A DNA stretch of 64,000 nucleotides from the NCBI GenBank assembly GCA_015059065.1, contig SVBE01000005.1, forward strand, positions 1 to 64,000. The letters run 5' to 3'. The translations under genes were made by a program, and so were the position numbers. Below are positions 1-64,000 of this stretch, one piece after another (within the stretch, counting starts at the first letter, position 1; every line of letters begins with the position of its first letter). The notes beneath the pieces are model-generated. The model ran no database searches and was not told the origin of the DNA. It was given only the letters and a program-made list of their open reading frames with translations. The DNA is from Erysipelotrichaceae bacterium. GTDB taxonomy: Bacteria; Bacillota_I; Bacilli_A; RFN20; CAG-826.

Positions 1-84
1 TCTGTGAGGGGTGTTAGGTGGACCTTTCACTGAAAATCAAACTCTATGAAAGGAGAAACCGAGACGCCTACTCGACATTAATCT

Positions 85-666
85 ATGGATACAGTTCAGA
101 AATATGGAATAAAGAAAACTAAAGCGATTTTTTTGTTTCTTCAAATGCTATTAATTATTGTTATTACCGCGACTGCTTTATATCTATTGGCATTTGCGAT
201 TGGTCATAATTTAGGGCTATGGATGATTGTTTCGTACTCTTTTATTCTTTTATCCACATTAGTGATTATTGCCTATGGGATGATTGGTTTTAAAAAGGGA
301 GAGATTGCTTATATTTTAGCGATAGCTCCATTCCTTGGCGCGATACTCGTCAACATCCTCCTTCCTCAAAGAGATACTTTCCAAGTGGCAGTGCTCTCTA
401 TTTTGTTTGCCTTAACATCAATATTCATGGTCAAACAGAAAGATAAAAAGTTTAATTCTATTGTTTCTATTTTGATGTGTGCAGTTGCTTTAACATTTTC
501 TATATATTCGGCAATTACTGCCCGTCTAGATTTCCTCGGTCAGATGTCTGCAAAATGGTATACATATTTTGCCATGTATCTCTCTATTTTCATCCCTTCT
601 ATTATGTCAGGGACATTTGCTCTTACCTATAACGTCAAGATTACAAAAGAACAAAATAAACAGTAA
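85..666 (+). CDS. multi-pass membrane protein, function unknown
   Basis: ORF of 193 aa with several hydrophobic segments; no family recognised. Confidence 0.7.
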   Translation: MDTVQKYGIKKTKAIFLFLQMLLIIVITATALYLLAFAIGHNLGLWMIVSYSFILLSTLVIIAYGMIGFKKGEIAYILAIAPFLGAILVNILLPQRDTFQVAVLSILFALTSIFMVKQKDKKFNSIVSILMCAVALTFSIYSAITARLDFLGQMSAKWYTYFAMYLSIFIPSIMSGTFALTYNVKITKEQNKQ

Positions 667-677
667 CAACGAATAAG

Positions 678-703
678 TCTCCAAATACTAATTGGAGATT
701 TTT
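678..703 (+). terminator. intrinsic terminator
   Basis: TCTCCAA...TTGGAGA hairpin followed by T-run after the 85-666 CDS. Confidence 0.7.
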
Positions 704-730
704 GTTATATGTGCGTGCTATAATGGGCGT

Positions 731-2344
731 ATGAAAAAGAAATTATTTGTACTCGGATTGTTACTCCCTCTTTTAGCTATTGGTTGTTCGACATCTAACA
801 GCAGTTCTTCTAATGATTCTTCAACTAGCTCTTCTTCCTCAAGTAGAAGTACAACAAGCAGTCAGGAGCCTAGTAGTAGTGAGGTACCTATTAATAGCAG
901 TGAAGCAGGGCCAGTCCATGTTAAGTCTGTGAGTTTAAATAAATCTAGCGTTGTCTTTTATCAAGATGATCCAGCGATTACTTTAACGGCGACTGTTTTA
1001 CCAGCGAATGCCGAAAATAAGAATGTCATTTGGTCTAGCAACAACACAAATGTTGCCACTGTTAGCGATGGTGTAGTCACTCCGGTTAGTCCAGGAGAAG
1101 CGACTATTACAGTTAAAACTATAGATGGAAATAAGTCTACCACTTGTAAAGTGTCAGTCGCTTTCCCTAATTATGTCATACACGGCAAATTTAAAGGTGA
1201 ATCTGAGTGGACAGATAAACCGATGATCAATAACGATAAGTCTACTGCAGAATATATGCTTTTAGATGTCCAACTCTATAAAGACGACGTCTTTACTATT
1301 CATATGTATGGCGACACTTGGTATGGGTATTCTCATTTGAAATCTTCGGTTCGTTCTGGATTAGTTACTAAAGCTTCTACTAATAACGATATTAAAGTCC
1401 TAGAAACTGGTGTTTATGACATCTACTGTAGTTACAATGAATCAGATGGTGGACATATTTATCTAGATAACACCGGTTATACACCTTCTCCAGGTACTGT
1501 TCACGTCACCGATATTCAATTAAATCGTTCAGGTAAATATTTACAGTACCGACATGAATATCAACTCACCGCGAATATTTATCCAAGCACAGCTTCTGAA
1601 AAGAAAGTTGTTTGGACTTCAAGCGATGAAAGTGTTGCCACAGTTACTAGTTCAGGTAGAGTTGTGGCTAAAGAGAAGACTGGAAGTACTACAATTACTG
1701 CGACAACATATGACCAACATAAAGTTGATACATGCCTTATTTATGTAAGTGCTTATCCAACTCCAGAATATTATCTTGTTGGCACCATTGGTGGACGTTC
1801 TTATTCAGCTGGTACTTATACTTATGCTGCTCTTCCACTTGGTTCAAAACAATTCCTCATTCCTAATGTTGATTTTGTTAAAGGTGATAAGGTCAAAGTA
1901 ATGGATAGACATGGGGGTTATCTACATAGTACAAGCGAAATAGGTAATCCAGTATACGAGTATTCAGTAAGCGAAAGCAAATCAGTGAACCTTTATCTTG
2001 ATACGAGTAAAACCAAAGATTATTTGTCAGCAGTCAATAGAGCGTCTCGTGATATCTATGTTAAGTACGATGCTGACACTAATGCTGATAATAAGTGTGG
2101 TTGGATTTATGTGCAGGGACCCGATATTACCCCATATTGGTTAAAATCGTCTAGTGAAATGTCAGGCTCAAGAGGTTGCCGCTTCAATATTTCTAAACAC
2201 GCGACTGAATTCACGTTTGCTCGTGCTCCTAGAAATCAAGAACCAGATGCTGATTATACATCCCTTACATTAAAGACTAGAGTTAAGAGTTTCGATATTA
2301 CGGATGACGTCTATGAATATGACGCCACTGTAGATTCTGAATAG
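731..2344 (+). CDS. lipoprotein with bacterial Ig-like (BIG2) domains
   Basis: Start moved from 692 to ATG 731 (MKKKLFVLGLLLPLLAIGCS lipobox); two BIG2-like domains (VSLNKSSVVFYQDDPAITLTATVLPANAENKNVIWSSNNTNVATVS); Ser-rich linker. Confidence 0.85.
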   Translation: MKKKLFVLGLLLPLLAIGCSTSNSSSSNDSSTSSSSSSRSTTSSQEPSSSEVPINSSEAGPVHVKSVSLNKSSVVFYQDDPAITLTATVLPANAENKNVIWSSNNTNVATVSDGVVTPVSPGEATITVKTIDGNKSTTCKVSVAFPNYVIHGKFKGESEWTDKPMINNDKSTAEYMLLDVQLYKDDVFTIHMYGDTWYGYSHLKSSVRSGLVTKASTNNDIKVLETGVYDIYCSYNESDGGHIYLDNTGYTPSPGTVHVTDIQLNRSGKYLQYRHEYQLTANIYPSTASEKKVVWTSSDESVATVTSSGRVVAKEKTGSTTITATTYDQHKVDTCLIYVSAYPTPEYYLVGTIGGRSYSAGTYTYAALPLGSKQFLIPNVDFVKGDKVKVMDRHGGYLHSTSEIGNPVYEYSVSESKSVNLYLDTSKTKDYLSAVNRASRDIYVKYDADTNADNKCGWIYVQGPDITPYWLKSSSEMSGSRGCRFNISKHATEFTFARAPRNQEPDADYTSLTLKTRVKSFDITDDVYEYDATVDSE

Positions 2345-2355
2345 TTTATTAATAA

Positions 2356-2646
2356 ATGGCGAGTTCCAAAGAATATCTTGAATATGTCCTTGAACTTCTT
2401 AGAGAAGTGAATGGTATTTCCTATAAGAAGATGATGGGTGAATATATGCTATATAAAGACGAAATCATTTTTGGCGGTGTTTATGATAATCGTTTCCTTG
2501 TTAAAAACAGTAAGTCATTAGCAGATATGAGGTTAAGAGAACAAATCCCTTATCCTGGTGCTAAACCAATGTTATTAGTGGATTCAGAAGATCCTGAAGA
2601 AATCAAAGAAATAGTGATGACTCTATTGAATGATCTAAGAAAATAA
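2356..2646 (+). CDS. TfoX/Sxy N-terminal domain protein
   Basis: Small protein with MMGEYMLYKDEIIFGGVYDNRFLVK, typical of TfoX_N family. Confidence 0.75.
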   Translation: MASSKEYLEYVLELLREVNGISYKKMMGEYMLYKDEIIFGGVYDNRFLVKNSKSLADMRLREQIPYPGAKPMLLVDSEDPEEIKEIVMTLLNDLRK

Positions 2647-2648
2647 TA

Positions 2649-3623
2649 ATGGAAAAATTATTCAATTGGTGTTTTATCGGAACTGGCAAATTAGCGAATA
2701 AGATCGCGAAAGTCATTCTTTCTAGTGGTCATCACAAGATCGTGAGTTGTTATACCCGTAATTATGAAAAATGTTGTGATTTTGCAAATAAATTCAATGC
2801 AAAACCTTTTAAAAATGCAGAAGACGCAATAAAGTGTGAAGGGGTAGATGCTGTTTATGTCGTCACTCCACATAACGCGCATTATCGTTTTGCCAAGATC
2901 GCTTTAGAAAATAAGATTCCAGTTTTATGTGAAAAAGCTTTTACGATTAACAAAGAAGAAGCTAAAGACTTAATTGAAATAGCTTCTAAGAATAATGTTT
3001 ATTTATGTGAAGCGATGTGGACATGGTTCAATGAACCGGCATTAAAAATGAAAAAGTGGGTTAATGATAAAGTTATTGGAAATATCGATTATGCATTTTT
3101 CAATTACCACTTAAATTCCAAGAATTACGCTCCAAGAGTCGCAGATCCTAAAAGAGGTGGAGGAGCGCTTCTAGATATCACTGTTTATCCAATCGCATTT
3201 TCATATTATCTATTTGGATATCCAAAAAATATAATAGCTAAAGCCAAGCTCGGCAATGGCATTGATCTAATCGATGATATCACTTTTAAATATGATGACT
3301 TTGATGTTGATATATCTGCATCAATTGTTGATTTTAAAGGGTTAGAAAAGATTAAAATTGTTGGAAAAGATGGGAAGATATTATCCCGTTCTATTCACTG
3401 TCCAAGTAAAGTCAAATTAAAAACTAAAAATAGAAAAGAAGTATTTAATTACGATACGAGTAATGGTAGGCCGTATCTCGTGCAATTTGATACAGTGGCC
3501 TCTGAAATTAAAGAAGGATTAAAACAGTCTAGATATATCCCATTAAAAAATACCTATGACATCATGGAAATCATGGATGAAATTAGAAACCAAATCGGTT
3601 TAGTTTATAACAACTTAGAATAA
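2649..3623 (+). CDS. Gfo/Idh/MocA family oxidoreductase
   Basis: N-terminal Rossmann GTGKLANKIAKVI, VTPHNAHY, CEKAFTIN motifs. Confidence 0.85.
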   Translation: MEKLFNWCFIGTGKLANKIAKVILSSGHHKIVSCYTRNYEKCCDFANKFNAKPFKNAEDAIKCEGVDAVYVVTPHNAHYRFAKIALENKIPVLCEKAFTINKEEAKDLIEIASKNNVYLCEAMWTWFNEPALKMKKWVNDKVIGNIDYAFFNYHLNSKNYAPRVADPKRGGGALLDITVYPIAFSYYLFGYPKNIIAKAKLGNGIDLIDDITFKYDDFDVDISASIVDFKGLEKIKIVGKDGKILSRSIHCPSKVKLKTKNRKEVFNYDTSNGRPYLVQFDTVASEIKEGLKQSRYIPLKNTYDIMEIMDEIRNQIGLVYNNLE

Positions 3624-3734
3624 TTGTTATTTATATATAGGAAAAAGAGATCTCGGTTTTTGAGATTTTTTTATTTGCTTTAAGGTTCATTTAAGGTTCA
3701 TCTTTTAATCTATTCGTGTCAGGAGGAAAGAAAA

Positions 3735-4499
3735 ATGGCAAATGAAAAGATTATCTCGGTGATGAAAAGATATGAACTCAAGTTCTATTTAAACAAAGCA
3801 CAGCTCGCTTACTTCAACGAAAAGATAACTGAGCATATGAAACTAGATAAATACGGTTTGACTTCAATTGCTTCGCTTTATTATGACACTCCTGATTTTA
3901 TGCTCATCAATCGCTCCATTGAAAAACCTAAATATAAGGAAAAATTAAGACTGAGAAGTTATGGGCTTGCTAAAAAAGATTCTCCAACATTTCTAGAAAT
4001 CAAAAGAAAAAGTGAAGGAATTGTTTATAAAAGAAGAGTTTCTTTACTAGAAGAAGAGGCTGATGAATTGATTAAGACTAACGAGATGGAGAGAAAAGAC
4101 CAAATCGGTAGAGAGCTTGAAGCCTTCTTAGATAATTACAAGAAAGTTGAACCAAAATACTTAATCATCTATGACAGAATGGCTTATTACCAAGATGATA
4201 GTGATCTCAGAGTAACAGTGGATATCAACCCAAGATATAGAACAACCGATCTCAATCTCCATACTTCTTTAGAAGGAGAACCATTAACTGATGATGGTGG
4301 AGCGATACTGGAAATCAAAGTACAACACAGCATCCCCCTCTGGTTAACTCATATATTAACGGAAGGGAAGATATATCAAACGAGTTTCTCTAAAGTAGGG
4401 ACAGCTCATATTAAAGAACTTAAGAAAAAACAGTTAAACAAGGTTATATACCAACAAGAATACATCCAAGGAGGATATCGTTATGGACTCACTATTTAA
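3735..4499 (+). CDS. VTC-domain polyphosphate polymerase-like protein
   Basis: RYELKFYLNKAQ, SLYYDT, KLRLRSYG, FLEIKRK, ILEIKVQ: VTC/CYTH-like tunnel motifs; AGGAGG RBS. Confidence 0.8.
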   Translation: MANEKIISVMKRYELKFYLNKAQLAYFNEKITEHMKLDKYGLTSIASLYYDTPDFMLINRSIEKPKYKEKLRLRSYGLAKKDSPTFLEIKRKSEGIVYKRRVSLLEEEADELIKTNEMERKDQIGRELEAFLDNYKKVEPKYLIIYDRMAYYQDDSDLRVTVDINPRYRTTDLNLHTSLEGEPLTDDGGAILEIKVQHSIPLWLTHILTEGKIYQTSFSKVGTAHIKELKKKQLNKVIYQQEYIQGGYRYGLTI

Positions 4500-5181
4500 T
4501 CTATTAACCGAGACAAATTCATATGTGGTTTGTCTGCTAGTCGTTGGCATCACATTTGTAATTGGGCTAGTGTATACGCTTATTATCTCGATCAAGATGA
4601 GAGCGACAAAGAGCTTCTTCATCACTTCAATCTTGATGCCGATGATCGTCGCTAGCGTGATATCGATGGTTAGCTTATTCCTCGATAGTGCTTCTACAGG
4701 GGCAATAAGAATTGCAACCATTGCCGTCGCCTTAGGTCTCATTAGATTCAGAAGCGTAAATGGCAGAGCAGAAGAGATGCTCGTATTATTCGGAGGTGTG
4801 GCCTTTGGTCTCATTGCAGGACTTGGATATGTCGTCATCGCTTCAATTGTGGCAGTAGCCTTATCCGCCTTATATGTCATTCTCTCATCTATTAATATTT
4901 GGGATCATAAAAGAATGAGTGAAGAGAAATTATTAAAGGTTACAATCCCAGAAGATCTCAATTATAACGAAGCATTCGATGCCATCTTAAAAACACATCT
5001 AAAGAGTTATGAACTCGTGGAGATTAAAACTACAGGTATGGGAAGCTTGTTTAGACTCTCCTACAAAGTAGAATTGCTCGTCAAAGATAGTGAAAAGACA
5101 CTTATTGATGAACTCAGAGTGAAGAACTCAAACCTTGAAATATCACTTCTCCCATATGTGGAGAACACTAAAGCTTTATAA
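4483..5181 (+). CDS. DUF4956 family membrane protein
   Basis: Hydrophobic N-terminal half with ALGLIRFRSVNGRAEEMLVLFGGVAFGLIAGLGY; overlaps the VTC gene, typical partner. Confidence 0.8.
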   Translation: MDSLFNLLTETNSYVVCLLVVGITFVIGLVYTLIISIKMRATKSFFITSILMPMIVASVISMVSLFLDSASTGAIRIATIAVALGLIRFRSVNGRAEEMLVLFGGVAFGLIAGLGYVVIASIVAVALSALYVILSSINIWDHKRMSEEKLLKVTIPEDLNYNEAFDAILKTHLKSYELVEIKTTGMGSLFRLSYKVELLVKDSEKTLIDELRVKNSNLEISLLPYVENTKAL

Positions 5182-5194
5182 GGAGGAAAAAGCA

Positions 5195-7018
5195 ATGAAA
5201 AAGAAACATTTATTACCATTAACAGCATTTGCATTATTGATGATGATGGGATGCTCAGTATCAGGAAATAGTGGAACAACTGCTGATACTTCAAATAATT
5301 CATCAACAGCTACAACTGCTGAGACTAGTGGCACAACTAGTGAGAACAATGGATCGGCGTATGATTATAATTCTCAAATCTCAGTAGAAGAAGCAGAAGA
5401 AATAGAGGTCGAAGATAATACAGGTGACTTCGCGATTGAAACTAGCGATGGTATTTATAGCCAATCAGGCAATATTTATAAGATTACTTCTGCTGGAACA
5501 TATACATTAAGTGGGAACCTCACTGGTCAAATATTAGTAGAAGCTGGTGAAGATGATGAGGTAGTTATTGAACTTAACGGTGTGTCTATCACATATGGTA
5601 GTGATGCTCCGATTAAAGCATTGACAGCTGGTAAAGTGGAGATCTCTGCCAAGAAAGATACAGGCAATACCATCACCGATACTCGAAGTGCGAAAACTAC
5701 TGACACTACAACTTTAGGTGAAGGGGCAATCTATGCGAAGACTGATTTGAAACTTAAGGGTAGTGGCACATTGGTAGTTGAAGGTAATTACAACAATGCG
5801 ATTCATACGACCAAGGATCTCAAGATTCAAAAATTAACATTAAAAGCAACTGGTTATAACAATGCCTTAAAAGGCAATAACAGTGTCACTATTGAATCTG
5901 GTGAAGTACAAGCCTATGCCAAAACTGGTAACGGTATCAAAACTGAAGATAGTTCTGTTTCTAGTAGCGGTAATCAAAAAGGAACAGTCGCAATCAATGG
6001 GGGAAACGTTTATATCGATTCCTTACATGACGCGATTGATGCAATCTATAACATCGAAATCGATGAATTAGATAGTACTGTACCAACAGAAATCTCCATC
6101 AAAACTGGCACGAAATCCACTTATTATTCTAGATCTAGCTTCAAAGCTGACTCAGAAAAGGGATTGAAAGCAGCCAATGAAATTATCGTTAATAAAGGCA
6201 CAGTGGTGATTGCCGCTAGCGATGATGCGATCCATGCAAATTATGGTGATAGTTTAGATAATGGTTCTAAAGGATTAGGCAATATCACTGTTAATGATGG
6301 TTTGATTCAAGTGGCGAGTGGTGATGATGGATTACACGCAGATAACACCTTAACAGTTAATGGCGGCAAGATTGTGGTTACTGGTGCTACAGAAGGATAT
6401 GAAGCTAATTACATTAAGATCAACGGTGGCTATTCATATATCTACGGCACTGATGATGGTGTCAACTGTTCAAAGAAATCCTTCAATAGCTGCGCGATTA
6501 CTATCACTGGCGGTTACCTCGATGTCGCGGTCTCTAATGGCGATACAGATGGTATTGATTCCAACGGTAACTTCGCGATGAGTGGTGGTACAGTCATCAC
6601 AAGAGGATCTCCTGGAACTAGCTCAGCGATGTCTACTGGTTTAGATGTTGATGGCACTTGCTCCATTACAGGTGGCACATTCATCGCCTTCAACGGCTTA
6701 GAAACCGCTCCTAGTACGGGAAATAATGTTCTCTTTGCCGGAACAACGACAGCGGGTTCAGGTATGGGAATGGGTGGCGGTAGAGGTGGATTCGGTCGAC
6801 CAGGCCAACAAGGCACCAGTTCATCCTATTCCTTCCAAGCTGGTAGTTATACTCTCACTGGCGGAAACTTAAATATTAGCTTCACTAACGATTATAATTA
6901 CGGAAGCTTCATGATCTACTCTTCTAACTTAGCAACTGGTAATACTTATACATTAACTAGAGGTACAACTAGTGTGTTATCTTGGAGCCAGACTTCTAGT
7001 TCAGTTACAATTTCTTAA
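5195..7018 (+). CDS. lipoprotein with carbohydrate-binding/beta-helix domain
   Basis: Start moved from 5135 to ATG 5195 with AGGAGG upstream; MKKKHLLPLTAFALLMMMGCS lipobox; repeated N-A-I-x-A and GG-Y/G-x-I-x-I turns; Gly-rich tract GMGMGGGRGGFGRPGQQG. Confidence 0.8.
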   Translation: MKKKHLLPLTAFALLMMMGCSVSGNSGTTADTSNNSSTATTAETSGTTSENNGSAYDYNSQISVEEAEEIEVEDNTGDFAIETSDGIYSQSGNIYKITSAGTYTLSGNLTGQILVEAGEDDEVVIELNGVSITYGSDAPIKALTAGKVEISAKKDTGNTITDTRSAKTTDTTTLGEGAIYAKTDLKLKGSGTLVVEGNYNNAIHTTKDLKIQKLTLKATGYNNALKGNNSVTIESGEVQAYAKTGNGIKTEDSSVSSSGNQKGTVAINGGNVYIDSLHDAIDAIYNIEIDELDSTVPTEISIKTGTKSTYYSRSSFKADSEKGLKAANEIIVNKGTVVIAASDDAIHANYGDSLDNGSKGLGNITVNDGLIQVASGDDGLHADNTLTVNGGKIVVTGATEGYEANYIKINGGYSYIYGTDDGVNCSKKSFNSCAITITGGYLDVAVSNGDTDGIDSNGNFAMSGGTVITRGSPGTSSAMSTGLDVDGTCSITGGTFIAFNGLETAPSTGNNVLFAGTTTAGSGMGMGGGRGGFGRPGQQGTSSSYSFQAGSYTLTGGNLNISFTNDYNYGSFMIYSSNLATGNTYTLTRGTTSVLSWSQTSSSVTIS

Positions 7019-7038
7019 AAATAGTATAGAATACTAAT

Positions 7039-7716
7039 ATGAAAATATTGTTAGTGGAAGATACTGAACAACTTAATAAAGCATTAACAACCATCTTGAA
7101 GCGGAATTCATATCTTGTGGATTCCGCCTTCGATGGTGAAGAGGCATTGCTCTTTTTAAAAGATTATCAATATGATGTGATCATCTTAGACATCATGCTT
7201 CCACGTATTGATGGATTAGAAGTATTGACCAGAGCGAGGGCCCAAGGCATTCAAACTCCGATCATCTTATTAACCGCTAAATCAACGATTGAAGATAAGA
7301 TTACTGGTCTAGACCTAGGCGCGGATGATTATCTTCCTAAACCATTCTCTATGGAAGAGTTACTCGCGAGAATACGCGCGTTGTCAAGACGTAAGAATGT
7401 CGCATTAAAAGAGAATAAAGAGGTCACTTATCAAGATATAACTATCGATGAGAATAACCTTTCCTTAAAATGTGGTGATAAAAGTGAAGTTCTTTCAAGA
7501 AAAGAAATGCAGATTATGCTGCTGTTAATTGAAGGCAATGGCAATGTCGTATCTCTAGATACAATCACTAAATCAGCATGGGATATCGAATCATATTCCA
7601 CGAGTGAAAATGTCTGGGTCTATATCTCATATTTAAGAAAGAAATTAGAAAACATTGGCTCAATGGTTAAGATTAAATCGATCAGATATCAAGGCTACTA
7701 TTTGGAGAACAAATAA
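7039..7716 (+). CDS. response regulator, OmpR/PhoB family
   Basis: Receiver (ILLVEDTEQ, DVIILDIMLP, ILLTAK) plus winged-helix C-terminus. Confidence 0.92.
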   Translation: MKILLVEDTEQLNKALTTILKRNSYLVDSAFDGEEALLFLKDYQYDVIILDIMLPRIDGLEVLTRARAQGIQTPIILLTAKSTIEDKITGLDLGADDYLPKPFSMEELLARIRALSRRKNVALKENKEVTYQDITIDENNLSLKCGDKSEVLSRKEMQIMLLLIEGNGNVVSLDTITKSAWDIESYSTSENVWVYISYLRKKLENIGSMVKIKSIRYQGYYLENK

Positions 7717-8924
7717 TGATTAAGAAACTAAGAATAAAATTTATCATCATCTCGATGTTATCGGTTCTTTTTGTTCTCGCGGTGACTATTGGAGCGATCA
7801 ATATCACTAACTATGTCGTCATTGAAAATGAGGCGAGTGGGGCGGTCACTGAAGTGATGAGACAGGGAACTTCAAGTGAAGGCTTTATCCCTGGCCCACA
7901 AGGTGGTGGAGATAGAAGAGATATTAGACAGGACCATTATTTCATCGTTTCTTTTAATAACGATGGGACGATTAATAAAATTAATAACACCCATATGTTC
8001 ATGTATTCTGAAGCGGAATGTAAAGCATTAGCAACACAGGTCTATAACAAAGAATTAGTTGGTGGAAAATATGGCACCTTACGATATGCTTTAGAAAAGA
8101 AAAACGATGGTTTAACATATGTTGGTTTTGTCGATATCAAAGATAAAATGGACAGTTTTAATAATTTCTTATTGTTATCTTCTTTAATCTCTTTAGGTGC
8201 TTTCCTCGTCTTATTCGTTCTCATATTCTTTGGGTCTAAATTAGTATTTAAATCCACGGAAGAAGCATATCGAAAGCAGAAGAGATTTATCACAAATGCA
8301 TCGCATGAATTAAAAACACCACTGACGATTATTTCGGCAGATATGGATTTAATTGAGATGGATAATGGGAAAAGCGAATGGAGTGATTCTGTTCGCGATC
8401 AAGTGAAAAGATTAACAGATATGACTAATCAATTAGTCACTTTGTCAAAACTAGAAGAAGATGATAAGTCGCGTTTCCCAATGGAAGAATTCTCTGTTAA
8501 CGATGTCTTTAAAAAAGCCGTGGAATCATTCTCTCCAAGCTTTAAAAACGAAGGCATTAAATTCTCTAGCAATATTTCTAGCAATATCTCGATGTATGGA
8601 AATAAATATCTCATCGATCAGTTAATCTATATCTTCTTAGATAATTCTCTTAAATATACAGGGGGAGAACAAAAGAGTTCATATTTCGTCGTCAGTGAGA
8701 ACAAGAACAAAGTTGAACTGCGCTTCTCAAATACGATCGATAAAAACGATGAAGTTGACGTCAAACAAATCATGGAAAGATTCTACCGCTCCCCATCGAA
8801 TAAAAAAGAAGGTTCAGGAGTGGGGTTAAGCATCGCTCAAGAGATCATCAGATTCCATAAAGGAAAAATAGATATCGATAAAAATAATAGCACCTTATCG
8901 TTTGTTGTAACGCTGAATAATTAG
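7716..8924 (+). CDS. sensor histidine kinase
   Basis: Two TM segments, H-box FITNASHELKTPLT, N-box DNSLKY, G-box GSGVGLSIAQEI; starts on the stop of the response regulator. Confidence 0.92.
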   Translation: MIKKLRIKFIIISMLSVLFVLAVTIGAINITNYVVIENEASGAVTEVMRQGTSSEGFIPGPQGGGDRRDIRQDHYFIVSFNNDGTINKINNTHMFMYSEAECKALATQVYNKELVGGKYGTLRYALEKKNDGLTYVGFVDIKDKMDSFNNFLLLSSLISLGAFLVLFVLIFFGSKLVFKSTEEAYRKQKRFITNASHELKTPLTIISADMDLIEMDNGKSEWSDSVRDQVKRLTDMTNQLVTLSKLEEDDKSRFPMEEFSVNDVFKKAVESFSPSFKNEGIKFSSNISSNISMYGNKYLIDQLIYIFLDNSLKYTGGEQKSSYFVVSENKNKVELRFSNTIDKNDEVDVKQIMERFYRSPSNKKEGSGVGLSIAQEIIRFHKGKIDIDKNNSTLSFVVTLNN

Positions 8925-8927
8925 ATT

Positions 8928-8948
8928 AACTCCTTAAGGAGTTTTTCT
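8928..8948 (+). terminator. intrinsic terminator
   Basis: AACTCCTTAAGGAGTTTTTC. Confidence 0.7.
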
Positions 8949-8967
8949 TTATATTATATATGAGTAA

Positions 8968-8976
8968 TGTTATAAT
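8968..8976 (+). promoter_or_regulatory. extended -10 promoter element (TGTTATAAT)
   Basis: TGnTATAAT 7 nt before predicted RNA start at about 8983. Confidence 0.6.
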
Positions 8977-8982
8977 TTTATT

Positions 8983-9330
8983 GTTACATATATGCAGACT
9001 CCAAACGCGTCATAAGGTCGAAGAATGAAACACTTCTAGAGTAGACATAAACTTGGCTCAAAACGGGAAGAGGGCACCCATATATGGAACTGGTATGTCG
9101 TATGTGTTAGGGCATATCAATGTGGAAAGCACCGCCCAGTGTGAAATGAGCCCCCAAAGGAACAAACCCAATGCGGAATCCCAAAGGGCAAGATGTTCAT
9201 GCAAACGCTCCACACAATAGAAATATTGATCCTGAGGCCATCCAAGGAAGGATGTAACACCACAAGGTAGAACTGGTAGGGATATCAGAGGCTATCTTGA
9301 CAAAGGTGTTTTCATTTGGATGGCTTTTTA
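8983..9330 (+). ncRNA. candidate structured non-coding RNA, family unidentified
   Basis: No ORF; visibly GC-richer than flanks; own extended -10; 3' rod hairpin (9237-9245/9316-9324, 9256-9261/9305-9310, 9264-9270/9292-9298, 9273-9277/9284-9288) followed by T-run; long-range ATCAAT(9116-9121)/ATTGAT(9225-9230). Confidence 0.55.
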
Positions 9331-9386
9331 TATTTCTCCTTTTGTGAACACCTTAAAGTTCATTGTTCAAGATAGGAGGGAAAAAG

Positions 9387-10505
9387 ATGAACAAAGACTA
9401 TGACAATGCTGTTAAGGTCATTAAAACAGCAATTTTAAACAGCCAATTAGATGCACTAAAGTCCATCAATGAAAAACAATTGATTCTTTATTATGCAATT
9501 GGCAAGTACATTTCGCTTAACACCAGAAATGGGAAATGGGGAGAAAGTGTTATTGATGAGATAGGTAATCGATTGAACGCAGAACTTCCCGGTTTAAGAG
9601 GCTTTTCAAGCAGAAATTTGAGAAACATGAGGCAATTCTATGAAGAGTGGAAAATGCTAGAACATGTTAAAAATGATAATTTGGAAGACGCGTCTGCCAA
9701 AATACAAAATATAATTGATTGCTCTATCAACATTGAGTACATCAATAGTGTGTTTGATATTGATATTCATGATTTTTTATCATTGTCATTTTCTAATCAT
9801 ATGATTATTATTTCAAAAGTTAAGTCGATGGTTGAAAGATTATTTTATTTAAAGCAATGTATTTCTAATCGATATAGTTATCGTGAGTTGAAAATTGCTA
9901 TATCTAATGACGACTATCATCACCAAGGACAACTATCCAACAATTTTGAGAAAACTATATCAGACAATAGCAGAGTTATTAAGGCAATTAATTCTTTTAA
10001 AGATCAATATTTGCTAGATTATGTTAATGCTGAAGAGATTGATGTTAGAGATAAGATGGATGTCGATGAAAAAGTGATTGAAAATGGTATAGTTCATAAC
10101 ATTAAGAGATTTATTCTTACTTTCGGCAAAGATTTTGCTTTTATTGGGAACCAATATCATCTTGAAGTATTTGGAGAAGACCAATATGTAGATTTGTTGT
10201 TCTTCAATAGAGAACTTAATTGTTTGGTGGCGGTTGAGCTCAAAACTGGAAAATTCAAAACATCATATCTTGGGCAATTAAGCGGATATCTTGCCGTTCT
10301 AGATAAATGTGAAAGAAAAGAACACGAAAACCTGCCTATTGGAATAATATTGTGTAAAGATATGAATAAATCATTCGTCGATTTTGTGATTCGCGATTAC
10401 AATAGCCCAATGGGTGTTTCTACATATAAAGATATGTCAGATAAAGTGAAAGAGCACCTACCTAGTATTGAAGAGTTAACCAAACTCCTTGATTCAGATG
10501 ATTGA
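9387..10505 (+). CDS. DUF1016 (YhcG-type) PDDEXK nuclease domain protein
   Basis: Start moved from TTG 9363 to ATG 9387 with AGGAGGG upstream; N-terminal DUF1016 helices; C-terminal YVDLLFFNRELNCLVAVELKTGKF (D...ExK). Confidence 0.85.
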   Translation: MNKDYDNAVKVIKTAILNSQLDALKSINEKQLILYYAIGKYISLNTRNGKWGESVIDEIGNRLNAELPGLRGFSSRNLRNMRQFYEEWKMLEHVKNDNLEDASAKIQNIIDCSINIEYINSVFDIDIHDFLSLSFSNHMIIISKVKSMVERLFYLKQCISNRYSYRELKIAISNDDYHHQGQLSNNFEKTISDNSRVIKAINSFKDQYLLDYVNAEEIDVRDKMDVDEKVIENGIVHNIKRFILTFGKDFAFIGNQYHLEVFGEDQYVDLLFFNRELNCLVAVELKTGKFKTSYLGQLSGYLAVLDKCERKEHENLPIGIILCKDMNKSFVDFVIRDYNSPMGVSTYKDMSDKVKEHLPSIEELTKLLDSDD

Positions 10506-10519
10506 TAGAAAAAACTGGA

Positions 10520-11767
10520 CTAAATTCTGTCCAGTTCTTCTTTAATGCCTTCTTTATCGAGGTTTTGACCGATGAAGACTAATTTATTCAATTTGTCTTT
10601 CCATTTCTCATCCCAGTCATGGGCGAAGAATTCATCGTTGGCTAGCAAGGCTTTTATTTGTCGTGGTGTCAATGTTTCAGAATACCATTTACCGTTTTCC
10701 ATGAGCTTTCTTTGTTTGCCCGCGGATTCATAAACATATGACATCTTTTCATCATTAGAGAAATAGACAATGCCTTTGCTACGGATAATATTTCTACCAT
10801 TATTAGCGACCCAGTCTTCGAACTTATTTCTATCAAATGGTCTTCTGCGATAATAGACGAATGTATTGACGTTATATTCATCAGCAGTTCCTTCATCATC
10901 GTTTTGATCAACCCCATGTTCGTGATGGTGATGATGGTGGTGATGTTCATGTTCTTCGTGCTCGTGCTCATCATCGTCATCATCGTCATCGTCGTGATCG
11001 TGATGGTGTTCATCAGCGTCTTCTTCGTTATCCCAGGAATCGAATTCTCTAATCCAAGCAGCAGAAGAAGCAGCTTTTTCATATGAATATAAGTGGGTAT
11101 CAATAAGTTTATCGATATCGATATCGCAGTAATCAGTTTCGATGATTGTCGCGTTATCTTGCAAAGCAAGAATCACTTTCTTGATCTTTTCTAATTCATC
11201 TTTAGAGACTTCTGAACATTTGTTGAGAAGAACGATATCACAGAATTCGATTTGTTGGATGATGAGGTTTTCTAAATCCTCTTCTCCTCTTTCTGCAGAG
11301 CTTAAAGCATCTCCACATCCGAATTCATCTCTAAGTCTAAGAGCGTCAGTGACTGAGATAATCGCATCAAGAGTGTAGAACTTTGGAAGATTTTGTTTGT
11401 TGAATTCTTCTTCCATATATTGAATTGTTTGAGCGATTGGGACTGGTTCACAGATGCCGCTTGCTTCGATTAAGATGTGATCAAATTTTTGTGAATTGAC
11501 GATATCAGCGAGTTGGCTGATTAAGTCTGCTTTTAATGTGCAGCAGATACAGCCGTTTTGTAAGGCGACGAGGTTATCATCTTTAGAATTGACAACTCCG
11601 CCTTTTTGAATGAGTTCTGCGTCGATGTTGACTTCGCCTAGGTCATTGACGATAACTGCCATCTTATGACCTTTAGCATTTTTTAAGATATGGTTGATTA
11701 AAGTGGTCTTACCACTTCCGAGGTAACCGGTGATCAACGTAATAGGTACTGTTTTAAATTGTTCCAT
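10520..11767 (-). CDS. CobW/COG0523 family GTP-binding metallochaperone-like protein
   Basis: GYLGSGKTTLINHIL Walker A, GCICC metal motif, His/Asp/Glu-rich central loop. Confidence 0.9.
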   Translation of the reverse strand: MEQFKTVPITLITGYLGSGKTTLINHILKNAKGHKMAVIVNDLGEVNIDAELIQKGGVVNSKDDNLVALQNGCICCTLKADLISQLADIVNSQKFDHILIEASGICEPVPIAQTIQYMEEEFNKQNLPKFYTLDAIISVTDALRLRDEFGCGDALSSAERGEEDLENLIIQQIEFCDIVLLNKCSEVSKDELEKIKKVILALQDNATIIETDYCDIDIDKLIDTHLYSYEKAASSAAWIREFDSWDNEEDADEHHHDHDDDDDDDDEHEHEEHEHHHHHHHHEHGVDQNDDEGTADEYNVNTFVYYRRRPFDRNKFEDWVANNGRNIIRSKGIVYFSNDEKMSYVYESAGKQRKLMENGKWYSETLTPRQIKALLANDEFFAHDWDEKWKDKLNKLVFIGQNLDKEGIKEELDRI

Positions 11768-11938
11768 AAGTTTTTTTCTCCACGAGGCATTGTATCACAA
11801 TGAAACGGTAAGTGTTATTCAAAAAACCTCAGATCGTAATTCTTTTTTTAAAAAAGAAGAAATCAAACCAACTCTTAGCAAAAAATACCAATAAATATGG
11901 TGTTTTTTTATTTTATGTAGCTGTGCTATAATTAAACG

Positions 11939-14900
11939 ATAAAAAAATTCATGGATTATTATTAGGGTCTGGACTACTGCTATCAGCGCTTGCTGGTGCT
12001 TTTTTCTTTTCCCCAAAGACTAATGCTTATCAAGAAGTAAAAGCGGACGCTGTTGATAGCTTTTATATCGGTGGACAAGAATTAACAACTGAAGCTCCTG
12101 TTGAATCAGGTGGTGGAAGTGCCACACTTGCTTTAACTGAAACAGAAGCAATCATCACCCTTGATAATTTTAAATATACTGGAGTAGGGAGTGAAATTGC
12201 GACTAGCAAATATGCCTCCTTTGGTTTTACTATTTATTCTACCCGAAACGTTAAAATTATCGTTAAAGGCGAGAATGAAATTAACAATACAATAGATAGT
12301 GCGGAAGGGTCTTCATACGGTATTTACTGTTACTTTCATAAAGGGGATGCCGCAGTGTATAACCGCGCGGATTTTGTTTCGTATGATGAAGAAAATATAC
12401 ATTCGTTGAAAGCCTGTGGAAGTGGTGCAGGCGTCAGTAATACTGCCGGCTTATATGCTTATTATGGAAAATTCCATTTTATGGGACCAGATTTATCATT
12501 TATTGGTGGAGATAATGCCGTTACTACAAGTGGCGGAATGATGTGTGATGGTTACCTTTCACTTTCTTTTGAATCAGGAAAAATAGTTGCTTATGGAGGC
12601 TCATCAGCCAAGAGTTCGTATGGAATTCTAACTAAAGGATCGACTACAATAACTGGCAACGATACAATTGTTGAATGTATAGCGGGCACCAGTGGAGATG
12701 GTTATGATTCAATTGGTTTTTCATCTCTAGATTCAGATGTGGGTGTTAGTGGTGGCTCAACAATTTTTAGTGGTAACACATATGGTATAACTCTTCGTAC
12801 TGACACTAGATTAGCTGTATCTGGCTCAGCAGACCTCACTTTATATGGCGGCACTTATGCGCTTTATGGTGGTACTCAGACTTTTAATGGTGGTTTAAGA
12901 AATACTATGCTCGGTTACACTTGGGACCAAGATAATAATAGAGTCGAACTTGATAAGCATGCTAACGAGTCAACATATTTGTCGGCAGACATTAAAAAGG
13001 TGTTTTTAGGTGAACTTGAATTTTCCGTTTCTGAGGAAGGTGAAGTGGAATATACAGGGTCAGCGATTCCTGTAGCCGATATTAAGCCAACTAAGTCGTC
13101 TTCTAATTATGATATTAAATATGGGCTAACTGATGGTGTATACGATTTAGATACATGCCCAACTTGTACAAATACTGGTGAGACAGCGACTGTTTATTAC
13201 AAAATCAGTGCAGAAAATTATCACGCGAAAAATGGGGCTACATCTGTAACTGGTTCTAGAACTATTGAAGTTGTTAAAGCAACTGGTAAAATCGATCAAG
13301 AAGCAGTGGGAGCGACTGATTTATCCTATGATGGAAGCACTCATGATTTATTAACAACTCTACCAACTGCGAAAGCTTTAGGTACTATTGAATATCGTGT
13401 TAATGATGCCGAGTCTTTTGAAACTACGGCTCCGACTGCCATAAATGCTGGTGATTATAAAATCGATTATAGAGTGCAAGCGGATGAAAATCACACTGCA
13501 TCTGATATTAAAACTTTGAATGTATCTATTGCAAAAGTAGCTGGTACAGTGGCTTCAGAAGCAGTGGTTGCGACTAATCTTGTCTATAACGGCAAATCTC
13601 AACACTTATTTTCAGTTGCTCCAACAGCGACTTTAAACGGCACAATTGAATATCGTATTAATGATGCTGAATTATTTACTACTAATGAACCTACTTCAAT
13701 TGATGCTGGTACTTTTAAAATTGAATATAGAGTTAAAGAAGATACTAATCACACCGCATCTGAACTTTATACAGTTAATGTATCAATGGCGAAAGCTACT
13801 AATTCTTACACTAGTGAGCCAAGAATCTTCTTTGATAATTACTATACTGGAGAAGAAAAACCTTTAGTGACTGAAGGTGCTGCATTTAGTGGAACAGTAT
13901 ATTATAAAGTCGATGATGGAGAATATAGCACTGTTATTCCAACGAGAACTGATGTTGGAAAATATGTCGTCTATTATAAAGTCGATGGTGGTAACAATTA
14001 TATGGATATCGAGGAGAGTTCGCTTAATGCAAGCATTTCTCCGGTTAATAAAAATAGTCTTATTAATTTAATTAAAACAGCGGAAGCTTATAGCGAAGAA
14101 ATTGCTGAAGAAGCTCCAAGTATCGCTACTGCATTAAACGAAGTAATCAGCGAAGCAATAGTGGTGAGAGACGAAGTCAATAAGACTAGTGTTGAAGTCA
14201 ATAGTTCTCGTTTATCACTTCAAAATGCGATCGATAATGCACAAGCTTCATTTGTGATGGCAAGAATCGATAAGATTCCAAATCCTGTCGTTTTAACAGA
14301 TGAATGCTATGCACTAATGACTAGCGCGAATGAAGCGTATCAAAAATTAAGCCAATCTGTAAAAACAAAAGTTACTAATTATTCATTATTAACTGGAGGT
14401 AATGTCAGATTTGTGAAACTCGCAATCGATAATATCGGTGAAGTGGTTTATAGCGAAGAATTTCAGGCGAAGATTGAAGCGGTTAGAGGCTACTATAATG
14501 CCATTAATGGCACAGAAAAATCTTTGATTACCAACTATTCAACTTTACAAGACGCTGAAAAAACATATGCAAAATTAAAAGAAGATTATACTGCCGCCAA
14601 TATAGTAATTGCTCTTATCGATGATATCGGTGACTATACTTATACCGATGCTTTCAAAACCAAGATTGCTAAAGTTAGAACATCTTTTGAGGCTTTAACA
14701 AGCGATCAAAAGGCCCTTGTTAGCAATGTTGAAGTTTTAGATAATGCCGAATTATTCTATAACCAAATTGAAAATGCGATTAAAAAGATCAATGCGATTG
14801 GTACAGTGAAGTATCCATCTAGTGAAAAAGCTATTTTAGATGCAAGAACTGCCTATGATGCATTAAGCGAGGAACAAAAAGCATTTGTGGATAATGCTGA

Positions 14901-15933
14901 AACATTAGAGAAAGACGAACTTTTCTTTAATCAGATCGATAATGCATTTGATTTAATCGATGCGATTGGCGAAGTCAAATATCCTGATAGTGAAAAAGCC
15001 ATTGCTGATGCAAAAGAAGCCTATGACGCACTAACTGATGAACAAAAGGACTTTGTCACAAATTATAACACTTTGATGGATGCAAGAACGTTCTATGACC
15101 AGATTGATACTACGTTTAAGAGAATTAACGCTATTGGTGAAGTCAAATATCCCGATAGTGAAAAAGCCATTGCGGATGCAAGAAGTTCTTATAACAATTT
15201 GGCAGACGCCCAAAAGGCTTTCGTGGATGAAGATACCTACAATATTCTTTTAAATGCTGAAGCCACTTATAAGAAAACCTCCGATGATCATAAAGAAGCC
15301 GATTCGGTCACTTCTTTGATTAAGAGAATTGGAAAAGTGGAATATACTACCCCTTGTAAAAATAGAATTAATAATGCGAGAGAAGCTTATGATGCTTTAA
15401 CTAATGATGCACAGAGAGGCTATGTTTCGAATTATGAAACATTAACAGCGGCTGAATCATTATACGCTAGCCTTAAAGTCAATTATGATGCGGCTAACGA
15501 AGTTGCTTCTCTTATCAATTCGATTGATGAAGTCAATTTAAACAATGACTGCAAAGCCAAGATTGAAGAGGCGAGAAACAAATATAACGCCTTAAACGAA
15601 GAACAAAAAGCCCTTGTTAAGCTCGACGTTTATGAAACCTTAGTAAATGCGGAAAACACTTATACTGGTTTAAATAATAACAGAAGGAATTGGACTATTG
15701 CCGGTGTCGGTGCGGCCGGTTTAGTTCTCGTTTTAGTCTTAATATACTCTTTATCCTTCTTTGTCTTTAATAAATGGGCTTTAGTTGATGGTGAAGTAAT
15801 CAGGGTTGTAAAGATTGGTAGGAAATATGGTGCGAACAAGATGTTAGCGATGCCATTTAAAGTAATATATTGTGAAAACGACATCATCTTTAAGAAAAAA
15901 GCAGACGCGATAAATAAGCAATCCGCTAAATAA
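11939..15933 (+). CDS. large cell-surface protein (signal peptide, MBG/Ig-like repeats, FIVAR-like helical repeats, C-terminal TM); start codon disrupted
   Basis: Frame is open from 11932 to 15933, and the signal peptide KKIHGLLLGSGLLLSALAGAFFFSPKTNA lies upstream of the listed start 12355; there is no in-frame ATG/GTG/TTG before the signal peptide; ~56-aa helical repeats near the C-terminus. Confidence 0.75.
14740..15240 (+). repeat. tandem protein-level repeats (~56 aa / 168 bp)
   Basis: Repeating NQIxNAxxxIxAIGEVKYPDSEKAIADAxxAYDALxDEQKxFV units. Confidence 0.75.
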
Positions 15934-15945
15934 AGCACGATTTAA

Positions 15946-16068
15946 TCTTTATTCAACTACCGAGTAGGTTCGCGCGATGTCTTCCGTAAAGCTGATGCCG
16001 ACATGTATAAACATAAAAAAGAATTCTATAAAGAACATAATAATAGTAATGGACACGAACAGTTTTAA
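15946..16068 (+). pseudogene. remnant of a GGDEF (diguanylate cyclase) domain C-terminus
   Basis: In-frame SLFNYRVGSRDVFRKADADMYKHKKEFYKEHNNSNGHEQF*; matches the GGDEF C-terminal pattern (xxADxxMYxxKK); no start codon or upstream domain. Confidence 0.55.
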
Positions 16069-16091
16069 TTAGTAAACTAATTATTTTAAAA

Positions 16092-16117
16092 CGCGTAGAG
16101 GTGCCTGCGCGTATTTT
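16092..16117 (+). terminator. intrinsic terminator
   Basis: ACGCG tag AGG tg CCT g CGCGT ATTTT. Confidence 0.65.
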
Positions 16118-16186
16118 CTTCTTGCATACCCACACAAAAGCATATTATTATATGCAAGTAAATAAGTTCATAACGGAGGTTTAGTT

Positions 16187-19100
16187 ATGGCAAAAATCGT
16201 TAAGTTTTTACCAGGTTTATTTGCAGTGGCTGTTTTAGGCCTATCTGCTTGTGGTTCAAATGAACCCGCACCTAATACGACATCGGAATACACTCCGAGT
16301 ACTAGCAAGAGCGATCCAAAGAGCGAACCAACTTCTAGCAGCTCAATTGCTCCAATTAGCAGTGGAACATCTAATTCATCGAGTGAGCATCAACACACTT
16401 ATAGCGGTGAATGGACTTATGATGAAACTTATCACTAGCATGAACCAACATGCGGCGATACGGAAGAAGTCGCCGATAAAGCGGAACACATCATGGACGA
16501 TGGGGTAATCACCACTGAACCAACATGTAAAGAAAAAGGCGTTAAGACTTATTCCTGTACAGTCTGTGATTATTCATATACCGAAGAAGTGGAAATAGTG
16601 GATCACTCCTATGAATCTAAACTCTCGTTTGATGAAGAAAATCACTGGACAGCCTGTAAAACATGCGATGAAAAATTTAACCCTGCACCTCACGATATGT
16701 ATGACGCTGGTACAACCACCTTATATGAAGATGGTTATTACCGTGAATATCAAATAGAAAAATGTAGTTACTGTGATTATCTAGTCAAAACCCACATCCA
16801 TACTTATGACGATACTTGGGTCGACGTTGGCGAAGAAGGTCACGCGCATCCAGCCAACTGTGGACATAATGTTACTAGTGAGTCAGAAGAACACGTCTAT
16901 TATGAATGGGATTCTTATTATGACGAAGAAGGAAACTTCATCCAAGAATGCGCGACTTGTGGCCATATTTCTAAGACCGCTCCAAGCGCAGATGATTATG
17001 TTTCTGAAGATGGATTCCTCTATCACCTTGAAGGTGGTAAGGTCCACATCACTGGCTTAACCGAAGAAGCAAAAACTAAGAAATTCTTAACTATTCCAAG
17101 CAAAATTGATGGTAAAGCAGTTGAAGCGATTGACGACAACGCAGATTTCAAAGGTATCAAGGTCGCTGCCTTAACATTTGAAGAAGGCATTGAATATATT
17201 GGTTTTAATTCCCTTCAAAAAATCGAGTGGTTCAGCGGCCATGGTGATATCATTCTCCCTGATTCATTGATTGTTTGCCAAAGCTTACCAAACATTTCTA
17301 GCAACTTAAGACTAGGCAAAAACCTCCTTGTTTTCTCAAGCAGCAGTAGTAATAATTATTATTTAAACGAATTGACTATTGCCTCGACTAATATTGAATC
17401 ATTTAGCGGCTATCATTTCTCTCCTAAGAAAGTGGTCGTGGAGGAAGGCGTTATCAAATTGCCATCCAACATCTTCTTCTCAAACGAAAGCAGCATTGAA
17501 GAAGTTGTTCTCCCAAGCACTATCCTTTCTGTCGCGAATAACTTCCGTAGTCTTAAATCAGAATTATATTTAAGAGAAGGTAAAGTCAGCTATCTCAAAG
17601 CGGGTAGTAACGAACACGCGATCGCTGTCGACACTCATTATGATGAATATGAAGAAACGATCACTTTCCATAATGACACAAGAATTATCGCTTCTGGAGC
17701 ATGCTCCGACATCTATTACGATTACGGCGCGGTTAAATGGGTGCTCCCTGATAATCTAGAAGTCTTTGACGATTCAACTAACTATCCATATAGCAGACTC
17801 GATTACAACATCCTTTTAGATGATTTGAATTATGACTCCGTTGGTGGAGGATATTATCTCGGCTCTGCTAATAACCCATATTTACTTCTCGTTGATCACT
17901 CTAATCCATTAGAATTAACAATTCATGAAAACTGCCGTGTTATCGGTCCAAATGCTTTAAATGGATTTGAAAAGAAGATTAATTTCAATAGCAAATTAGT
18001 TTCTGTTTGTTACCGTGGTTTAGACGGCATCAGAGTGGACTATGAGCTATCTCTTCCTGAATCAATTAAATTCATGGCTAATAGTGCGTTCAGCGTAGAT
18101 GGTTCTTCCACTGGCAAAGTCATCTTAGGCAAAAATATTACTTGCTTAAATAATTCATTCGGACTTATCAAATGCGATCTCGAATATGGTGATATCGACT
18201 ATATCTATCAATTCCCCTTCGCCGATAAGGATTTAACATTACCAGAAGGTATGAAATATGCCTACTTAACTGGTTCTATTAACAAACTCTATGTTCCTTC
18301 TTCAATCCGTTATTTATCTATCGGAAGCACGAACGGTATCAAAGAATTACATTATGATGGCACTTTAGAAGAATACGCGAGCATTCCAAAATTCGATGAT
18401 AGTTACTCAACTGGTACGGCATGGATTAATAGGTTATATGTTAATAATGATCAATTAGTGACCAACTTAGACTTATCTACTGGTTTCACCCATATCGCTA
18501 GAGGCGGATTATTCGCGATTAGCAGCATCCGAGAATTAGTGATGCCAAGCGAAGACGTCGCCATTGATAAATATGGTATTGGTTATTATAGAAATCTTGA
18601 GAAGTTACAACTCACATCTTCTCTTGAAGAATTCCTCACCGCGAGCTTAGATCAAGTATCGAGAAACGATGAATGGAGATTATTCGATAAAGATGGTAAT
18701 GAAATTACCAAGATTGAAGTGGACAAGAACTTCAAGGCTTCAACTTCCATCTATAACTGTGCGAGTATCACGGAAGTCGTTCTCAAGGAGGACTGCACTA
18801 ACTACAACTTTACTGGATTATTCAGTTATCTTCCTAATTTAACAAAAGCGACTATCAAAGATGGAGTAACTTATATTCCAGACGGATTCTTATCCGGATG
18901 TGAAGGTATTACTAGCATCACCCTTCCTGATTCGGTGACTGATATCGACGACAGTGCATTTGAAAACTGTGTTAATCTCGAAACTATCAACCTTCCAGCT
19001 TCCCTTAAATACATTGGTAGAGAAGCGTTTAAGAATGACGCGAAACTCGTGATGCCTGTCGTGTTTAATGATATTGATCACTTTATAAACATTGATTCTG

Positions 19101-22100
19101 AAGCCTTCTATGGCACTGGCGTTACTAGCGTCAACCTTTCTAACGCGAATATCGGATATTACGCATTTGCGAATGCTAAATCCCTCACCAGTGTCCTCTT
19201 AGGTAGCAAAGTGACAAGAGTGGGTTCCCAAGCCTTCTCTAACAATAGCCCATCCATCATCTGTAGAAGCTATACTGTTAAAGACGATTTCAATTACAGC
19301 AATTATGCCAGCGATTGGTACACCAATCCATTCCCAGCCATCACTCATTATGCTGGTTATATCACTGATCAAGCAGGCAAGCGTGATGAAAGCACTTATG
19401 ACTACGCGAACAAATACACCGCTCAATATTATTTAACACAAGATAATAAAGGTAATATTACCGGTGCCTACTTATATTATTTCAGCAATAATTCTGCTGC
19501 TGACGCTGTGTCAGAAATAACTATTGACCAATGTTATGAAACATATTCATCTTTAAAGAAAGTATCCTATACAGTTAAAGGTATTTGTCCAAATGCCTTC
19601 GAAAAAGGCAATACTAAGGTTACTAAGGTAACTATTGGCTCTAAAGTGGTGAATCTCGCCCCAGGAGCTTTAAGTGGATTATCCAGATTACAAAACTTAA
19701 TTATTGAATCTGGTGTCACTAACGTTGTCTCGCTCTTCAATGATGAAGCGAAAGTTGGATATTATTCAGCAGGTCCTTCTGGCAATAACTATATTCCAAA
19801 GACCCTTCTTGAAGTGGAATTATATGGCACTGATTTAACGGGTGATGCTTTATATGGTGCGAGAAGTATTAAAACTCTCATCTTGAATAACGGTACAGAG
19901 TCTATCAGCACTTCCACAAATTCGTTCAAAAATACTGATATTAGAGTCATTCACTATGACACCAACTCATATATGAGTGCTTCCGCGATCACTCCAGGTA
20001 GCACAAGCTATAACGGTATCGCGAAAAATGCGGAATATGTCTATAGAAATGATGATGCTAACGAAGCTCCGTTCTCCTATGTTCTCGACCAAGATAGAGA
20101 TAGCTTTATCATCAGAGTGAATAGTGATGGCAAAGATAGCATCGTCCAATTCATACGCAATTCCGATTATGTCTTTATCGAAAATATCATCATTGATGAA
20201 AACGGTACTAACCGACACATCTTCTCCATCGAACCATATGCCTTCGAAGGATGTGTGAACCTAGCCAATGTGAAAATTGAAAGCAACTTGCTCGAATCCA
20301 TCGGTGCTTATGCTTTCAAGAATTGTACTTCGCTTAAATCAATCACCATCCCAAGCAATGTGACCAATATTGGTGGTGGCGCCTTTAACGGCTCATTACT
20401 ATTTAGAGTGTATTTCCAAGGTGGATGTAATATTACCAATGATCCATTCTACGATTCTCGACTTATCGAAGTAGTGACCGATGATATCAACGATCTCCCA
20501 TCCGTCATGAGAGATAAATATAAATACGCTTCATCTTTAAGCGCATCCAAAGTGGTGTTCCACGACGATGGCTGTGTAAGCTATGAAGATACATTATATT
20601 ACGCTCCTGAATGCGACGTATTAACAATGCCAGAAGGAGTTACTAAAATCTATAAAATTGAAGTTCTAACGGAAAATCCACATAATCAAATCATTTTCCG
20701 CGATGACTTTGATTTCAGCACCTTGTATTCCACTGATTTCGAACCAGTGAGAAAAATGATGTTAGAAACAGTAGATGAATATGGAGTTATCTATCTCGGT
20801 AACGAAGATAACCCATATCAAATTCTCTATTCCGCTGCTGGTTTAACTGAAGAGTCATATTCTATTAATAATAAATGCATTTCGATTTACGCTAAGGCTT
20901 TCTGCGATAACACTGATATCGAAACAATCGTCATTCCTAATGGTGTGCGTTACATCAATAGAATGGCTTTCGACGGATGTAGCAATCTCAAGGATATCAC
21001 GATCAGCGATTCCGTTGTCTTAATTGATTATGAAGCTTTCTGTTACTGCAGCAAATTAACAGAAATAACTCTCCCAACAAACGCTGTATTAGGACAAGAT
21101 ATATTGCTTGGTTGCAGTGGTTTGAAGAAATTAACTTATTCAGGCACTGTTGCCTCTTACTATCTCTCTTACCAAGCTCTCGATGTGGAAGAAGTAGTCT
21201 TCACAGGTAACTCTATCGTTAGTGAGGCTTGGAGTTATAGAGGAGAATTAAAGAAGATTACCTTCACTGCTGAAAATACTGTGATTAACTCTAAAGCTTT
21301 CTCTAATTGCGGCGGTTTAACTTCTCTCGTCATCCCAGAAAACATTATTTATCTCGGCAAATTTGCATTTGCAAACTGCAACGGTTTAGTTTCTGTGGTC
21401 ATCCCAGAAACACTAACAAGTCTAGATTCTCAAGTCTTTGCAGAATGTGAAAACTTAAAAGAAGTTACTGTCCCTGGTACTGCGGCAATATTCACCAGTG
21501 GATTGTTCGACGATTGTAACGCTATTGAGAAGATCACTTTAACTTCTCTCGAAACTGGACATTATTTACAACAACTATTTGCTTCAAGTTATCTCGCGAA
21601 TAAAAATCTTCCAGTATCACTTAAGGAAGTAGTGCTCTCTGAAGGTATTTCCGCCCTCGACAACATGTTGTTAACACGCGCTGAAAACGTTGAAAAGGTT
21701 ACGCTCCCATCCACATTAGAAACTATTGGGGAGCAAGCATTCTACGGCTGTACATCCCTTAAATCCATTGTCATCCCTGATAAAGTGGAGACGATCAATT
21801 CATTGACATTCAGCAACTGTACTGCTCTTACATCAGTAGTGCTCGGTGAAGGTGTGACTACAATAGATACTAAAGCCTTCTATGATTGCACTTCCTTAGA
21901 AAAGATCTACTTCCCAAGCAGTCTCTCTTCTGTTGGTGAACTTGCATTCTATAACTGCAACGCTCTCAGCGAAGTCTATTATGGCGGCACGATCGGTGAG
22001 TGGGGTACTATTTCCTACGCCAAAGCGAACGCTAACCCATTATCAACTGGAAATGCTAAATTATATTTACTCGATGAAAACGGCGATGTGGAATTCGCTG

Positions 22101-24916
22101 GTAAGAAATTCTCGTTATTTACTAGAACAGTGCTCAATGAGGAAGACTTTGCAGGAGTTACTGCTCTTAAGTCTTATGCTTATGTGGGCTTAGGATTAAC
22201 AGAAGTCCATATTCCTGACACAGTGACTTCCATGGAAAAATATCTCTTCCAAAACAACACCACGATGGTGACTCTTGAATTACCATATTTAGGCTCCTCC
22301 CTTGAAAAGGATTACTACTTCACTGGTATGGACGAATTATTCAAAGACGATATTATTCCAGCCACATTGACTAATGTGACTATCCGTGGTGGTTATCTCA
22401 TCAACAACGCCTTTGTTACCAACAACAATGTGAAGAATTTGGTGTTAGGTGATGATGTCATATTCGCTCATATTGATGGATATATGTACTACGAAGACTT
22501 CATGTCAAGTAAATGTTTATCAGGATGTCAACACATCGAGAAGATTACTCTCAACGTCGATAAGCTTGGTAGTTTGTCTTACTCCGCCAATTATTACAGA
22601 TTATCAACTTTATTCTCTGGAACTTCTGGAACTTCTGGAACTCCATCCACATTAACCGAGGTAGTGGCGACTGGTAATAAGATTCCTGCTAGAGTGTTCC
22701 AAAATTCTTCATCTGTGAATAAAATTACACTTTTAGGCGAATTTGAATCGATTGGTGGTAGTGCTTTCACTGGTACATCCATCACAACTATTACAATCCC
22801 TGCTAGCGTTACTAAAATTGACTCATTTGCCTTCTTTGATGCTGATTCTCTTGTTTCCGTCATCTTTGAAGAAGGAAGTAACTTAGAAGTCATTGCTTCT
22901 AATGCCTTTACATCTTGTGATGTGCTCGCTGAAATTGAAATTCCAGGTAGTGTAGTTGAATTAGCAAGTGATGCATTTGAATACTGCCCTAACTTAACCA
23001 GCATATACTTCGATGATACAGAGACTGGTGCAAGATATATTAAAACTGCTACTAACAAGTATCACACTTTAGTGAGCGTTGATAAGAACATTACTTCCTT
23101 TGCTTTCAATAAAAATACATTGGGCATTGGTAATAACGCTTTCTATAACTGTAAAAACATCACTTCGATCACTATTCCTAATACGATTAGAAGAATTGAC
23201 GCTAGTGCCTTTGAAGGATGCTCTAACTTAGCAAGTGTGACATTTGAAGATGGTATTCAACTCTCTTCAATCCCAGCCCTCGCGTTTGGTAATTGTACTA
23301 AGCTTACTTCCGTTATCGTTCCTGAAGGAGTAACTAGTATCGGAGAGAATGCTTTCGGCGGATGTTCCCTCTTAGAAAACATTTATCTCCCGTCTACTCT
23401 TGAAAGCATGTACACCAGTGCACTGAAAAACCATAAGAGTGGAATTAACATCTACTTCAAAGGTGATTTAGGTGATTGGGTGAGCCTCACATTAACGGAT
23501 TCATCTTACAATAACTACAATGGCAATGCGAACATCTACTATTATGATGGTAGTGATTATGCTCTAATTGGTTCAAATCTCGTCATTCCTGGGAAAGTTA
23601 CTTCCATCAACGATATGACTCTTGGACAATTAGATATTGATACTCTTGATATTTCCGAAGGCGTGGAGAACATTGGAAAATATGCCTTTGCAGGAGCGAA
23701 AATGACAGAAGTCACTCTCCCAAGCTCATTGACACATATCGGCATGAATGCCTTTGATACTTGTTCCTCATTAGTGGATGTCTATTATAACGGCACGATT
23801 AAGGATTGGCTCGGTATTTACTTCGACAGCCCGACTTCTAACCCAATGTATTACGCGACTTACTTCTATATCTTAGATGAAAATGGCGATGTGAATCATA
23901 ACGGTCAAAAGTATTCTTTACTCCGTGATTTAGTCATCCCAGAAGGAACCACTTCGATTAATGGCTATGCGTTCTACAGCTTTGAATGTTTATATAGCGT
24001 GACCATCCCATCTACACTTGCCACTGTTAATAACGCTGCATTCTATGAATGTACTGGTATCGTTCAAGTGGTGAACAATAATTCACAATTACAGAATCTT
24101 GGTGACAATACTAATAACGGTTACATTGCTTATTATGCTGTAACTCATGATCACGTTAGCAGAATCTATAAAGATGCTGATAATGGTTTCGTCTACCACA
24201 TCGTTAGTGGTTTACGTACTGTTCTTGACTATGTAGGAAGCGATCCAGATGTGGTTGTTCCAAGTGACTATAATGCGCTTAACACTTTAAGTATCGATAA
24301 ACCGTTTATCGAATCTGTGAAGCTCACTTCTACAAATCAAAGTGTAAGAGTTAACGAAAAAGCCTTTGGCTTACACGCGACGGGATTAAGAAAGATCTCT
24401 TTGACCACTGTGTATAACTACACAAACGGCGTAAGCGATCCAACATTCAGCAAGATGATGTATCCTGAAGTTGCTAAGAACTTAACAGAAATCGAACTCA
24501 CTTCAAATGTCTTCCAAATCAAGAATGGTTCTCTTGCTAATCTCACTTCATTAGAAAAGATTACTGTTCCATTTGTGGGAACAGGATCAATCGGATCTGG
24601 CACTTCAGTGAGATTCGTTGATATCTTTGATTCCGTTCCATCCACTTTAAGAACTGTGGTAGTTGCAGAGAACCCATATTCGACAAAATTAGGCTCATAT
24701 TCATTCGATGGTGGAGCTTCTATGGTCACTTCATTAACCATCCCAAGCACAATCACTCAAATTGACGGTTATGCTTTTAGTGGTAGTAATTACACAAGCA
24801 TCAATTTCGCTGGAACTAAAGACCAGTGGAGCAAAATCACTAAGGACGTCAACTGGAAGAGCGGTTGCTCATCATTAACACAGATCGTGTGTACTGATGA
24901 AACAGTTTCAGTCTAG
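16187..24916 (+). CDS. giant BspA-like leucine-rich-repeat (LRR_5) lipoprotein, interrupted by an in-frame TAG at 16436-16438
   Basis: ORFs 16187-16438 and 16493-24916 share a frame; only stop between them is TAG 16436; N-terminus MAKIVKFLPGLFAVAVLGLSACGS (lipobox), then dozens of LTSVTIPxSVTxIGxxAFxxCxxL repeats. Confidence 0.85.
22616..22642 (+). repeat. 9-bp x 3 in-frame microsatellite (TCTGGAACT)
   Basis: TCTGGAACTTCTGGAACTTCTGGAACT encoding SGTSGTSGT. Confidence 0.9.
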
Positions 24917-24951
24917 TTAAAAAACACTAAATAACACGTAAAAATGAACTG

Positions 24952-24991
24952 TACCCCAAATCCTGGACCAACCAGGAGGAGGGGTATTTTT
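24952..24991 (+). terminator. intrinsic terminator / large hairpin
   Basis: TACCCC AAA TCCTGG ACCAA CCAGGA GGA GGGGTA TTTTT. Confidence 0.7.
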
Positions 24992-25096
24992 CGATAATAA
25001 TGGTCTTTTGTTTTGTGATTTTATTAATAATGCGAATCGATTTACGGACTTATATATAAAAAAGACCCTTCTCATAGTTTGAGTCGGGCCAATTCA

Positions 25097-26371
25097 TTAT
25101 TTATTAAATTTCAGTTTCTCTCTTTTTAATAAATAAGTAGTCAATCCGCTTCCAGCGATTAAAAAGTCGATTAGAAAGGTAAACAAGTTGATGAATTGCC
25201 AATTGCCGGGTTCATTAATAGTGTATTGGTTTTTGAAGCGTTCATGTACTTGGCTATTATTTGATGGGGCAAAATGAAGAGTGTCATTTTCGGTGACATT
25301 GCTACTTAATCCTAGTAAGAAATTGTTTTCATAATAAATAATGCAACTACGCGCTAGATATTCAACATAAAAGCCGTTAGATAATTCCTTAGTTATTTTA
25401 GGGAGATCTTCACCACCGTTAGGGTTAGTTATATTAGGGAGATATTCTCCGCTAGGGCCGAAATATAAATCTAATGTAATATCACCAGTTGGGATATTTT
25501 GATACATAGAGCCTTCTTTTGTACTAATTGTATATGAGTAATTATATGCTTTCATCAGAATGGTTAGCGCGTCATTATTTTTATTGATGTTAAATGTATA
25601 AATATATTCTTTTATTTCATTGCTATTATATTTTTTAGCAAATACCCATGGTCCAGCATTAGCAAAAAATAATCCAACTATTAATACAATTAATCCAGGT
25701 AAACCGAAATAGAGGAGATACTTTTTCTTTTTCTTTGCATTATTGTTGATGATATTTTTCTCTTCATCATTAAGCGAATAATCCGGATTATTTAATAATG
25801 TTTTGTTCATTAAAGAATAGAAAAGTGGTGATAAGAGATAGAAAGTATATAAAGATATAAAGCGTGTATATATGAGTAGTGATTTACGTATATATGGGTT
25901 ATAGCCATCAATAGTTAATAAATAATTACTTCTTAATACAATTAAAACAATTAATCCTGCAATATAAGTGATTAACGCAATAGTTAAAACAATTATTGCC
26001 CATAAAGCTGGCAAGAAAAATATAGATAAAACTGCTAATATAGTAGATATAATCAAAAACAAAGATGTTAGAAGAAGATTATTTTTAAACCTCAAATAGT
26101 TTCTTTTTGCTAGTTGAGAATAAACCTTTTTTTCTTTTTTAGAAATATCTTCCTCATCGATTCTTTTTTCTCCAATGATTAGTTCTTCAACTGAGACATC
26201 AAATATTTCTGCAATAACGGGAAGAATGGATAAATCTGGAGACGATCTATCACTTTCCCAACTAGATATTGTTTTATTTGAGACGTGAAGAATACTTCCC
26301 AGTTGTTCTTGTGTCATCCCTTTTGATTTTCTAAGTGTCATGATGAATTTGCCGATAGACTTCTTTTCCAT
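25097..26371 (-). CDS. XRE-family HTH transcriptional regulator with C-terminal membrane region
   Basis: GKFIMTLRKSKGMTQEQLGSILHVSNKTISSWESDRSSPDL HTH; several TM helices; start moved to ATG 26371 with AAGGAG upstream. Confidence 0.85.
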   Translation of the reverse strand: MEKKSIGKFIMTLRKSKGMTQEQLGSILHVSNKTISSWESDRSSPDLSILPVIAEIFDVSVEELIIGEKRIDEEDISKKEKKVYSQLAKRNYLRFKNNLLLTSLFLIISTILAVLSIFFLPALWAIIVLTIALITYIAGLIVLIVLRSNYLLTIDGYNPYIRKSLLIYTRFISLYTFYLLSPLFYSLMNKTLLNNPDYSLNDEEKNIINNNAKKKKKYLLYFGLPGLIVLIVGLFFANAGPWVFAKKYNSNEIKEYIYTFNINKNNDALTILMKAYNYSYTISTKEGSMYQNIPTGDITLDLYFGPSGEYLPNITNPNGGEDLPKITKELSNGFYVEYLARSCIIYYENNFLLGLSSNVTENDTLHFAPSNNSQVHERFKNQYTINEPGNWQFINLFTFLIDFLIAGSGLTTYLLKREKLKFNK

Positions 26372-26614
26372 AGCGTTGCTCCTTACGCTTACACTATACA
26401 AATTATAGACTGATTGTTCACCCTACCAAATGTTCAATTTGTCTATATTTTGTAGAATTATGGAAAAATACCATATAAATATGACGTGAAAATAAATGTT
26501 TTTCTAAAGAAACAGTTTTTCCTTTAATAATTTACAATAAGTAAAATATTATAAATAAAATGTTGCAACTTTACTCATAATTTCATATTATAGATAAGCG
26601 ACTTAGTTGCGATT

Positions 26615-26690
26615 GCCGACTTAGCTCAATTGGTAGAGCAACTGAATCGTAATCAGTAGGTTGCGGGTTCAATTCCTGTAGTCGGCACCA
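26615..26690 (+). tRNA. tRNA-Thr (CGT)
   Basis: Cloverleaf, anticodon loop ATCGTAA, T-loop GGTTCAATTCC, encoded CCA. Confidence 0.95.
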
Positions 26691-26697
26691 ATCCCAT

Positions 26698-26773
26698 GGA
26701 TATTTAGCTCAGCTGGGAGAGCATCTGTTTGACGTACAGAAGGTCGGGGGTTCGATCCCCTCAGTATCCACCA
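26698..26773 (+). tRNA. tRNA-Val (GAC)
   Basis: Cloverleaf, anticodon loop TTGACGT, T-loop GGTTCGATCCC, encoded CCA. Confidence 0.95.
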
Positions 26774-26784
26774 AATAGATTATT

Positions 26785-26812
26785 AACTGTTGATTAATCA
26801 ACAGTTTTTTGT
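26785..26812 (+). terminator. intrinsic terminator after tRNA pair
   Basis: AACTGTTGATTAATCAACAGTTTTTTG. Confidence 0.8.
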
Positions 26813-26847
26813 TTTTCAAAAACGAATATGTATATAATATAAACATT

Positions 26848-27789
26848 ATGAAAGTCCTCATATGTTATTTTACAGGAACGGGTAATACGCGTTTATGCGC
26901 GCAATTTTTACGCAACCACTTTATTGAAAAAGAACAAGATGTCACTCTTTATGAAGTGGAAGTGGGGAATGATAACATCCCAGATCCTAACGATTATGAT
27001 TTAATCGGTTTTGGCTATCCGATTCACGCATTTAATACCCCTGGACTCTTTGCCTCTTTTATTAAAAGATTACCAAAAGTAAATAATAAGAAATATTTTA
27101 TATTTAAGGTCAGTGGTGAACCTTTCTCCTTTAATAATGCTTCAAGCCATCACATCTATAGAAAGCTAAAAAGAAAAGGCTATGAACTCATCATGGAGAA
27201 ACATTATTTAATGCCTTATAACATCATCTTCAAATATAAAGATGAACTCCAAAAGCAGATGTATTTATATTTAGATCCTCTTACTAAGGTAATGGCGATT
27301 AGATTAGTGAATGGAGAAATAGATAAAATTAGATATAATCCATTTCATATCTTCTTATCATTCTTATTCCGCATTGAATGGCTCGCTCCTAAAATAAATG
27401 CTTTATTCCTTCATAACAAAAAGAAAATATGTACGAACTGTATGATGTGTGTAAATAACTGCCCCACTAAATCGTTACATGTCACTAGGAAAGGGAAGAT
27501 TAAAACTACCACGAAATGCGCTTTATGTATGCGTTGCTCGCTTAATTGTCCAACTAAAGCAATACATATGGGAATATTCCAACCCTGGATTGTGACAGGT
27601 GGTTTCCATTATAAAAAGTTAGTGAAAGACGAATCCAATAATGGCACTTATATCAATTATCAGACCAAAGGTTATTTCAAATTATTTAGAAAATATTATC
27701 TCAAACAAAACGAATTATTAAGACAGTATAATATTGAAATACCTGTTAAATATAACGAAGAAAATAAATTAGAAAATTTAAAGAAATGA
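26848..27789 (+). CDS. EFR1-type flavodoxin/ferredoxin fusion protein
   Basis: Flavodoxin FTGTGNTR plus two 4Fe-4S clusters (CTNCMMCVNNCPTKS, CALCMRCSLNCPTKA); start moved from 26809. Confidence 0.88.
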   Translation: MKVLICYFTGTGNTRLCAQFLRNHFIEKEQDVTLYEVEVGNDNIPDPNDYDLIGFGYPIHAFNTPGLFASFIKRLPKVNNKKYFIFKVSGEPFSFNNASSHHIYRKLKRKGYELIMEKHYLMPYNIIFKYKDELQKQMYLYLDPLTKVMAIRLVNGEIDKIRYNPFHIFLSFLFRIEWLAPKINALFLHNKKKICTNCMMCVNNCPTKSLHVTRKGKIKTTTKCALCMRCSLNCPTKAIHMGIFQPWIVTGGFHYKKLVKDESNNGTYINYQTKGYFKLFRKYYLKQNELLRQYNIEIPVKYNEENKLENLKK

Positions 27790-27794
27790 TATTA

Positions 27795-28793
27795 TTAAAA
27801 ATTGGTCTCTTTCATCCAGTTAATAGTATCGATGAGAGACTCTTTTATCGATAATGGTTGATAGCCGGTTAATGAAGTGATTTTATCGTGACTATAATTC
27901 GAATTCTGCGATAAACAATCCATCGAAAAACCTGTAAATAGTGGTTTTTTATGCGCAATTCTGGCAGATAATTCAATAAACGGGGAGATTAATTTGATGA
28001 GCCAATGAGGAATCGTGAAGTTAACTTTTCTCGCTCCAGAAAGCTCGCTTGATAGCCCCATTAAATCCTTCACAGAGATATATTCTCCTGACAATATATA
28101 ACTTTCCTTATTTTGTCCTTTTTCAATGAGGTCCACAATTCCTTTTGCGACATCTCTTACGTCGACAATATCATAACCACCTTTAGTGATCGCTGGTAGT
28201 TTGTTCGTTATCGCTTTTTTAATCGCGATGTTTATTGGGGCTCCAAAAGGATCGTTTGGTCCCATGATGGCAGAAGGGCAGACGATGATTACTTCAAAAT
28301 CTTTATTTGCTTGGTCTAATACATAATTGTTAGATATCGCTTTGCTTTTGGAATATACACCGATGACTTTATCTTCATCATATCGCTCTTGCTCATAGAT
28401 TGGCTCATTGCCTTTTCTTCTTGAGATTGCGTCCACGCTGGAGACATATATCATCTTTTTAAAACCAAACTTTTTAGCGAGATCAGTAATAATCTTAGTT
28501 CCATCAACATTGATTTTCATCGTTAACGGATCATTAGACTTATATACAGATATTCTTCCAGCCGCGTGAATTAATATTTTTTCTTCATCTGTTTTATAGG
28601 AAAGAAACTTCTTAACATCATCTTCGTTTAAGATATTTCCTTCGATATATGCAATATTCCCTGGTATATCTCTATGGTTGTCATTGGGCAAAACAAAACC
28701 GACGATTCTTGCATCAGGTTCTTTTGTTAGCAAATAGGAAATGATGTTTCTTCCTAAAAAGCCAGTTATTCCCGTTATAAAGTATGTTTTCAT
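27795..28793 (-). CDS. NAD-dependent epimerase/dehydratase family protein (extended SDR)
   Basis: TGITGFLGRNI, VYSKSKA (YxxxK), SSVDA motifs. Confidence 0.88.
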   Translation of the reverse strand: MKTYFITGITGFLGRNIISYLLTKEPDARIVGFVLPNDNHRDIPGNIAYIEGNILNEDDVKKFLSYKTDEEKILIHAAGRISVYKSNDPLTMKINVDGTKIITDLAKKFGFKKMIYVSSVDAISRRKGNEPIYEQERYDEDKVIGVYSKSKAISNNYVLDQANKDFEVIIVCPSAIMGPNDPFGAPINIAIKKAITNKLPAITKGGYDIVDVRDVAKGIVDLIEKGQNKESYILSGEYISVKDLMGLSSELSGARKVNFTIPHWLIKLISPFIELSARIAHKKPLFTGFSMDCLSQNSNYSHDKITSLTGYQPLSIKESLIDTINWMKETNF

Positions 28794-28831
28794 CACACTT
28801 ATTATAATATGTTGCTATAATAATTGCACAC

Positions 28832-28905
28832 GCACCGATAGTTTAGTGGTAGAACTTCAGCTTCCCAAGCTGATCGTGCGGGTCCGATTCCCGTTCGGTG
28901 CTCCA
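28832..28905 (+). tRNA. tRNA-Gly (CCC)
   Basis: Cloverleaf, anticodon loop TTCCCAA, encoded CCA. Confidence 0.95.
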
Positions 28906-28918
28906 TTTGAATGAAAAT

Positions 28919-28943
28919 TCCCCTCATCACTGGGGATTTTTTA
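28919..28943 (+). terminator. intrinsic terminator after tRNA-Gly
   Basis: CCCCTCATCACTGGGGATTTTTT. Confidence 0.75.
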
Positions 28944-28962
28944 TGTATAATTGGTATTAGAT

Positions 28963-29640
28963 ATGAAGAAAGATATAGTCCTCAAGGTTATTGCCCTCAT
29001 CGCGAATCTTTTTCTTTTCGTGAATAGCGTGGTCATCTGTATTAACGCTCCGATTAATGGATATCAATTTGGTAATCTCCATGTTCCTGGTGGTGATCCA
29101 TCTTACTTCAGATATTTCACCAACCTTAGCAATTTATATACAGGTATCGTTTCTTTTATCATTTTCATCTATTTAATTAAGAACTTTAAAAAAGATTTCT
29201 ATTTACCAAAATGGCTACGCATATTAGAACTTACAGGTGTAACTAGTTTGATGCTCACATTCCTCACGGTCATTTTATTCCTTGTGCCAACTTATGTCGC
29301 TAAAGGGAATAGTTTCTGGGATATGTATCTCTATGATATGTTCTTCTTCCATTTCTTTAATCCATTGGTGGCTTTATTCATCTTCTTGGTGTTAATAAAA
29401 GGAGACAAGCTCACATGGAAAGAAGCTTTATTTGGAATGATTCCAATGGTGTTATATGCAATCTTCTATACGATATTTGTTCTGACAGGTGGAGAAGATT
29501 TCTATGGTTTCACCTTTGGAGGGAAATTCTGGTTACTACCTATTGTCTTACCAGTGATGCTTGGAGCAACATATCTCATCAGTTTCCTCTCATCGTTTTT
29601 ATATAATAAAATAAGAATAAAGAAGACAATCATTAATTGA
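28963..29640 (+). CDS. six-TM-type membrane protein, paralog 1
   Basis: Start ATG 28963 (MKKDIVLKVIALIANLFLF); strong similarity to next ORF (FTNLSNxYxGIVSFIIF, LPKWLRILELxGVTxxMLTFLTVILFLVPT). Confidence 0.8.
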   Translation: MKKDIVLKVIALIANLFLFVNSVVICINAPINGYQFGNLHVPGGDPSYFRYFTNLSNLYTGIVSFIIFIYLIKNFKKDFYLPKWLRILELTGVTSLMLTFLTVILFLVPTYVAKGNSFWDMYLYDMFFFHFFNPLVALFIFLVLIKGDKLTWKEALFGMIPMVLYAIFYTIFVLTGGEDFYGFTFGGKFWLLPIVLPVMLGATYLISFLSSFLYNKIRIKKTIIN

Positions 29641-29685
29641 AACTAGTTATCCCCTTAATCGGGGATTTCTTATATAATTGTTTTA

Positions 29686-30333
29686 ATGAAAAAAGAATTG
29701 ATTATCAAAATCATTGGGCTAATTATTAATCTTTTCCTTTTTGTGAGTAGCTTGGTTGTCTTTTTTAGAATCATCTTTGCTCCAGAAGGGAATTTAAGAT
29801 ATTTTCAGCAGTTTACTAATCTGAGCAATATCTATATGGGGATTGTCTCTTTTATCATCTTTATATTGACCCTAATTCATTTTAAAAAAGATTATGTGCT
29901 ACCAAAGTGGCTTAGAATTCTTGAATTATCAGGAGTGACCGGAGTGATGCTCACATTCCTTACAGTGATTTTATTCCTTGTCCCAACACAGGTGAGGAGT
30001 TGGACTGATTTTTATAATATGTATAAAAACGATATGTTCTTCTTTCATTTCCTTAATCCCTTATTAGCGTTTTTCACTTTTCTTTTCTTTGTTAAAGGTG
30101 ATAGGCTCAACCGGAAAGAAGATTTCTTGGGGATGGTACCGATGGTTATTTATTCCATCTTTTATGTAATCTTTGTCCTCACTCATACGTGGAGAGATTT
30201 TTATGGATTTACTTTTGGTGGAAAATATTGGGCGATGCCATTATCTTTATTAGTGATGTATGCTGCAGCATATTTGATTAGTTTTTTCACTTCAATTATT
30301 TATAATAAGATTAGCTATAAAAAGGAGAAGTAA
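29686..30333 (+). CDS. six-TM-type membrane protein, paralog 2
   Basis: Tandem paralog of 28963-29640. Confidence 0.82.
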   Translation: MKKELIIKIIGLIINLFLFVSSLVVFFRIIFAPEGNLRYFQQFTNLSNIYMGIVSFIIFILTLIHFKKDYVLPKWLRILELSGVTGVMLTFLTVILFLVPTQVRSWTDFYNMYKNDMFFFHFLNPLLAFFTFLFFVKGDRLNRKEDFLGMVPMVIYSIFYVIFVLTHTWRDFYGFTFGGKYWAMPLSLLVMYAAAYLISFFTSIIYNKISYKKEK

Positions 30334-30334
30334 G

Positions 30335-30541
30335 ATGGATTGGTCACAAACAAAAAGAGTAGTGTTAATGATTGTATTTGCGGTATTATGCCTCGGCTTA
30401 ATCGTCGGCGGTATTATTATGTTTGTGAAATTCCCTGAACAAATTATATATGGTCTACTTTTCCTATTAGGGGCTTCTATTTGTTTATTCCTCTCTCTAT
30501 TTAATCTTCCAATTAAAGAGAAGACTAATCGTGGGAGATAG
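30335..30541 (+). CDS. small two-TM membrane protein
   Basis: 68 aa, two hydrophobic helices, GGAG just upstream overlapping the preceding stop. Confidence 0.6.
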   Translation: MDWSQTKRVVLMIVFAVLCLGLIVGGIIMFVKFPEQIIYGLLFLLGASICLFLSLFNLPIKEKTNRGR

Positions 30542-30971
30542 TATTTATTTTTTCTAATAGTTTATCTTTTAGATAAATATAGCGTTGTTTCTTTTCTTCT
30601 TTATTGAAGTGGTTTTCTCTATTTTGTAAGACGACGTGTTCGTAATCTAGCTTTTGGTCATGGAATTGCTCTGAAGTTAAGTCAAAAACCACATCGCCAA
30701 TTATATTGAAGCAGTGGAAGTTGCCGTCTTTTAAGGGCACTCCAAAAACTTCTCCTCCAAAGATGTCTTGAACAAGAAAGGCAGTAATTGAGCATTGACC
30801 GCATGTCTTATTGTCTTTTGACCAGTTATCTCTCATCCTCGGCGCGCAACTATATTCACACCAAATATCTGACAATAAATCATAGAGGTGACGTTGATCT
30901 TTGATTTTAATAAAGTCTTTGTTAATTGGTGAAATAGGTTTGCTTTCATTACCATAAAACTGATATTTCAT
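30525..30971 (-). CDS. YunG-like protein
   Basis: CGQCSITAFLVQDIFGGEVFGVPLKDGNFHCFN and VVFDLTSEQF resemble YunG family. Confidence 0.65.
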   Translation of the reverse strand: MKYQFYGNESKPISPINKDFIKIKDQRHLYDLLSDIWCEYSCAPRMRDNWSKDNKTCGQCSITAFLVQDIFGGEVFGVPLKDGNFHCFNIIGDVVFDLTSEQFHDQKLDYEHVVLQNRENHFNKEEKKQRYIYLKDKLLEKINTISHD

Positions 30972-31050
30972 ATAATAATCATAACAACAAATAATATTGA
31001 TTTCTCATGATATTTCTATTGGAAGGTTATTTGCTATAATTGTAGTTAGA

Positions 31051-32127
31051 ATGGCAAAAGAAATAGATTACCAAGTCACTGATTTAGTCGAATTCGATGG
31101 ATATGGGAGTTTGCATCTTCTCAATCTCCTCACCAAGGATTTTTTAGATATGGGCTATGAACTCACCGATGTGGTGGAGGTTTCTTTTTTAGATAAAAAG
31201 ATAATGATGCCAGTCGTGAAAGATTTCAATTACATCGATCTTGGATATGATGGTTTGACTTTATCCAATATGGAAGCGAATTATATCAAGTTGATTTCTT
31301 TTGGTGATTTATTTGTCCAAAAATATGGTCTAGCAGAACCAGATGATAGCGGTTCTCATCCTTGGAAATTAAAAGAGGGCTTATCTTTCCCTATCAATAT
31401 TCATATCAAATTACATCAAAAATATGGTTATAAAAAAGAATATGAAATACTCAGTTTAGATAGAACGAATAATCGAGGGGATTATGACTATTTCTCTGAT
31501 TATCAATTCGCGAACTTTAGAGAAGTAGAGTCCTCAAAATTAAAAGAGCATATTCTCTATCGCGCTTCTTCTCCTATTGACCCCCAGTTAAAAAGACATT
31601 TAATCGTCGATAAAGCAATGGAAGAAGCAGGGATTAAAACGATTATTAATGTCGTTAACCATGGCGATTTAGCCAAACAGTTTTATGGATATGAAAACAC
31701 TTATTATTCGAAACAGAATATTTTGTTTGCCCCTGCCCCTATATATTTCTTCGGTGATCGCTTTAATTCAGTAGTGGTAAAAATGGTGAAATATATGATT
31801 AGCCATGATGGACCATATTTAATTCACTGTTGGGAAGGCAAAGATCGAACTGGCTATTTAGTCGCGATTTTATTATGCTTAATCGGCGCGAGTAGAGAAG
31901 AAATAGTCAAAGATTATATCGAATCATATGTCAATTTCTTTAAGATAAGCAAAGGAAGTGAAACTTATTTCCGCATCGCTTTACGCATCTACCACATGAT
32001 TCAAAAAGGTTTTGGGGTGAATGATTTTTATAATGTAGATTTATCTAAAGAAGCGTATGATTATCTAGTGAGGATTGGGTTAGCCAAAGAAGAAATCGAC
32101 CGGTTAATTGCTATACTCTCAAAATAA
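31051..32127 (+). CDS. tyrosine phosphatase (DSP/Y_phosphatase3-like) with additional N-terminal domain
   Basis: LIHCWEGKDRTGYLVAILL (HCx5R); start moved from 30997 to ATG 31051. Confidence 0.8.
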   Translation: MAKEIDYQVTDLVEFDGYGSLHLLNLLTKDFLDMGYELTDVVEVSFLDKKIMMPVVKDFNYIDLGYDGLTLSNMEANYIKLISFGDLFVQKYGLAEPDDSGSHPWKLKEGLSFPINIHIKLHQKYGYKKEYEILSLDRTNNRGDYDYFSDYQFANFREVESSKLKEHILYRASSPIDPQLKRHLIVDKAMEEAGIKTIINVVNHGDLAKQFYGYENTYYSKQNILFAPAPIYFFGDRFNSVVVKMVKYMISHDGPYLIHCWEGKDRTGYLVAILLCLIGASREEIVKDYIESYVNFFKISKGSETYFRIALRIYHMIQKGFGVNDFYNVDLSKEAYDYLVRIGLAKEEIDRLIAILSK

Positions 32128-32132
32128 TATAC

Positions 32133-32209
32133 GCCCCTATAATTCAACTGGATAGAATGTCAGACTTCGAATCTGAAAGTTGTGGGTTCGAGTCCTACTG
32201 GGGGCGCCA
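32133..32209 (+). tRNA. tRNA-Arg (TCG)
   Basis: Cloverleaf, anticodon loop CTTCGAA, encoded CCA. Confidence 0.94.
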
Positions 32210-32277
32210 TTAGAGATAAGTATAGCTGATACGAAAGTATTGGCTATTTTTCTTTTAAAAATCTTAATTATTAAAAC

Positions 32278-32333
32278 GGGTCAGTTTAGTTTAAAAATAT
32301 GGGTCAGTTTTATTGACAAATATGGGTCAGTTT
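32278..32333 (+). repeat. three GGGTCAGTTT direct repeats at 23-bp spacing
   Basis: Copies at 32278, 32301 and 32324, upstream of the 32374 CDS. Confidence 0.9.
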
Positions 32334-32373
32334 ATTAAAATGTACGTGGACGATATAGAGGAGTTGTGATGCT

Positions 32374-33663
32374 ATGAAGAAAATAACTAATGATTCTACA
32401 TACAAAGCAAGAATAGTTGATGAACTAGTAAAAAGAGATTTGAGAATATTCGGTGCTATTTGTATTGAAGGGCCTAAATGGTGTGGAAAAACTTGGACAT
32501 CATCGCATCATGCTAATAGCGAGTTTCTTGTTGGAGATCCAAGTGGTAATTTTTCTAATAGAATGCTTGCTGAACTTGAACCTTATACCGTTTTAAAAGG
32601 AGATGCTCCTCGCTTAATTGATGAATGGCAAGAAGTTCCAGCATTATGGGATGCAACAAGAGCTTTTGTTGATGAAAGTGGTAGTAAGGGTCAAATAATT
32701 TTAACTGGATCATCAACGCCAGTTAATAAAGGTGTTTTGCATAGTGGTACAGGAAGAATTAAAAGTATTAGAATGAATACAATGTCATTATATGAATCTG
32801 GTGATTCAAGCGGGATTATTTCTTTAAAGGATTTATGTGAAAATAAATTTGAATCAAAAGTGTTAGAAGAAACAAATCTTGAAAAATTAGCCTATTTAAT
32901 TGTTAGAGGTGGATGGCCTGGAAATATTGGTGTTAGTGTAAATGATTGTGATGAATTAGCTTTAGGATACATGGAGAATGTTGCCAAAATAGATTTAAAA
33001 CAATTAGATAAAGATATTGATTATAATGAGCATAAAGCAAAGCTTATTTTAAAATCACTTGCTAGAAACGAATCAACAGCTGTTTCTAATCAAAGTATTT
33101 TAAATGACATAATAGAAAATGATAATTCATCCATTAGCAAAAATACTTTATCCAAATATTTAGATGCGTTTAATAGAATGTTTTTATTTAACAATCAAGA
33201 ACCCTTTTCATCAAACATAAGATCTTCATTACGTGTTAAACAAATGGAAAAAAGACATTTTTCTGATCCCGCAATGGCATGTGCAATGCTTAAATTAACT
33301 CCAAAGAAAATGATGAATGATTTAAAAACTTTTGGTTTTATGTTTGAAGCAATGGTTGAAAGAGATTTGTCTATATACGCTCAAGCTATAAACGCCAAAT
33401 TATTTCACTACCAAGATTATAAAAACAATGAAATTGATGCAGTTATAGAACTTGATGATGGCAATTGGTGTGCCATAGAAATAAAATTAGGATTAAACAA
33501 AGTAGAAGAAGGCTCAAGCAATTTAATCAAAGTATGCAAAGACATAGTTGATAATGGTGGTAAAGAGCCTATGATGAAATGCGTTATTTATGGTGTTGGT
33601 AATATGGCATATAAAAATACTGATGGAGTTTATATTATCCCGATAACTGCATTAAAAAATTAA
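32374..33663 (+). CDS. AAA_14/DUF4143 ATP-binding protein
   Basis: GPKWCGKTWTS Walker A-like, RLIDEWQEVPALWD Walker B, ILTGSSTP, C-terminal DUF4143 with EIKLG. Confidence 0.88.
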   Translation: MKKITNDSTYKARIVDELVKRDLRIFGAICIEGPKWCGKTWTSSHHANSEFLVGDPSGNFSNRMLAELEPYTVLKGDAPRLIDEWQEVPALWDATRAFVDESGSKGQIILTGSSTPVNKGVLHSGTGRIKSIRMNTMSLYESGDSSGIISLKDLCENKFESKVLEETNLEKLAYLIVRGGWPGNIGVSVNDCDELALGYMENVAKIDLKQLDKDIDYNEHKAKLILKSLARNESTAVSNQSILNDIIENDNSSISKNTLSKYLDAFNRMFLFNNQEPFSSNIRSSLRVKQMEKRHFSDPAMACAMLKLTPKKMMNDLKTFGFMFEAMVERDLSIYAQAINAKLFHYQDYKNNEIDAVIELDDGNWCAIEIKLGLNKVEEGSSNLIKVCKDIVDNGGKEPMMKCVIYGVGNMAYKNTDGVYIIPITALKN

Positions 33664-33898
33664 TGATACTTATTAACTATATAAAATTTTTGTATAAAAC
33701 ATGCATTGAAAACAGTAAAAATACAACAATCTAATAAAAAGCCATTTCTATTAGTGTTCCAAAAATCCTATTAGTCCATAAAAAATTTTTTTCAAAACAC
33801 CGAATTATTTCTTTCAAAATTATCCCTTTTTTATTTAAAAAAGTATTTAAAAATAAAATCGACTTAACTATAATCTTTAAATGTAGGAGAAATATCAT

Positions 33899-35086
33899 AT
33901 GAAAAAAGCATTATCAGAAAACAAAAAAGTGGCCTTATACACTGTTATCGGTATTGTTTTGATGTTAATTTCAGTTATTTTTACTGGAGTTATCGGAATT
34001 AGCAAACATGTGCAAGGCTTTAAGGCGACAATTGGTGATTATGGTGCAATTTGGGCACCAGTCAGCAATATGGGCAAAGCTAAATTCTTATTAATGGGTG
34101 CGATTTATTTAGATCTCGCAATCTTATTAGTGAATGTAGTTTATGCCTTACTAAAAAAGAAACCACTAAGAATTCTTCCAGCTTTATGTTTAGCTTTAGC
34201 GGTTGCCTTCCTTCCATTCTTAGCCTTATTAATCAGATATAACTTATCCCATAAGTCCGCTGATACATTAGGCTTAGTCTTCTTAGCAATCTTCGCTGTT
34301 ATTAACGTTTTAGCGATAATTATGTTCCTCATTGCATTATATAGCCCATTCGCTCAACCAGTAGCTAAACAAGAAGTGAGAGAAGAAAGAGTCCCACTTC
34401 GTCAAGTTGCTACAGGCATCAGTGAAGAAAAAGCTCGTCGTATCATTGAAGAATATTTAGCTGCCCACGTCGATGAATATCATTCTGAAGAAGAAGAGAA
34501 AGTCGAACAAGCAAAAGCTGAAGAGCCAGTCAAAGAAGAGCCAGTCAAAGAAGAACCAGTCAAAGAAGTCGCTCCTGTTGTTGAAGAAGAACTCGATGAC
34601 GACAATGATGATGAAGAAAAAGAGGAAGAAGAGATTGAAGTCGTCGATGAAAATGGTCAAATCATCAAGATTAAAAGAAAGAAGAGAGTTCATTTTGAAA
34701 CTCGCTTAAGAAATTCTGAATACGACATCAGACATAAATATTATGATTTACGTGATTACCTCAAATGGTATGGATTAAATAATAGAATTTCTATTCCAGG
34801 TGATACATTCTCTTTAAAGAGAAAGAAATACGCCTTTATCACCATCCAAGGTAAACATATCAAATTCTACGCTGCGGTTGATCCAAGCAAATATGAAGAT
34901 AGTCCAATTCCAGTGGAAGTGGCGACTGCCAAGAGATTTATTGACACACCATGCATGCTTAGAATCAAATCTGACTTATCATATCGTAGAGCGAAATTAA
35001 TCGTTGACGAGATGATGAAAGAAGCGGGATTTGAAAAACCTGAAGGACCAGAGCCGAAAGAAACTCAACATCCTGAAAATAAATAA
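33899..35086 (+). CDS. membrane protein with acidic EPVKE repeat linker and C-terminal conserved domain, function unknown
   Basis: Four TM-like segments, then EEPVKEEPVKEEPVKE, then basic/structured C-terminus. Confidence 0.75.
   Translation: MKKALSENKKVALYTVIGIVLMLISVIFTGVIGISKHVQGFKATIGDYGAIWAPVSNMGKAKFLLMGAIYLDLAILLVNVVYALLKKKPLRILPALCLALAVAFLPFLALLIRYNLSHKSADTLGLVFLAIFAVINVLAIIMFLIALYSPFAQPVAKQEVREERVPLRQVATGISEEKARRIIEEYLAAHVDEYHSEEEEKVEQAKAEEPVKEEPVKEEPVKEVAPVVEEELDDDNDDEEKEEEEIEVVDENGQIIKIKRKKRVHFETRLRNSEYDIRHKYYDLRDYLKWYGLNNRISIPGDTFSLKRKKYAFITIQGKHIKFYAAVDPSKYEDSPIPVEVATAKRFIDTPCMLRIKSDLSYRRAKLIVDEMMKEAGFEKPEGPEPKETQHPENK
34520..34570 (+). repeat. 18-bp in-frame tandem repeat (EPVKEE)
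   Basis: GAGCCAGTCAAAGAA unit about 3 times. Confidence 0.8.
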
Positions 35087-35110
35087 TTTCATAACTAAAA
35101 TATTGGTGGA

Positions 35111-35137
35111 AAGATTGGTAATATGCCAATCTTTTCA
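35111..35137 (+). terminator. intrinsic terminator
   Basis: AAAGATTGG TAATATG CCAATCTTTT. Confidence 0.7.
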
Positions 35138-35269
35138 TTTTTATAAAAATACTCTAGTGATGTATGCGCATGCATGATATAATCAGTTATTATATTTCTT
35201 TTTTTATGGTGATTATTTCATCAAAAATAGAGAAATTGGTAGAACCTACATATTTAAAGGAGAGAATTT

Positions 35270-37027
35270 ATGTTCAAATTACTTTTCAAAAACATGAAGG
35301 CGAAACAGTGGATAGCGGTCGTGGCTATTTTTATTTTGACCCTAGGCCAAGTTTTCTTCATGATGACGATTGTAGACTACATCTCTAAACTTACCGGCGC
35401 GGTTGCCGCAAGTAGAGATAATGGCGTTGCCGAAATATGGTGGTATGGCTTATATATGGTCATTGCTGCTATTTTAATGGCGGTCGTCGAAGTCATCATT
35501 CGTTTCGTTGCTAGTGCCACTGCAAGTAGCACAGTTACTTCCATAAGAGAAAAACTCTATGTAAGAGCTAATGAATTCGCGCTTTCGGATTTCGCGTCCT
35601 TCTCAACTGAATCTTTGATTACGAGAACGACAAACGATATTCAAAACGTTCACCTCGCCTGGCTTACATTCTTAAAGACAGCATTCGTTGCCCCAATCAC
35701 TATGGTGTGGTCAATCATTCTTTTACTTAGAAATGCGAATGGTTCCTTGACTTTAGTCACAGGTATTTGGTTATTCTTCTTAATCGCGGTGGTGGTCATC
35801 TTATTAATGATGGTTACTCCAAAATATAGAATCGTCCAAAAATTAACTGATTACCTCAACGTTGCTTCTAGAGAAAACCTCACTGGTGTGCGTGTTGTAC
35901 GTGCCTTCAATGCTGAAAGCTATCAAGAAGGTAAATTTGAAAAAGTTAACCAACAGTTCACAAAAGTGCAAATCTTCACTGGTCGTGTTTTATCTTTCTT
36001 CACTCCATTTGTCATGATGGTCATGATGGGCTTATCACTTTCCATCCTTTGGGTTAGTGCTTTTGTCATCAATGGCATGGATCAAGCAGCAGCATCAGCG
36101 ACATTCAGCTCTACTAACGGATTCGTCATGCTCGCCAACCAAATCGTTATGTCCTTCATCTTAATCGTGACTTTAATCGTCATTTGGCCAAGAGCTTCTG
36201 TCAGTGCGAAACGTGTGCAAGAAGTCATCTCTCACGAAGTTTCTATCTTAGATACAGATAATCCAGTTGAATTCAAAGAACAAGGTACTATTGAATTTAA
36301 AAACGTCGGCTTCGCTTATCCTGGTTCAGATAAAGAAGCGGTTAGCAATATTTCTTTCAAAGTCAAACAAGGTGAAACTATTGCCTTTATCGGTGCGACT
36401 GGTAGTGGTAAGACAACAATTATCAACATGATTCCGCGTATGGCAGACGCTACTAGTGGTGAAGTCCTCGTCGATGGTGTTAACGTTAAAGACGTTCGTC
36501 AAAAAGATTTAAGAGATAGAATTGGTTATGCTCCACAAAGAGGATTCCTCTTCAAAGGTATTATCAGAGATAATATCGCTTTAAAAAATCCTAATATGAC
36601 CCTTGCCGATATCAGATGGGCAGCGGAAATCGCTGACGCTGATGGCTTCGTCATGAATAAACGTAACGGATATGATTCTGAGGTTTCACAAGGTGGTTCC
36701 AACTTCTCCGGTGGTCAAAAACAAAGACTTTGTATCGCCCGTGCGGTTGCTACTAAACCAGAAATCTTAATCTTCGATGACTCCTTCTCTGCTCTTGACT
36801 ATCGTACAGATAAGACAGTGAGAGGTCGTATCGCGGAAAAACTACCTAACACGACAAGAGTGATCATCGCTCAACGTGTTGGCACAATCATGGATGCCGA
36901 TCAAATCGTCGTCCTTGACCATGGCAAGATGGTCGGTATTGGCAAACACTACGATTTAGTGAGAAATTGCCCTGTATACCAAGAAATTGCCTTATCTCAA
37001 TTAAGTAAGGAGGAATTAGGTTTATGA
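35270..37027 (+). CDS. ABC transporter ATP-binding/permease protein (degenerate-site half)
   Basis: GATGSGKTT Walker A, FSGGQKQR signature, Walker B LIFDDSFSALD (Asp in place of catalytic Glu). Confidence 0.92.
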   Translation: MFKLLFKNMKAKQWIAVVAIFILTLGQVFFMMTIVDYISKLTGAVAASRDNGVAEIWWYGLYMVIAAILMAVVEVIIRFVASATASSTVTSIREKLYVRANEFALSDFASFSTESLITRTTNDIQNVHLAWLTFLKTAFVAPITMVWSIILLLRNANGSLTLVTGIWLFFLIAVVVILLMMVTPKYRIVQKLTDYLNVASRENLTGVRVVRAFNAESYQEGKFEKVNQQFTKVQIFTGRVLSFFTPFVMMVMMGLSLSILWVSAFVINGMDQAAASATFSSTNGFVMLANQIVMSFILIVTLIVIWPRASVSAKRVQEVISHEVSILDTDNPVEFKEQGTIEFKNVGFAYPGSDKEAVSNISFKVKQGETIAFIGATGSGKTTIINMIPRMADATSGEVLVDGVNVKDVRQKDLRDRIGYAPQRGFLFKGIIRDNIALKNPNMTLADIRWAAEIADADGFVMNKRNGYDSEVSQGGSNFSGGQKQRLCIARAVATKPEILIFDDSFSALDYRTDKTVRGRIAEKLPNTTRVIIAQRVGTIMDADQIVVLDHGKMVGIGKHYDLVRNCPVYQEIALSQLSKEELGL

Positions 37028-38817
37028 GTAGCACAGTTGTCGTAACTACAGTTAAAAAAGAAAAGAATAAATTAGGCAGCCTTGTTAAAGCTTTCCGTAA
37101 ATATTATGTTCCTTTCGCTTTCTCCATCGCTTTACTTATCGTTTCTGTCGTCTTTACAATTTTGACTCCAGGAACAATCCGTAGCTTAACTAACGAGATT
37201 TCTCCAGTGGGTAAAGAACTCGTCGATGGCAAATTCGTCGTCAACTTTGATAATGTGACTCGCTTAGCAGTGACATTAGTTATCTATGTTGCCATTTCCT
37301 TTGTCACTGGTTTCATCTCTGGTTTTATTCTCAATACTATCATTCAAAAATTCTCAAAAGATTTAAGAAGAGATATCTCTGCTAAAATCAATAAAATGCC
37401 ACTCGATTACTTCGACACTACTCAAACTGGTGATATCCTCTCCGTTATCACTAACGATGTCGATACATTATCTACTTCACTTCAAAACTCTGTCAGTATG
37501 TTAGTGAACTCTGGCGTCATGTTAGTCGGTGTTATCATCGCGATGTTCATCGCTTCATGGCAAATGGCTTTAGTCGTTTTAGCTTCTCTTCCAATTATGT
37601 TAATAATTGTGATGTTAACATTCAAACGTGCTTTACCATTATTCGATGAAAACCAAAGAATTCTTGGTGAGGTCAACGCGGTTGTTGAAGAAAACTATTC
37701 TGGTCAACTCGTCATCAAAGCCTTCACTGCTGAAGAGATGAAGATTGAAGAATTCAAAAAGAAGAACAACTTACTCGGCACGATCCTTTATAAGTCCCAA
37801 GCCATTGGTGGTCTTATCGAACCAGCGATGTCCTTCGTCTCTTATTTAACTTATGCTGCTGTTCTTATCGCTGCTGGATTATTATTCGCGAATGGTTCCA
37901 TCTCCGATATCGGTATCATCACTGGATTTATCGTCTATGTCTCATTATTCCAAGAACCTTTAGCACAAATTGGTCAAGCTAGCTCAACTATCCAACTTGG
38001 TACTGCGGCTTGTAACAGAGTCTTCAACTTCTTGGAAAAACCAGAACTCGATGATGATTCTGCTAAACCTCAACTTCTCGACCACAAAGCGATCCGTGGT
38101 GAAGTCGAATTCAAAGATGTCTGCTTCGGTTATGATCCAAATAAACTCACCATTAAAAACTTCTCTGGTAAGATTAAGCCAGGTATGAAAGTGGCGATTA
38201 TTGGTCCTACTGGTGCTGGTAAAACTACTTTAGTCAACTTATTGATGAGATTCTATGAACTCACTAGTGGTGATATCTTAGTGGACGGCGTTTCTATTAA
38301 AGAAATGTCCCGTGCGGAACTTAGAGATATCTTCGGTATGATCCTTCAAGAGACTTGGGTTATCAACGGCTCCTTAAGAGAAAACGTTGTCTATAACTTA
38401 CAAAATGTCGATGAGAATAGATTAAAAGAAATCCTTGAAGAAACTAATTTATCTCACTACGTTGCCACTCTTCCAGAAGGTCTTGACACTGTCATTCAAA
38501 AAGAAAGTGCTCTCTCTGCTGGACAAAAACAACTTGTCACTATCGCTAGAGCGATGACAGAAAATGCGCCAATGCTCATCTTAGATGAAGCGACTAGTAA
38601 CGTTGATACGAGAACAGAAATTCTCATTCAAAAGGCAATGGATTCCTTAACTAAGGGTAGAACGAGCTTCGTCATTGCCCATAGACTTTCAACGATTAAA
38701 AACGCTGACCTCATCTTCGTTATGAAAGATGGTAACATTGTAGAAACCGGTAATCATGATTCCCTCATGAAGCTCGGTGGCTTATATAGCGAAATCTATA
38801 ATTCTCAGTTCAATTAA
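37024..38817 (+). CDS. ABC transporter ATP-binding/permease protein (partner half)
   Basis: GPTGAGKTT, LSAGQKQL signature, LILDEATSNVD. Confidence 0.92.
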   Translation: MSSTVVVTTVKKEKNKLGSLVKAFRKYYVPFAFSIALLIVSVVFTILTPGTIRSLTNEISPVGKELVDGKFVVNFDNVTRLAVTLVIYVAISFVTGFISGFILNTIIQKFSKDLRRDISAKINKMPLDYFDTTQTGDILSVITNDVDTLSTSLQNSVSMLVNSGVMLVGVIIAMFIASWQMALVVLASLPIMLIIVMLTFKRALPLFDENQRILGEVNAVVEENYSGQLVIKAFTAEEMKIEEFKKKNNLLGTILYKSQAIGGLIEPAMSFVSYLTYAAVLIAAGLLFANGSISDIGIITGFIVYVSLFQEPLAQIGQASSTIQLGTAACNRVFNFLEKPELDDDSAKPQLLDHKAIRGEVEFKDVCFGYDPNKLTIKNFSGKIKPGMKVAIIGPTGAGKTTLVNLLMRFYELTSGDILVDGVSIKEMSRAELRDIFGMILQETWVINGSLRENVVYNLQNVDENRLKEILEETNLSHYVATLPEGLDTVIQKESALSAGQKQLVTIARAMTENAPMLILDEATSNVDTRTEILIQKAMDSLTKGRTSFVIAHRLSTIKNADLIFVMKDGNIVETGNHDSLMKLGGLYSEIYNSQFN

Positions 38818-38840
38818 TCGCTTTACCAAAAAACAAAATT

Positions 38841-38864
38841 AAAAGGCACTTCGGTGCCTTTTTA
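38841..38864 (+). terminator. intrinsic terminator
   Basis: AAAAGGCACTTCGGTGCCTTTTTA. Confidence 0.85.
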
Positions 38865-38887
38865 TTATATATAATTAAGGATTTATA

Positions 38888-40075
38888 CTAATCGACATCT
38901 AAAAGGATTAGTGATTCTTGTCTTGGAGCGACAGATATCGCTTTGTTGTCGTCGATATAAACATCGATCTCTTCTCTAAAACCGTATTCGTTAGTGTAGA
39001 TGCCAGGTTCAATAGAAAAACCGACATGATTTAAGATATGTCTTGTATCGTGAGTTTCGTAATTATCGATGTTGACACCTTTACCGTGTGGAGTGTCATC
39101 AATTGATATTGAATGACCAACGCGGTGGATTAAATATTGGTCTTGATGATAATTTCTAAGAACGCTTCTCACCGCTTCATCAACTTCATATCCAGAGACT
39201 GGTCGAAGTGGGAGATTGTTATTTAAAAATTCTAAGCCATAATCTACAGATTCTTTGAGGATTGCAAACAATTCAATGTATTTTTGTGGTGGTTTTTTAC
39301 CCGCATAACCCATCCAAGTGATATCAGCATAGACACCGTAATCGACATCTTTTTTGGCCCATAAATCGATGAGGATGAGGTCACCTTTTTTGATTTCTGT
39401 ACTATTATTTTCTTTTGGTTCGTAATGAGGATTACCGGCATTGCCGTTTACGGCCACAATTGGATTAGAATCATAGACTAATCCGTTATCGGTGAAATGT
39501 TTGGTGATTACTTTGACGACATCATATTCATAGACTTTGATATTGTTTTTTAAACAATGCTCGATATATTTAAAAGCTAAATTTTTAGCTTCCGCGGTAA
39601 TCTTCATCGCTTCATACTGTGATTCAAGGGCTTTACCTTCATAAGTAGAAGTGTAGCTGATTAATAAATCGCTGGAACTAGTGACTTCAACTCCTAAATC
39701 TTTGACCATTTTAATCGTTCCATAATCGCAGTAGGAGGAACGAGGTAGAGCGCCTTGTTCGCTCATCTCCATGATGACGTGTTTATATCTTTTAAAATGT
39801 TGTTCTATTAACGATATGAGTTCATTCCAAGTTTGATAATTGATGAGGTCAAAATCCTTTCTGATTTCCTTAACATCTAAATAGGCATTATCTATCTTGT
39901 GAGCGATAATGAATGGTTTCTCTTCTTTTGGGATGACCATAAACACTTTTCTCGTGAGCATCTTTTTACCAATGAACGAGATTAATGCGTCGTTAGAGCA
40001 TTCATAATCGTAGATTATCCAAGCATCGATATTATTGTTTCTTAGATAATTTTTCGCGATTTCTAATTTATTCAT
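38888..40075 (-). CDS. M24 family metallopeptidase (Xaa-Pro peptidase-like)
   Basis: LILIDLWAKKDVDYGVYADITW, HRVGHSISIDDTPHG, SIEPGIY motifs. Confidence 0.85.
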   Translation of the reverse strand: MNKLEIAKNYLRNNNIDAWIIYDYECSNDALISFIGKKMLTRKVFMVIPKEEKPFIIAHKIDNAYLDVKEIRKDFDLINYQTWNELISLIEQHFKRYKHVIMEMSEQGALPRSSYCDYGTIKMVKDLGVEVTSSSDLLISYTSTYEGKALESQYEAMKITAEAKNLAFKYIEHCLKNNIKVYEYDVVKVITKHFTDNGLVYDSNPIVAVNGNAGNPHYEPKENNSTEIKKGDLILIDLWAKKDVDYGVYADITWMGYAGKKPPQKYIELFAILKESVDYGLEFLNNNLPLRPVSGYEVDEAVRSVLRNYHQDQYLIHRVGHSISIDDTPHGKGVNIDNYETHDTRHILNHVGFSIEPGIYTNEYGFREEIDVYIDDNKAISVAPRQESLILLDVD

Positions 40076-40209
40076 AATTTTTTCCTGCCTTATATATTAT
40101 CTATCGATATTTTCTTCTGGTCAAAATCATAGTTAAATAATACGTATATAGTACGAAAAACATACAATGTTGGCTCTCTATATGGTAAAGTGTATTCGAG
40201 GATAAAATT

Positions 40210-42579
40210 ATGAAAAAGTTTAAATTTTTAGCGCTTCTCGTCATTCCGATGCTCCTTAGTGGATGCGCGGTGGTTGATCCAGGCAGTTCTTCTTCTGATA
40301 CATCATCTTCAGAAAGCAGTTCTTCTGATCCAAAGATCATCCCCGGAATGGTGGAGAAAAATGTGGAAATGGAATTGATTTCCCATTTTAAAGAGCCACT
40401 TGGCGAATCGACATATAAAGATAGTTGTCTATATAGCGATTATTGGTTTATCAACGATTCGTTTGATTTGAATTATCATTTAGCGACTGCTTCCGCGATG
40501 ATTGGAGCGGTGAGTTATTCTTATTCAAAAGATAATAATGGTACGCGAATCGCTTCTTTCTTAGAAGATGTTGGCTATTCTAATATCGTGAAGAATTATT
40601 ATTATGCGAACGGTGAAAAACTTGAAGATTCTATCGGAGGTATCATCGGTAGCAAAAAGATTAAGAATTACGAAGGAAAAGAATATACATTATTAGCCCT
40701 TTTCCCAAGAAACGCTGGTTATGGAGCGGAATGGATGGGCAACTTCAATATTGGAAAAGAAGGATTCCATGAAGGATTTTTAGAAGCGAGAGATGAACTC
40801 CTTCGTTTAATGAAGAGTTATATCACTTCTAAAAGCATTAGTGGTGATATCAAAGTTTGGGCTGCTGGTTATAGCCGTGGTGCCGCTGTTATTAATTTAG
40901 TAGGTGGCTTCCTCGCTGAAGATAGTGGGTATTTCGGAAGTAATGTTAAGCTTTCTAACCATGACTTATTCGTCTATACCAATGGCACACCTCGTGTGGT
41001 GCCTGCTGGCATTAATAAAGTCAAGGCTTTGAGCGTCGCTGGTCCACGTGGAGAAGGATTCCATGATACCGATGTCGCTAGTTATACCTATAGCGGCAAA
41101 GATATGATGATCAATCCACTAGAAGATAATTATAACTGCATTCATAATTTTATCGCAAATGGTGATTATATCACCAAATTACCACCTTCTTCTTATTCTT
41201 TCACTCGTTATGGGGTGAGCAAAATGATCACTTATGGTGGTGAAGAATTCCTTAAAAAATTAGAAAAATTATCTCCTGATACGGCTGCTAAATTTGCTGA
41301 TGGATTAACTTATACAAGCGAAGTTCCAGCCAAGACTATCGACATCAATAAAGTAGCGATTGTGGATGCACAAAATAAGATTTCTGCCGATGAAATGCTT
41401 GAAAGCCGTGTTGCTTCTATCGTCTCTATCGCCAAAACTCGCGATGTTTTAGATAAAGATGGATATGCCGAATTACTAGGCGCTCTTGTGGCGGCGTATG
41501 GCATTGATGGTAGTGCTCTTATCGATAAGCTTTCTGGAGATAAGAATGCGCTCATCAAAGCCGGCGTTCTCGCTTATCTCACCTATATGATTAGTAATAG
41601 AGGTCTTTCAGATAGTGAAGCATTAGGCCAACTCGCGATGGATATCATCGAATTTACTGGTAAAAAGATTGATGACCGTAAAACATATACCGATCAAGAT
41701 TTCTTAAAAGATTTATTCGATTTCTTAATCAATGATTATCAGACGAGCAAAGATGCTGAACAACGCGTTCTTGCTTTAAGCAAATTAATCCCTGCACCTT
41801 ATGGTGAATTATATAAGAATGTTCTAGATTACGCGAAGAAACAAGAAATCAAAGCCACATATGTTGATGATCTTCTCCTCATCCTTGCTGGATATATCAC
41901 AGAAAATAAGGAAGATAAGACTGTTAAAGAATTGATTGATAAGGCTGCTGGCTTAATTCCTGCGGATAAGATTAGCATGCTTTCCATGGCTGGAGTTATC
42001 ACTGGAAAAGATTATAGCGCAATCACTGACCCAAAAACATTAGCCTTAACAGTGATTCTTGATGTTATTGAATGTTGTATTAATGGTTCTCCAGCAGGTA
42101 ATGCTGGCACAATTAGATATTTCATATTCTCGTTTATATTACCTATGGTAGTGGGTACAAGTGTACAATTCCCAAAAACATTAGACTTAATTCAAAATGG
42201 TGCAACTAGCTATGGAGAAAAAGTTGTGAAAGATTCTCATTCATTAGCGGAAATCGCAGAAGAAATCCTTTCTATCGCGATGCCTAAAGATGAAAAGGGC
42301 AATCAACCTAGCATTAAAGAACTCGCTATTTCAACTCTCTCTGATTTATTAGAACTCGCAAGAAGCGAAGGGATTAGTAAATATCTCGATATCTTAAAAG
42401 ATAATGTCGAATCGGCAATCTATATGGCTGCTGATCTCTTATTAGCACCTGGTTTAGAGTATGATTTACAAAGCGATCTTTCTAACGCTTTAACATTTAT
42501 CGAAGTCGTTCAATTCGTCTTCCCTGCTCATTTTAGTGAAATGTATATCACATACTTACAAACAAAACTCCCAGCTTAA
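40210..42579 (+). CDS. large lipoprotein with alpha/beta-hydrolase (lipase-like) motif
   Basis: Lipobox LLSGCAVV; nucleophile-elbow motif VWAAGYSRGAAVINLVGGFL; ~789 aa. Confidence 0.75.
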   Translation: MKKFKFLALLVIPMLLSGCAVVDPGSSSSDTSSSESSSSDPKIIPGMVEKNVEMELISHFKEPLGESTYKDSCLYSDYWFINDSFDLNYHLATASAMIGAVSYSYSKDNNGTRIASFLEDVGYSNIVKNYYYANGEKLEDSIGGIIGSKKIKNYEGKEYTLLALFPRNAGYGAEWMGNFNIGKEGFHEGFLEARDELLRLMKSYITSKSISGDIKVWAAGYSRGAAVINLVGGFLAEDSGYFGSNVKLSNHDLFVYTNGTPRVVPAGINKVKALSVAGPRGEGFHDTDVASYTYSGKDMMINPLEDNYNCIHNFIANGDYITKLPPSSYSFTRYGVSKMITYGGEEFLKKLEKLSPDTAAKFADGLTYTSEVPAKTIDINKVAIVDAQNKISADEMLESRVASIVSIAKTRDVLDKDGYAELLGALVAAYGIDGSALIDKLSGDKNALIKAGVLAYLTYMISNRGLSDSEALGQLAMDIIEFTGKKIDDRKTYTDQDFLKDLFDFLINDYQTSKDAEQRVLALSKLIPAPYGELYKNVLDYAKKQEIKATYVDDLLLILAGYITENKEDKTVKELIDKAAGLIPADKISMLSMAGVITGKDYSAITDPKTLALTVILDVIECCINGSPAGNAGTIRYFIFSFILPMVVGTSVQFPKTLDLIQNGATSYGEKVVKDSHSLAEIAEEILSIAMPKDEKGNQPSIKELAISTLSDLLELARSEGISKYLDILKDNVESAIYMAADLLLAPGLEYDLQSDLSNALTFIEVVQFVFPAHFSEMYITYLQTKLPA

Positions 42580-42688
42580 CAAAATGACATAAACGCGTTA
42601 TTTCTTGACATAATCTGTGAGAGAATGACGCGTTTTCATTTGGATACAATAATACATTATTGATATAATAATAAAGCAGGTATTAATT

Positions 42689-45637
42689 ATGGAATATAAG
42701 ATTAACAAGACTAATTATTGCAACTTTTCTATTTTTGAAGAAAATAAATTACCGGGTAGAAGTTATTTTATTCCTTATTTAAATAGAAAGGATGCTTCTA
42801 AAGTTTCTCTAAAAGAGAAAAGATACCGTTCTTCCAAAGTGATTTGCTTAAACGGGAAATGGGATTTCATCTTCTATCCTCGCCCAATTGAAGTACCAGA
42901 TGTATTAGATACAGATAAAATACGTTTTGATAAGATTGATGTCCCTTCTTGTTGGCAGTTCCAAGGTTACGATAAACCATTCTATGTTAATACTAGATAT
43001 CAATTTCCTTTTAAACCACCTTATATTCCAGAAGAAAAAGAAGTGGGGAGAGTCTATTCTTGGGTTGGCTTTGATCAACACCTTTCTTTAAGGAACAAAA
43101 AACCAAAAGACCAATATAATTTCGTTGGTGTTTATCGTCATTTCTTTTCCATTGATGATATTAAGAAACAATACATCATCTCCTTTTTAGGCGTGGCGTC
43201 CTGCCTTGATTTATATATCAATGGTAGTTATGTCGGCTATTCAGAAGGTAGCCATAACACAGCTGAATTTGATCTCAATGGTTATTTAAGAGAAGGTAAA
43301 AATGAATTAGTGGCAGTGGTCCATCGTTGGTGCAACGGCACTTATTTAGAATGCCAAGATATGTTTAGAAATAACGGTATCTTTAGAGATGTTCTTTTAA
43401 GAGTTAACGATCAAACAGATATCTATGATATCGATGTCAAAACTACCAAAGTCCATAATCGTTATGATTTAAAAGTCATAGTTAAAACCTTTACGGATAC
43501 TGAAGTCAGCGTCAGCCTTGAAGGATTTGGCATCGTTAATAAAAGCAGTCAGAAAACAAAAGATAAAGAAGTGGAAATTAACTTTATCGGTTTAGCGGTG
43601 AAGGAATGGAACGCGGAAGAACCTAATCTCTACGATTTATATATCGAAACTCCGACATGCGCAGTAAAAGAGAGCATCGGTTTTAAAAATGTGAGAATTG
43701 AAGGAGATAAATTCTACCTCAACGATAAACTTGTCAAATTCCATGGTGTCAATCATCATGATACATCTCCTACGAATGGTTATACGATGACTCCTGATGA
43801 GATTGAAAAAGATGTTTTACTTTGTAAAAGTTATAACATCGATATGATTAGAACTTCCCATTATCCACCGGACCCATATCTTCTTGAACTTGCGGATTAT
43901 CATGGCGTTTATATCGTCGATGAAAACGATTTAGAAACGCATGGGGTGTGGTCGATGAGCTTCCCACCTAGTGTGCATGGTTATCATCGCATTTCTCATG
44001 ATGCAAAATGGGAAAACCATTATCTTGATAGAATCAAACGTCTATATCAAAGAGATAAGATACACGGGAATACATCGATAGTGATGTGGTCGCTTGGCAA
44101 TGAATCAGGTGGATATCGTAACACTGATAAGATGTATGACTATCTCAAGAGCGTATCTTCTTTACCGATTCATTATGAAAGCGTCATTCACAGCAAACGT
44201 GTCGCTTATGATGTTGGCAGTGAGATGTATCCTTCCGTAGAGAAAGTGGGATTAGTTGGTGAACATAAAAGAAAACAAACTCAACTAAATGATCGTCCAT
44301 ATTTTTTATGCGAATATGCGCATGCGATGGGCGTCGGCCCAGGAAACATGGAAGCCTATTGGGAAAAGATATATCAATACGATAACCTCATCGGTGGTTG
44401 CGTTTGGGAAATGGTGGACCACGCGGTTAAAGAAAAAGATGGTGGCTATACATATGGCGGTGACCATGATGAATGGGAGCATGATGGCAATTTCTGTGTA
44501 GACGGTATCTTCTATCCAGATAGAAAGCCTTCAACAGGCGCTTATATCGTCAAATACGTTTATCGCCCAATCAGAGTGAAACATATTTTTGATGATGAAT
44601 TTGAAATCTTCAATACGCGTAGCTTTATTAACGCGAATCAATATGTTCTTCGTTTCTCTTTTAACGATGGTTCGAGCAAAGATTATGTTTTCGATGTTGC
44701 TCCTTTGATGAAAAAGAGGGTGAAGATATCGTTAGGAAAAGAAGTGGACTGCAATCTTTCTTTGGTGGTTACTACTTTAGATAAAAATAAACAGAATATC
44801 TTTAGCCAAGAACAGATTATTTTTAAGGATAATTATCCAAAAACTATGGCAAATAAGGGATTATTTCCTAATTTTAGATTCGATAGTGGCAAAGTTATCA
44901 TCGCTTTAAACGATGGCGAGGTATTAGCCTCAAATAATGAATACAATATCCTTTATCGAGCTGGCACTGATAATGATTTAGATCTTTTCTTCAACCAAAG
45001 TGTGAGACCTTATTATCAACAAAGAGAAAAATTCTTATCGATGAAGAAATTGCCGCATGGTATCTCTGTTAAATATGAAGTGAAGAATAAAAAGAATAAA
45101 TATATCATCACCGATAACTATGAAGGGTGTGTAGAAGGGGTTATTGTTTCTAGCAAGATTCATCCTCTTAAAAAGAAGGGTGAAATACTTCGCTTTGGTA
45201 AATGTTTCTATCTCCCATCTTCCTTTGATGATGTTAAATATATCGGTAGAAATGGTGAATCATATGTTGATATGAAAGAGCAATTCATCATCGAGGAAGT
45301 TAATGCGAAGGTCACCGATATGGTAGAACCAAATATCAAACCACAGGAAAGCGGCAATCGCATGGATGTACGAGAAGTGAGTCTATCTAGTAACCATAAT
45401 AAAGTGACTTTTGTGGCGTTAGATAAATCGTTTGAACTCGGCATTAAGCCTTATTCTGATCGCGATTTGATCAAGATGAAACACAATAAGGATGAAGTAA
45501 GAACGGGCACATATGTGACTCTTGAAGCTTTCCAAAAAGGCATCGGTACAGGTTCATGTGGGCCAAGAACCGCTCCTGAATACTCTTATCCAGCAGATCG
45601 CGATTATGAATTTAGATTCCTTATCAAAATTAATTAA
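42689..45637 (+). CDS. lacZ: glycoside hydrolase family 2 beta-galactosidase
   Basis: IRTSHYPPDPYLLELADYHGVYIVDENDLETHG, MWSLGNESGGYRNT, FLCEYAHAMGVGPGNMEAYW. Confidence 0.9.
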   Translation: MEYKINKTNYCNFSIFEENKLPGRSYFIPYLNRKDASKVSLKEKRYRSSKVICLNGKWDFIFYPRPIEVPDVLDTDKIRFDKIDVPSCWQFQGYDKPFYVNTRYQFPFKPPYIPEEKEVGRVYSWVGFDQHLSLRNKKPKDQYNFVGVYRHFFSIDDIKKQYIISFLGVASCLDLYINGSYVGYSEGSHNTAEFDLNGYLREGKNELVAVVHRWCNGTYLECQDMFRNNGIFRDVLLRVNDQTDIYDIDVKTTKVHNRYDLKVIVKTFTDTEVSVSLEGFGIVNKSSQKTKDKEVEINFIGLAVKEWNAEEPNLYDLYIETPTCAVKESIGFKNVRIEGDKFYLNDKLVKFHGVNHHDTSPTNGYTMTPDEIEKDVLLCKSYNIDMIRTSHYPPDPYLLELADYHGVYIVDENDLETHGVWSMSFPPSVHGYHRISHDAKWENHYLDRIKRLYQRDKIHGNTSIVMWSLGNESGGYRNTDKMYDYLKSVSSLPIHYESVIHSKRVAYDVGSEMYPSVEKVGLVGEHKRKQTQLNDRPYFLCEYAHAMGVGPGNMEAYWEKIYQYDNLIGGCVWEMVDHAVKEKDGGYTYGGDHDEWEHDGNFCVDGIFYPDRKPSTGAYIVKYVYRPIRVKHIFDDEFEIFNTRSFINANQYVLRFSFNDGSSKDYVFDVAPLMKKRVKISLGKEVDCNLSLVVTTLDKNKQNIFSQEQIIFKDNYPKTMANKGLFPNFRFDSGKVIIALNDGEVLASNNEYNILYRAGTDNDLDLFFNQSVRPYYQQREKFLSMKKLPHGISVKYEVKNKKNKYIITDNYEGCVEGVIVSSKIHPLKKKGEILRFGKCFYLPSSFDDVKYIGRNGESYVDMKEQFIIEEVNAKVTDMVEPNIKPQESGNRMDVREVSLSSNHNKVTFVALDKSFELGIKPYSDRDLIKMKHNKDEVRTGTYVTLEAFQKGIGTGSCGPRTAPEYSYPADRDYEFRFLIKIN

Positions 45638-45723
45638 ATGTGTAAATCGCTTGATAGAACAATTGTCTGATAATATCTTATAAGCATAAAACAAACATAT
45701 ATTGATGATGGAGGTATAGTTTT

Positions 45724-45885
45724 ATGAGCAAATATCAATGTGGACCTTGTGGTTATATCTATGACCCAGAAGTCGGTGATCCAGATAGCGGCATTCCTGC
45801 TGGTACACCTTTTGAACTTTTACCAGATGACTGGTGCTGCCCAATCTGCGGTGTCAGCAAAGACATGTTTGAAAAAATCGATTAA
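45724..45885 (+). CDS. rubredoxin (53 aa, absent from supplied ORF track)
   Basis: [53 protein letters not shown]; CxxCG and CPxCG; upstream GGAGG RBS. Confidence 0.95.
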
Positions 45886-45918
45886 TTAATTTTAAAAAAT
45901 TAATCAGCATTATTCCTT

Positions 45919-47046
45919 ATGAAAGCGAATGATTTAAAATTGCGTGAAAAAGGTATTGCCCGTACCTCTCTTATCGGAATACTTGGTAACGTTGTTTTAG
46001 TGGCTATTAAAGCAACTATTGGTTTTATTGCGGGATCTGTTTCCATCATCATGGATGCTGTCAATAACTTAACTGATGCTTTATCTTCTATTATTACCAT
46101 TATCGGTACGAAATTATCCGGTAAGAAGCCAGATAAAAAACATCCTTTTGGTCATGGTCGTATCGAATATATTACTTCCGCGATCATCGGTATCATCATT
46201 CTTATCGCTGGTATTACCGCAATTTATGAATCGATCCAGTCCATCATCGACCACTTTAAAAACGGGACGATGGCGGATTATTCAACCATTTCACTTATTA
46301 TCATCGGCATTGCCATATTGATTAAAGCTTCTTTAGGTATTTTCTTTAAATTCCAGGGCAAGAAATATGAAAGCGATGCTTTAAAGGCTTCTGGTACAGA
46401 TGCCTTATTCGATGTCTTATTATCTTTAGGCACTTTAGTGGGTGCTTTAGTTTCTAAATTCGCAAACTTCTACGTTGAAGGATATATCGGTATCGTGATC
46501 GGTTTATTCATTCTTAGAAGTGGTTTTGAAGTGATAAGAGGTGCGGTTACTTATATCATCGGCAGCAAATTTGATGAAAATCTCGCTAATGAGATTAAGT
46601 TAGCGATCTCCCAAGTCAAGGGAGTGCATGGTGTCTATGACCTCATCTTAAATAATTATGGATATAACCGTTATATTGGTTCTGTTCATGTTGGGGTGAA
46701 AGATGATTTGACTGCAAAAGAGATTCAAGAGATCGAAAGAGCAATCACCTATCTCATGTACACCAAATACAATACGATTATGACGACAGGTATATATGCG
46801 GAGAATACGAGCAGTCCAATCGCTAAAACGATTAAAGAAGAAGCGATTAAAATCATTCAAAAATACCCACATATTACCCAATTACATGGTTTTTATATCG
46901 ATGAGACACGCAATTTGATTAATTTTGATTTAGTGATTAGCTTTGATGAAAAAAATACTGATGGTTTGGTCAAACAAGTAACAGATGAATTATCAGCAAA
47001 ATTTGAAGATTATACATTCTTTGTGAATGTCGATAGAGATTACTAA
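45919..47046 (+). CDS. cation diffusion facilitator (CDF) family transporter
   Basis: IMDAVNNLTDALSS, HPFGHGRIEYITS motifs and C-terminal cytoplasmic domain. Confidence 0.92.
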   Translation: MKANDLKLREKGIARTSLIGILGNVVLVAIKATIGFIAGSVSIIMDAVNNLTDALSSIITIIGTKLSGKKPDKKHPFGHGRIEYITSAIIGIIILIAGITAIYESIQSIIDHFKNGTMADYSTISLIIIGIAILIKASLGIFFKFQGKKYESDALKASGTDALFDVLLSLGTLVGALVSKFANFYVEGYIGIVIGLFILRSGFEVIRGAVTYIIGSKFDENLANEIKLAISQVKGVHGVYDLILNNYGYNRYIGSVHVGVKDDLTAKEIQEIERAITYLMYTKYNTIMTTGIYAENTSSPIAKTIKEEAIKIIQKYPHITQLHGFYIDETRNLINFDLVISFDEKNTDGLVKQVTDELSAKFEDYTFFVNVDRDY

Positions 47047-47065
47047 AAAATATTTATCATATCTA

Positions 47066-47094
47066 TTGCAAATATGAACGAGTATTCATATAAT
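47066..47094 (+). promoter_or_regulatory. promoter with ArsR/SmtB-type operator
   Basis: TTGCAA-17-TATAAT; spacer/-10 carries ATATGAA(C)...(G)TATTCATAT inverted repeat (47072-47091). Confidence 0.7.
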
Positions 47095-47111
47095 GTTTTC
47101 GGTGAAAATAA

Positions 47112-47438
47112 ATGTACGTCAACGAAAATGCAATTGAAAACATGGAAGTTACTCTCAAGATAGCCGCGGATAAAACGAGGCTAAAGATTTTGTTTTCTTT
47201 GCTTGATGAGATCGATTCACTTAAAGGCGGAAGAGAAGTGGAGAAATGCGTCAACGATATCTCCGCGCAAATTGGAGCGAGCCAGTCTCTGGTTTCCCAT
47301 CAATTAAAGGTTTTAAAAGATGGCGATTTTGTGAAGACGAGAAAAGAGGGGACGAAAATTTATTATTCACTTTCAGATGAACATGTTCAAGAAATCATAA
47401 GAGTGACTTATGAACATGTGATGGAGAAACTATTATGA
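47112..47438 (+). CDS. ArsR/SmtB family metal-sensing repressor (CzrA-like alpha5 site)
   Basis: wHTH SQSLVSHQLKVLKDGDFVKTRKEGTKIYYSLSDEHV...YEHVME; DxH...HxxE alpha5 ligands. Confidence 0.88.
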   Translation: MYVNENAIENMEVTLKIAADKTRLKILFSLLDEIDSLKGGREVEKCVNDISAQIGASQSLVSHQLKVLKDGDFVKTRKEGTKIYYSLSDEHVQEIIRVTYEHVMEKLL

Positions 47439-49573
47439 TAAAGAGAAGTTATACGATTAAAGGTTTTGACTGTGCACACTGCGCGGCGAAAAGCGAAGCA
47501 CATCTAAACAAGCATCCGGATATTGAAAAAGCGACCATTGATTTTGCGATGGATAAACTTGATATCGTCTATCGTGAAAAAGAACTATCAATCGATGAGA
47601 TTAAAGCTTGTATCGCGGAAGTGGAAAGCGATCCATTAACTATTGTTAATTTAGGCGAAAAAACAAATAAATATCGCATATTTGATAAGGATTTCTTCAT
47701 TTTGCTTGGAAGAATCGTCTATGTCTTATTAGTGGTAATTCTTTCTTTTACAGCCTTTAGAGATGATTCATTTTTCTGGGTGAATTTTGGATTATATTTA
47801 TCCGCTATTATCGTGATTTGTTATGACATCTTCTATAAGGTGATTTTAAGAATTAGGCATTTAGAGAATCCATTAGATGAATATCTATTAATCGTCATAG
47901 CGACTGTTGGTGCTTTTGTAATCGCTGTCATTGAAAAAGAGACGCATGAATTCATGGAAGCAGTGATGGTTTCAACCCTTTTCCAAATTGGACAAGTAAT
48001 TGAAGGAATCGCGACTAATAAGAGCAAAGAAGCGGTTGTCCAAGCTGTTGATCTACGTGTGGAATATGCGAATAAAATCGAAGGGGATTCTATCAATAGA
48101 ATCACTCCAGAACAATTAGAGGTCGGCGACTTAGTTGTCGTTTCTACAGGTGAAATTGTCCCAATTGATGGGGTGGTGACTGAAGGTAATGCTTTAGTTG
48201 ATATTTCTTCATTGACTGGTGAATATGTGCCGATTACTGTCTCTCAAGATAAAGTCGTTTATTCAGGATGTTTAATTAGAGAAGGTAGCATCACAGTAAA
48301 AGCGACAGAAGAATATTCTAATTCTACTGTGAGCCGTATCATGAACCTCATCACTGAATCGGGTGAGAATAAATCTAAAACTGATAAATTCGTCACAAAA
48401 TTTGCCAAATGGTATACTCCAACGATTTTTATCATCTCTCTTCTTGTCGGTTTGATTGGTTCTTTGATCACTTCGAACTGGAATGAATGGATGTTATTAG
48501 CTCTTAAGATGTTAGTAGTGGCTTGTCCATGTGCAATCGTCATCTCGATTCCTCTTGCTTATTTCTCTGGTATCGGTCTTGCTGGTAAAAACGGCATCGT
48601 TATTAAAGGAAGCAATTATCTTGATGAATTAGTGAATCTCGATAAAGTGTTAACTGATAAAACAGGTACTTTAACTGAAGGTGATTTTAAAATTCGTCAA
48701 GTCGTACCATATAATGTGAATAAAGATGAACTTCTCAACTATTTATTCATCGTTGAGAGCTACTCTAATCACCCAGTGGGAAAAGCGATCTGCTTAAGCA
48801 TTGAAAACCGTCATGAACACATCAAGGTCGATAATTTCATTGAAAGACCAGGATATGGCGTGGAATGCGATTATAAAGGTGATCATATTGTTGCTGGTAA
48901 TAAAAAGTTATTTGCAGAACATAACATCACGATTGAAAATCCAGTGGAAGATGGAGTTATCACTTACTGTGCAGTAAACGGGAAATATATCGGCTATGTC
49001 GTTCTCTCTGATGAGATTAAACGCGATGCCTATGATATGGTCAATCTCTTAGAAAAGAATAAAGTCGATGTTGTTTTATTAACTGGTGACAAAAAGGAAA
49101 ATGCAGAGATATTATGTAAAAAACTTGGCATTTCCTCGTTCTATTCTGAACTTTTACCAGAAGATAAAGTTACTTATTTAAATAAAGAACAATCCGGTGG
49201 TGATGTCGTCGCCTATGTTGGAGATGGTATCAATGACGCGCCGACAATTAAAGGCGCGGATGTCGGATTTGCAATGGGCGGTATCGGTAGCGATAGTGCG
49301 GTGGAAAATGCGGATATCATCTTAATGACAGATAATCCTCGTAAGATCTATGATGCCTTCAAGATTGCCAAGATGACAAGAAATACAGCGGTGTTTAATA
49401 TCGTCTTTGCCTTAACAGTGAAAATTGGTATTGAGGCTGCTGCATTTGTCACTAGTTTATTAGGTAGACCAGAGATTATTCCAATGTGGGCAGCTGTTCT
49501 TGCGGATACTGGTTTAACAGTCTTGTTAGTCCTTAATTCATTGCTTCTTCTATATAGAAAAGTTAGAAAATAA
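47435..49573 (+). CDS. P1B-type heavy-metal ATPase (Zn/Cd/Pb exporter type)
   Basis: HMA FDCAHCAAK, CPC motif ACPCAIVIS, DKTGTLTEGDF, GDGINDAPTIKGADVGFAMG. Confidence 0.92.
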   Translation: MIKRSYTIKGFDCAHCAAKSEAHLNKHPDIEKATIDFAMDKLDIVYREKELSIDEIKACIAEVESDPLTIVNLGEKTNKYRIFDKDFFILLGRIVYVLLVVILSFTAFRDDSFFWVNFGLYLSAIIVICYDIFYKVILRIRHLENPLDEYLLIVIATVGAFVIAVIEKETHEFMEAVMVSTLFQIGQVIEGIATNKSKEAVVQAVDLRVEYANKIEGDSINRITPEQLEVGDLVVVSTGEIVPIDGVVTEGNALVDISSLTGEYVPITVSQDKVVYSGCLIREGSITVKATEEYSNSTVSRIMNLITESGENKSKTDKFVTKFAKWYTPTIFIISLLVGLIGSLITSNWNEWMLLALKMLVVACPCAIVISIPLAYFSGIGLAGKNGIVIKGSNYLDELVNLDKVLTDKTGTLTEGDFKIRQVVPYNVNKDELLNYLFIVESYSNHPVGKAICLSIENRHEHIKVDNFIERPGYGVECDYKGDHIVAGNKKLFAEHNITIENPVEDGVITYCAVNGKYIGYVVLSDEIKRDAYDMVNLLEKNKVDVVLLTGDKKENAEILCKKLGISSFYSELLPEDKVTYLNKEQSGGDVVAYVGDGINDAPTIKGADVGFAMGGIGSDSAVENADIILMTDNPRKIYDAFKIAKMTRNTAVFNIVFALTVKIGIEAAAFVTSLLGRPEIIPMWAAVLADTGLTVLLVLNSLLLLYRKVRK

Positions 49574-49590
49574 TATTATCAATATTAAAA

Positions 49591-49624
49591 TAACCATCTC
49601 TCATCCTATGGAGGTGGTTTTTTT
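49591..49624 (+). terminator. intrinsic terminator
   Basis: AACCAtCTC...GAGgTGGTT then T-run. Confidence 0.65.
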
Positions 49625-49634
49625 ATAATAATAT

Positions 49635-49730
49635 TTGACATATTAATAAATAATAATAGAATAATAGTTAGTTATGTCTAACTCATGCGATATAACATTT
49701 TATTTTGAAAGGTAGTTAGTGATGACTAAC
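49635..49730 (+). promoter_or_regulatory. feo promoter region with two GTTAG-N6-CTAAC operators
   Basis: TTGACA(49635)-16-TAGAAT(49657); palindromes GTTAGTTATGTCTAAC (49667-49682) and GTTAGTGATGACTAAC (49715-49730). Confidence 0.65.
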
Positions 49731-49743
49731 CAAGGGTGTTGAT

Positions 49744-49959
49744 ATGCCAATCGTAATTGCTCCACAAGATGTGGAATTAACAATCGTCAAAATTCTTGTT
49801 ACAGACGATAAGACCAAAAAACATTTGGAATCATTAGGGATCATTCCTACTGGCAAAATAAGAGTTGTCTCCGTCAATGGTGGTAACGCCATCGTGGTGG
49901 TAAAAGGTGTGAGATTAGGCCTTAATCGCGATATTGCGACTAAGATACTTGTTGCGTAG
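49744..49959 (+). CDS. feoA: FeoA domain protein
   Basis: 71 aa SH3-like FeoA pattern (LGIIPTGKIRVVSVNGGNAIVVVKGVRLGLNRDIATKI). Confidence 0.75.
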   Translation: MPIVIAPQDVELTIVKILVTDDKTKKHLESLGIIPTGKIRVVSVNGGNAIVVVKGVRLGLNRDIATKILVA

Positions 49960-49968
49960 GAGATTGTT

Positions 49969-50205
49969 ATGGAAAAAACATTAGACCAAATCGAGGTCAA
50001 AAAATCCGTAAAAGTACTCAAAATTGGAGGAGAAGGACGCATTCGTCATCATCTTTTCGATTTAGGAGTAACCCCAGGGGTAGAGATTTATGTGAGAAAA
50101 GTTGCTCCACTTGGCGATCCAGTGGAAGTGACCATCAGGGGTTATGAACTCACTCTTAGAAAAAGTGAAGCTCAACTCATATCAGTGAAGGAGGTAGAGG
50201 AATAA
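49969..50205 (+). CDS. feoA: FeoA family protein
   Basis: LFDLGVTPGVEIYVRKVAPLGDPVEVTIRGYELTLRKSEA. Confidence 0.88.
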   Translation: MEKTLDQIEVKKSVKVLKIGGEGRIRHHLFDLGVTPGVEIYVRKVAPLGDPVEVTIRGYELTLRKSEAQLISVKEVEE

Positions 50206-52448
50206 TGGCGTCAAAAGAAAGAATTACCATTGCTTTAGCGGGTAACCCTAACTGTGGTAAAACAACATTGTTTAACTCCCTTACTGGTGCGACTGCTCAC
50301 GTTGGTAACTGGCCAGGAGTAACTGTCGATAAAAAAGAAGGTACTTATAAGAAATTAAGCGAGCCTCTTCATATCATCGACTTACCAGGTATTTATTCTC
50401 TTTCACCATATACACCTGAAGAAGTGGTTTCGAGAAATTATATTCTCGATGAGAAGCCAAACTGTGTGATCAACGTCGTCGATGCGACTAATTTAGAGAG
50501 AAACCTATATTTAACTACCCAATTATTAGAAATCGATATCCCTGTTGTCGTCGCCCTTAATATGGCGGATATCGTGAGAAAAAATGGCGATAAACTCGAC
50601 GCGAAAGGTTTACAAGAAAAATTAGGTGTCCCTGTCGTGGAAGTGTCCGCTTTAAGAAGCGAAGGCTTAAAAGAACTTATGGAAGCCGCTTATGATGCTT
50701 GTCATCATTACCGCAAGGGAACAACAATTCTTGAAGATAAAGAATTAGCCCATCTCATTAACGATGTGGCCATTGCTTTTAGAGGTAAAGGTGTCGAATC
50801 TCCTTTATTCCATGCGATTAAACTCGTGGAATTAGACGAAATTGAAACAAAGATGCATCCTGATCTCATCCCAATGGTGGATGAATACAAAGAAAGCCAT
50901 AAAGATGATATCTTTGCGGATGATTTTGAAGCTTTAGTGGCAGATGCAAGATATCAATATATCGCGAAGCATTATGCGTCTCATTATCAAAAAAATGAAA
51001 AATCAGAAAAGAACAGCGATGGTAAACAAGTGACGAGATCCGACAAGATCGATAAAGTCTTAACTCATCGTATTTGGGCATTACCAATCTTTGTTCTCAT
51101 CATGTTCCTCGTTTTCCACTTAACTTTCTCAGAAGACTTATTCTTCTTAAATAGATGGTTCCATGTGGAATTCACCCATGAAGGATTTATTAACTTCTGT
51201 ACTGGTATGGGCTATGAAGGTGAGCCGATGGCTGGTCTTCCTTCTCCAGGTGTCTTCTTGCAGAACTGGTTTGGTTGGGCGACTGGCTCTTTAATAGATG
51301 TAGTTAGCAATGCATTTGAAAATGCTGGAGTAAGAGAAACATGGTATGCCTCTCTTCTTTGCGATGGTTTATTAACTGGTTTAGATGCGGTTCTCAGCTT
51401 CGTTCCACAAGTGATGGTCCTCTTCTTATTCATCGCGATCTTAGAAGATTCTGGTTATATGTCTCGTGTCGCCTTTATCTTAGATCGTGCCTTTAGAAAA
51501 TTCGGTTTATCTGGACGTGCCTTTATCCCAATGTTATCGGGCTTTGGCTGTTCAGTTCCTGCCATTATGGCCACGCGTACATTAGAAGATAAAAGAGAAA
51601 GAAATAGAGTGATTAGACTCATGACTTGCTTCTCCTGTGGTGCTAAAGCACCAATCTGGGCCCTTATCGCTGGTATTGGTGCCTTAGCAGGATTTGCGGG
51701 TGATATCTTCGTCTTCTCCATCTATTTAGGTGGTATTGCCGCGGCGATTATCTTCGCCTTATTTATGAAATTATTCTCCAAAGATCAATATGTTTCCCCA
51801 TTTGTCATGGAACTTCCTGCTTATCACGCTCCACAAGCGAGAAACGTTGGTGCTTACTTATGGGAAAAATTCAAACATTATATGATCAAAGCAGCGACTA
51901 TTATTGCGGCCGCGACTATCGTCATTTGGTTCTTATCTAACTTCAACTGGAACTTAACTCTTGGTTTAGTGGATATTGAACAATCCATTCTTGCTGACTT
52001 AGGTAGAGTGTTCGCTTACTTCTATTACCCACTTGGTTGGGCACAAGGTGCGGATGGTTGGAAATATACTGTTTCCACAATCACTGGCTTAATCGCTAAA
52101 GAACAAGTCGTCGATACAATGGCCGTTCTCGGATTAAATGAAGAAACTGTCTTATTAACTGGCGCGCAAGCATATTCATTCGCCGTTTATAACTTATTCA
52201 CCATTCCTTGCTTCGCCGCGATTGGTGCTGCCTTCGGTGAACAAAAAGGCAAAGAATTCTGGCTCACTATGTTATGGTGGTTTGTGATGAGCTATGCGGT
52301 TGCTGCATTAGTCTTCGGTGTTGGAGCATTATATGGTGTGGCTATCTGGGCTGGCATATTATTAACTCTTGCCATCATCGGATTAGTGGTTGCTGCTGGT
52401 ATTATTGTTACTAGACGTAATAAAAAGGTGGTTCAACAAGCTGCCTAA
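50205..52448 (+). CDS. feoB: ferrous iron transport protein B
   Basis: GNPNCGKTTLFN, GNWPGVTVDKKEG, IIDLPGIYSL; Gate domains with PMLSGFGCSVPAIMATR. Confidence 0.95.
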   Translation: MASKERITIALAGNPNCGKTTLFNSLTGATAHVGNWPGVTVDKKEGTYKKLSEPLHIIDLPGIYSLSPYTPEEVVSRNYILDEKPNCVINVVDATNLERNLYLTTQLLEIDIPVVVALNMADIVRKNGDKLDAKGLQEKLGVPVVEVSALRSEGLKELMEAAYDACHHYRKGTTILEDKELAHLINDVAIAFRGKGVESPLFHAIKLVELDEIETKMHPDLIPMVDEYKESHKDDIFADDFEALVADARYQYIAKHYASHYQKNEKSEKNSDGKQVTRSDKIDKVLTHRIWALPIFVLIMFLVFHLTFSEDLFFLNRWFHVEFTHEGFINFCTGMGYEGEPMAGLPSPGVFLQNWFGWATGSLIDVVSNAFENAGVRETWYASLLCDGLLTGLDAVLSFVPQVMVLFLFIAILEDSGYMSRVAFILDRAFRKFGLSGRAFIPMLSGFGCSVPAIMATRTLEDKRERNRVIRLMTCFSCGAKAPIWALIAGIGALAGFAGDIFVFSIYLGGIAAAIIFALFMKLFSKDQYVSPFVMELPAYHAPQARNVGAYLWEKFKHYMIKAATIIAAATIVIWFLSNFNWNLTLGLVDIEQSILADLGRVFAYFYYPLGWAQGADGWKYTVSTITGLIAKEQVVDTMAVLGLNEETVLLTGAQAYSFAVYNLFTIPCFAAIGAAFGEQKGKEFWLTMLWWFVMSYAVAALVFGVGALYGVAIWAGILLTLAIIGLVVAAGIIVTRRNKKVVQQAA

Positions 52449-52463
52449 TTAAGGGTAAATAAT

Positions 52464-52646
52464 ATGGAGTGGTTTGAATATCTCATCATCGTCGCAGTGG
52501 TCTTATTCGTCGGAAGCGTTACTTTCGTCGCGATTAGAAATAAGATCAAAGGCAAATCTAGCTGTGGCTGTGGTGGTAACTGCTCTGGATGTAATAAATG
52601 CTGCAACGCTAAACAGCATTTAGAAGAATATTTGAAATCAAAGTAA
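52464..52646 (+). CDS. FeoB-associated Cys-rich membrane protein
   Basis: 60 aa, one TM, CGCGGNCSGCNKCC tail, directly follows feoB. Confidence 0.85.
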   Translation: MEWFEYLIIVAVVLFVGSVTFVAIRNKIKGKSSCGCGGNCSGCNKCCNAKQHLEEYLKSK

Positions 52647-52664
52647 TAGACCCCCATATAACAA

Positions 52665-52700
52665 AAAAGCTAGTTCGTGGTTGGACTAGCTTTTAATTTT
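52665..52700. terminator. intrinsic terminator between convergent genes
   Basis: AAAAGCTAGT...ACTAGCTTTT with T-run. Confidence 0.75.
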
Positions 52701-52717
52701 TACTTTTAAGTAATTAA

Positions 52718-53179
52718 TTATTTTTGTTGAAGTTCGGCTCTATGTTTGAAGCAAGCAACAATGAGTAAGATGTCGATAATTAAACCAACAATACTGATGG
52801 TGATTGTTGCCGCGCTTGATTTGTTGGAGATATCGCTGACAACACTATAGATTCCAGAAATAGCACTGAGGATAGAAACGACAATACAGAAGATGCCCCA
52901 TCTACCTTTAAGTGAGAACATGAATCCGCCGATGATTTTGAAGACGCTAAAGATACTACCGAGTACAAAAGCGAAAATGATAACCCCAATAGCGAGACTA
53001 ACCGCCAAATCGACATCTGCTTGAGGTGTGCCTTGATCAATTGCAGCTTGTCTAGCGGCTGCGATAGAAGCTGGTAAACCAACTGCGAGGACGACGATGC
53101 TCGCGACTAAAACGATTAAAGAAATGATGGTTGCAACTAAGATTATTGTTGACCATACTGATTTTTTGTTTTCTGCCAT
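52718..53179 (-). CDS. small multi-TM membrane protein, function unknown
   Basis: Start moved from 53233 to ATG 53179 (MAENKKSVWSTI) with AAGGAG upstream; four hydrophobic segments. Confidence 0.7.
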   Translation of the reverse strand: MAENKKSVWSTIILVATIISLIVLVASIVVLAVGLPASIAAARQAAIDQGTPQADVDLAVSLAIGVIIFAFVLGSIFSVFKIIGGFMFSLKGRWGIFCIVVSILSAISGIYSVVSDISNKSSAATITISIVGLIIDILLIVACFKHRAELQQK

Positions 53180-53217
53180 ATGAAAACTCCTTTCTCTTTC
53201 ATTATACATATAAATAA

Positions 53218-53244
53218 TAAAAACTCCCCACAAAAGTGAGGAGT
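53218..53244 (-). terminator. intrinsic terminator of the amylase gene
   Basis: minus strand ACTCCTCAC TTTT GTGGGGAGT TTTTATT. Confidence 0.7.
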
Positions 53245-53263
53245 ATGTGCAATTTATAGTTCC

Positions 53264-55744
53264 TTATTGTTTTACAAAGATGGCAACATTGCCTTGTCCG
53301 GAAGCATTGGCTTGGAGAGTGCCGCCATTAACTTGGTAAGTGGAACCGCTATATAAATCCTTATAAGTTCCATTTGGTAAGTTATTAAAGCTGCCTCTTC
53401 CAGAGATGACAACACAGGCGATGGAATCGACCCCATTAGCGGTATATCTTCTAGTGAATCCAATACCGTTACCATTGAAGTTACCATTAGTGTATTGGCC
53501 TCTTCTAAGAGCAATACAAGATAATCTTGCTTGATTGAGTTTTTGTAAATGTTTGGATAAAGTACCATTTAATGCAGAAGCCATTTTACCAGAAGCATTA
53601 GAGTATTTACCGAAGTCAGAGACTTTCACATTACCTTCGATTTCTTCTCCGAAATAGGCTCTACCAGAATCCGCTAAAGCGATATTTGGTCCTTCGTCAA
53701 TCGTTTTACCAGCTTGGAACTGAATCTCACTGCCATAGTAGATACAAGGAATGCCACGGAATGTGAACATAAGGGACATGTTTTCTTTCCAAGCGCTTTC
53801 ACCCATATTGAATCTCACTTTTTGAATTCCGTCTGGGCCGTAGTCGTGGGAATCGACATAGACAACATTATATGTTGAGTCATTGTAATATTGGTCATTA
53901 CCCACTGCAACATTATATGCATTTTGAGCGCTTTCAAAGTTCCAGTGCATTGGGAAGTCGATGACGCTCATGCCACTTGATTTAGAATGATCTGGAGCAT
54001 GATATGAAAGATTATCATTTAGTTTATGGTTATAAATAATTGGTTGAGTGGCAGAAGAAGAATTATCGTTCCAGTTTTTTAAAGTGGATTCTTCGTTAAC
54101 TGCTCTAGTACCCCATGGATAATCTTTGCTTTCTTTCCAAGTATAGAATGGAGCAGAATCAGCTGGGTTATCATGGTTCCAAACCTCTCTTACACGAGTA
54201 CAGACTTCGCCGAACATGAAGAAGTTTGGATTGCCACATTTAGTAGCGATAGCTTTGAAAGCTGGTAAGTAATATTTGTTAAATGAGAGACGTGAAATGT
54301 GCTTCACTGTATCGATACGGAAGGCATCGACACCCATATGAATGAATTTAGCATATGCTTCTACTAAGTAGTTAGCGACAGTTGGGTTTTCGGTGTTGAG
54401 GTCAACACAGTCACCTGCCATTTGGCCAGTTTGTTCAATATATTGTTCATAGGCCATATTCTTTTCGTGGTGATAGATATTCTCTGTATCACCTTCATCG
54501 TTTTTCATCGCATCGATACGCATACCATATGGATTAGATGAAGTATCATAACTATCAGGAAGTTTGCCGTAGTCAGTTCTATTTCTCGTCATCGCCTTCA
54601 TTGTCGTATTGTTTTTGACATCGTAATAGAACATTGGGAATAAGTTCTCTTCACCGAAGTTACCAGTGTGGTTTAAAACGATATCGAGAATGATCTTCAT
54701 ATCGCGTTTATGCGCTTCATTAATCACAGTTTGGAAAGAGACATCTTCTGATTCATAACGTGGGTCAACTTCTTTGAAGTTAATCGCGTGATAGCCGTGG
54801 TAATCAAAGCCAGATGCATTCTTGACGACAGGAGTGATCCAAATCGCAGTAAAGCCTTGGGCTTTGATATAATCCATCTTTTCGATTAAACCCTTGAAGT
54901 CACCTCTCCAGTTTGGATCTGTGGAAGCATCTTGTTTAGCATCCCAACAGTGGGTGTTGTTGCTCTTATCACCATCATAGAATCTCGTAGTAATAGTGAA
55001 ATAGATACTCTCATCACGGAAATCATCACGTTTACCATTATATTTGTTGATGACGGATTTCTTATCCCAGTTTTTAACGACAGGGAGTTCGGAATAATCG
55101 CTCGCGGAGTTTACAGTAGCGTGAACTGGTCTAACAATTTTGCTAGGCTGTTTATAATTCTTACCATCTTTATAGATATTAGTGGCTTTTGGATTCCAAT
55201 CAGTGGAGCCACTTCCTGATGTTTGTTCAGGTTCAGTATCAGTCTTTGTTAATTGACCGTTGACGAGCCAGTAGTGGCCAGCTCCGTTAACGACTAAGTC
55301 ACCAGTTTGTCCTGGGGAATTAAAGATTACATTAAATTCTGTTTTTCCGGCTGGGAAATCAAACATTTTCCAACGGGCATTATGATCAGACAATTTAGTG
55401 CCAGGCCAATTGCCAAGGAATTTCTCAGCACTTGTCTCGCCTTTTCCAGTCCAAGCATAGACATATTCATAATTGGTTGGACAGAAGACTTGAACGTTGG
55501 AAACAGGGCTTAAAACTTCAGGCACGAACGTCTCTACAGCTTTTTGTGGTCCATTATCAATCCAATCCTTGTCCTCATCATAACTGATGTAACTATAATC
55601 ATGAGGGGTGCTTGCTTGACCACTAGGATCGGAGTCTCCTCCTCCGCCTTCACCTTTACTTGTAGGATCAGTGCTAGTTGTTCCACAAGCGGCAAGTGAA
55701 AATAAAAGTAATAATGAAATACTTGAGAGAGTTTTCTTCTTCAT
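53264..55744 (-). CDS. GH13 alpha-amylase family lipoprotein with N-terminal starch-binding module
   Basis: Lipobox SLAACG; GFTAIWITPVVKN, DIVLNHTG, GVDAFRIDTVKH, FGEVC, VYVDSHD; CBM26-like N-terminal region. Confidence 0.92.
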   Translation of the reverse strand: MKKKTLSSISLLLLFSLAACGTTSTDPTSKGEGGGGDSDPSGQASTPHDYSYISYDEDKDWIDNGPQKAVETFVPEVLSPVSNVQVFCPTNYEYVYAWTGKGETSAEKFLGNWPGTKLSDHNARWKMFDFPAGKTEFNVIFNSPGQTGDLVVNGAGHYWLVNGQLTKTDTEPEQTSGSGSTDWNPKATNIYKDGKNYKQPSKIVRPVHATVNSASDYSELPVVKNWDKKSVINKYNGKRDDFRDESIYFTITTRFYDGDKSNNTHCWDAKQDASTDPNWRGDFKGLIEKMDYIKAQGFTAIWITPVVKNASGFDYHGYHAINFKEVDPRYESEDVSFQTVINEAHKRDMKIILDIVLNHTGNFGEENLFPMFYYDVKNNTTMKAMTRNRTDYGKLPDSYDTSSNPYGMRIDAMKNDEGDTENIYHHEKNMAYEQYIEQTGQMAGDCVDLNTENPTVANYLVEAYAKFIHMGVDAFRIDTVKHISRLSFNKYYLPAFKAIATKCGNPNFFMFGEVCTRVREVWNHDNPADSAPFYTWKESKDYPWGTRAVNEESTLKNWNDNSSSATQPIIYNHKLNDNLSYHAPDHSKSSGMSVIDFPMHWNFESAQNAYNVAVGNDQYYNDSTYNVVYVDSHDYGPDGIQKVRFNMGESAWKENMSLMFTFRGIPCIYYGSEIQFQAGKTIDEGPNIALADSGRAYFGEEIEGNVKVSDFGKYSNASGKMASALNGTLSKHLQKLNQARLSCIALRRGQYTNGNFNGNGIGFTRRYTANGVDSIACVVISGRGSFNNLPNGTYKDLYSGSTYQVNGGTLQANASGQGNVAIFVKQ

Positions 55745-55925
55745 TTTATGTCTCCTTATAATTTCATTTTATTGATAAATATATTTTTTGCAATATGCGT
55801 ACGTACTTAATTTATAGGAAGATGGATATACAAAAATCTATTATTTTCGAAATAAGGTATTAATTTAATTAATTAATGTGTATAATAACCACGTTATGTT
55901 TTTTAGAAAAAAGAGGAAAAAAGAA

Positions 55926-58118
55926 ATGAAAAAAGTATTCGAACTAGATTTCGAAGGAAAGAAGTTCGTTGTTGAAGCGGGTGAAATTGCTAAACAAGCG
56001 GACGGTGCAGTCCTCGTTAGATTAAACGAAACTGTCGTACTTTCCACAGTGTGTGCCTCAGATCTTCCAAAGGAAGGAGATTTCTTCCCATTAACAGTCG
56101 GCTATGAAGAGAAACAATACGCCGTCGGTAAGATCCCAGGCTCATTTTTACGTAGAGAAGGTAGAGCGGGAGAACACGCTACCTTAACTGCCAGATTGAT
56201 TGATAGACCAATCAGACCAATGTTCTCCGAAGGTTTTAGAAACGAAGTTCAAATCGTCAACACTGTGATGTCTGTTGATACAGACTGCACTCCAGAGATG
56301 ACTGCAATGTTAGGTTCTTCCTTAGCCTTAGGTATCTCCGATATTCCATTTGATGGCCCTATCGCTGGTGTCTATGTCGGAAGAGTTAACGGCAAATTCA
56401 TCATCAACCCAACAGTGGAAGAGGATAAACAATCCGATATTCAACTCGCTGTCGCCGGTACAAAAGAAGCTATCAACATGGTTGAAGCTGGTGCTCAACA
56501 AGTCAGTGAAGAAGATATGCTCGATGCTTTAATGTTTGGTCATGAAGCGATTAAGAAATTATGTGCATGGCAAGAAAAAATCATTAAAGAAATCGGTAAA
56601 CCAAAAAGAGAAATCGAACTCTATAAATGCGACCCTGTCATCGAAAAAGATATCACTGAAAGAGCCAATGCTCGTTTAGTGAAAGCCATCTCTATCTTTG
56701 ATAAATTAGAGAGACAAGATGCTGTCGATGCCATCAAGAACGAAATCATTGAAGATTATGATTCCCGTACTTATGAAAATGAAAAAGAACATCAAAAAGT
56801 TATGCACATGGTCAATGAGACTTTAGAAAACCTCGTTGCTAAAGAAGTGCGTAGACTTATCACTGATGAAAAGATCAGACCAGATGGTCGTAAAGTCGAT
56901 GAGATTCGTCCTTTAGACGCACAAGTTGATTTATTACCACGCACTCATGGTTCTGCGATGTTCACTAGAGGTCAAACTCAAGTCATCTCCGTTACTACTT
57001 TAGGTGCGAAATCCGATGAACAAATCATCGATAACTTAACTGAAGAAGATACTCGCCACTGGATGCATCATTACAATTTCCCACCATATTCTGTTGGTGA
57101 AGTTGGTAGAATGGGTTCCCCAGGAAGAAGAGAAATTGGACATGGTAAATTAGGTGAAAGAGCCTTATCATATGTCATTCCTTCAGTTGAAGAATTCCCA
57201 TATACAATTAGAACTGTCGCGGAAGTCGTGGAATCTAACGGTTCTTCTTCTCAAGCTTCCATCTGTGCTTCCTGTATGTCCCTTATGGCTGCAGGTGTCC
57301 CAATCAAAGCGATGGTGTCCGGCATTGCCATGGGCTTAATCAGCTCTGGACCATTAGATGGCAAGCACCCATATACAATCCTTACTGATATTCAAGGTTT
57401 AGAAGATCACTTCGGTGATATGGACTTCAAAGTCGCTGGTACTGAAAAAGGTATCACAGCCTTACAAATGGATATCAAGATCAAAGGTGTTACTAAAGAA
57501 GTGCTACGCGAAGCTTTAGCCCAAGCTCATGATGCTCGTGCGAAAATTCGTGAAGTGATGAAGCAAGCGATTGCTGAACCAAGACCAGATGTCGGTAAAT
57601 ACGCGCCTAAGATGGATACATTCCACATCGATGTCGATAAGATTAGAGATGTCATCGGTACAGGCGGCAAAGTCATCAACGAAATCATCGCAGAGTGTGA
57701 TGATGTCAAGATTGACATTGAAGATGATGGCCAAGTCACTATCTACCATATGGATAGAGAAACAATCAACAAAGCCAAGAATATGATTCTTGATATCGTG
57801 AAAGAAGCTCAAGTTGGCGAAGAATATACTGGTGAAGTTACCCGTGTTGAAGACTACGGTGCCTTCGTTAAATTATTCGGTAATGTTGAAGGATTGTGTC
57901 ACGTCTCAAGACTCGGTTGGGGATTCGTCTCTAGAGCTCAAGATGTCGTCAAAGTCGGCGATACATTAAGAGTGAGAGTCATCGAAATCGATGATCACGG
58001 TAAAGTCAAAGTCTCCGCGAGAGAATTTATGGAAAAGCCAGCTGATTATGAGGAAAGACCTCAAAGACAAGCTAAACCAGACCGTTCAATCAAGGGACCA
58101 AGAAAGTTTAAAAAATAA
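55926..58118 (+). CDS. pnp: polyribonucleotide nucleotidyltransferase (PNPase)
   Basis: Duplicated RNase PH domains ([28 protein letters not shown]), KH ([15 protein letters not shown]) and S1 domains; start choice 55926 vs 55896 uncertain. Confidence 0.96.
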
Positions 58119-58133
58119 CAAAACTAATATAAA

Positions 58134-58165
58134 AGGGAAGGAATGATAAAATCCTTCCTTTTTAT
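58134..58165 (+). terminator. intrinsic terminator after pnp
   Basis: GGGAAGGAatgataaaaTCCTTCCTTTTTA. Confidence 0.75.
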
Positions 58166-58203
58166 GTCCAAAAAATATAAAACAGGTGTATAATAGAAAT
58201 GCT

Positions 58204-59646
58204 ATGAAAGACATTATTATTATTGGCGCTGGTGTTACAGGCGCTTTAATCGCTAGAGAGTTATCCAAATATAATCTAGATGTTTTAGTCTTAGAGAAGG
58301 AAAGCGATGTCGGCAATGTTACTTCTTCTGCTAACTCTGCTATCATCCATTCCGGATATGATCCAAAGCCAGGAACATTAAAAGCAAAACTGAACGTGAA
58401 AGGAGCTGCTCTATATCCTGCTTTATGTGATGAACTCGATGTTTCATACTCCATGTGTGGAACCCTAACGATTATTGACGATGAATCGCAGTGGCCTATT
58501 TTTAAAGAACTATTAGAGAGAAGTAAAGAAAATGGAGTGGAAATGCTCTCTTTAAGCAAAGAAGAACTCCTTAAATTAGAGCCAAACATTACTCCAAATG
58601 CTTTAGGTGCCCTTTATGCGAAAAAAGCAGGCATCGTCAACCCATTTGAATTAGTGGTCAATGCGATGGAAAACGCAGTTGATAATGGAGTCACTCTCCA
58701 CATTAACGAAGGTGTTAATGATATTAAAGCAAAAGATAACTATTTTATAGTTAAAACAAATAAAGGCGAATATGAAACCAAAGTGGTGATCAACGCGGCA
58801 GGTTTATATTCTGATAAAATTGCCTCAATGGTTAATGATATCGATTGGCATATCATTCCTCGCAAAGGCGAATATATCTTATTAGATCACCGCACAGCGG
58901 GTTTAGTGCGTAGACCAATCTTCCCTCTTCCTAGTGAAAAGGGCAAGGGCATCTTAGTTGCCCCAACAACTTCTGGCAATTATTATTTAGGTCCTAGCAG
59001 TGAACCTCAAGAAGAAAGAGACGACTATTCTACAGATTCATTAACTTTAGGCAATATTAAGACTAATGCTTCTCGATTAGTACCAAATATTCCATACGGC
59101 GATACCATTAGAGTGTTCGCCGGACTTAGAGCCACTCCCTCAACTCATGATTTCATCATTGGGCCAAATGGAAAATATGATAACTTTATCAATGTGGCAG
59201 GTATTGAATCTCCAGGTTTAGCTTCCTCTCCAGCAATCGCTCAATATGTCGTTCATGATTTTGTGGAGAAAGTCCTTCCTTTAAACAAGAAAGACAATTT
59301 CAATCCACATATTCGTAAGCATATTAAAATCAAATTATTAAACGAAGAAGAAAGAAATAAGCTCGTTAAAGAGAATCCAGATTATGGACGTATTGTCTGT
59401 AACTGTGAACAAGTCTCTTTAGGTGAACTTAAAGATGTTCTTAATAGAAGCGTTCCTCCTCATTCAGTCAAGGGAATGAAGAGAAGAACAAGAGCGGGAT
59501 TTGGTCGTTGCCAAGGCGGTTATTGCTTAGGTACAGTCTCCTTCTTACTCGCGGAGAAATACGGCATTGAACTCACTGAAGTCAATTATGATAACGAGGG
59601 TTCAAATCTCATTATTGAAAAGATAAAGAAGGTTAACAATGATTAA
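58204..59646 (+). CDS. FAD-dependent oxidoreductase, GlpA-like, with C-terminal [2Fe-2S]-type domain
   Basis: GAGVTGALIARELSKYNLDVLVLEKE; C-terminal IVCNCEQVSLGE...GFGRCQGGYC; start moved from 58186 to ATG 58204. Confidence 0.9.
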   Translation: MKDIIIIGAGVTGALIARELSKYNLDVLVLEKESDVGNVTSSANSAIIHSGYDPKPGTLKAKLNVKGAALYPALCDELDVSYSMCGTLTIIDDESQWPIFKELLERSKENGVEMLSLSKEELLKLEPNITPNALGALYAKKAGIVNPFELVVNAMENAVDNGVTLHINEGVNDIKAKDNYFIVKTNKGEYETKVVINAAGLYSDKIASMVNDIDWHIIPRKGEYILLDHRTAGLVRRPIFPLPSEKGKGILVAPTTSGNYYLGPSSEPQEERDDYSTDSLTLGNIKTNASRLVPNIPYGDTIRVFAGLRATPSTHDFIIGPNGKYDNFINVAGIESPGLASSPAIAQYVVHDFVEKVLPLNKKDNFNPHIRKHIKIKLLNEEERNKLVKENPDYGRIVCNCEQVSLGELKDVLNRSVPPHSVKGMKRRTRAGFGRCQGGYCLGTVSFLLAEKYGIELTEVNYDNEGSNLIIEKIKKVNND

Positions 59647-60880
59647 GAAAGATTTAGTGGTTATCGGTGGAGGAGCGGGCGGCTTAGCGGCTGCTATTTC
59701 CGCGTACGATAATGGTGTTAAAGATATCTTACTCCTTGAAAGAGAAGATCATTTGGGTGGCATCCTTGACCAATGCATCCATAATGGTTTTGGACTTACC
59801 ACATTTAAAGAAGAACTCACTGGTCCAGAATACGCAGATCGTTTCATCAAAGAATTAAAAAAGAGAAACATCGAATACAAATTATTAACGCAAGTCAGCA
59901 AAATAACGAAGAATAAAGAGGTTTTTTACTCAAATAGCGATGAAGGATTCGTCAAAGTTGAAGCAAAAGCCATCATTCTTGCGACTGGCTCATATGAAAG
60001 AACTCCAGGGGCAATTATGGTTCCAGGAGATCGTTGCAGTGGTGTGACTACAGCTGGCACTGCCCAAAAGATTTTAAACACGACCGGTTATCTCGTCGGT
60101 AAAAAAGTGGTGATCTTAGGTAGTGGTGATATCGGCTTAATCATGGCAAGAAGATTAACTCTTGAAGGGGCAAAAGTCATCTGTGTTGCAGAGATTATGC
60201 CTTTCTCAAATGGGTTAAATCGTAACATCGTCCAATGCTTGCAAGATTTCAACATTCCCCTCTATTTATCCACAACTGTTAGTAACGTCATTGGTAAGAA
60301 TAGAGTAGAGAAAGTTGAACTCTCTTCGGTCGATGAAAATTTAAAAGTGATTCCAGGCACAGCTAGAGAGATTGAATGCGACTGTTTAATTCTCTCTGTC
60401 GGTTTATTGCCACAGACAACTTTACTCGAAGAGATGGGTGGAGTGAAATTTGAAAGAAATAGGGGACCGTCGGTTGATAATAACTTCGAATTACAGATTC
60501 CAGGTATTTTCACTTGTGGTAACTGCTTACATGTTCACGACCTCGTTGACTTCGTCTCTCAAGAAGGTTTAGCTGCTGGCAAATCCGCTGCAGAATATAT
60601 CGTCAACAATAAAGAAGAAAAAGATAAACTTCCAGTGACTGCTGGAGGACTTATGGGATATGTTGTTCCTAACTATGTCAATAAGTCTGCTGAAGAATTG
60701 AATTTCAAATTCCGCGTTCGCAAACCAACGGAAAAAGCCTTCTTATATATCACTCAAGGTGATAGATTATTGAAGAAGCAAGTTTTGACCCTTCTTTTAC
60801 CAAGTATCATGGTGGAAGGTAAGGTCAAATTAACGGACTTGACAAATGAGCCAATTGAAATGAGGGTGGATTATGAATAA
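59639..60880 (+). CDS. FAD/NAD(P)-binding oxidoreductase
   Basis: VVIGGGAGGLAAAISAYDNG, VVILGSGDIGLIMARRLTLEG, GIFTCGNCLHVHDLVD. Confidence 0.9.
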   Translation: MIKKDLVVIGGGAGGLAAAISAYDNGVKDILLLEREDHLGGILDQCIHNGFGLTTFKEELTGPEYADRFIKELKKRNIEYKLLTQVSKITKNKEVFYSNSDEGFVKVEAKAIILATGSYERTPGAIMVPGDRCSGVTTAGTAQKILNTTGYLVGKKVVILGSGDIGLIMARRLTLEGAKVICVAEIMPFSNGLNRNIVQCLQDFNIPLYLSTTVSNVIGKNRVEKVELSSVDENLKVIPGTAREIECDCLILSVGLLPQTTLLEEMGGVKFERNRGPSVDNNFELQIPGIFTCGNCLHVHDLVDFVSQEGLAAGKSAAEYIVNNKEEKDKLPVTAGGLMGYVVPNYVNKSAEELNFKFRVRKPTEKAFLYITQGDRLLKKQVLTLLLPSIMVEGKVKLTDLTNEPIEMRVDYE

Positions 60881-61217
60881 AGAATTTACATGCATCGTTT
60901 GCCCACGTGGTTGCCATATCACTGTTGATGAACAAAATAATGTTTCTGGAAACTTTTGTCCTAGGGGCAAGAATTATGTCCTTAAAGAGATGAGCGCTCC
61001 AGAGAGAACTTTAACTTCTTCTATTAGAATTACTAATAGAAAAAACTGTGTTGTTTCCGTGAAAACTTCTAAACCAATTCCAAAAGGAAAGATTTTTGAG
61101 ATGATGGAAGTGGTCAACTCTTTACATGCGGAAGCTCCAGTCCATGTCGGTGATGTTGTCCTTCATAATCCGTTAGGGATTGATACGGACATCGTCATTA
61201 CAAAAAACATTCTTTAA
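60873..61217 (+). CDS. DUF1667 family protein
   Basis: CIVCPRGCHITVD...GNFCPRGKNYVLKE; usual partner of the two oxidoreductases upstream. Confidence 0.88.
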   Translation: MNKEFTCIVCPRGCHITVDEQNNVSGNFCPRGKNYVLKEMSAPERTLTSSIRITNRKNCVVSVKTSKPIPKGKIFEMMEVVNSLHAEAPVHVGDVVLHNPLGIDTDIVITKNIL

Positions 61218-61279
61218 TGTTTGTTATTTAAAAAACACTATTTTATTGATATACTATTCATATTCTAAGGAACATAGTA

Positions 61280-62977
61280 ATGTCTGATCAAATCAAAATC
61301 GTTGCTTTAGGCGGTCTTGATGAATCTGGTAAAGACTGTTATGTCGTGGAAATCAATAATGACATCTTTGTCTTAGAAGCTGGATCATCTGTCCCAAACA
61401 AAACCATCCCTGGTGTTGATTTCATGCTCCCAAATTTCGATTATCTAATCGCAAATAAGGAGAGAATCGCCGGGTATTTTATGACGCACGGTCACGATGA
61501 GAACATGGGCTGTTTGCAGTATGTCTATAAAGATGCACCCGCACCAGTATACTGCACAAATGCAACCCGCATTATTATGGAGAGCGAAGCAAAACGTCTT
61601 GGCTTAAAGCCAAATTTCAATTACCGCATCATCAATTTAAAAGATAATATCTTCCAAGTTGCGGGTAGAGAAGTGAGGGTTTTCCAAACTGTTCATAACG
61701 CTGCTTATTCCTATGGATTAGCAATTTATACTGATAGAGGATATATCGTTTATACAGGTGATTTCATGATCGATTTCACAACTGAAGACGAAGGATATTA
61801 TTTTGATTTAGATACGATTGAGGAATTATCACATGAGAACACCCTTCTTTTGATGAGCGTTTCTAAAGCCGCTAATAAGAGTGGATACTGTGCTCCTAAA
61901 CATATGGTTTACGATAGGTTATACCGCAAATTTAAAGATGGGCATAAGCGTATTTTCATCGCTTGTTTCTGGCAGAATTTCTATCGTATCAATGAGATTT
62001 GTAAATTAGCAAAAGACACTCATAAAAAGATATATTTCTATAATGATTACACTAAAAGTGTAATGGAAGAACTGATGCAGGCAGATAAATCCATCTGCTT
62101 GACGAGAAATGATATTCTCGATAATCAAGATATTTTAAGAGTGAGAGGAGAAGATGTTGTCATCTTAATTCTCGGTAGAGGGGAAAAACTTTATAAAGAG
62201 TTCCAAAAACTCGTTTATCGTACTAACGATGATAAGCGTATCGTCCTTGGTGAAAACGATATCTTTATCAATGTGGCTTTACCAACCCCACCTTTAGAAG
62301 TTTTAGCGACGAGATCAATGGATGCTTTATATCGCGTGAACTGTGAAGTGGTTTGGATTAAATCCAAAGAGCTCACCTCAATGCATGCACGTCAAGACGA
62401 CCTCAAATTCTTTATTTCAAGATTAAGACCTCATTATTATCTTCCGGTAAGAGGTAATTATGTCAATTTAGTCGCTAATGCGATACTCGCTTTAGATATG
62501 AATTCTGGACTATCGCATAACAATATCTTTATTTTAGATAATGGTATGCAGCTTGTCTTTGATGATAAACCACGTCCTCATGTGGTCACTAACGATGAAA
62601 ACGGTATTAACATTTCTCCTGTTTTAGTCGATGGTATGGGCATTTCAAAAATTGCAGATAAAGTGATTGAAGAACGCCAAAAACTTGGCGTTGATGGAGT
62701 GGTGATCGTGGCTGCGACAGTCTCAAGAGCGAGTCGTTCTATCGTCTCTGGACCTGACTGTCAAATGCGTGGATTTGTCTATTCTAAAGAAGCAGAGCCA
62801 ATCTTAAAAGCCATCAATCAAATCTTCACTGAAGAAGTCAAATTAGCATTGATGAGCGATACGATTAACTTCGATCCAGCAATGACGAATATCAAAGATC
62901 GCTGTAAAAAATTCTTCCGTCGTGAAAACGGACGAGACCCATTAGTGATTCCGATTATCATCCCGGTGAACAATTAA
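61280..62977 (+). CDS. RNase J family metallo-beta-lactamase/beta-CASP protein, J2-like
   Basis: Full-length RNase J architecture; active-site motif reads HGHDEN; next to a probable ftsK/spoIIIE. Confidence 0.82.
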   Translation: MSDQIKIVALGGLDESGKDCYVVEINNDIFVLEAGSSVPNKTIPGVDFMLPNFDYLIANKERIAGYFMTHGHDENMGCLQYVYKDAPAPVYCTNATRIIMESEAKRLGLKPNFNYRIINLKDNIFQVAGREVRVFQTVHNAAYSYGLAIYTDRGYIVYTGDFMIDFTTEDEGYYFDLDTIEELSHENTLLLMSVSKAANKSGYCAPKHMVYDRLYRKFKDGHKRIFIACFWQNFYRINEICKLAKDTHKKIYFYNDYTKSVMEELMQADKSICLTRNDILDNQDILRVRGEDVVILILGRGEKLYKEFQKLVYRTNDDKRIVLGENDIFINVALPTPPLEVLATRSMDALYRVNCEVVWIKSKELTSMHARQDDLKFFISRLRPHYYLPVRGNYVNLVANAILALDMNSGLSHNNIFILDNGMQLVFDDKPRPHVVTNDENGINISPVLVDGMGISKIADKVIEERQKLGVDGVVIVAATVSRASRSIVSGPDCQMRGFVYSKEAEPILKAINQIFTEEVKLALMSDTINFDPAMTNIKDRCKKFFRRENGRDPLVIPIIIPVNN

Positions 62978-62983
62978 GAATAC

Positions 62984-63006
62984 AAAGCACTTCGGTGCTT
63001 TTTTCT
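62984..63006 (+). terminator. intrinsic terminator
   Basis: AAAGCACTTCGGTGCTTTTTT. Confidence 0.8.
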
Positions 63007-63052
63007 TATAATTTGTTAGACTATATAAATAACTATATGTATAATTACATAT

Positions 63053-64000
63053 ATGGATGATGTTAAATACAATCACAAATTGTTCTATATAGCAAGTGGC
63101 ATATTATTAATTCTTCTATCGGTGAGCTGTTACCTCAATATGGGATATGTGGCTCGCGCTTTATCATTTCCATTTTTATATTTGTTTGGTTTTGGCGCAT
63201 ATTTCTTATTTGCTTTCTTCATTATTCAAGGATTTGCTTTGATGATTAAGAGCAAATGGTATTTCCCAAAATCATTTTTGTTCAACTTTGGTCTTGGCCT
63301 TGCTATTGTTGGTGGACTTTTTATCTATTCAGTTGCCGTCCAATATAACGGTAATCCATTACAGTCAATCAATGATTACAATAGTCGTTTCTTTGGTCTT
63401 CAACCAGATTATTTTAACACTGGCTTTATCAACATTTTTGATATCCAATTAGCTGGTGGATTCTTCGGATTCTTATATGTCTTTTTGTTCGGCAACTGGC
63501 TCAATCAGACCTTAGCGTTAACAATCGCTATTATCGTCGCAAGCGTCGGTGCTATTTTGATTTTAATCAAACCTACAATTAAGTTAGTTGGTTTCTTAAG
63601 AGTGAAGATCAGAAACATGCCTCCAAGAGAGAAAAAACAAAGAAGAGTGAGGAAAAAACCAGACACTATTGATGAATTTGATAGTTATGTTGGTAGCAAT
63701 ATTTATTCTCAAGCAAAAATCGTGGGACGCGATGAGATTAATGTGAACAATCAAGTCAGCGAAGTCAAACCAGTCAGTTTTGACAATCGCGATAATCCCG
63801 CTCCATCTATTGAATTTACCCAAAATATCCGCGAAACTGGCGTTATTATTCGTCCAGCATTTTCATTAACAGGGGAAGTTAAAGAAGAGAAACGTGAACT
63901 TCCACCAGAGCCAAAAGAAGAAGTTGTTGAAGAAGTTTTAGCGCCTTTACCTGAAGTAGCAAAAGAAGAACATCACGAACAAATGAATCTTGATTTTGAT
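63053..64000 (+). CDS. N-terminal part of a probable FtsK/SpoIIIE DNA translocase (runs off window)
   Basis: Frame open from ATG 63053 to window end (MDDVKYNHKLFYIASGILLILLSVSCYLNMGYVARALSFPFLYLFGFGAYF...); four TM helices then long charged linker; absent from ORF track because it has no stop. Confidence 0.7.
   Translation, partial: MDDVKYNHKLFYIASGILLILLSVSCYLNMGYVARALSFPFLYLFGFGAYFLFAFFIIQGFALMIKSKWYFPKSFLFNFGLGLAIVGGLFIYSVAVQYNGNPLQSINDYNSRFFGLQPDYFNTGFINIFDIQLAGGFFGFLYVFLFGNWLNQTLALTIAIIVASVGAILILIKPTIKLVGFLRVKIRNMPPREKKQRRVRKKPDTIDEFDSYVGSNIYSQAKIVGRDEINVNNQVSEVKPVSFDNRDNPAPSIEFTQNIRETGVIIRPAFSLTGEVKEEKRELPPEPKEEVVEEVLAPLPEVAKEEHHEQMNLDFD

What the first reader, a model, noticed from the sequence alone, without database searches (positions are those of the whole stretch)
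8983..9330. Orphan ~345-nt structured RNA upstream of a DUF1016 nuclease
A noncoding stretch, visibly richer in G+C than its flanks, begins 7 nt after a perfect extended -10 (TGTTATAAT, 8968-8976) and ends at a T-run. Its 3' domain folds by eye into one long rod: GCCATCCAA/TTGGATGGC (9237-9245/9316-9324), AACACC/GGTGTT (9256-9261/9305-9310), AAGGTAG/CTATCTT (9264-9270/9292-9298), CTGGT/ATCAG (9273-9277/9284-9288). A long-range helix ATCAAT/ATTGAT (9116-9121/9225-9230) continues into TGTGG/CCACA (9121-9125/9210-9214, sharing one base). I compared it with tmRNA, RNase P, SRP RNA, 6S, group I/II intron and T-box signatures and found no match. It may belong to a known large ncRNA class (for example raiA or ROOL) that I cannot recognise, or be new.
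Basis: partly seen in the sequence, partly recalled or inferred. Interest (0 to 1): 0.75.

Follow-up and report, generated by a model that had tools for sequence, protein, structure and literature searches.

The report
Portable off-switch RNA before toxin genes
In one group of gut Bacilli, a large folded RNA of about 345-400 nucleotides sits just before many unrelated toxin or phage-defence genes and appears to hold them off with two built-in locks, a transcription stop and a hidden ribosome site; only its last third was known before, as an Rfam RNA whose function I found nowhere described.

Summary
The structured RNA is real, but it is not an orphan. Its 3' third (9204-9309) is Rfam RF02941, "COG3943 RNA" (88.7 bits, gathering 71.8). 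The rest is equally conserved: in 281 genomes of the order, a model of the 5' core and RF02941 find the same sites. A nine-helix structure over 70 homologs is 88.7% paired, with changes on both sides at 45 of 58 pairs.

The unit starts at an extended -10 and runs past the T-run to the next gene's ribosome site. One arm (CCATCCA) pairs with either an early hairpin or a terminator, and both pairings co-vary. After the T-run, a covarying hairpin hides the Shine-Dalgarno in 66 of 69 loci.

The same RNA precedes unrelated genes: DUF1016/YhcG nucleases (48), an unnamed MazF-fold family (17), RhuM-Fic (16), BrnT (4). RNA type hardly follows gene family. Copies within one genome are often near-identical, while the orthologous locus in a sister species differs (80%).

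Best reading: a portable, off-by-default cis leader for toxin and defence genes, with a terminator/antiterminator switch plus translation lock. The signal is unknown, and an additional role in trans as an RNA antitoxin (abiF-like) is not excluded. There are no transcript data.

The parts
8968..8976 (+). extended -10 promoter TGTTATAAT; start of the conserved unit
   Evidence: Sequence; consensus TGnTATAAT across 70 homologs; identity between the two copies in this genome begins here.
8983..9330 (+). structured leader RNA, transcription start (inferred) to T-run
   Evidence: 88.7% of cells paired, 45/58 pairs with changes on both sides, 0/500 shuffles.
8983..9090 (+). P1 domain (helix 8983-8994/9079-9090) with an exchangeable internal subdomain; the window has type II (CGCGTCATAAGG..)
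   Evidence: helix 1, all 11 pairs with both-side changes, 77% paired; subdomain types.
9091..9119 (+). P2 hairpin with near-invariant loop GUGUUAGG
   Evidence: 98.6% paired, all 9 pairs with compensatory changes.
9121..9214 (+). P3 (9121-9126/9209-9214) enclosing conserved GGAAAG..GCCCAG and a variable insert
   Evidence: 99.0% paired.
9215..9228 (+). P4 hairpin
   Evidence: 95.1% paired.
9204..9309 (+). the part covered by Rfam RF02941 (COG3943 RNA)
   Evidence: 88.7 bits, E 7.9e-15; alignment.
9238..9254 (+). early hairpin: arm X 9239-9243 with Y 9250-9254 (candidate antiterminator)
   Evidence: 4.86 of 5 pairs in 91 loci, 0/2000 permutations; 97.4% paired.
9237..9329 (+). terminator rod: X 9237-9245 with Z 9316-9324, inner helices P6-P8, then T-run 9325-9329
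   Evidence: 6.74 of 7 pairs, 0/2000 permutations.
9333..9381 (+). Shine-Dalgarno-hiding hairpin: TTTCTCCT 9333-9340 with AGGAGGGA 9374-9381, inner stem 9345-9350/9364-9369
   Evidence: SD at least 75% paired in 66/69 loci, mean z -3.0; own partner -13.7 against permuted -11.3 kcal/mol, 0/2000.
9387..10505 (+). regulated gene: DUF1016_N + YhcG_C PDDEXK nuclease, 372 aa
   Evidence: PF06250 1.1e-44, PF17761 1.3e-28; PADLOC candidate PDC-S02.

Best explanation
8968-9386 is the promoter and leader of the DUF1016 nuclease gene, one member of a family of portable cis-acting leader RNAs that keep toxin and defence genes off by default. Proposed working: a strong extended -10 promoter makes the RNA. 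A 5' core (P1, P2 with the GUGUUAGG loop, P3) is followed by a two-state 3' domain. In the off state arm X pairs with Z and forms the rod terminator; any read-through transcript still has its Shine-Dalgarno hidden by the anti-SD just after the T-run. In the on state X pairs with the earlier Y (antiterminator), the terminator cannot close, and rearrangement around GGUGUU can open the ribosome site. Because the anti-SD mimics the 3' end of 16S rRNA, the module can work before almost any gene. Shown by sequence comparison: the complete structure, both X pairings, SD hiding, constant placement before unrelated genes, exchange between genes. Inferred: that the X-Y state is the on state, that termination is efficient, and that the 5' core senses a signal (unknown; infection or stress is my guess).
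For: RF02941 in 67 of 281 genomes of the order, 96 loci. A 5'-core model finds the same sites; the extra hits lie within about 260 nt of a contig's first base. Covariation over the whole RNA. X pairs with Y and with Z with matching compensatory sets CCATCCA/GGATG/TGGATGG, CCATCAC/TGATG/GTGATGG, CCGTCAC/TGACG/GTGACGG, CCATCTC/AGATG/GAGATGG. The two states differ by 3.5 kcal/mol in the window. SD hairpin in 66/69 loci, matched to its own locus. A same-strand gene, often starting 60-80 nt after the RF02941 end, follows at nearly every locus with room, including broken genes. Gene families: DUF1016 48, MazF-fold 17, RhuM-Fic 16, BrnT 4. G-U outnumber A-C cells 170 to 15 in the core, so the + strand RNA is what folds.
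Against: No transcript, termination or reporter data. The T-runs are short (4-6 U) and a simple terminator scan does not flag the rod. Related ncRNA-toxin loci (abiF) also act in trans (PMC12373285). The near-identity of copies within a genome is not required by a cis leader. One contig from a viral collection (L253) has the RNA followed by another hairpin with a T-run and no obvious gene in the roughly 140 nt held. The X-Y hairpin could be only a folding intermediate.
Confidence: 0.67

Rival explanations
1. RNA antitoxin (type III TA- or abiF-like): the terminated RNA accumulates and binds the toxin protein made by occasional read-through; the terminator only sets the ratio.
For: Same order: promoter, ncRNA, terminator, RNase or nuclease gene. 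One of the gene families has a MazF-like fold, and ToxN toxins are MazF-like (own knowledge). The C. difficile RNA RCd22 upstream of abiF acts in cis and in trans by direct binding (PMC12373285).
Against: One RNA family, and near-identical RNAs within a genome, precede unrelated proteins (PDDEXK nuclease, Fic/Doc, BrnT that can carry its own BrnA, KilA-N). RNA type hardly follows gene family (26 changes on the RNA tree against 31.2 in shuffles). No tandem repeats. The SD-hiding hairpin acts in cis.
Confidence: 0.2
2. A trans-acting sRNA gene that merely happens to lie upstream; the Rfam type 'sRNA' taken at face value.
For: Own promoter and T-run; Rfam types it as Gene; sRNA; homogenised copies in one genome.
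Against: A downstream same-strand gene at a near-constant distance in nearly all loci, conserved sequence and covarying SD pairing beyond the T-run.
Confidence: 0.06
3. A DNA recombination site (attC-like) or self-spreading element that shuffles toxin cassettes, with the fold acting as single-stranded DNA.
For: Different genes follow near-identical copies; copies are replaced in step within a genome.
Against: Wobble asymmetry (170 G-U against 15 A-C cells), a conserved promoter and an SD-matched hairpin point to RNA. No recombinase was seen fixed at the loci examined, though this was not searched exhaustively. Gene conversion between homologous copies explains the homogenisation.
Confidence: 0.05

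Closest known systems
Rfam RF02941, COG3943 RNA
   Same: The window's 9204-9309 scores 88.7 bits over gathering 71.8 across the whole model; RhuM (COG3943) genes are among the downstream genes here.
   Different: The model covers about one third of the conserved RNA. It lacks P1, P2, most of P3, the Z arm of the terminator and the SD hairpin. DUF1016 genes follow it three times as often as RhuM here.
abiF motif RNA (RF03085) / RCd22-AbiF of Clostridioides difficile
   Same: ncRNA with its own promoter, terminator, then a toxic defence gene; premature termination lowers the downstream gene (PMC12373285).
   Different: No RF03085 match. Far larger RNA, two-state arms, SD hiding, many gene families rather than one.
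Type III toxin-antitoxin loci (ToxIN, CptIN, TenpIN)
   Same: Single promoter, RNA, Rho-independent terminator, toxin gene (PMC5086642); one of the gene families here has a MazF-like fold.
   Different: No tandem repeats; the window's toxin is a PDDEXK nuclease, not ToxN-like.
Riboswitch or attenuator leaders with terminator/antiterminator platforms
   Same: Mutually exclusive helices sharing one arm; translation control near the start codon.
   Different: Regulated genes are unrelated toxin/defence genes, not one pathway; no ligand known.

Membership tests
RF02941 (COG3943 RNA) | score above the family's gathering threshold over the model | tested here: met
   88.7 bits against 71.8, model positions 1-108.
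RF02941 (COG3943 RNA) | consensus hairpin CAUCC/GGAUG and helix AACACC/GGUGU | tested here: met
Type III toxin-antitoxin | terminator between RNA and toxin gene | tested here: met
   Covarying rod plus T-run 9237-9329, gene at 9387; termination itself not measured.
Type III toxin-antitoxin | antitoxin made of tandem repeats | tested here: not met
   Tandem Repeats Finder: none in 8940-9400.
Type III toxin-antitoxin | ToxN-like (MazF-fold) toxin | tested here: not met
   Window gene is DUF1016/YhcG PDDEXK. A MazF-like fold was seen only in the 117-aa family at other loci.
Type III toxin-antitoxin | toxin-RNA binding and neutralisation in trans | not testable with these tools
   Needs biochemistry.
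abiF RNA (RF03085) | match to the Rfam model | tested here: not met
   Only RF02941, plus one sub-threshold snoRNA chance hit, at E up to 1 in 8900-9420.
cis-acting attenuator / riboswitch-like leader | mutually exclusive terminator and antiterminator helices, both conserved | tested here: met
cis-acting attenuator / riboswitch-like leader | constant position upstream of a same-strand gene | tested here: met
cis-acting attenuator / riboswitch-like leader | response to a ligand or signal | not testable with these tools
   No ligand or expression data.
attC-like DNA site | structure of single-stranded DNA with no RNA-strand bias | tested here: not met
   170 G-U against 15 A-C cells in the core helices.

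The most novel reading that the evidence does not exclude
A single RNA sensor class acts as a shared safety catch for an organism's arsenal: the 5' core reads one infection or stress cue and simultaneously opens the transcription and translation locks on unrelated toxin and nuclease genes, forming an RNA-controlled defence regulon kept uniform by gene conversion.
Probability: 0.33. Interest if true: 0.85.

Novelty: new variant of a known kind. Interest (0 to 1): 0.62.

Why it matters
Anti-phage and toxin genes must be silent until needed. A generic leader that can lock any of several unrelated toxins would explain how such genes are acquired safely, and it offers a single handle (what flips the RNA?) for testing what triggers a whole set of defence genes. 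It also turns an Rfam entry for which I found no described function into a specific, testable hypothesis and shows that its model is about one third of the true RNA.

Tried and rejected
- raiA, ROOL, tmRNA, RNase P, 6S, introns: no Rfam match.
- Phage or plasmid origin: no similar DNA in 50,697 phage records or 72,556 plasmids. One true RF02941 hit among the viral-collection pattern hits that were tested with Rfam.
- Pattern matches from other phyla look like chance: the eight gut Bacteroidota and Clostridia hits tested give no RF02941.
- Empty site for the window locus: synteny of the flanking kinase and CobW genes holds only in the one congener, which also carries the RNA and gene, so insertion could not be dated.
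- Pseudoknot between the P2 loop GUGUUA and UAACAC: sequences fit but are near-invariant, so untestable by covariation.
- GGUGUUUUC pairing with downstream GAAnACACC: better than letter shuffles (8.47 against 7.38 of 9) and slightly better than permuted partners (8.19). Kept only as a suggestion.
The 2017 paper presumed to describe the COG3943 motif is not held, so its authors' view was not read.

Full report
Observation. One proposed helix (9116-9121/9225-9230) is wrong; those bases belong to hairpins P2 and P4. By folding energy alone the stretch is unremarkable (z -1.6), so homologs were needed.

Identity. cmscan gives RF02941 (COG3943 RNA) at 9204-9309, 88.7 bits, and nothing else in 8900-9420 except one sub-threshold chance hit. 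The genome carries a second copy on contig C18. The two copies agree from the -10 box to about 20 nt past the T-run (99.5% over 387 bp; about 383 bp with one mismatch) and their flanks are unrelated. The second copy sits next to a tRNA-Leu gene and upstream of a RhuM-Fic gene.

Distribution. RF02941 occurs in 67 of 281 genomes of the order (96 places), almost all in one family. It was found only in that family among 396 genomes sampled across the phylum and 397 across the class. Records behind the matching loci are titled Bacilli, Erysipelotrichaceae, Bacillales and Mollicutes MAGs, many with rumen or herbivore-gut isolate names. A covariance model of the 5' core alone (P2 to GCCCAG) finds the same sites, plus four more that lie within about 260 nt of a contig's first base. 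The 5' and 3' parts are therefore one obligate unit of about 345 nt, of which Rfam models the last third.

Structure. On an alignment of 70 non-redundant homologs, a nine-helix structure is 88.7% paired; 45 of 58 pairs show changes on both sides; none of 500 shuffles reaches it; sliding the 3' arms drops pairing to 36-46%. P2 is 98.6% paired with compensatory changes at all nine pairs and a near-invariant GUGUUAGG loop. In the core helices G-U cells outnumber A-C cells 170 to 15, which identifies the + strand RNA as the folded molecule.

A two-state 3' end. Arm X (CCATCCA at 9238-9244) pairs with Y (GGATG, 9250-9254) in an early hairpin and with Z (TGGATGG) just before the T-run. Both pairings survive sequence change together: CCATCCA/GGATG/TGGATGG, CCATCAC/TGATG/GTGATGG, CCGTCAC/TGACG/GTGACGG, CCATCTC/AGATG/GAGATGG. 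Over 91 loci X-Y keeps 4.86 of 5 pairs and X-Z 6.74 of 7, with 0 of 2000 permutations reaching either. The two pairings exclude each other. In the window the two states differ by 3.5 kcal/mol. This is the signature of a terminator/antiterminator switch, although the X-Y hairpin could also be a folding intermediate.

A second lock. Conservation continues past the T-run (UCUCCUUUU..). In 66 of 69 loci with a recognisable Shine-Dalgarno, at least 75% of it is paired in a hairpin with this sequence, mean z -3.0 over 74 loci. The pairing is matched locus by locus: own partner -13.7 kcal/mol against -11.3 for permuted partners, 0 of 2000, with variants such as TTTCCTTCT/AGGAGGAAA. In the window this is 9333-9340/9374-9381, ahead of the ATG at 9387. 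Conservation of SD pairing in the next gene is the strongest evidence that the RNA works in cis.

What it controls. A same-strand gene follows nearly every copy with room, often 60-80 nt after the RF02941 end. By sequence clusters: 48 DUF1016/YhcG PDDEXK nucleases, some preceded by or fused to a 57-aa DUF4314 ORF; 17 of an unnamed 117-aa family; 16 RhuM-Fic; 4 BrnT; and singletons including KilA-N. The 117-aa family has no Pfam or NCBIfam match, folds confidently (pLDDT 87.6) and resembles MazF (nearly all of the top 32 Foldseek hits, probability mostly 0.9-1.0, TM about 0.5-0.6, but E only 0.05). Several apparent exceptions are broken genes: a BrnT remnant, and a 117-aa gene that breaks off upstream of an HTH_Tnp_2 ORF. 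DUF1016 genes without the RNA are common, so the RNA is not required for them.

RNA and gene are uncoupled. On the RNA tree the gene family changes at least 26 times, against 31.2 (minimum 28) for shuffled labels. Near-identical RNAs precede different genes within single genomes (G000 100%, G193 97%, G182 97%, G211 97%, G184 94%), while the window's DUF1016 is 95.5% identical to that of the orthologous locus in a congener whose RNA is only 80% identical. The 5' subdomain inside P1 was replaced at both loci of this genome relative to both orthologous loci of the congener. Gene conversion between copies is the simplest explanation.

Mechanism and rivals. I favour a portable off-by-default cis leader (0.67). 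The nearest tested analogue is RCd22-abiF of C. difficile, where an upstream ncRNA with a terminator lowers a toxic gene in cis and also neutralises the protein in trans (PMC12373285). An antitoxin role here (0.20) is therefore live, but one RNA type before unrelated proteins argues against a specific RNA-toxin fit, and the tandem repeats that define type III antitoxins are absent (PMC5086642). The 5' core as a sensor, and its signal, are inference.

Novelty. The RNA family is known. What I did not find described in the papers searched is its full extent, the exclusive pairings, the SD lock, its place before many toxin families, and its concerted evolution. The 2017 catalogue presumed to have introduced the motif was not available, so I cannot state what its authors noted about gene context.

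Noticed in passing
L083:325-678 (-) and 16 other loci, e.g. L088:11382-11735, L093:11399-11752: A 117-aa protein family without Pfam or NCBIfam match has a MazF/PemK-like predicted fold and often stands alone after the RNA, with no antitoxin gene identified; possibly a new mRNA-interferase family.
   Followed up: partly
L003:7201-9448 (contig C18), next to tRNA-Leu at 10052-10136: RhuM-Fic, DUF1016 and BrnT genes lie in a row behind the second RNA copy; the congener has a different gene order at the same site, with a gene remnant apparently left in this genome.
   Followed up: partly
L091, L112, L119, L094, L106, L109, L111: A 57-aa DUF4314 protein is the first gene behind the RNA at several loci, followed by DUF1016 or RhuM; in L091 it is fused to DUF1016 (390 aa).
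   Followed up: partly
L253:10000-10242: On a contig from the viral collection the RNA is followed by an unrelated hairpin with a T-run instead of the SD hairpin and gene; only about 140 nt beyond the RF02941 hit were available.
   Followed up: no
A2 alignment, inserts within P1 and P3: Peripheral inserts inside P1 (types I, II, III) and P3 (types a-e) are exchanged between RNAs independently of the gene behind them, as if they were swappable modules.
   Followed up: partly
window 12355-15933 (+): A 1192-aa protein with repeated segments (IGEVKYPDSEKAI..) and no Pfam match; looks like a surface protein.
   Followed up: no
window 5204-7018 (+): Cthe_2159 carbohydrate-binding-domain protein next to VTC-domain and DUF4956 genes and a two-component system.
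   Followed up: no

What the first reader, a model, noticed from the sequence alone, without database searches (positions are those of the whole stretch)
9256..9386. Mutually exclusive helices linking the RNA 3' domain to the DUF1016 ribosome-binding site
Segment B (CTATCTTGAcaAAGGTGTT, 9292-9310) can pair upstream with A (AACACCacAAGGTAG, 9256-9270) inside the terminator-like rod, or downstream with C: CTATCTTGA/TCAAGATAG (9 bp, 9292-9300/9367-9375) and AAGGTGTT/AACACCTT (8 bp, 9303-9310/9347-9354). C abuts and partly overlaps the AGGAGG (9374-9379) of the nuclease gene. This has the geometry of an attenuator or translational switch: A:B terminates the RNA; read-through with B:C would hide the nuclease SD.
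Basis: partly seen in the sequence, partly recalled or inferred. Interest (0 to 1): 0.7.

Follow-up and report, generated by a model that had tools for sequence, protein, structure and literature searches.

The report
RNA safety catch on toxin genes
A large structured RNA sits in front of interchangeable toxin-like and nuclease genes in gut Bacilli and carries a conserved two-state fold at the gene's start, so it probably works as a built-in safety catch that keeps these dangerous genes off until a signal, still unknown, releases them.

Summary
Window 9204-9309 is Rfam RF02941 ("COG3943 RNA"), but that family covers only the 3' third of a ~340-nt leader running from an extended -10 box (8971) to a terminator (9329). 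I found 94 copies in relatives; all 93 with flanking sequence carry a Shine-Dalgarno (SD) 42-71 nt downstream. The genes behind it are interchangeable and mostly toxin- or defence-like: DUF1016/YhcG nuclease, RhuM-Fic, a MazF-like fold, BrnT, and others.

Two mutually exclusive pairs are conserved with covariation: hairpin D:E versus terminator D:F, and rod A:B versus B:C. The conserved B:C helix is GGUGUUUUC:GAAAACACC. B:C does not reach the SD; it encloses a conserved anti-SD (CUCC), so it more likely frees the SD than hides it.

Best reading: a cis-acting attenuator and translation switch, off by default, on swappable toxin-type genes. The trigger is unknown, and no experiment has been done.

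The parts
8966..9352 (+). Leader module: extended -10 box, structured RNA, terminator, anti-SD and segment C
   Evidence: 385/387 identical to a second copy in the same genome (G000:C18) in front of a different gene; identity stops at both ends
8969..8976 (+). Extended -10 promoter element (TGTTATAAT)
   Evidence: One search lists TATAAT 8971-8976 with TG before it; conserved at the 5' end of nearly all copies
8983..9203 (+). 5' domain of the RNA, not covered by Rfam RF02941; start near 8983 inferred from the -10 box
   Evidence: Alignment of 91 copies; covarying hairpin with loop GUGUUAGG
9094..9120 (+). Covarying hairpin whose conserved loop is GUGUUAGG 9104-9111
   Evidence: Strongest covarying stem of the leader alignment
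9120..9138 (+). 5' strand of long-range helix P2 (AUGUGG) and conserved GGAAAGCACCGCCCA; partner strand UCCACA in 9208-9214
   Evidence: Perfect covariation: AUGUGG/CCACA, AUAGGG/CCCUA, AUGCGG/CCGCA, AUGAGG/CCUCA, AUGGGG/CCCCA
9204..9309 (+). Match to Rfam RF02941 COG3943 RNA (3' third of the leader)
   Evidence: 88.7 bits, E 7.9e-15
9236..9243 (+). Segment D (GGCCAUCC), pairs with E or with F
   Evidence: The A/G column covaries with both E (AU 40, GC 14) and F (AU 41, GC 11)
9250..9254 (+). Segment E (GGAUG), hairpin with D; forms before F is transcribed
   Evidence: P(D:E) 0.77 in the transcript to 9316, 0.00 once F is present; swap test z -6.9
9256..9261 (+). Segment A (AACACC)
   Evidence: A:B pairs in 98.2% of cells on 55 loci
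9263..9300 (+). Inner rod helix between A and B
   Evidence: All 7 pairs have changes on both sides, 96.1% paired
9305..9313 (+). Segment B (GGUGUUUUC), pairs with A or with C
9318..9329 (+). Segment F (GGAUGGC) and U-tract: 3' half of the intrinsic terminator D:F
   Evidence: D:F pairs in 99.5% of cells; swap test z -7.7; P(D:F) 1.00 at the end of the U-tract
9335..9339 (+). Anti-SD segment (UCUCC)
   Evidence: 4 nt or more complementary to the SD in 67 of 92 loci against 19% in shuffles; 7 nt or more in 48
9344..9352 (+). Segment C (GUGAACACC), partner of B; end of the shared leader module
   Evidence: B:C helix paired in 91.7% of cells, two-sided changes at the inner pairs
9363..9369 (+). 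Arm X (UUGUUCA) just upstream of the SD
   Evidence: Complementary to the gene's own first codons: 30 independent clusters, z -7.4, 0/3000; downstream codons show none
9374..9379 (+). Shine-Dalgarno sequence AGGAGG
   Evidence: Direct reading
9387..10505 (+). DUF1016/YhcG PD-(D/E)XK nuclease gene, 372 aa; codons 1-3 (9388-9394, UGAACAA) are arm Y
   Evidence: Pfam PF17761 and PF06250; PADLOC PDC-S02, E 2.4e-113

Best explanation
The feature is the 3' switch of a ~340-nt cis-acting leader RNA that controls interchangeable, mostly toxin- or defence-type genes; here a DUF1016/YhcG nuclease. Transcription starts at an extended -10 box. The nascent RNA first forms hairpin D:E and rod A:B. When F is made it normally captures D, closing the rod into an intrinsic terminator, so most transcripts end at ~9329. 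If a transcript escapes while that fold stays, the anti-SD CUCC pairs with the SD and translation is also off. When the 5' domain, or something bound to it, keeps D paired with E, polymerase reads through. C then takes B from A, the B:C hairpin encloses F and the anti-SD, and the SD is left open, shown in the loop of the gene-specific X:Y hairpin. Shown by comparative evidence: the leader position, the two conserved exclusive pairs, the terminator, the anti-SD, X:Y and the payload swapping. Inferred: which state is ON, the order of events, and that a signal acts through the 5' domain. The trigger is unknown.
For: 93 of 93 copies with flanking sequence have an SD 42-71 nt after the RNA. Both exclusive structures are supported on 55 loci: terminated fold 97.9% of cells paired, read-through fold 94.7%, 0/500 shuffles each for percentage paired and covariation score. 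The same D column covaries with E and with F. Swap tests give z -5.3 to -9.5, all 0/2000. D:E forms before F and is replaced by D:F. SD openness rises from 0.11 to 0.34 when A:B and D:F are forbidden. X:Y is specific to the start codon region. Unrelated payloads behind near-identical leaders argue for control in cis. No leader peptide, no tandem repeats.
Against: The terminated fold is 9.7 kcal/mol more stable on average and more stable in all 90 loci, and unconstrained folding almost never shows B:C, so a strong trigger or kinetic trapping is needed. In the window, forbidding A:B and D:F does not by itself give B:C. The anti-SD is missing in 25 of 92 loci. X:Y is weak before the MazF-like genes. 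No expression data exist, and the 5' domain shows no known ligand-binding class.
Confidence: 0.58

Rival explanations
1. One reading: A:B terminates, and in read-through RNA B:C hides the SD, so B:C is an OFF state.
For: In the window a 9-bp match reaches the first bases of the SD. B:C is conserved.
Against: The 9-bp match is unique to the window and near chance; the conserved C ends 21 nt before the SD; the SD is hidden by the anti-SD, which lies inside B:C.
Confidence: 0.12
2. A type III-like toxin-antitoxin: the terminated RNA binds and inhibits the downstream protein, and the terminator sets the RNA:protein ratio.
For: Same order of parts as type III systems: promoter, structured RNA, Rho-independent terminator, toxin gene (PMC5086642). 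One payload family has a MazF-like predicted fold.
Against: No tandem repeats. Near-identical RNA precedes unrelated proteins (PDDEXK nuclease, RhuM-Fic, BrnT), with at least 36 payload changes on the RNA tree. It does not explain B:C and X:Y, which lie beyond the terminator.
Confidence: 0.12
3. A trans-acting sRNA, as Rfam's type suggests; the neighbouring gene is incidental.
For: Own promoter and strong terminator; one copy at a contig end lacks C and SD (L385).
Against: An SD follows in 93 of 93 copies at a narrow distance, with conserved helices that include mRNA sequence.
Confidence: 0.06
4. The RNA is kept mainly as a shared recombination platform or mobile module through which payload genes are exchanged; the folds matter for that and not for regulation.
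For: Leader copies within a genome are 0.96-1.00 identical in front of different genes (G000, G001, G069), while the leaders at the matching sites of the sister genome are only about 0.75 identical to them.
Against: Compensatory changes in RNA helices, a conserved promoter, terminator, anti-SD and start-site hairpin point to selection on RNA function. It may be true in addition.
Confidence: 0.12

Closest known systems
Rfam RF02941 (COG3943 RNA, annotated as sRNA)
   Same: Window 9204-9309 matches above the gathering score, full model length.
   Different: The family covers the 3' third only. It lacks the 5' domain, helix P2, the terminator closure D:F, the anti-SD and B:C, and it is typed as an sRNA although nearly all copies are gene leaders.
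Type III toxin-antitoxin systems (ToxIN, CptIN, TenpIN)
   Same: Promoter, structured RNA, Rho-independent terminator, toxin-type gene in one transcript.
   Different: No tandem antitoxin repeats; payloads are not ToxN-type; one RNA serves unrelated proteins; conserved switch helices extend into the mRNA.
Riboswitches and attenuator leaders with combined transcription and translation control
   Same: Conserved alternative helices around an intrinsic terminator and an SD/anti-SD pair.
   Different: Payload genes do not share a pathway, so no ligand can be guessed; the helix that frees the SD lies downstream of the terminator; a gene-specific start-site hairpin is added.
PADLOC candidate defence genes PDC-S02 (DUF1016) and PDC-S23/S05 (RhuM)
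   Same: The payload proteins match these models strongly.
   Different: Defence is a prediction for these families; the RNA leader is not part of those definitions.

Membership tests
Rfam RF02941 COG3943 RNA | Score above the curated gathering score over the model | tested here: met
   88.7 bits against 71.8, model positions 1-108 of 108
Rfam RF02941 COG3943 RNA | Acts as a separate sRNA (Rfam type) | tested here: inconclusive
   The position before an SD in 93/93 copies argues against it; the terminator and one copy without SD leave room
Type III toxin-antitoxin | Single promoter, antitoxin RNA, Rho-independent terminator, toxin gene in that order | tested here: met
   definition from PMC5086642
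[quoted passage not shown]
   No direct repeat family in 8966-9400; longest direct repeat 9 nt
Type III toxin-antitoxin | ToxN/CptN/TenpN-type endoribonuclease toxin | tested here: not met
   The window payload is DUF1016_N + YhcG_C
Type III toxin-antitoxin | RNA binds and inhibits the toxin protein | not testable with these tools
   Needs a binding or rescue experiment
Attenuator/riboswitch-like cis leader | Conserved mutually exclusive helices, one of them an intrinsic terminator | tested here: met
Attenuator/riboswitch-like cis leader | A trigger (ligand, protein, tRNA, ribosome position) shifts the equilibrium | not testable with these tools
   No leader peptide with an SD; no other Rfam family at E up to 1 apart from a spurious snoRNA hit
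DUF1016/YhcG PD-(D/E)XK nuclease | DUF1016_N and YhcG_C domains above cut-off | tested here: met
   100.2 and 152.5 bits
Anti-phage defence system | Protein matches a defence model | tested here: met
   PDC-S02, a candidate model, E 2.4e-113
Anti-phage defence system | Protects cells against phage | not testable with these tools
   Needs phage challenge

The most novel reading that the evidence does not exclude
A distinct class of large leader RNA that acts as a universal safety catch on swappable toxin and defence genes. It senses one common cue, such as phage takeover or translation arrest, through its 5' domain, and licenses any toxin-type gene placed behind it by switching transcription and translation on together, with each new gene fitted by its own start-site hairpin.
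Probability: 0.3. Interest if true: 0.87.

Novelty: new variant of a known kind. Interest (0 to 1): 0.68.

Why it matters
RF02941 is an RNA family without a known function, labelled as an sRNA. The evidence here gives it a role in cis, extends it threefold, and predicts a testable two-state mechanism. If right, it shows how gut Bacilli keep potentially lethal nuclease and toxin genes silent with one RNA device that is independent of the gene it guards, and it opens the question of which cellular event releases them. It also gives a handle (the leader) for finding new toxin or defence genes, as with the unannotated ~115-aa family whose predicted fold resembles MazF.

Tried and rejected
1) The 9-bp CTATCTTGA/TCAAGATAG helix as a conserved switch element: rejected. 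2) A leader-peptide attenuator: no ORF with an SD in the leader, and none of the 22 GGAGG sites in the 94 leaders has an ATG behind it. 3) Tandem-repeat antitoxin RNA: no repeats. 4) A pseudoknot between loop GUGUUA and segment A (UAACAC): possible by sequence, but 21 copies have AAACAC with the same loop, so no covariation. 5) Pairing of the conserved GGAAAGUAUC with B: 8-9 bp with wobbles, near-invariant, cannot be tested by covariation. 8) Literature: no paper in the held library discusses COG3943 RNA or DUF1016 with an RNA; the original motif paper is not held.

Full report
WHAT WAS CHECKED. The stretch is part of a known but functionally uncharacterised RNA family: window 9204-9309 matches Rfam RF02941, COG3943 RNA, over its full length at 88.7 bits against a gathering score of 71.8. 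The gene behind it (9387-10505) is a DUF1016_N + YhcG_C protein with a PD-(D/E)XK nuclease domain.

THE RNA IS LARGER THAN ITS RFAM MODEL. The window's genome holds a second copy on another contig. It is 385/387 identical over window 8966-9352 and unlike outside that stretch. The shared block starts at an extended -10 box (TGTTATAAT, 8969-8976) and ends at segment C. An alignment of 91 copies shows conservation from that -10 box onwards, including a strongly covarying hairpin with loop GUGUUAGG. A long-range helix ties the 5' domain to the Rfam part: AUGUGG near 9120 pairs with UCCACA near 9210, and the pair occurs as AUGUGG/CCACA, AUAGGG/CCCUA, AUGCGG/CCGCA, AUGAGG/CCUCA and AUGGGG/CCCCA. So RF02941 is the 3' third of a single RNA of about 340 nt.

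WHERE IT OCCURS. 66 of 279 genomes of the order and 64 of 224 of the family carry it. Samples of 395 genomes of the class and 392 of the phylum gave hits only within the same family. Named records with the core motif are mostly Bacilli, Erysipelotrichaceae or Bacillales MAGs from rumen and gut. I collected 94 copies.

IT IS A LEADER. Of 93 copies with enough flanking sequence, all have an SD 42-71 nt after the Rfam match. The genes are DUF1016 nuclease (38), RhuM (16), an unannotated ~115-aa family here called YHFR (16), DUF4314, usually followed by a DUF1016 gene (12), BrnT (5), a 60-aa protein followed by YHFR (2) and four others, one of them a KilA-N protein. DUF1016 and RhuM match PADLOC candidate defence families PDC-S02 and PDC-S23/S05. 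The three RhuM proteins scanned carry a C-terminal Fic/DOC domain. RhuM has been proposed to be a toxin domain from its gene neighbourhoods (PMC3710099). The YHFR model (mean pLDDT 86) has MazF toxins as its 31 best matches in the PDB, at weak E-values of 0.05 to 0.4 and TM-scores of about 0.5-0.6; this suggests a MazF-like fold and does not prove it. No promoter-like site was found between 9330 and the window's gene.

THE PAYLOADS ARE SWAPPED. Leaders within one genome can be almost identical in front of different genes: G000 DUF1016/RhuM 1.00, G001 0.97 (two DUF1016 types), G069 DUF1016/RhuM 0.96. At two orthologous sites of the window's genome and its sister genome the chromosomal flanks match; the leader type differs at both sites and the payload order differs at one. 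A tree of 90 leaders needs at least 36 changes of payload type. The join between module and payload lies just after segment C.

THE ALTERNATIVE HELICES. Segments: D GGCCAUCC 9236-9243, E GGAUG 9250-9254, A AACACC 9256-9261, B GGUGUUUUC 9305-9313, F GGAUGGC 9318-9324 with U-tract 9325-9329, anti-SD UCUCC 9335-9339, C GUGAACACC 9344-9352. On 55 distinct loci the terminated structure (D:F, A:B, rod) has 97.9% of cells paired against 90.4% in shuffles (0/500), and the read-through structure (D:E, B:C, rod) 94.7% against 86.0% (0/500). One D column changes A to G together with both E (AU 40, GC 14) and F (AU 41, GC 11), so one nucleotide is constrained by two partners. Swapping partners between loci weakens D:E (z -6.9), D:F (z -7.7), A:B (z -5.3) and B:C (z -9.5), each 0/2000. 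The part of B:C that A does not share still covaries when only 18 clusters at 75% identity are used (z 5.5, 0/5000).

THE START SITE. An anti-SD of at least 4 nt follows the U-tract in 67 of 92 loci against 19% in shuffles, and of 7 nt or more in 48. A second element was found here: the bases just before the SD (X, UUGUUCA 9363-9369) are complementary to the gene's own first codons (Y, UGAACAA 9388-9394). Across 30 clusters at 65% identity cognate X:Y is -6.4 kcal/mol against -3.8 for swapped partners (z -7.4, 0/3000), while windows further inside the genes show nothing. It is strong for DUF1016, RhuM and DUF4314 genes and weak for YHFR.

HOW IT PROBABLY WORKS. In growing transcripts D:E (0.77) and A:B (0.90) form before F; once F is made D:F takes over (1.00). 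This is the termination decision. B:C cannot prevent termination because C comes after the U-tract, so it acts in transcripts that have escaped. With B:C forbidden, the SD is unpaired 0.11 of the time on average, held by the anti-SD; with A:B and D:F forbidden it rises to 0.34, higher in 77 of 90 loci (Wilcoxon p 1e-12). The anti-SD lies inside the B:C hairpin. The terminated state is about 9.7 kcal/mol more stable in these calculations, so something must hold the other state during transcription; the conserved 5' domain is the natural candidate. In the window itself, simply forbidding A:B and D:F does not always give B:C, so this direction is an inference.

COMPARISON. By order of parts it resembles type III toxin-antitoxin systems, which have a promoter, antitoxin RNA, Rho-independent terminator and toxin gene (PMC5086642). 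It lacks their defining tandem repeats, its payloads are of several unrelated kinds, and it has conserved helices beyond the terminator. By mechanism it resembles riboswitch-like attenuators with joint control of termination and SD access; no ligand class is evident and no leader peptide exists.

VERDICT. The finding is real in its main idea and wrong in one of its two helices and probably in its direction. The surrounding system, a payload-independent leader switch on toxin-type genes, appears not to have been described in the literature I could search; the paper that defined the motif was not available.

Noticed in passing
L050:12182-12532 and 15 homologues (YHFR family): An unannotated ~115-aa protein family behind the leader has a predicted structure whose best PDB matches are all MazF toxins; no Pfam or NCBIfam match.
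   Followed up: partly
G000:C18 (L032), second copy of the leader: Near-identical leader before a short ORF, then RhuM-Fic, a broken second DUF1016 gene (family match split over two frames) and a BrnT toxin with a CopG/BrnA-like gene: a string of toxin-type genes at one site.
   Followed up: partly
G000/G001 orthologous sites (window 8900-9400, L032, L033, L035): Leaders within each genome are 0.97-1.00 alike, while orthologous leaders differ (about 0.72-0.75): concerted replacement of the whole RNA at two sites.
   Followed up: partly
L385:10000-10101 (IMG/VR contig 3300032007_003637, contig end): A copy of the RNA followed by a second terminator-like hairpin and without anti-SD, C or SD within the contig: either a free-standing RNA or a degraded leader. 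The coding genes on the contig piece look chromosomal.
   Followed up: partly
window 9104-9111, 9124-9138: The conserved loop GUGUUA could pair with A or C, and GGAAAGYAYY could pair with B; both are near-invariant, so covariation cannot test them.
   Followed up: partly
L042 (G031:C10): A YHFR gene behind the leader is cut short after 40 codons, followed by what look like transposase reading frames: likely an inactivating insertion in a toxin-type gene.
   Followed up: no
window 16493-24916: A 2807-aa ORF rich in leucine-rich-repeat-like (BspA-type) sequence, likely a giant surface protein.
   Followed up: no
window 10520-11767 (-): CobW-family protein with a long His/Asp/Glu-rich metal-binding stretch, convergent with the DUF1016 gene and separated by a terminator-like hairpin.
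   Followed up: no
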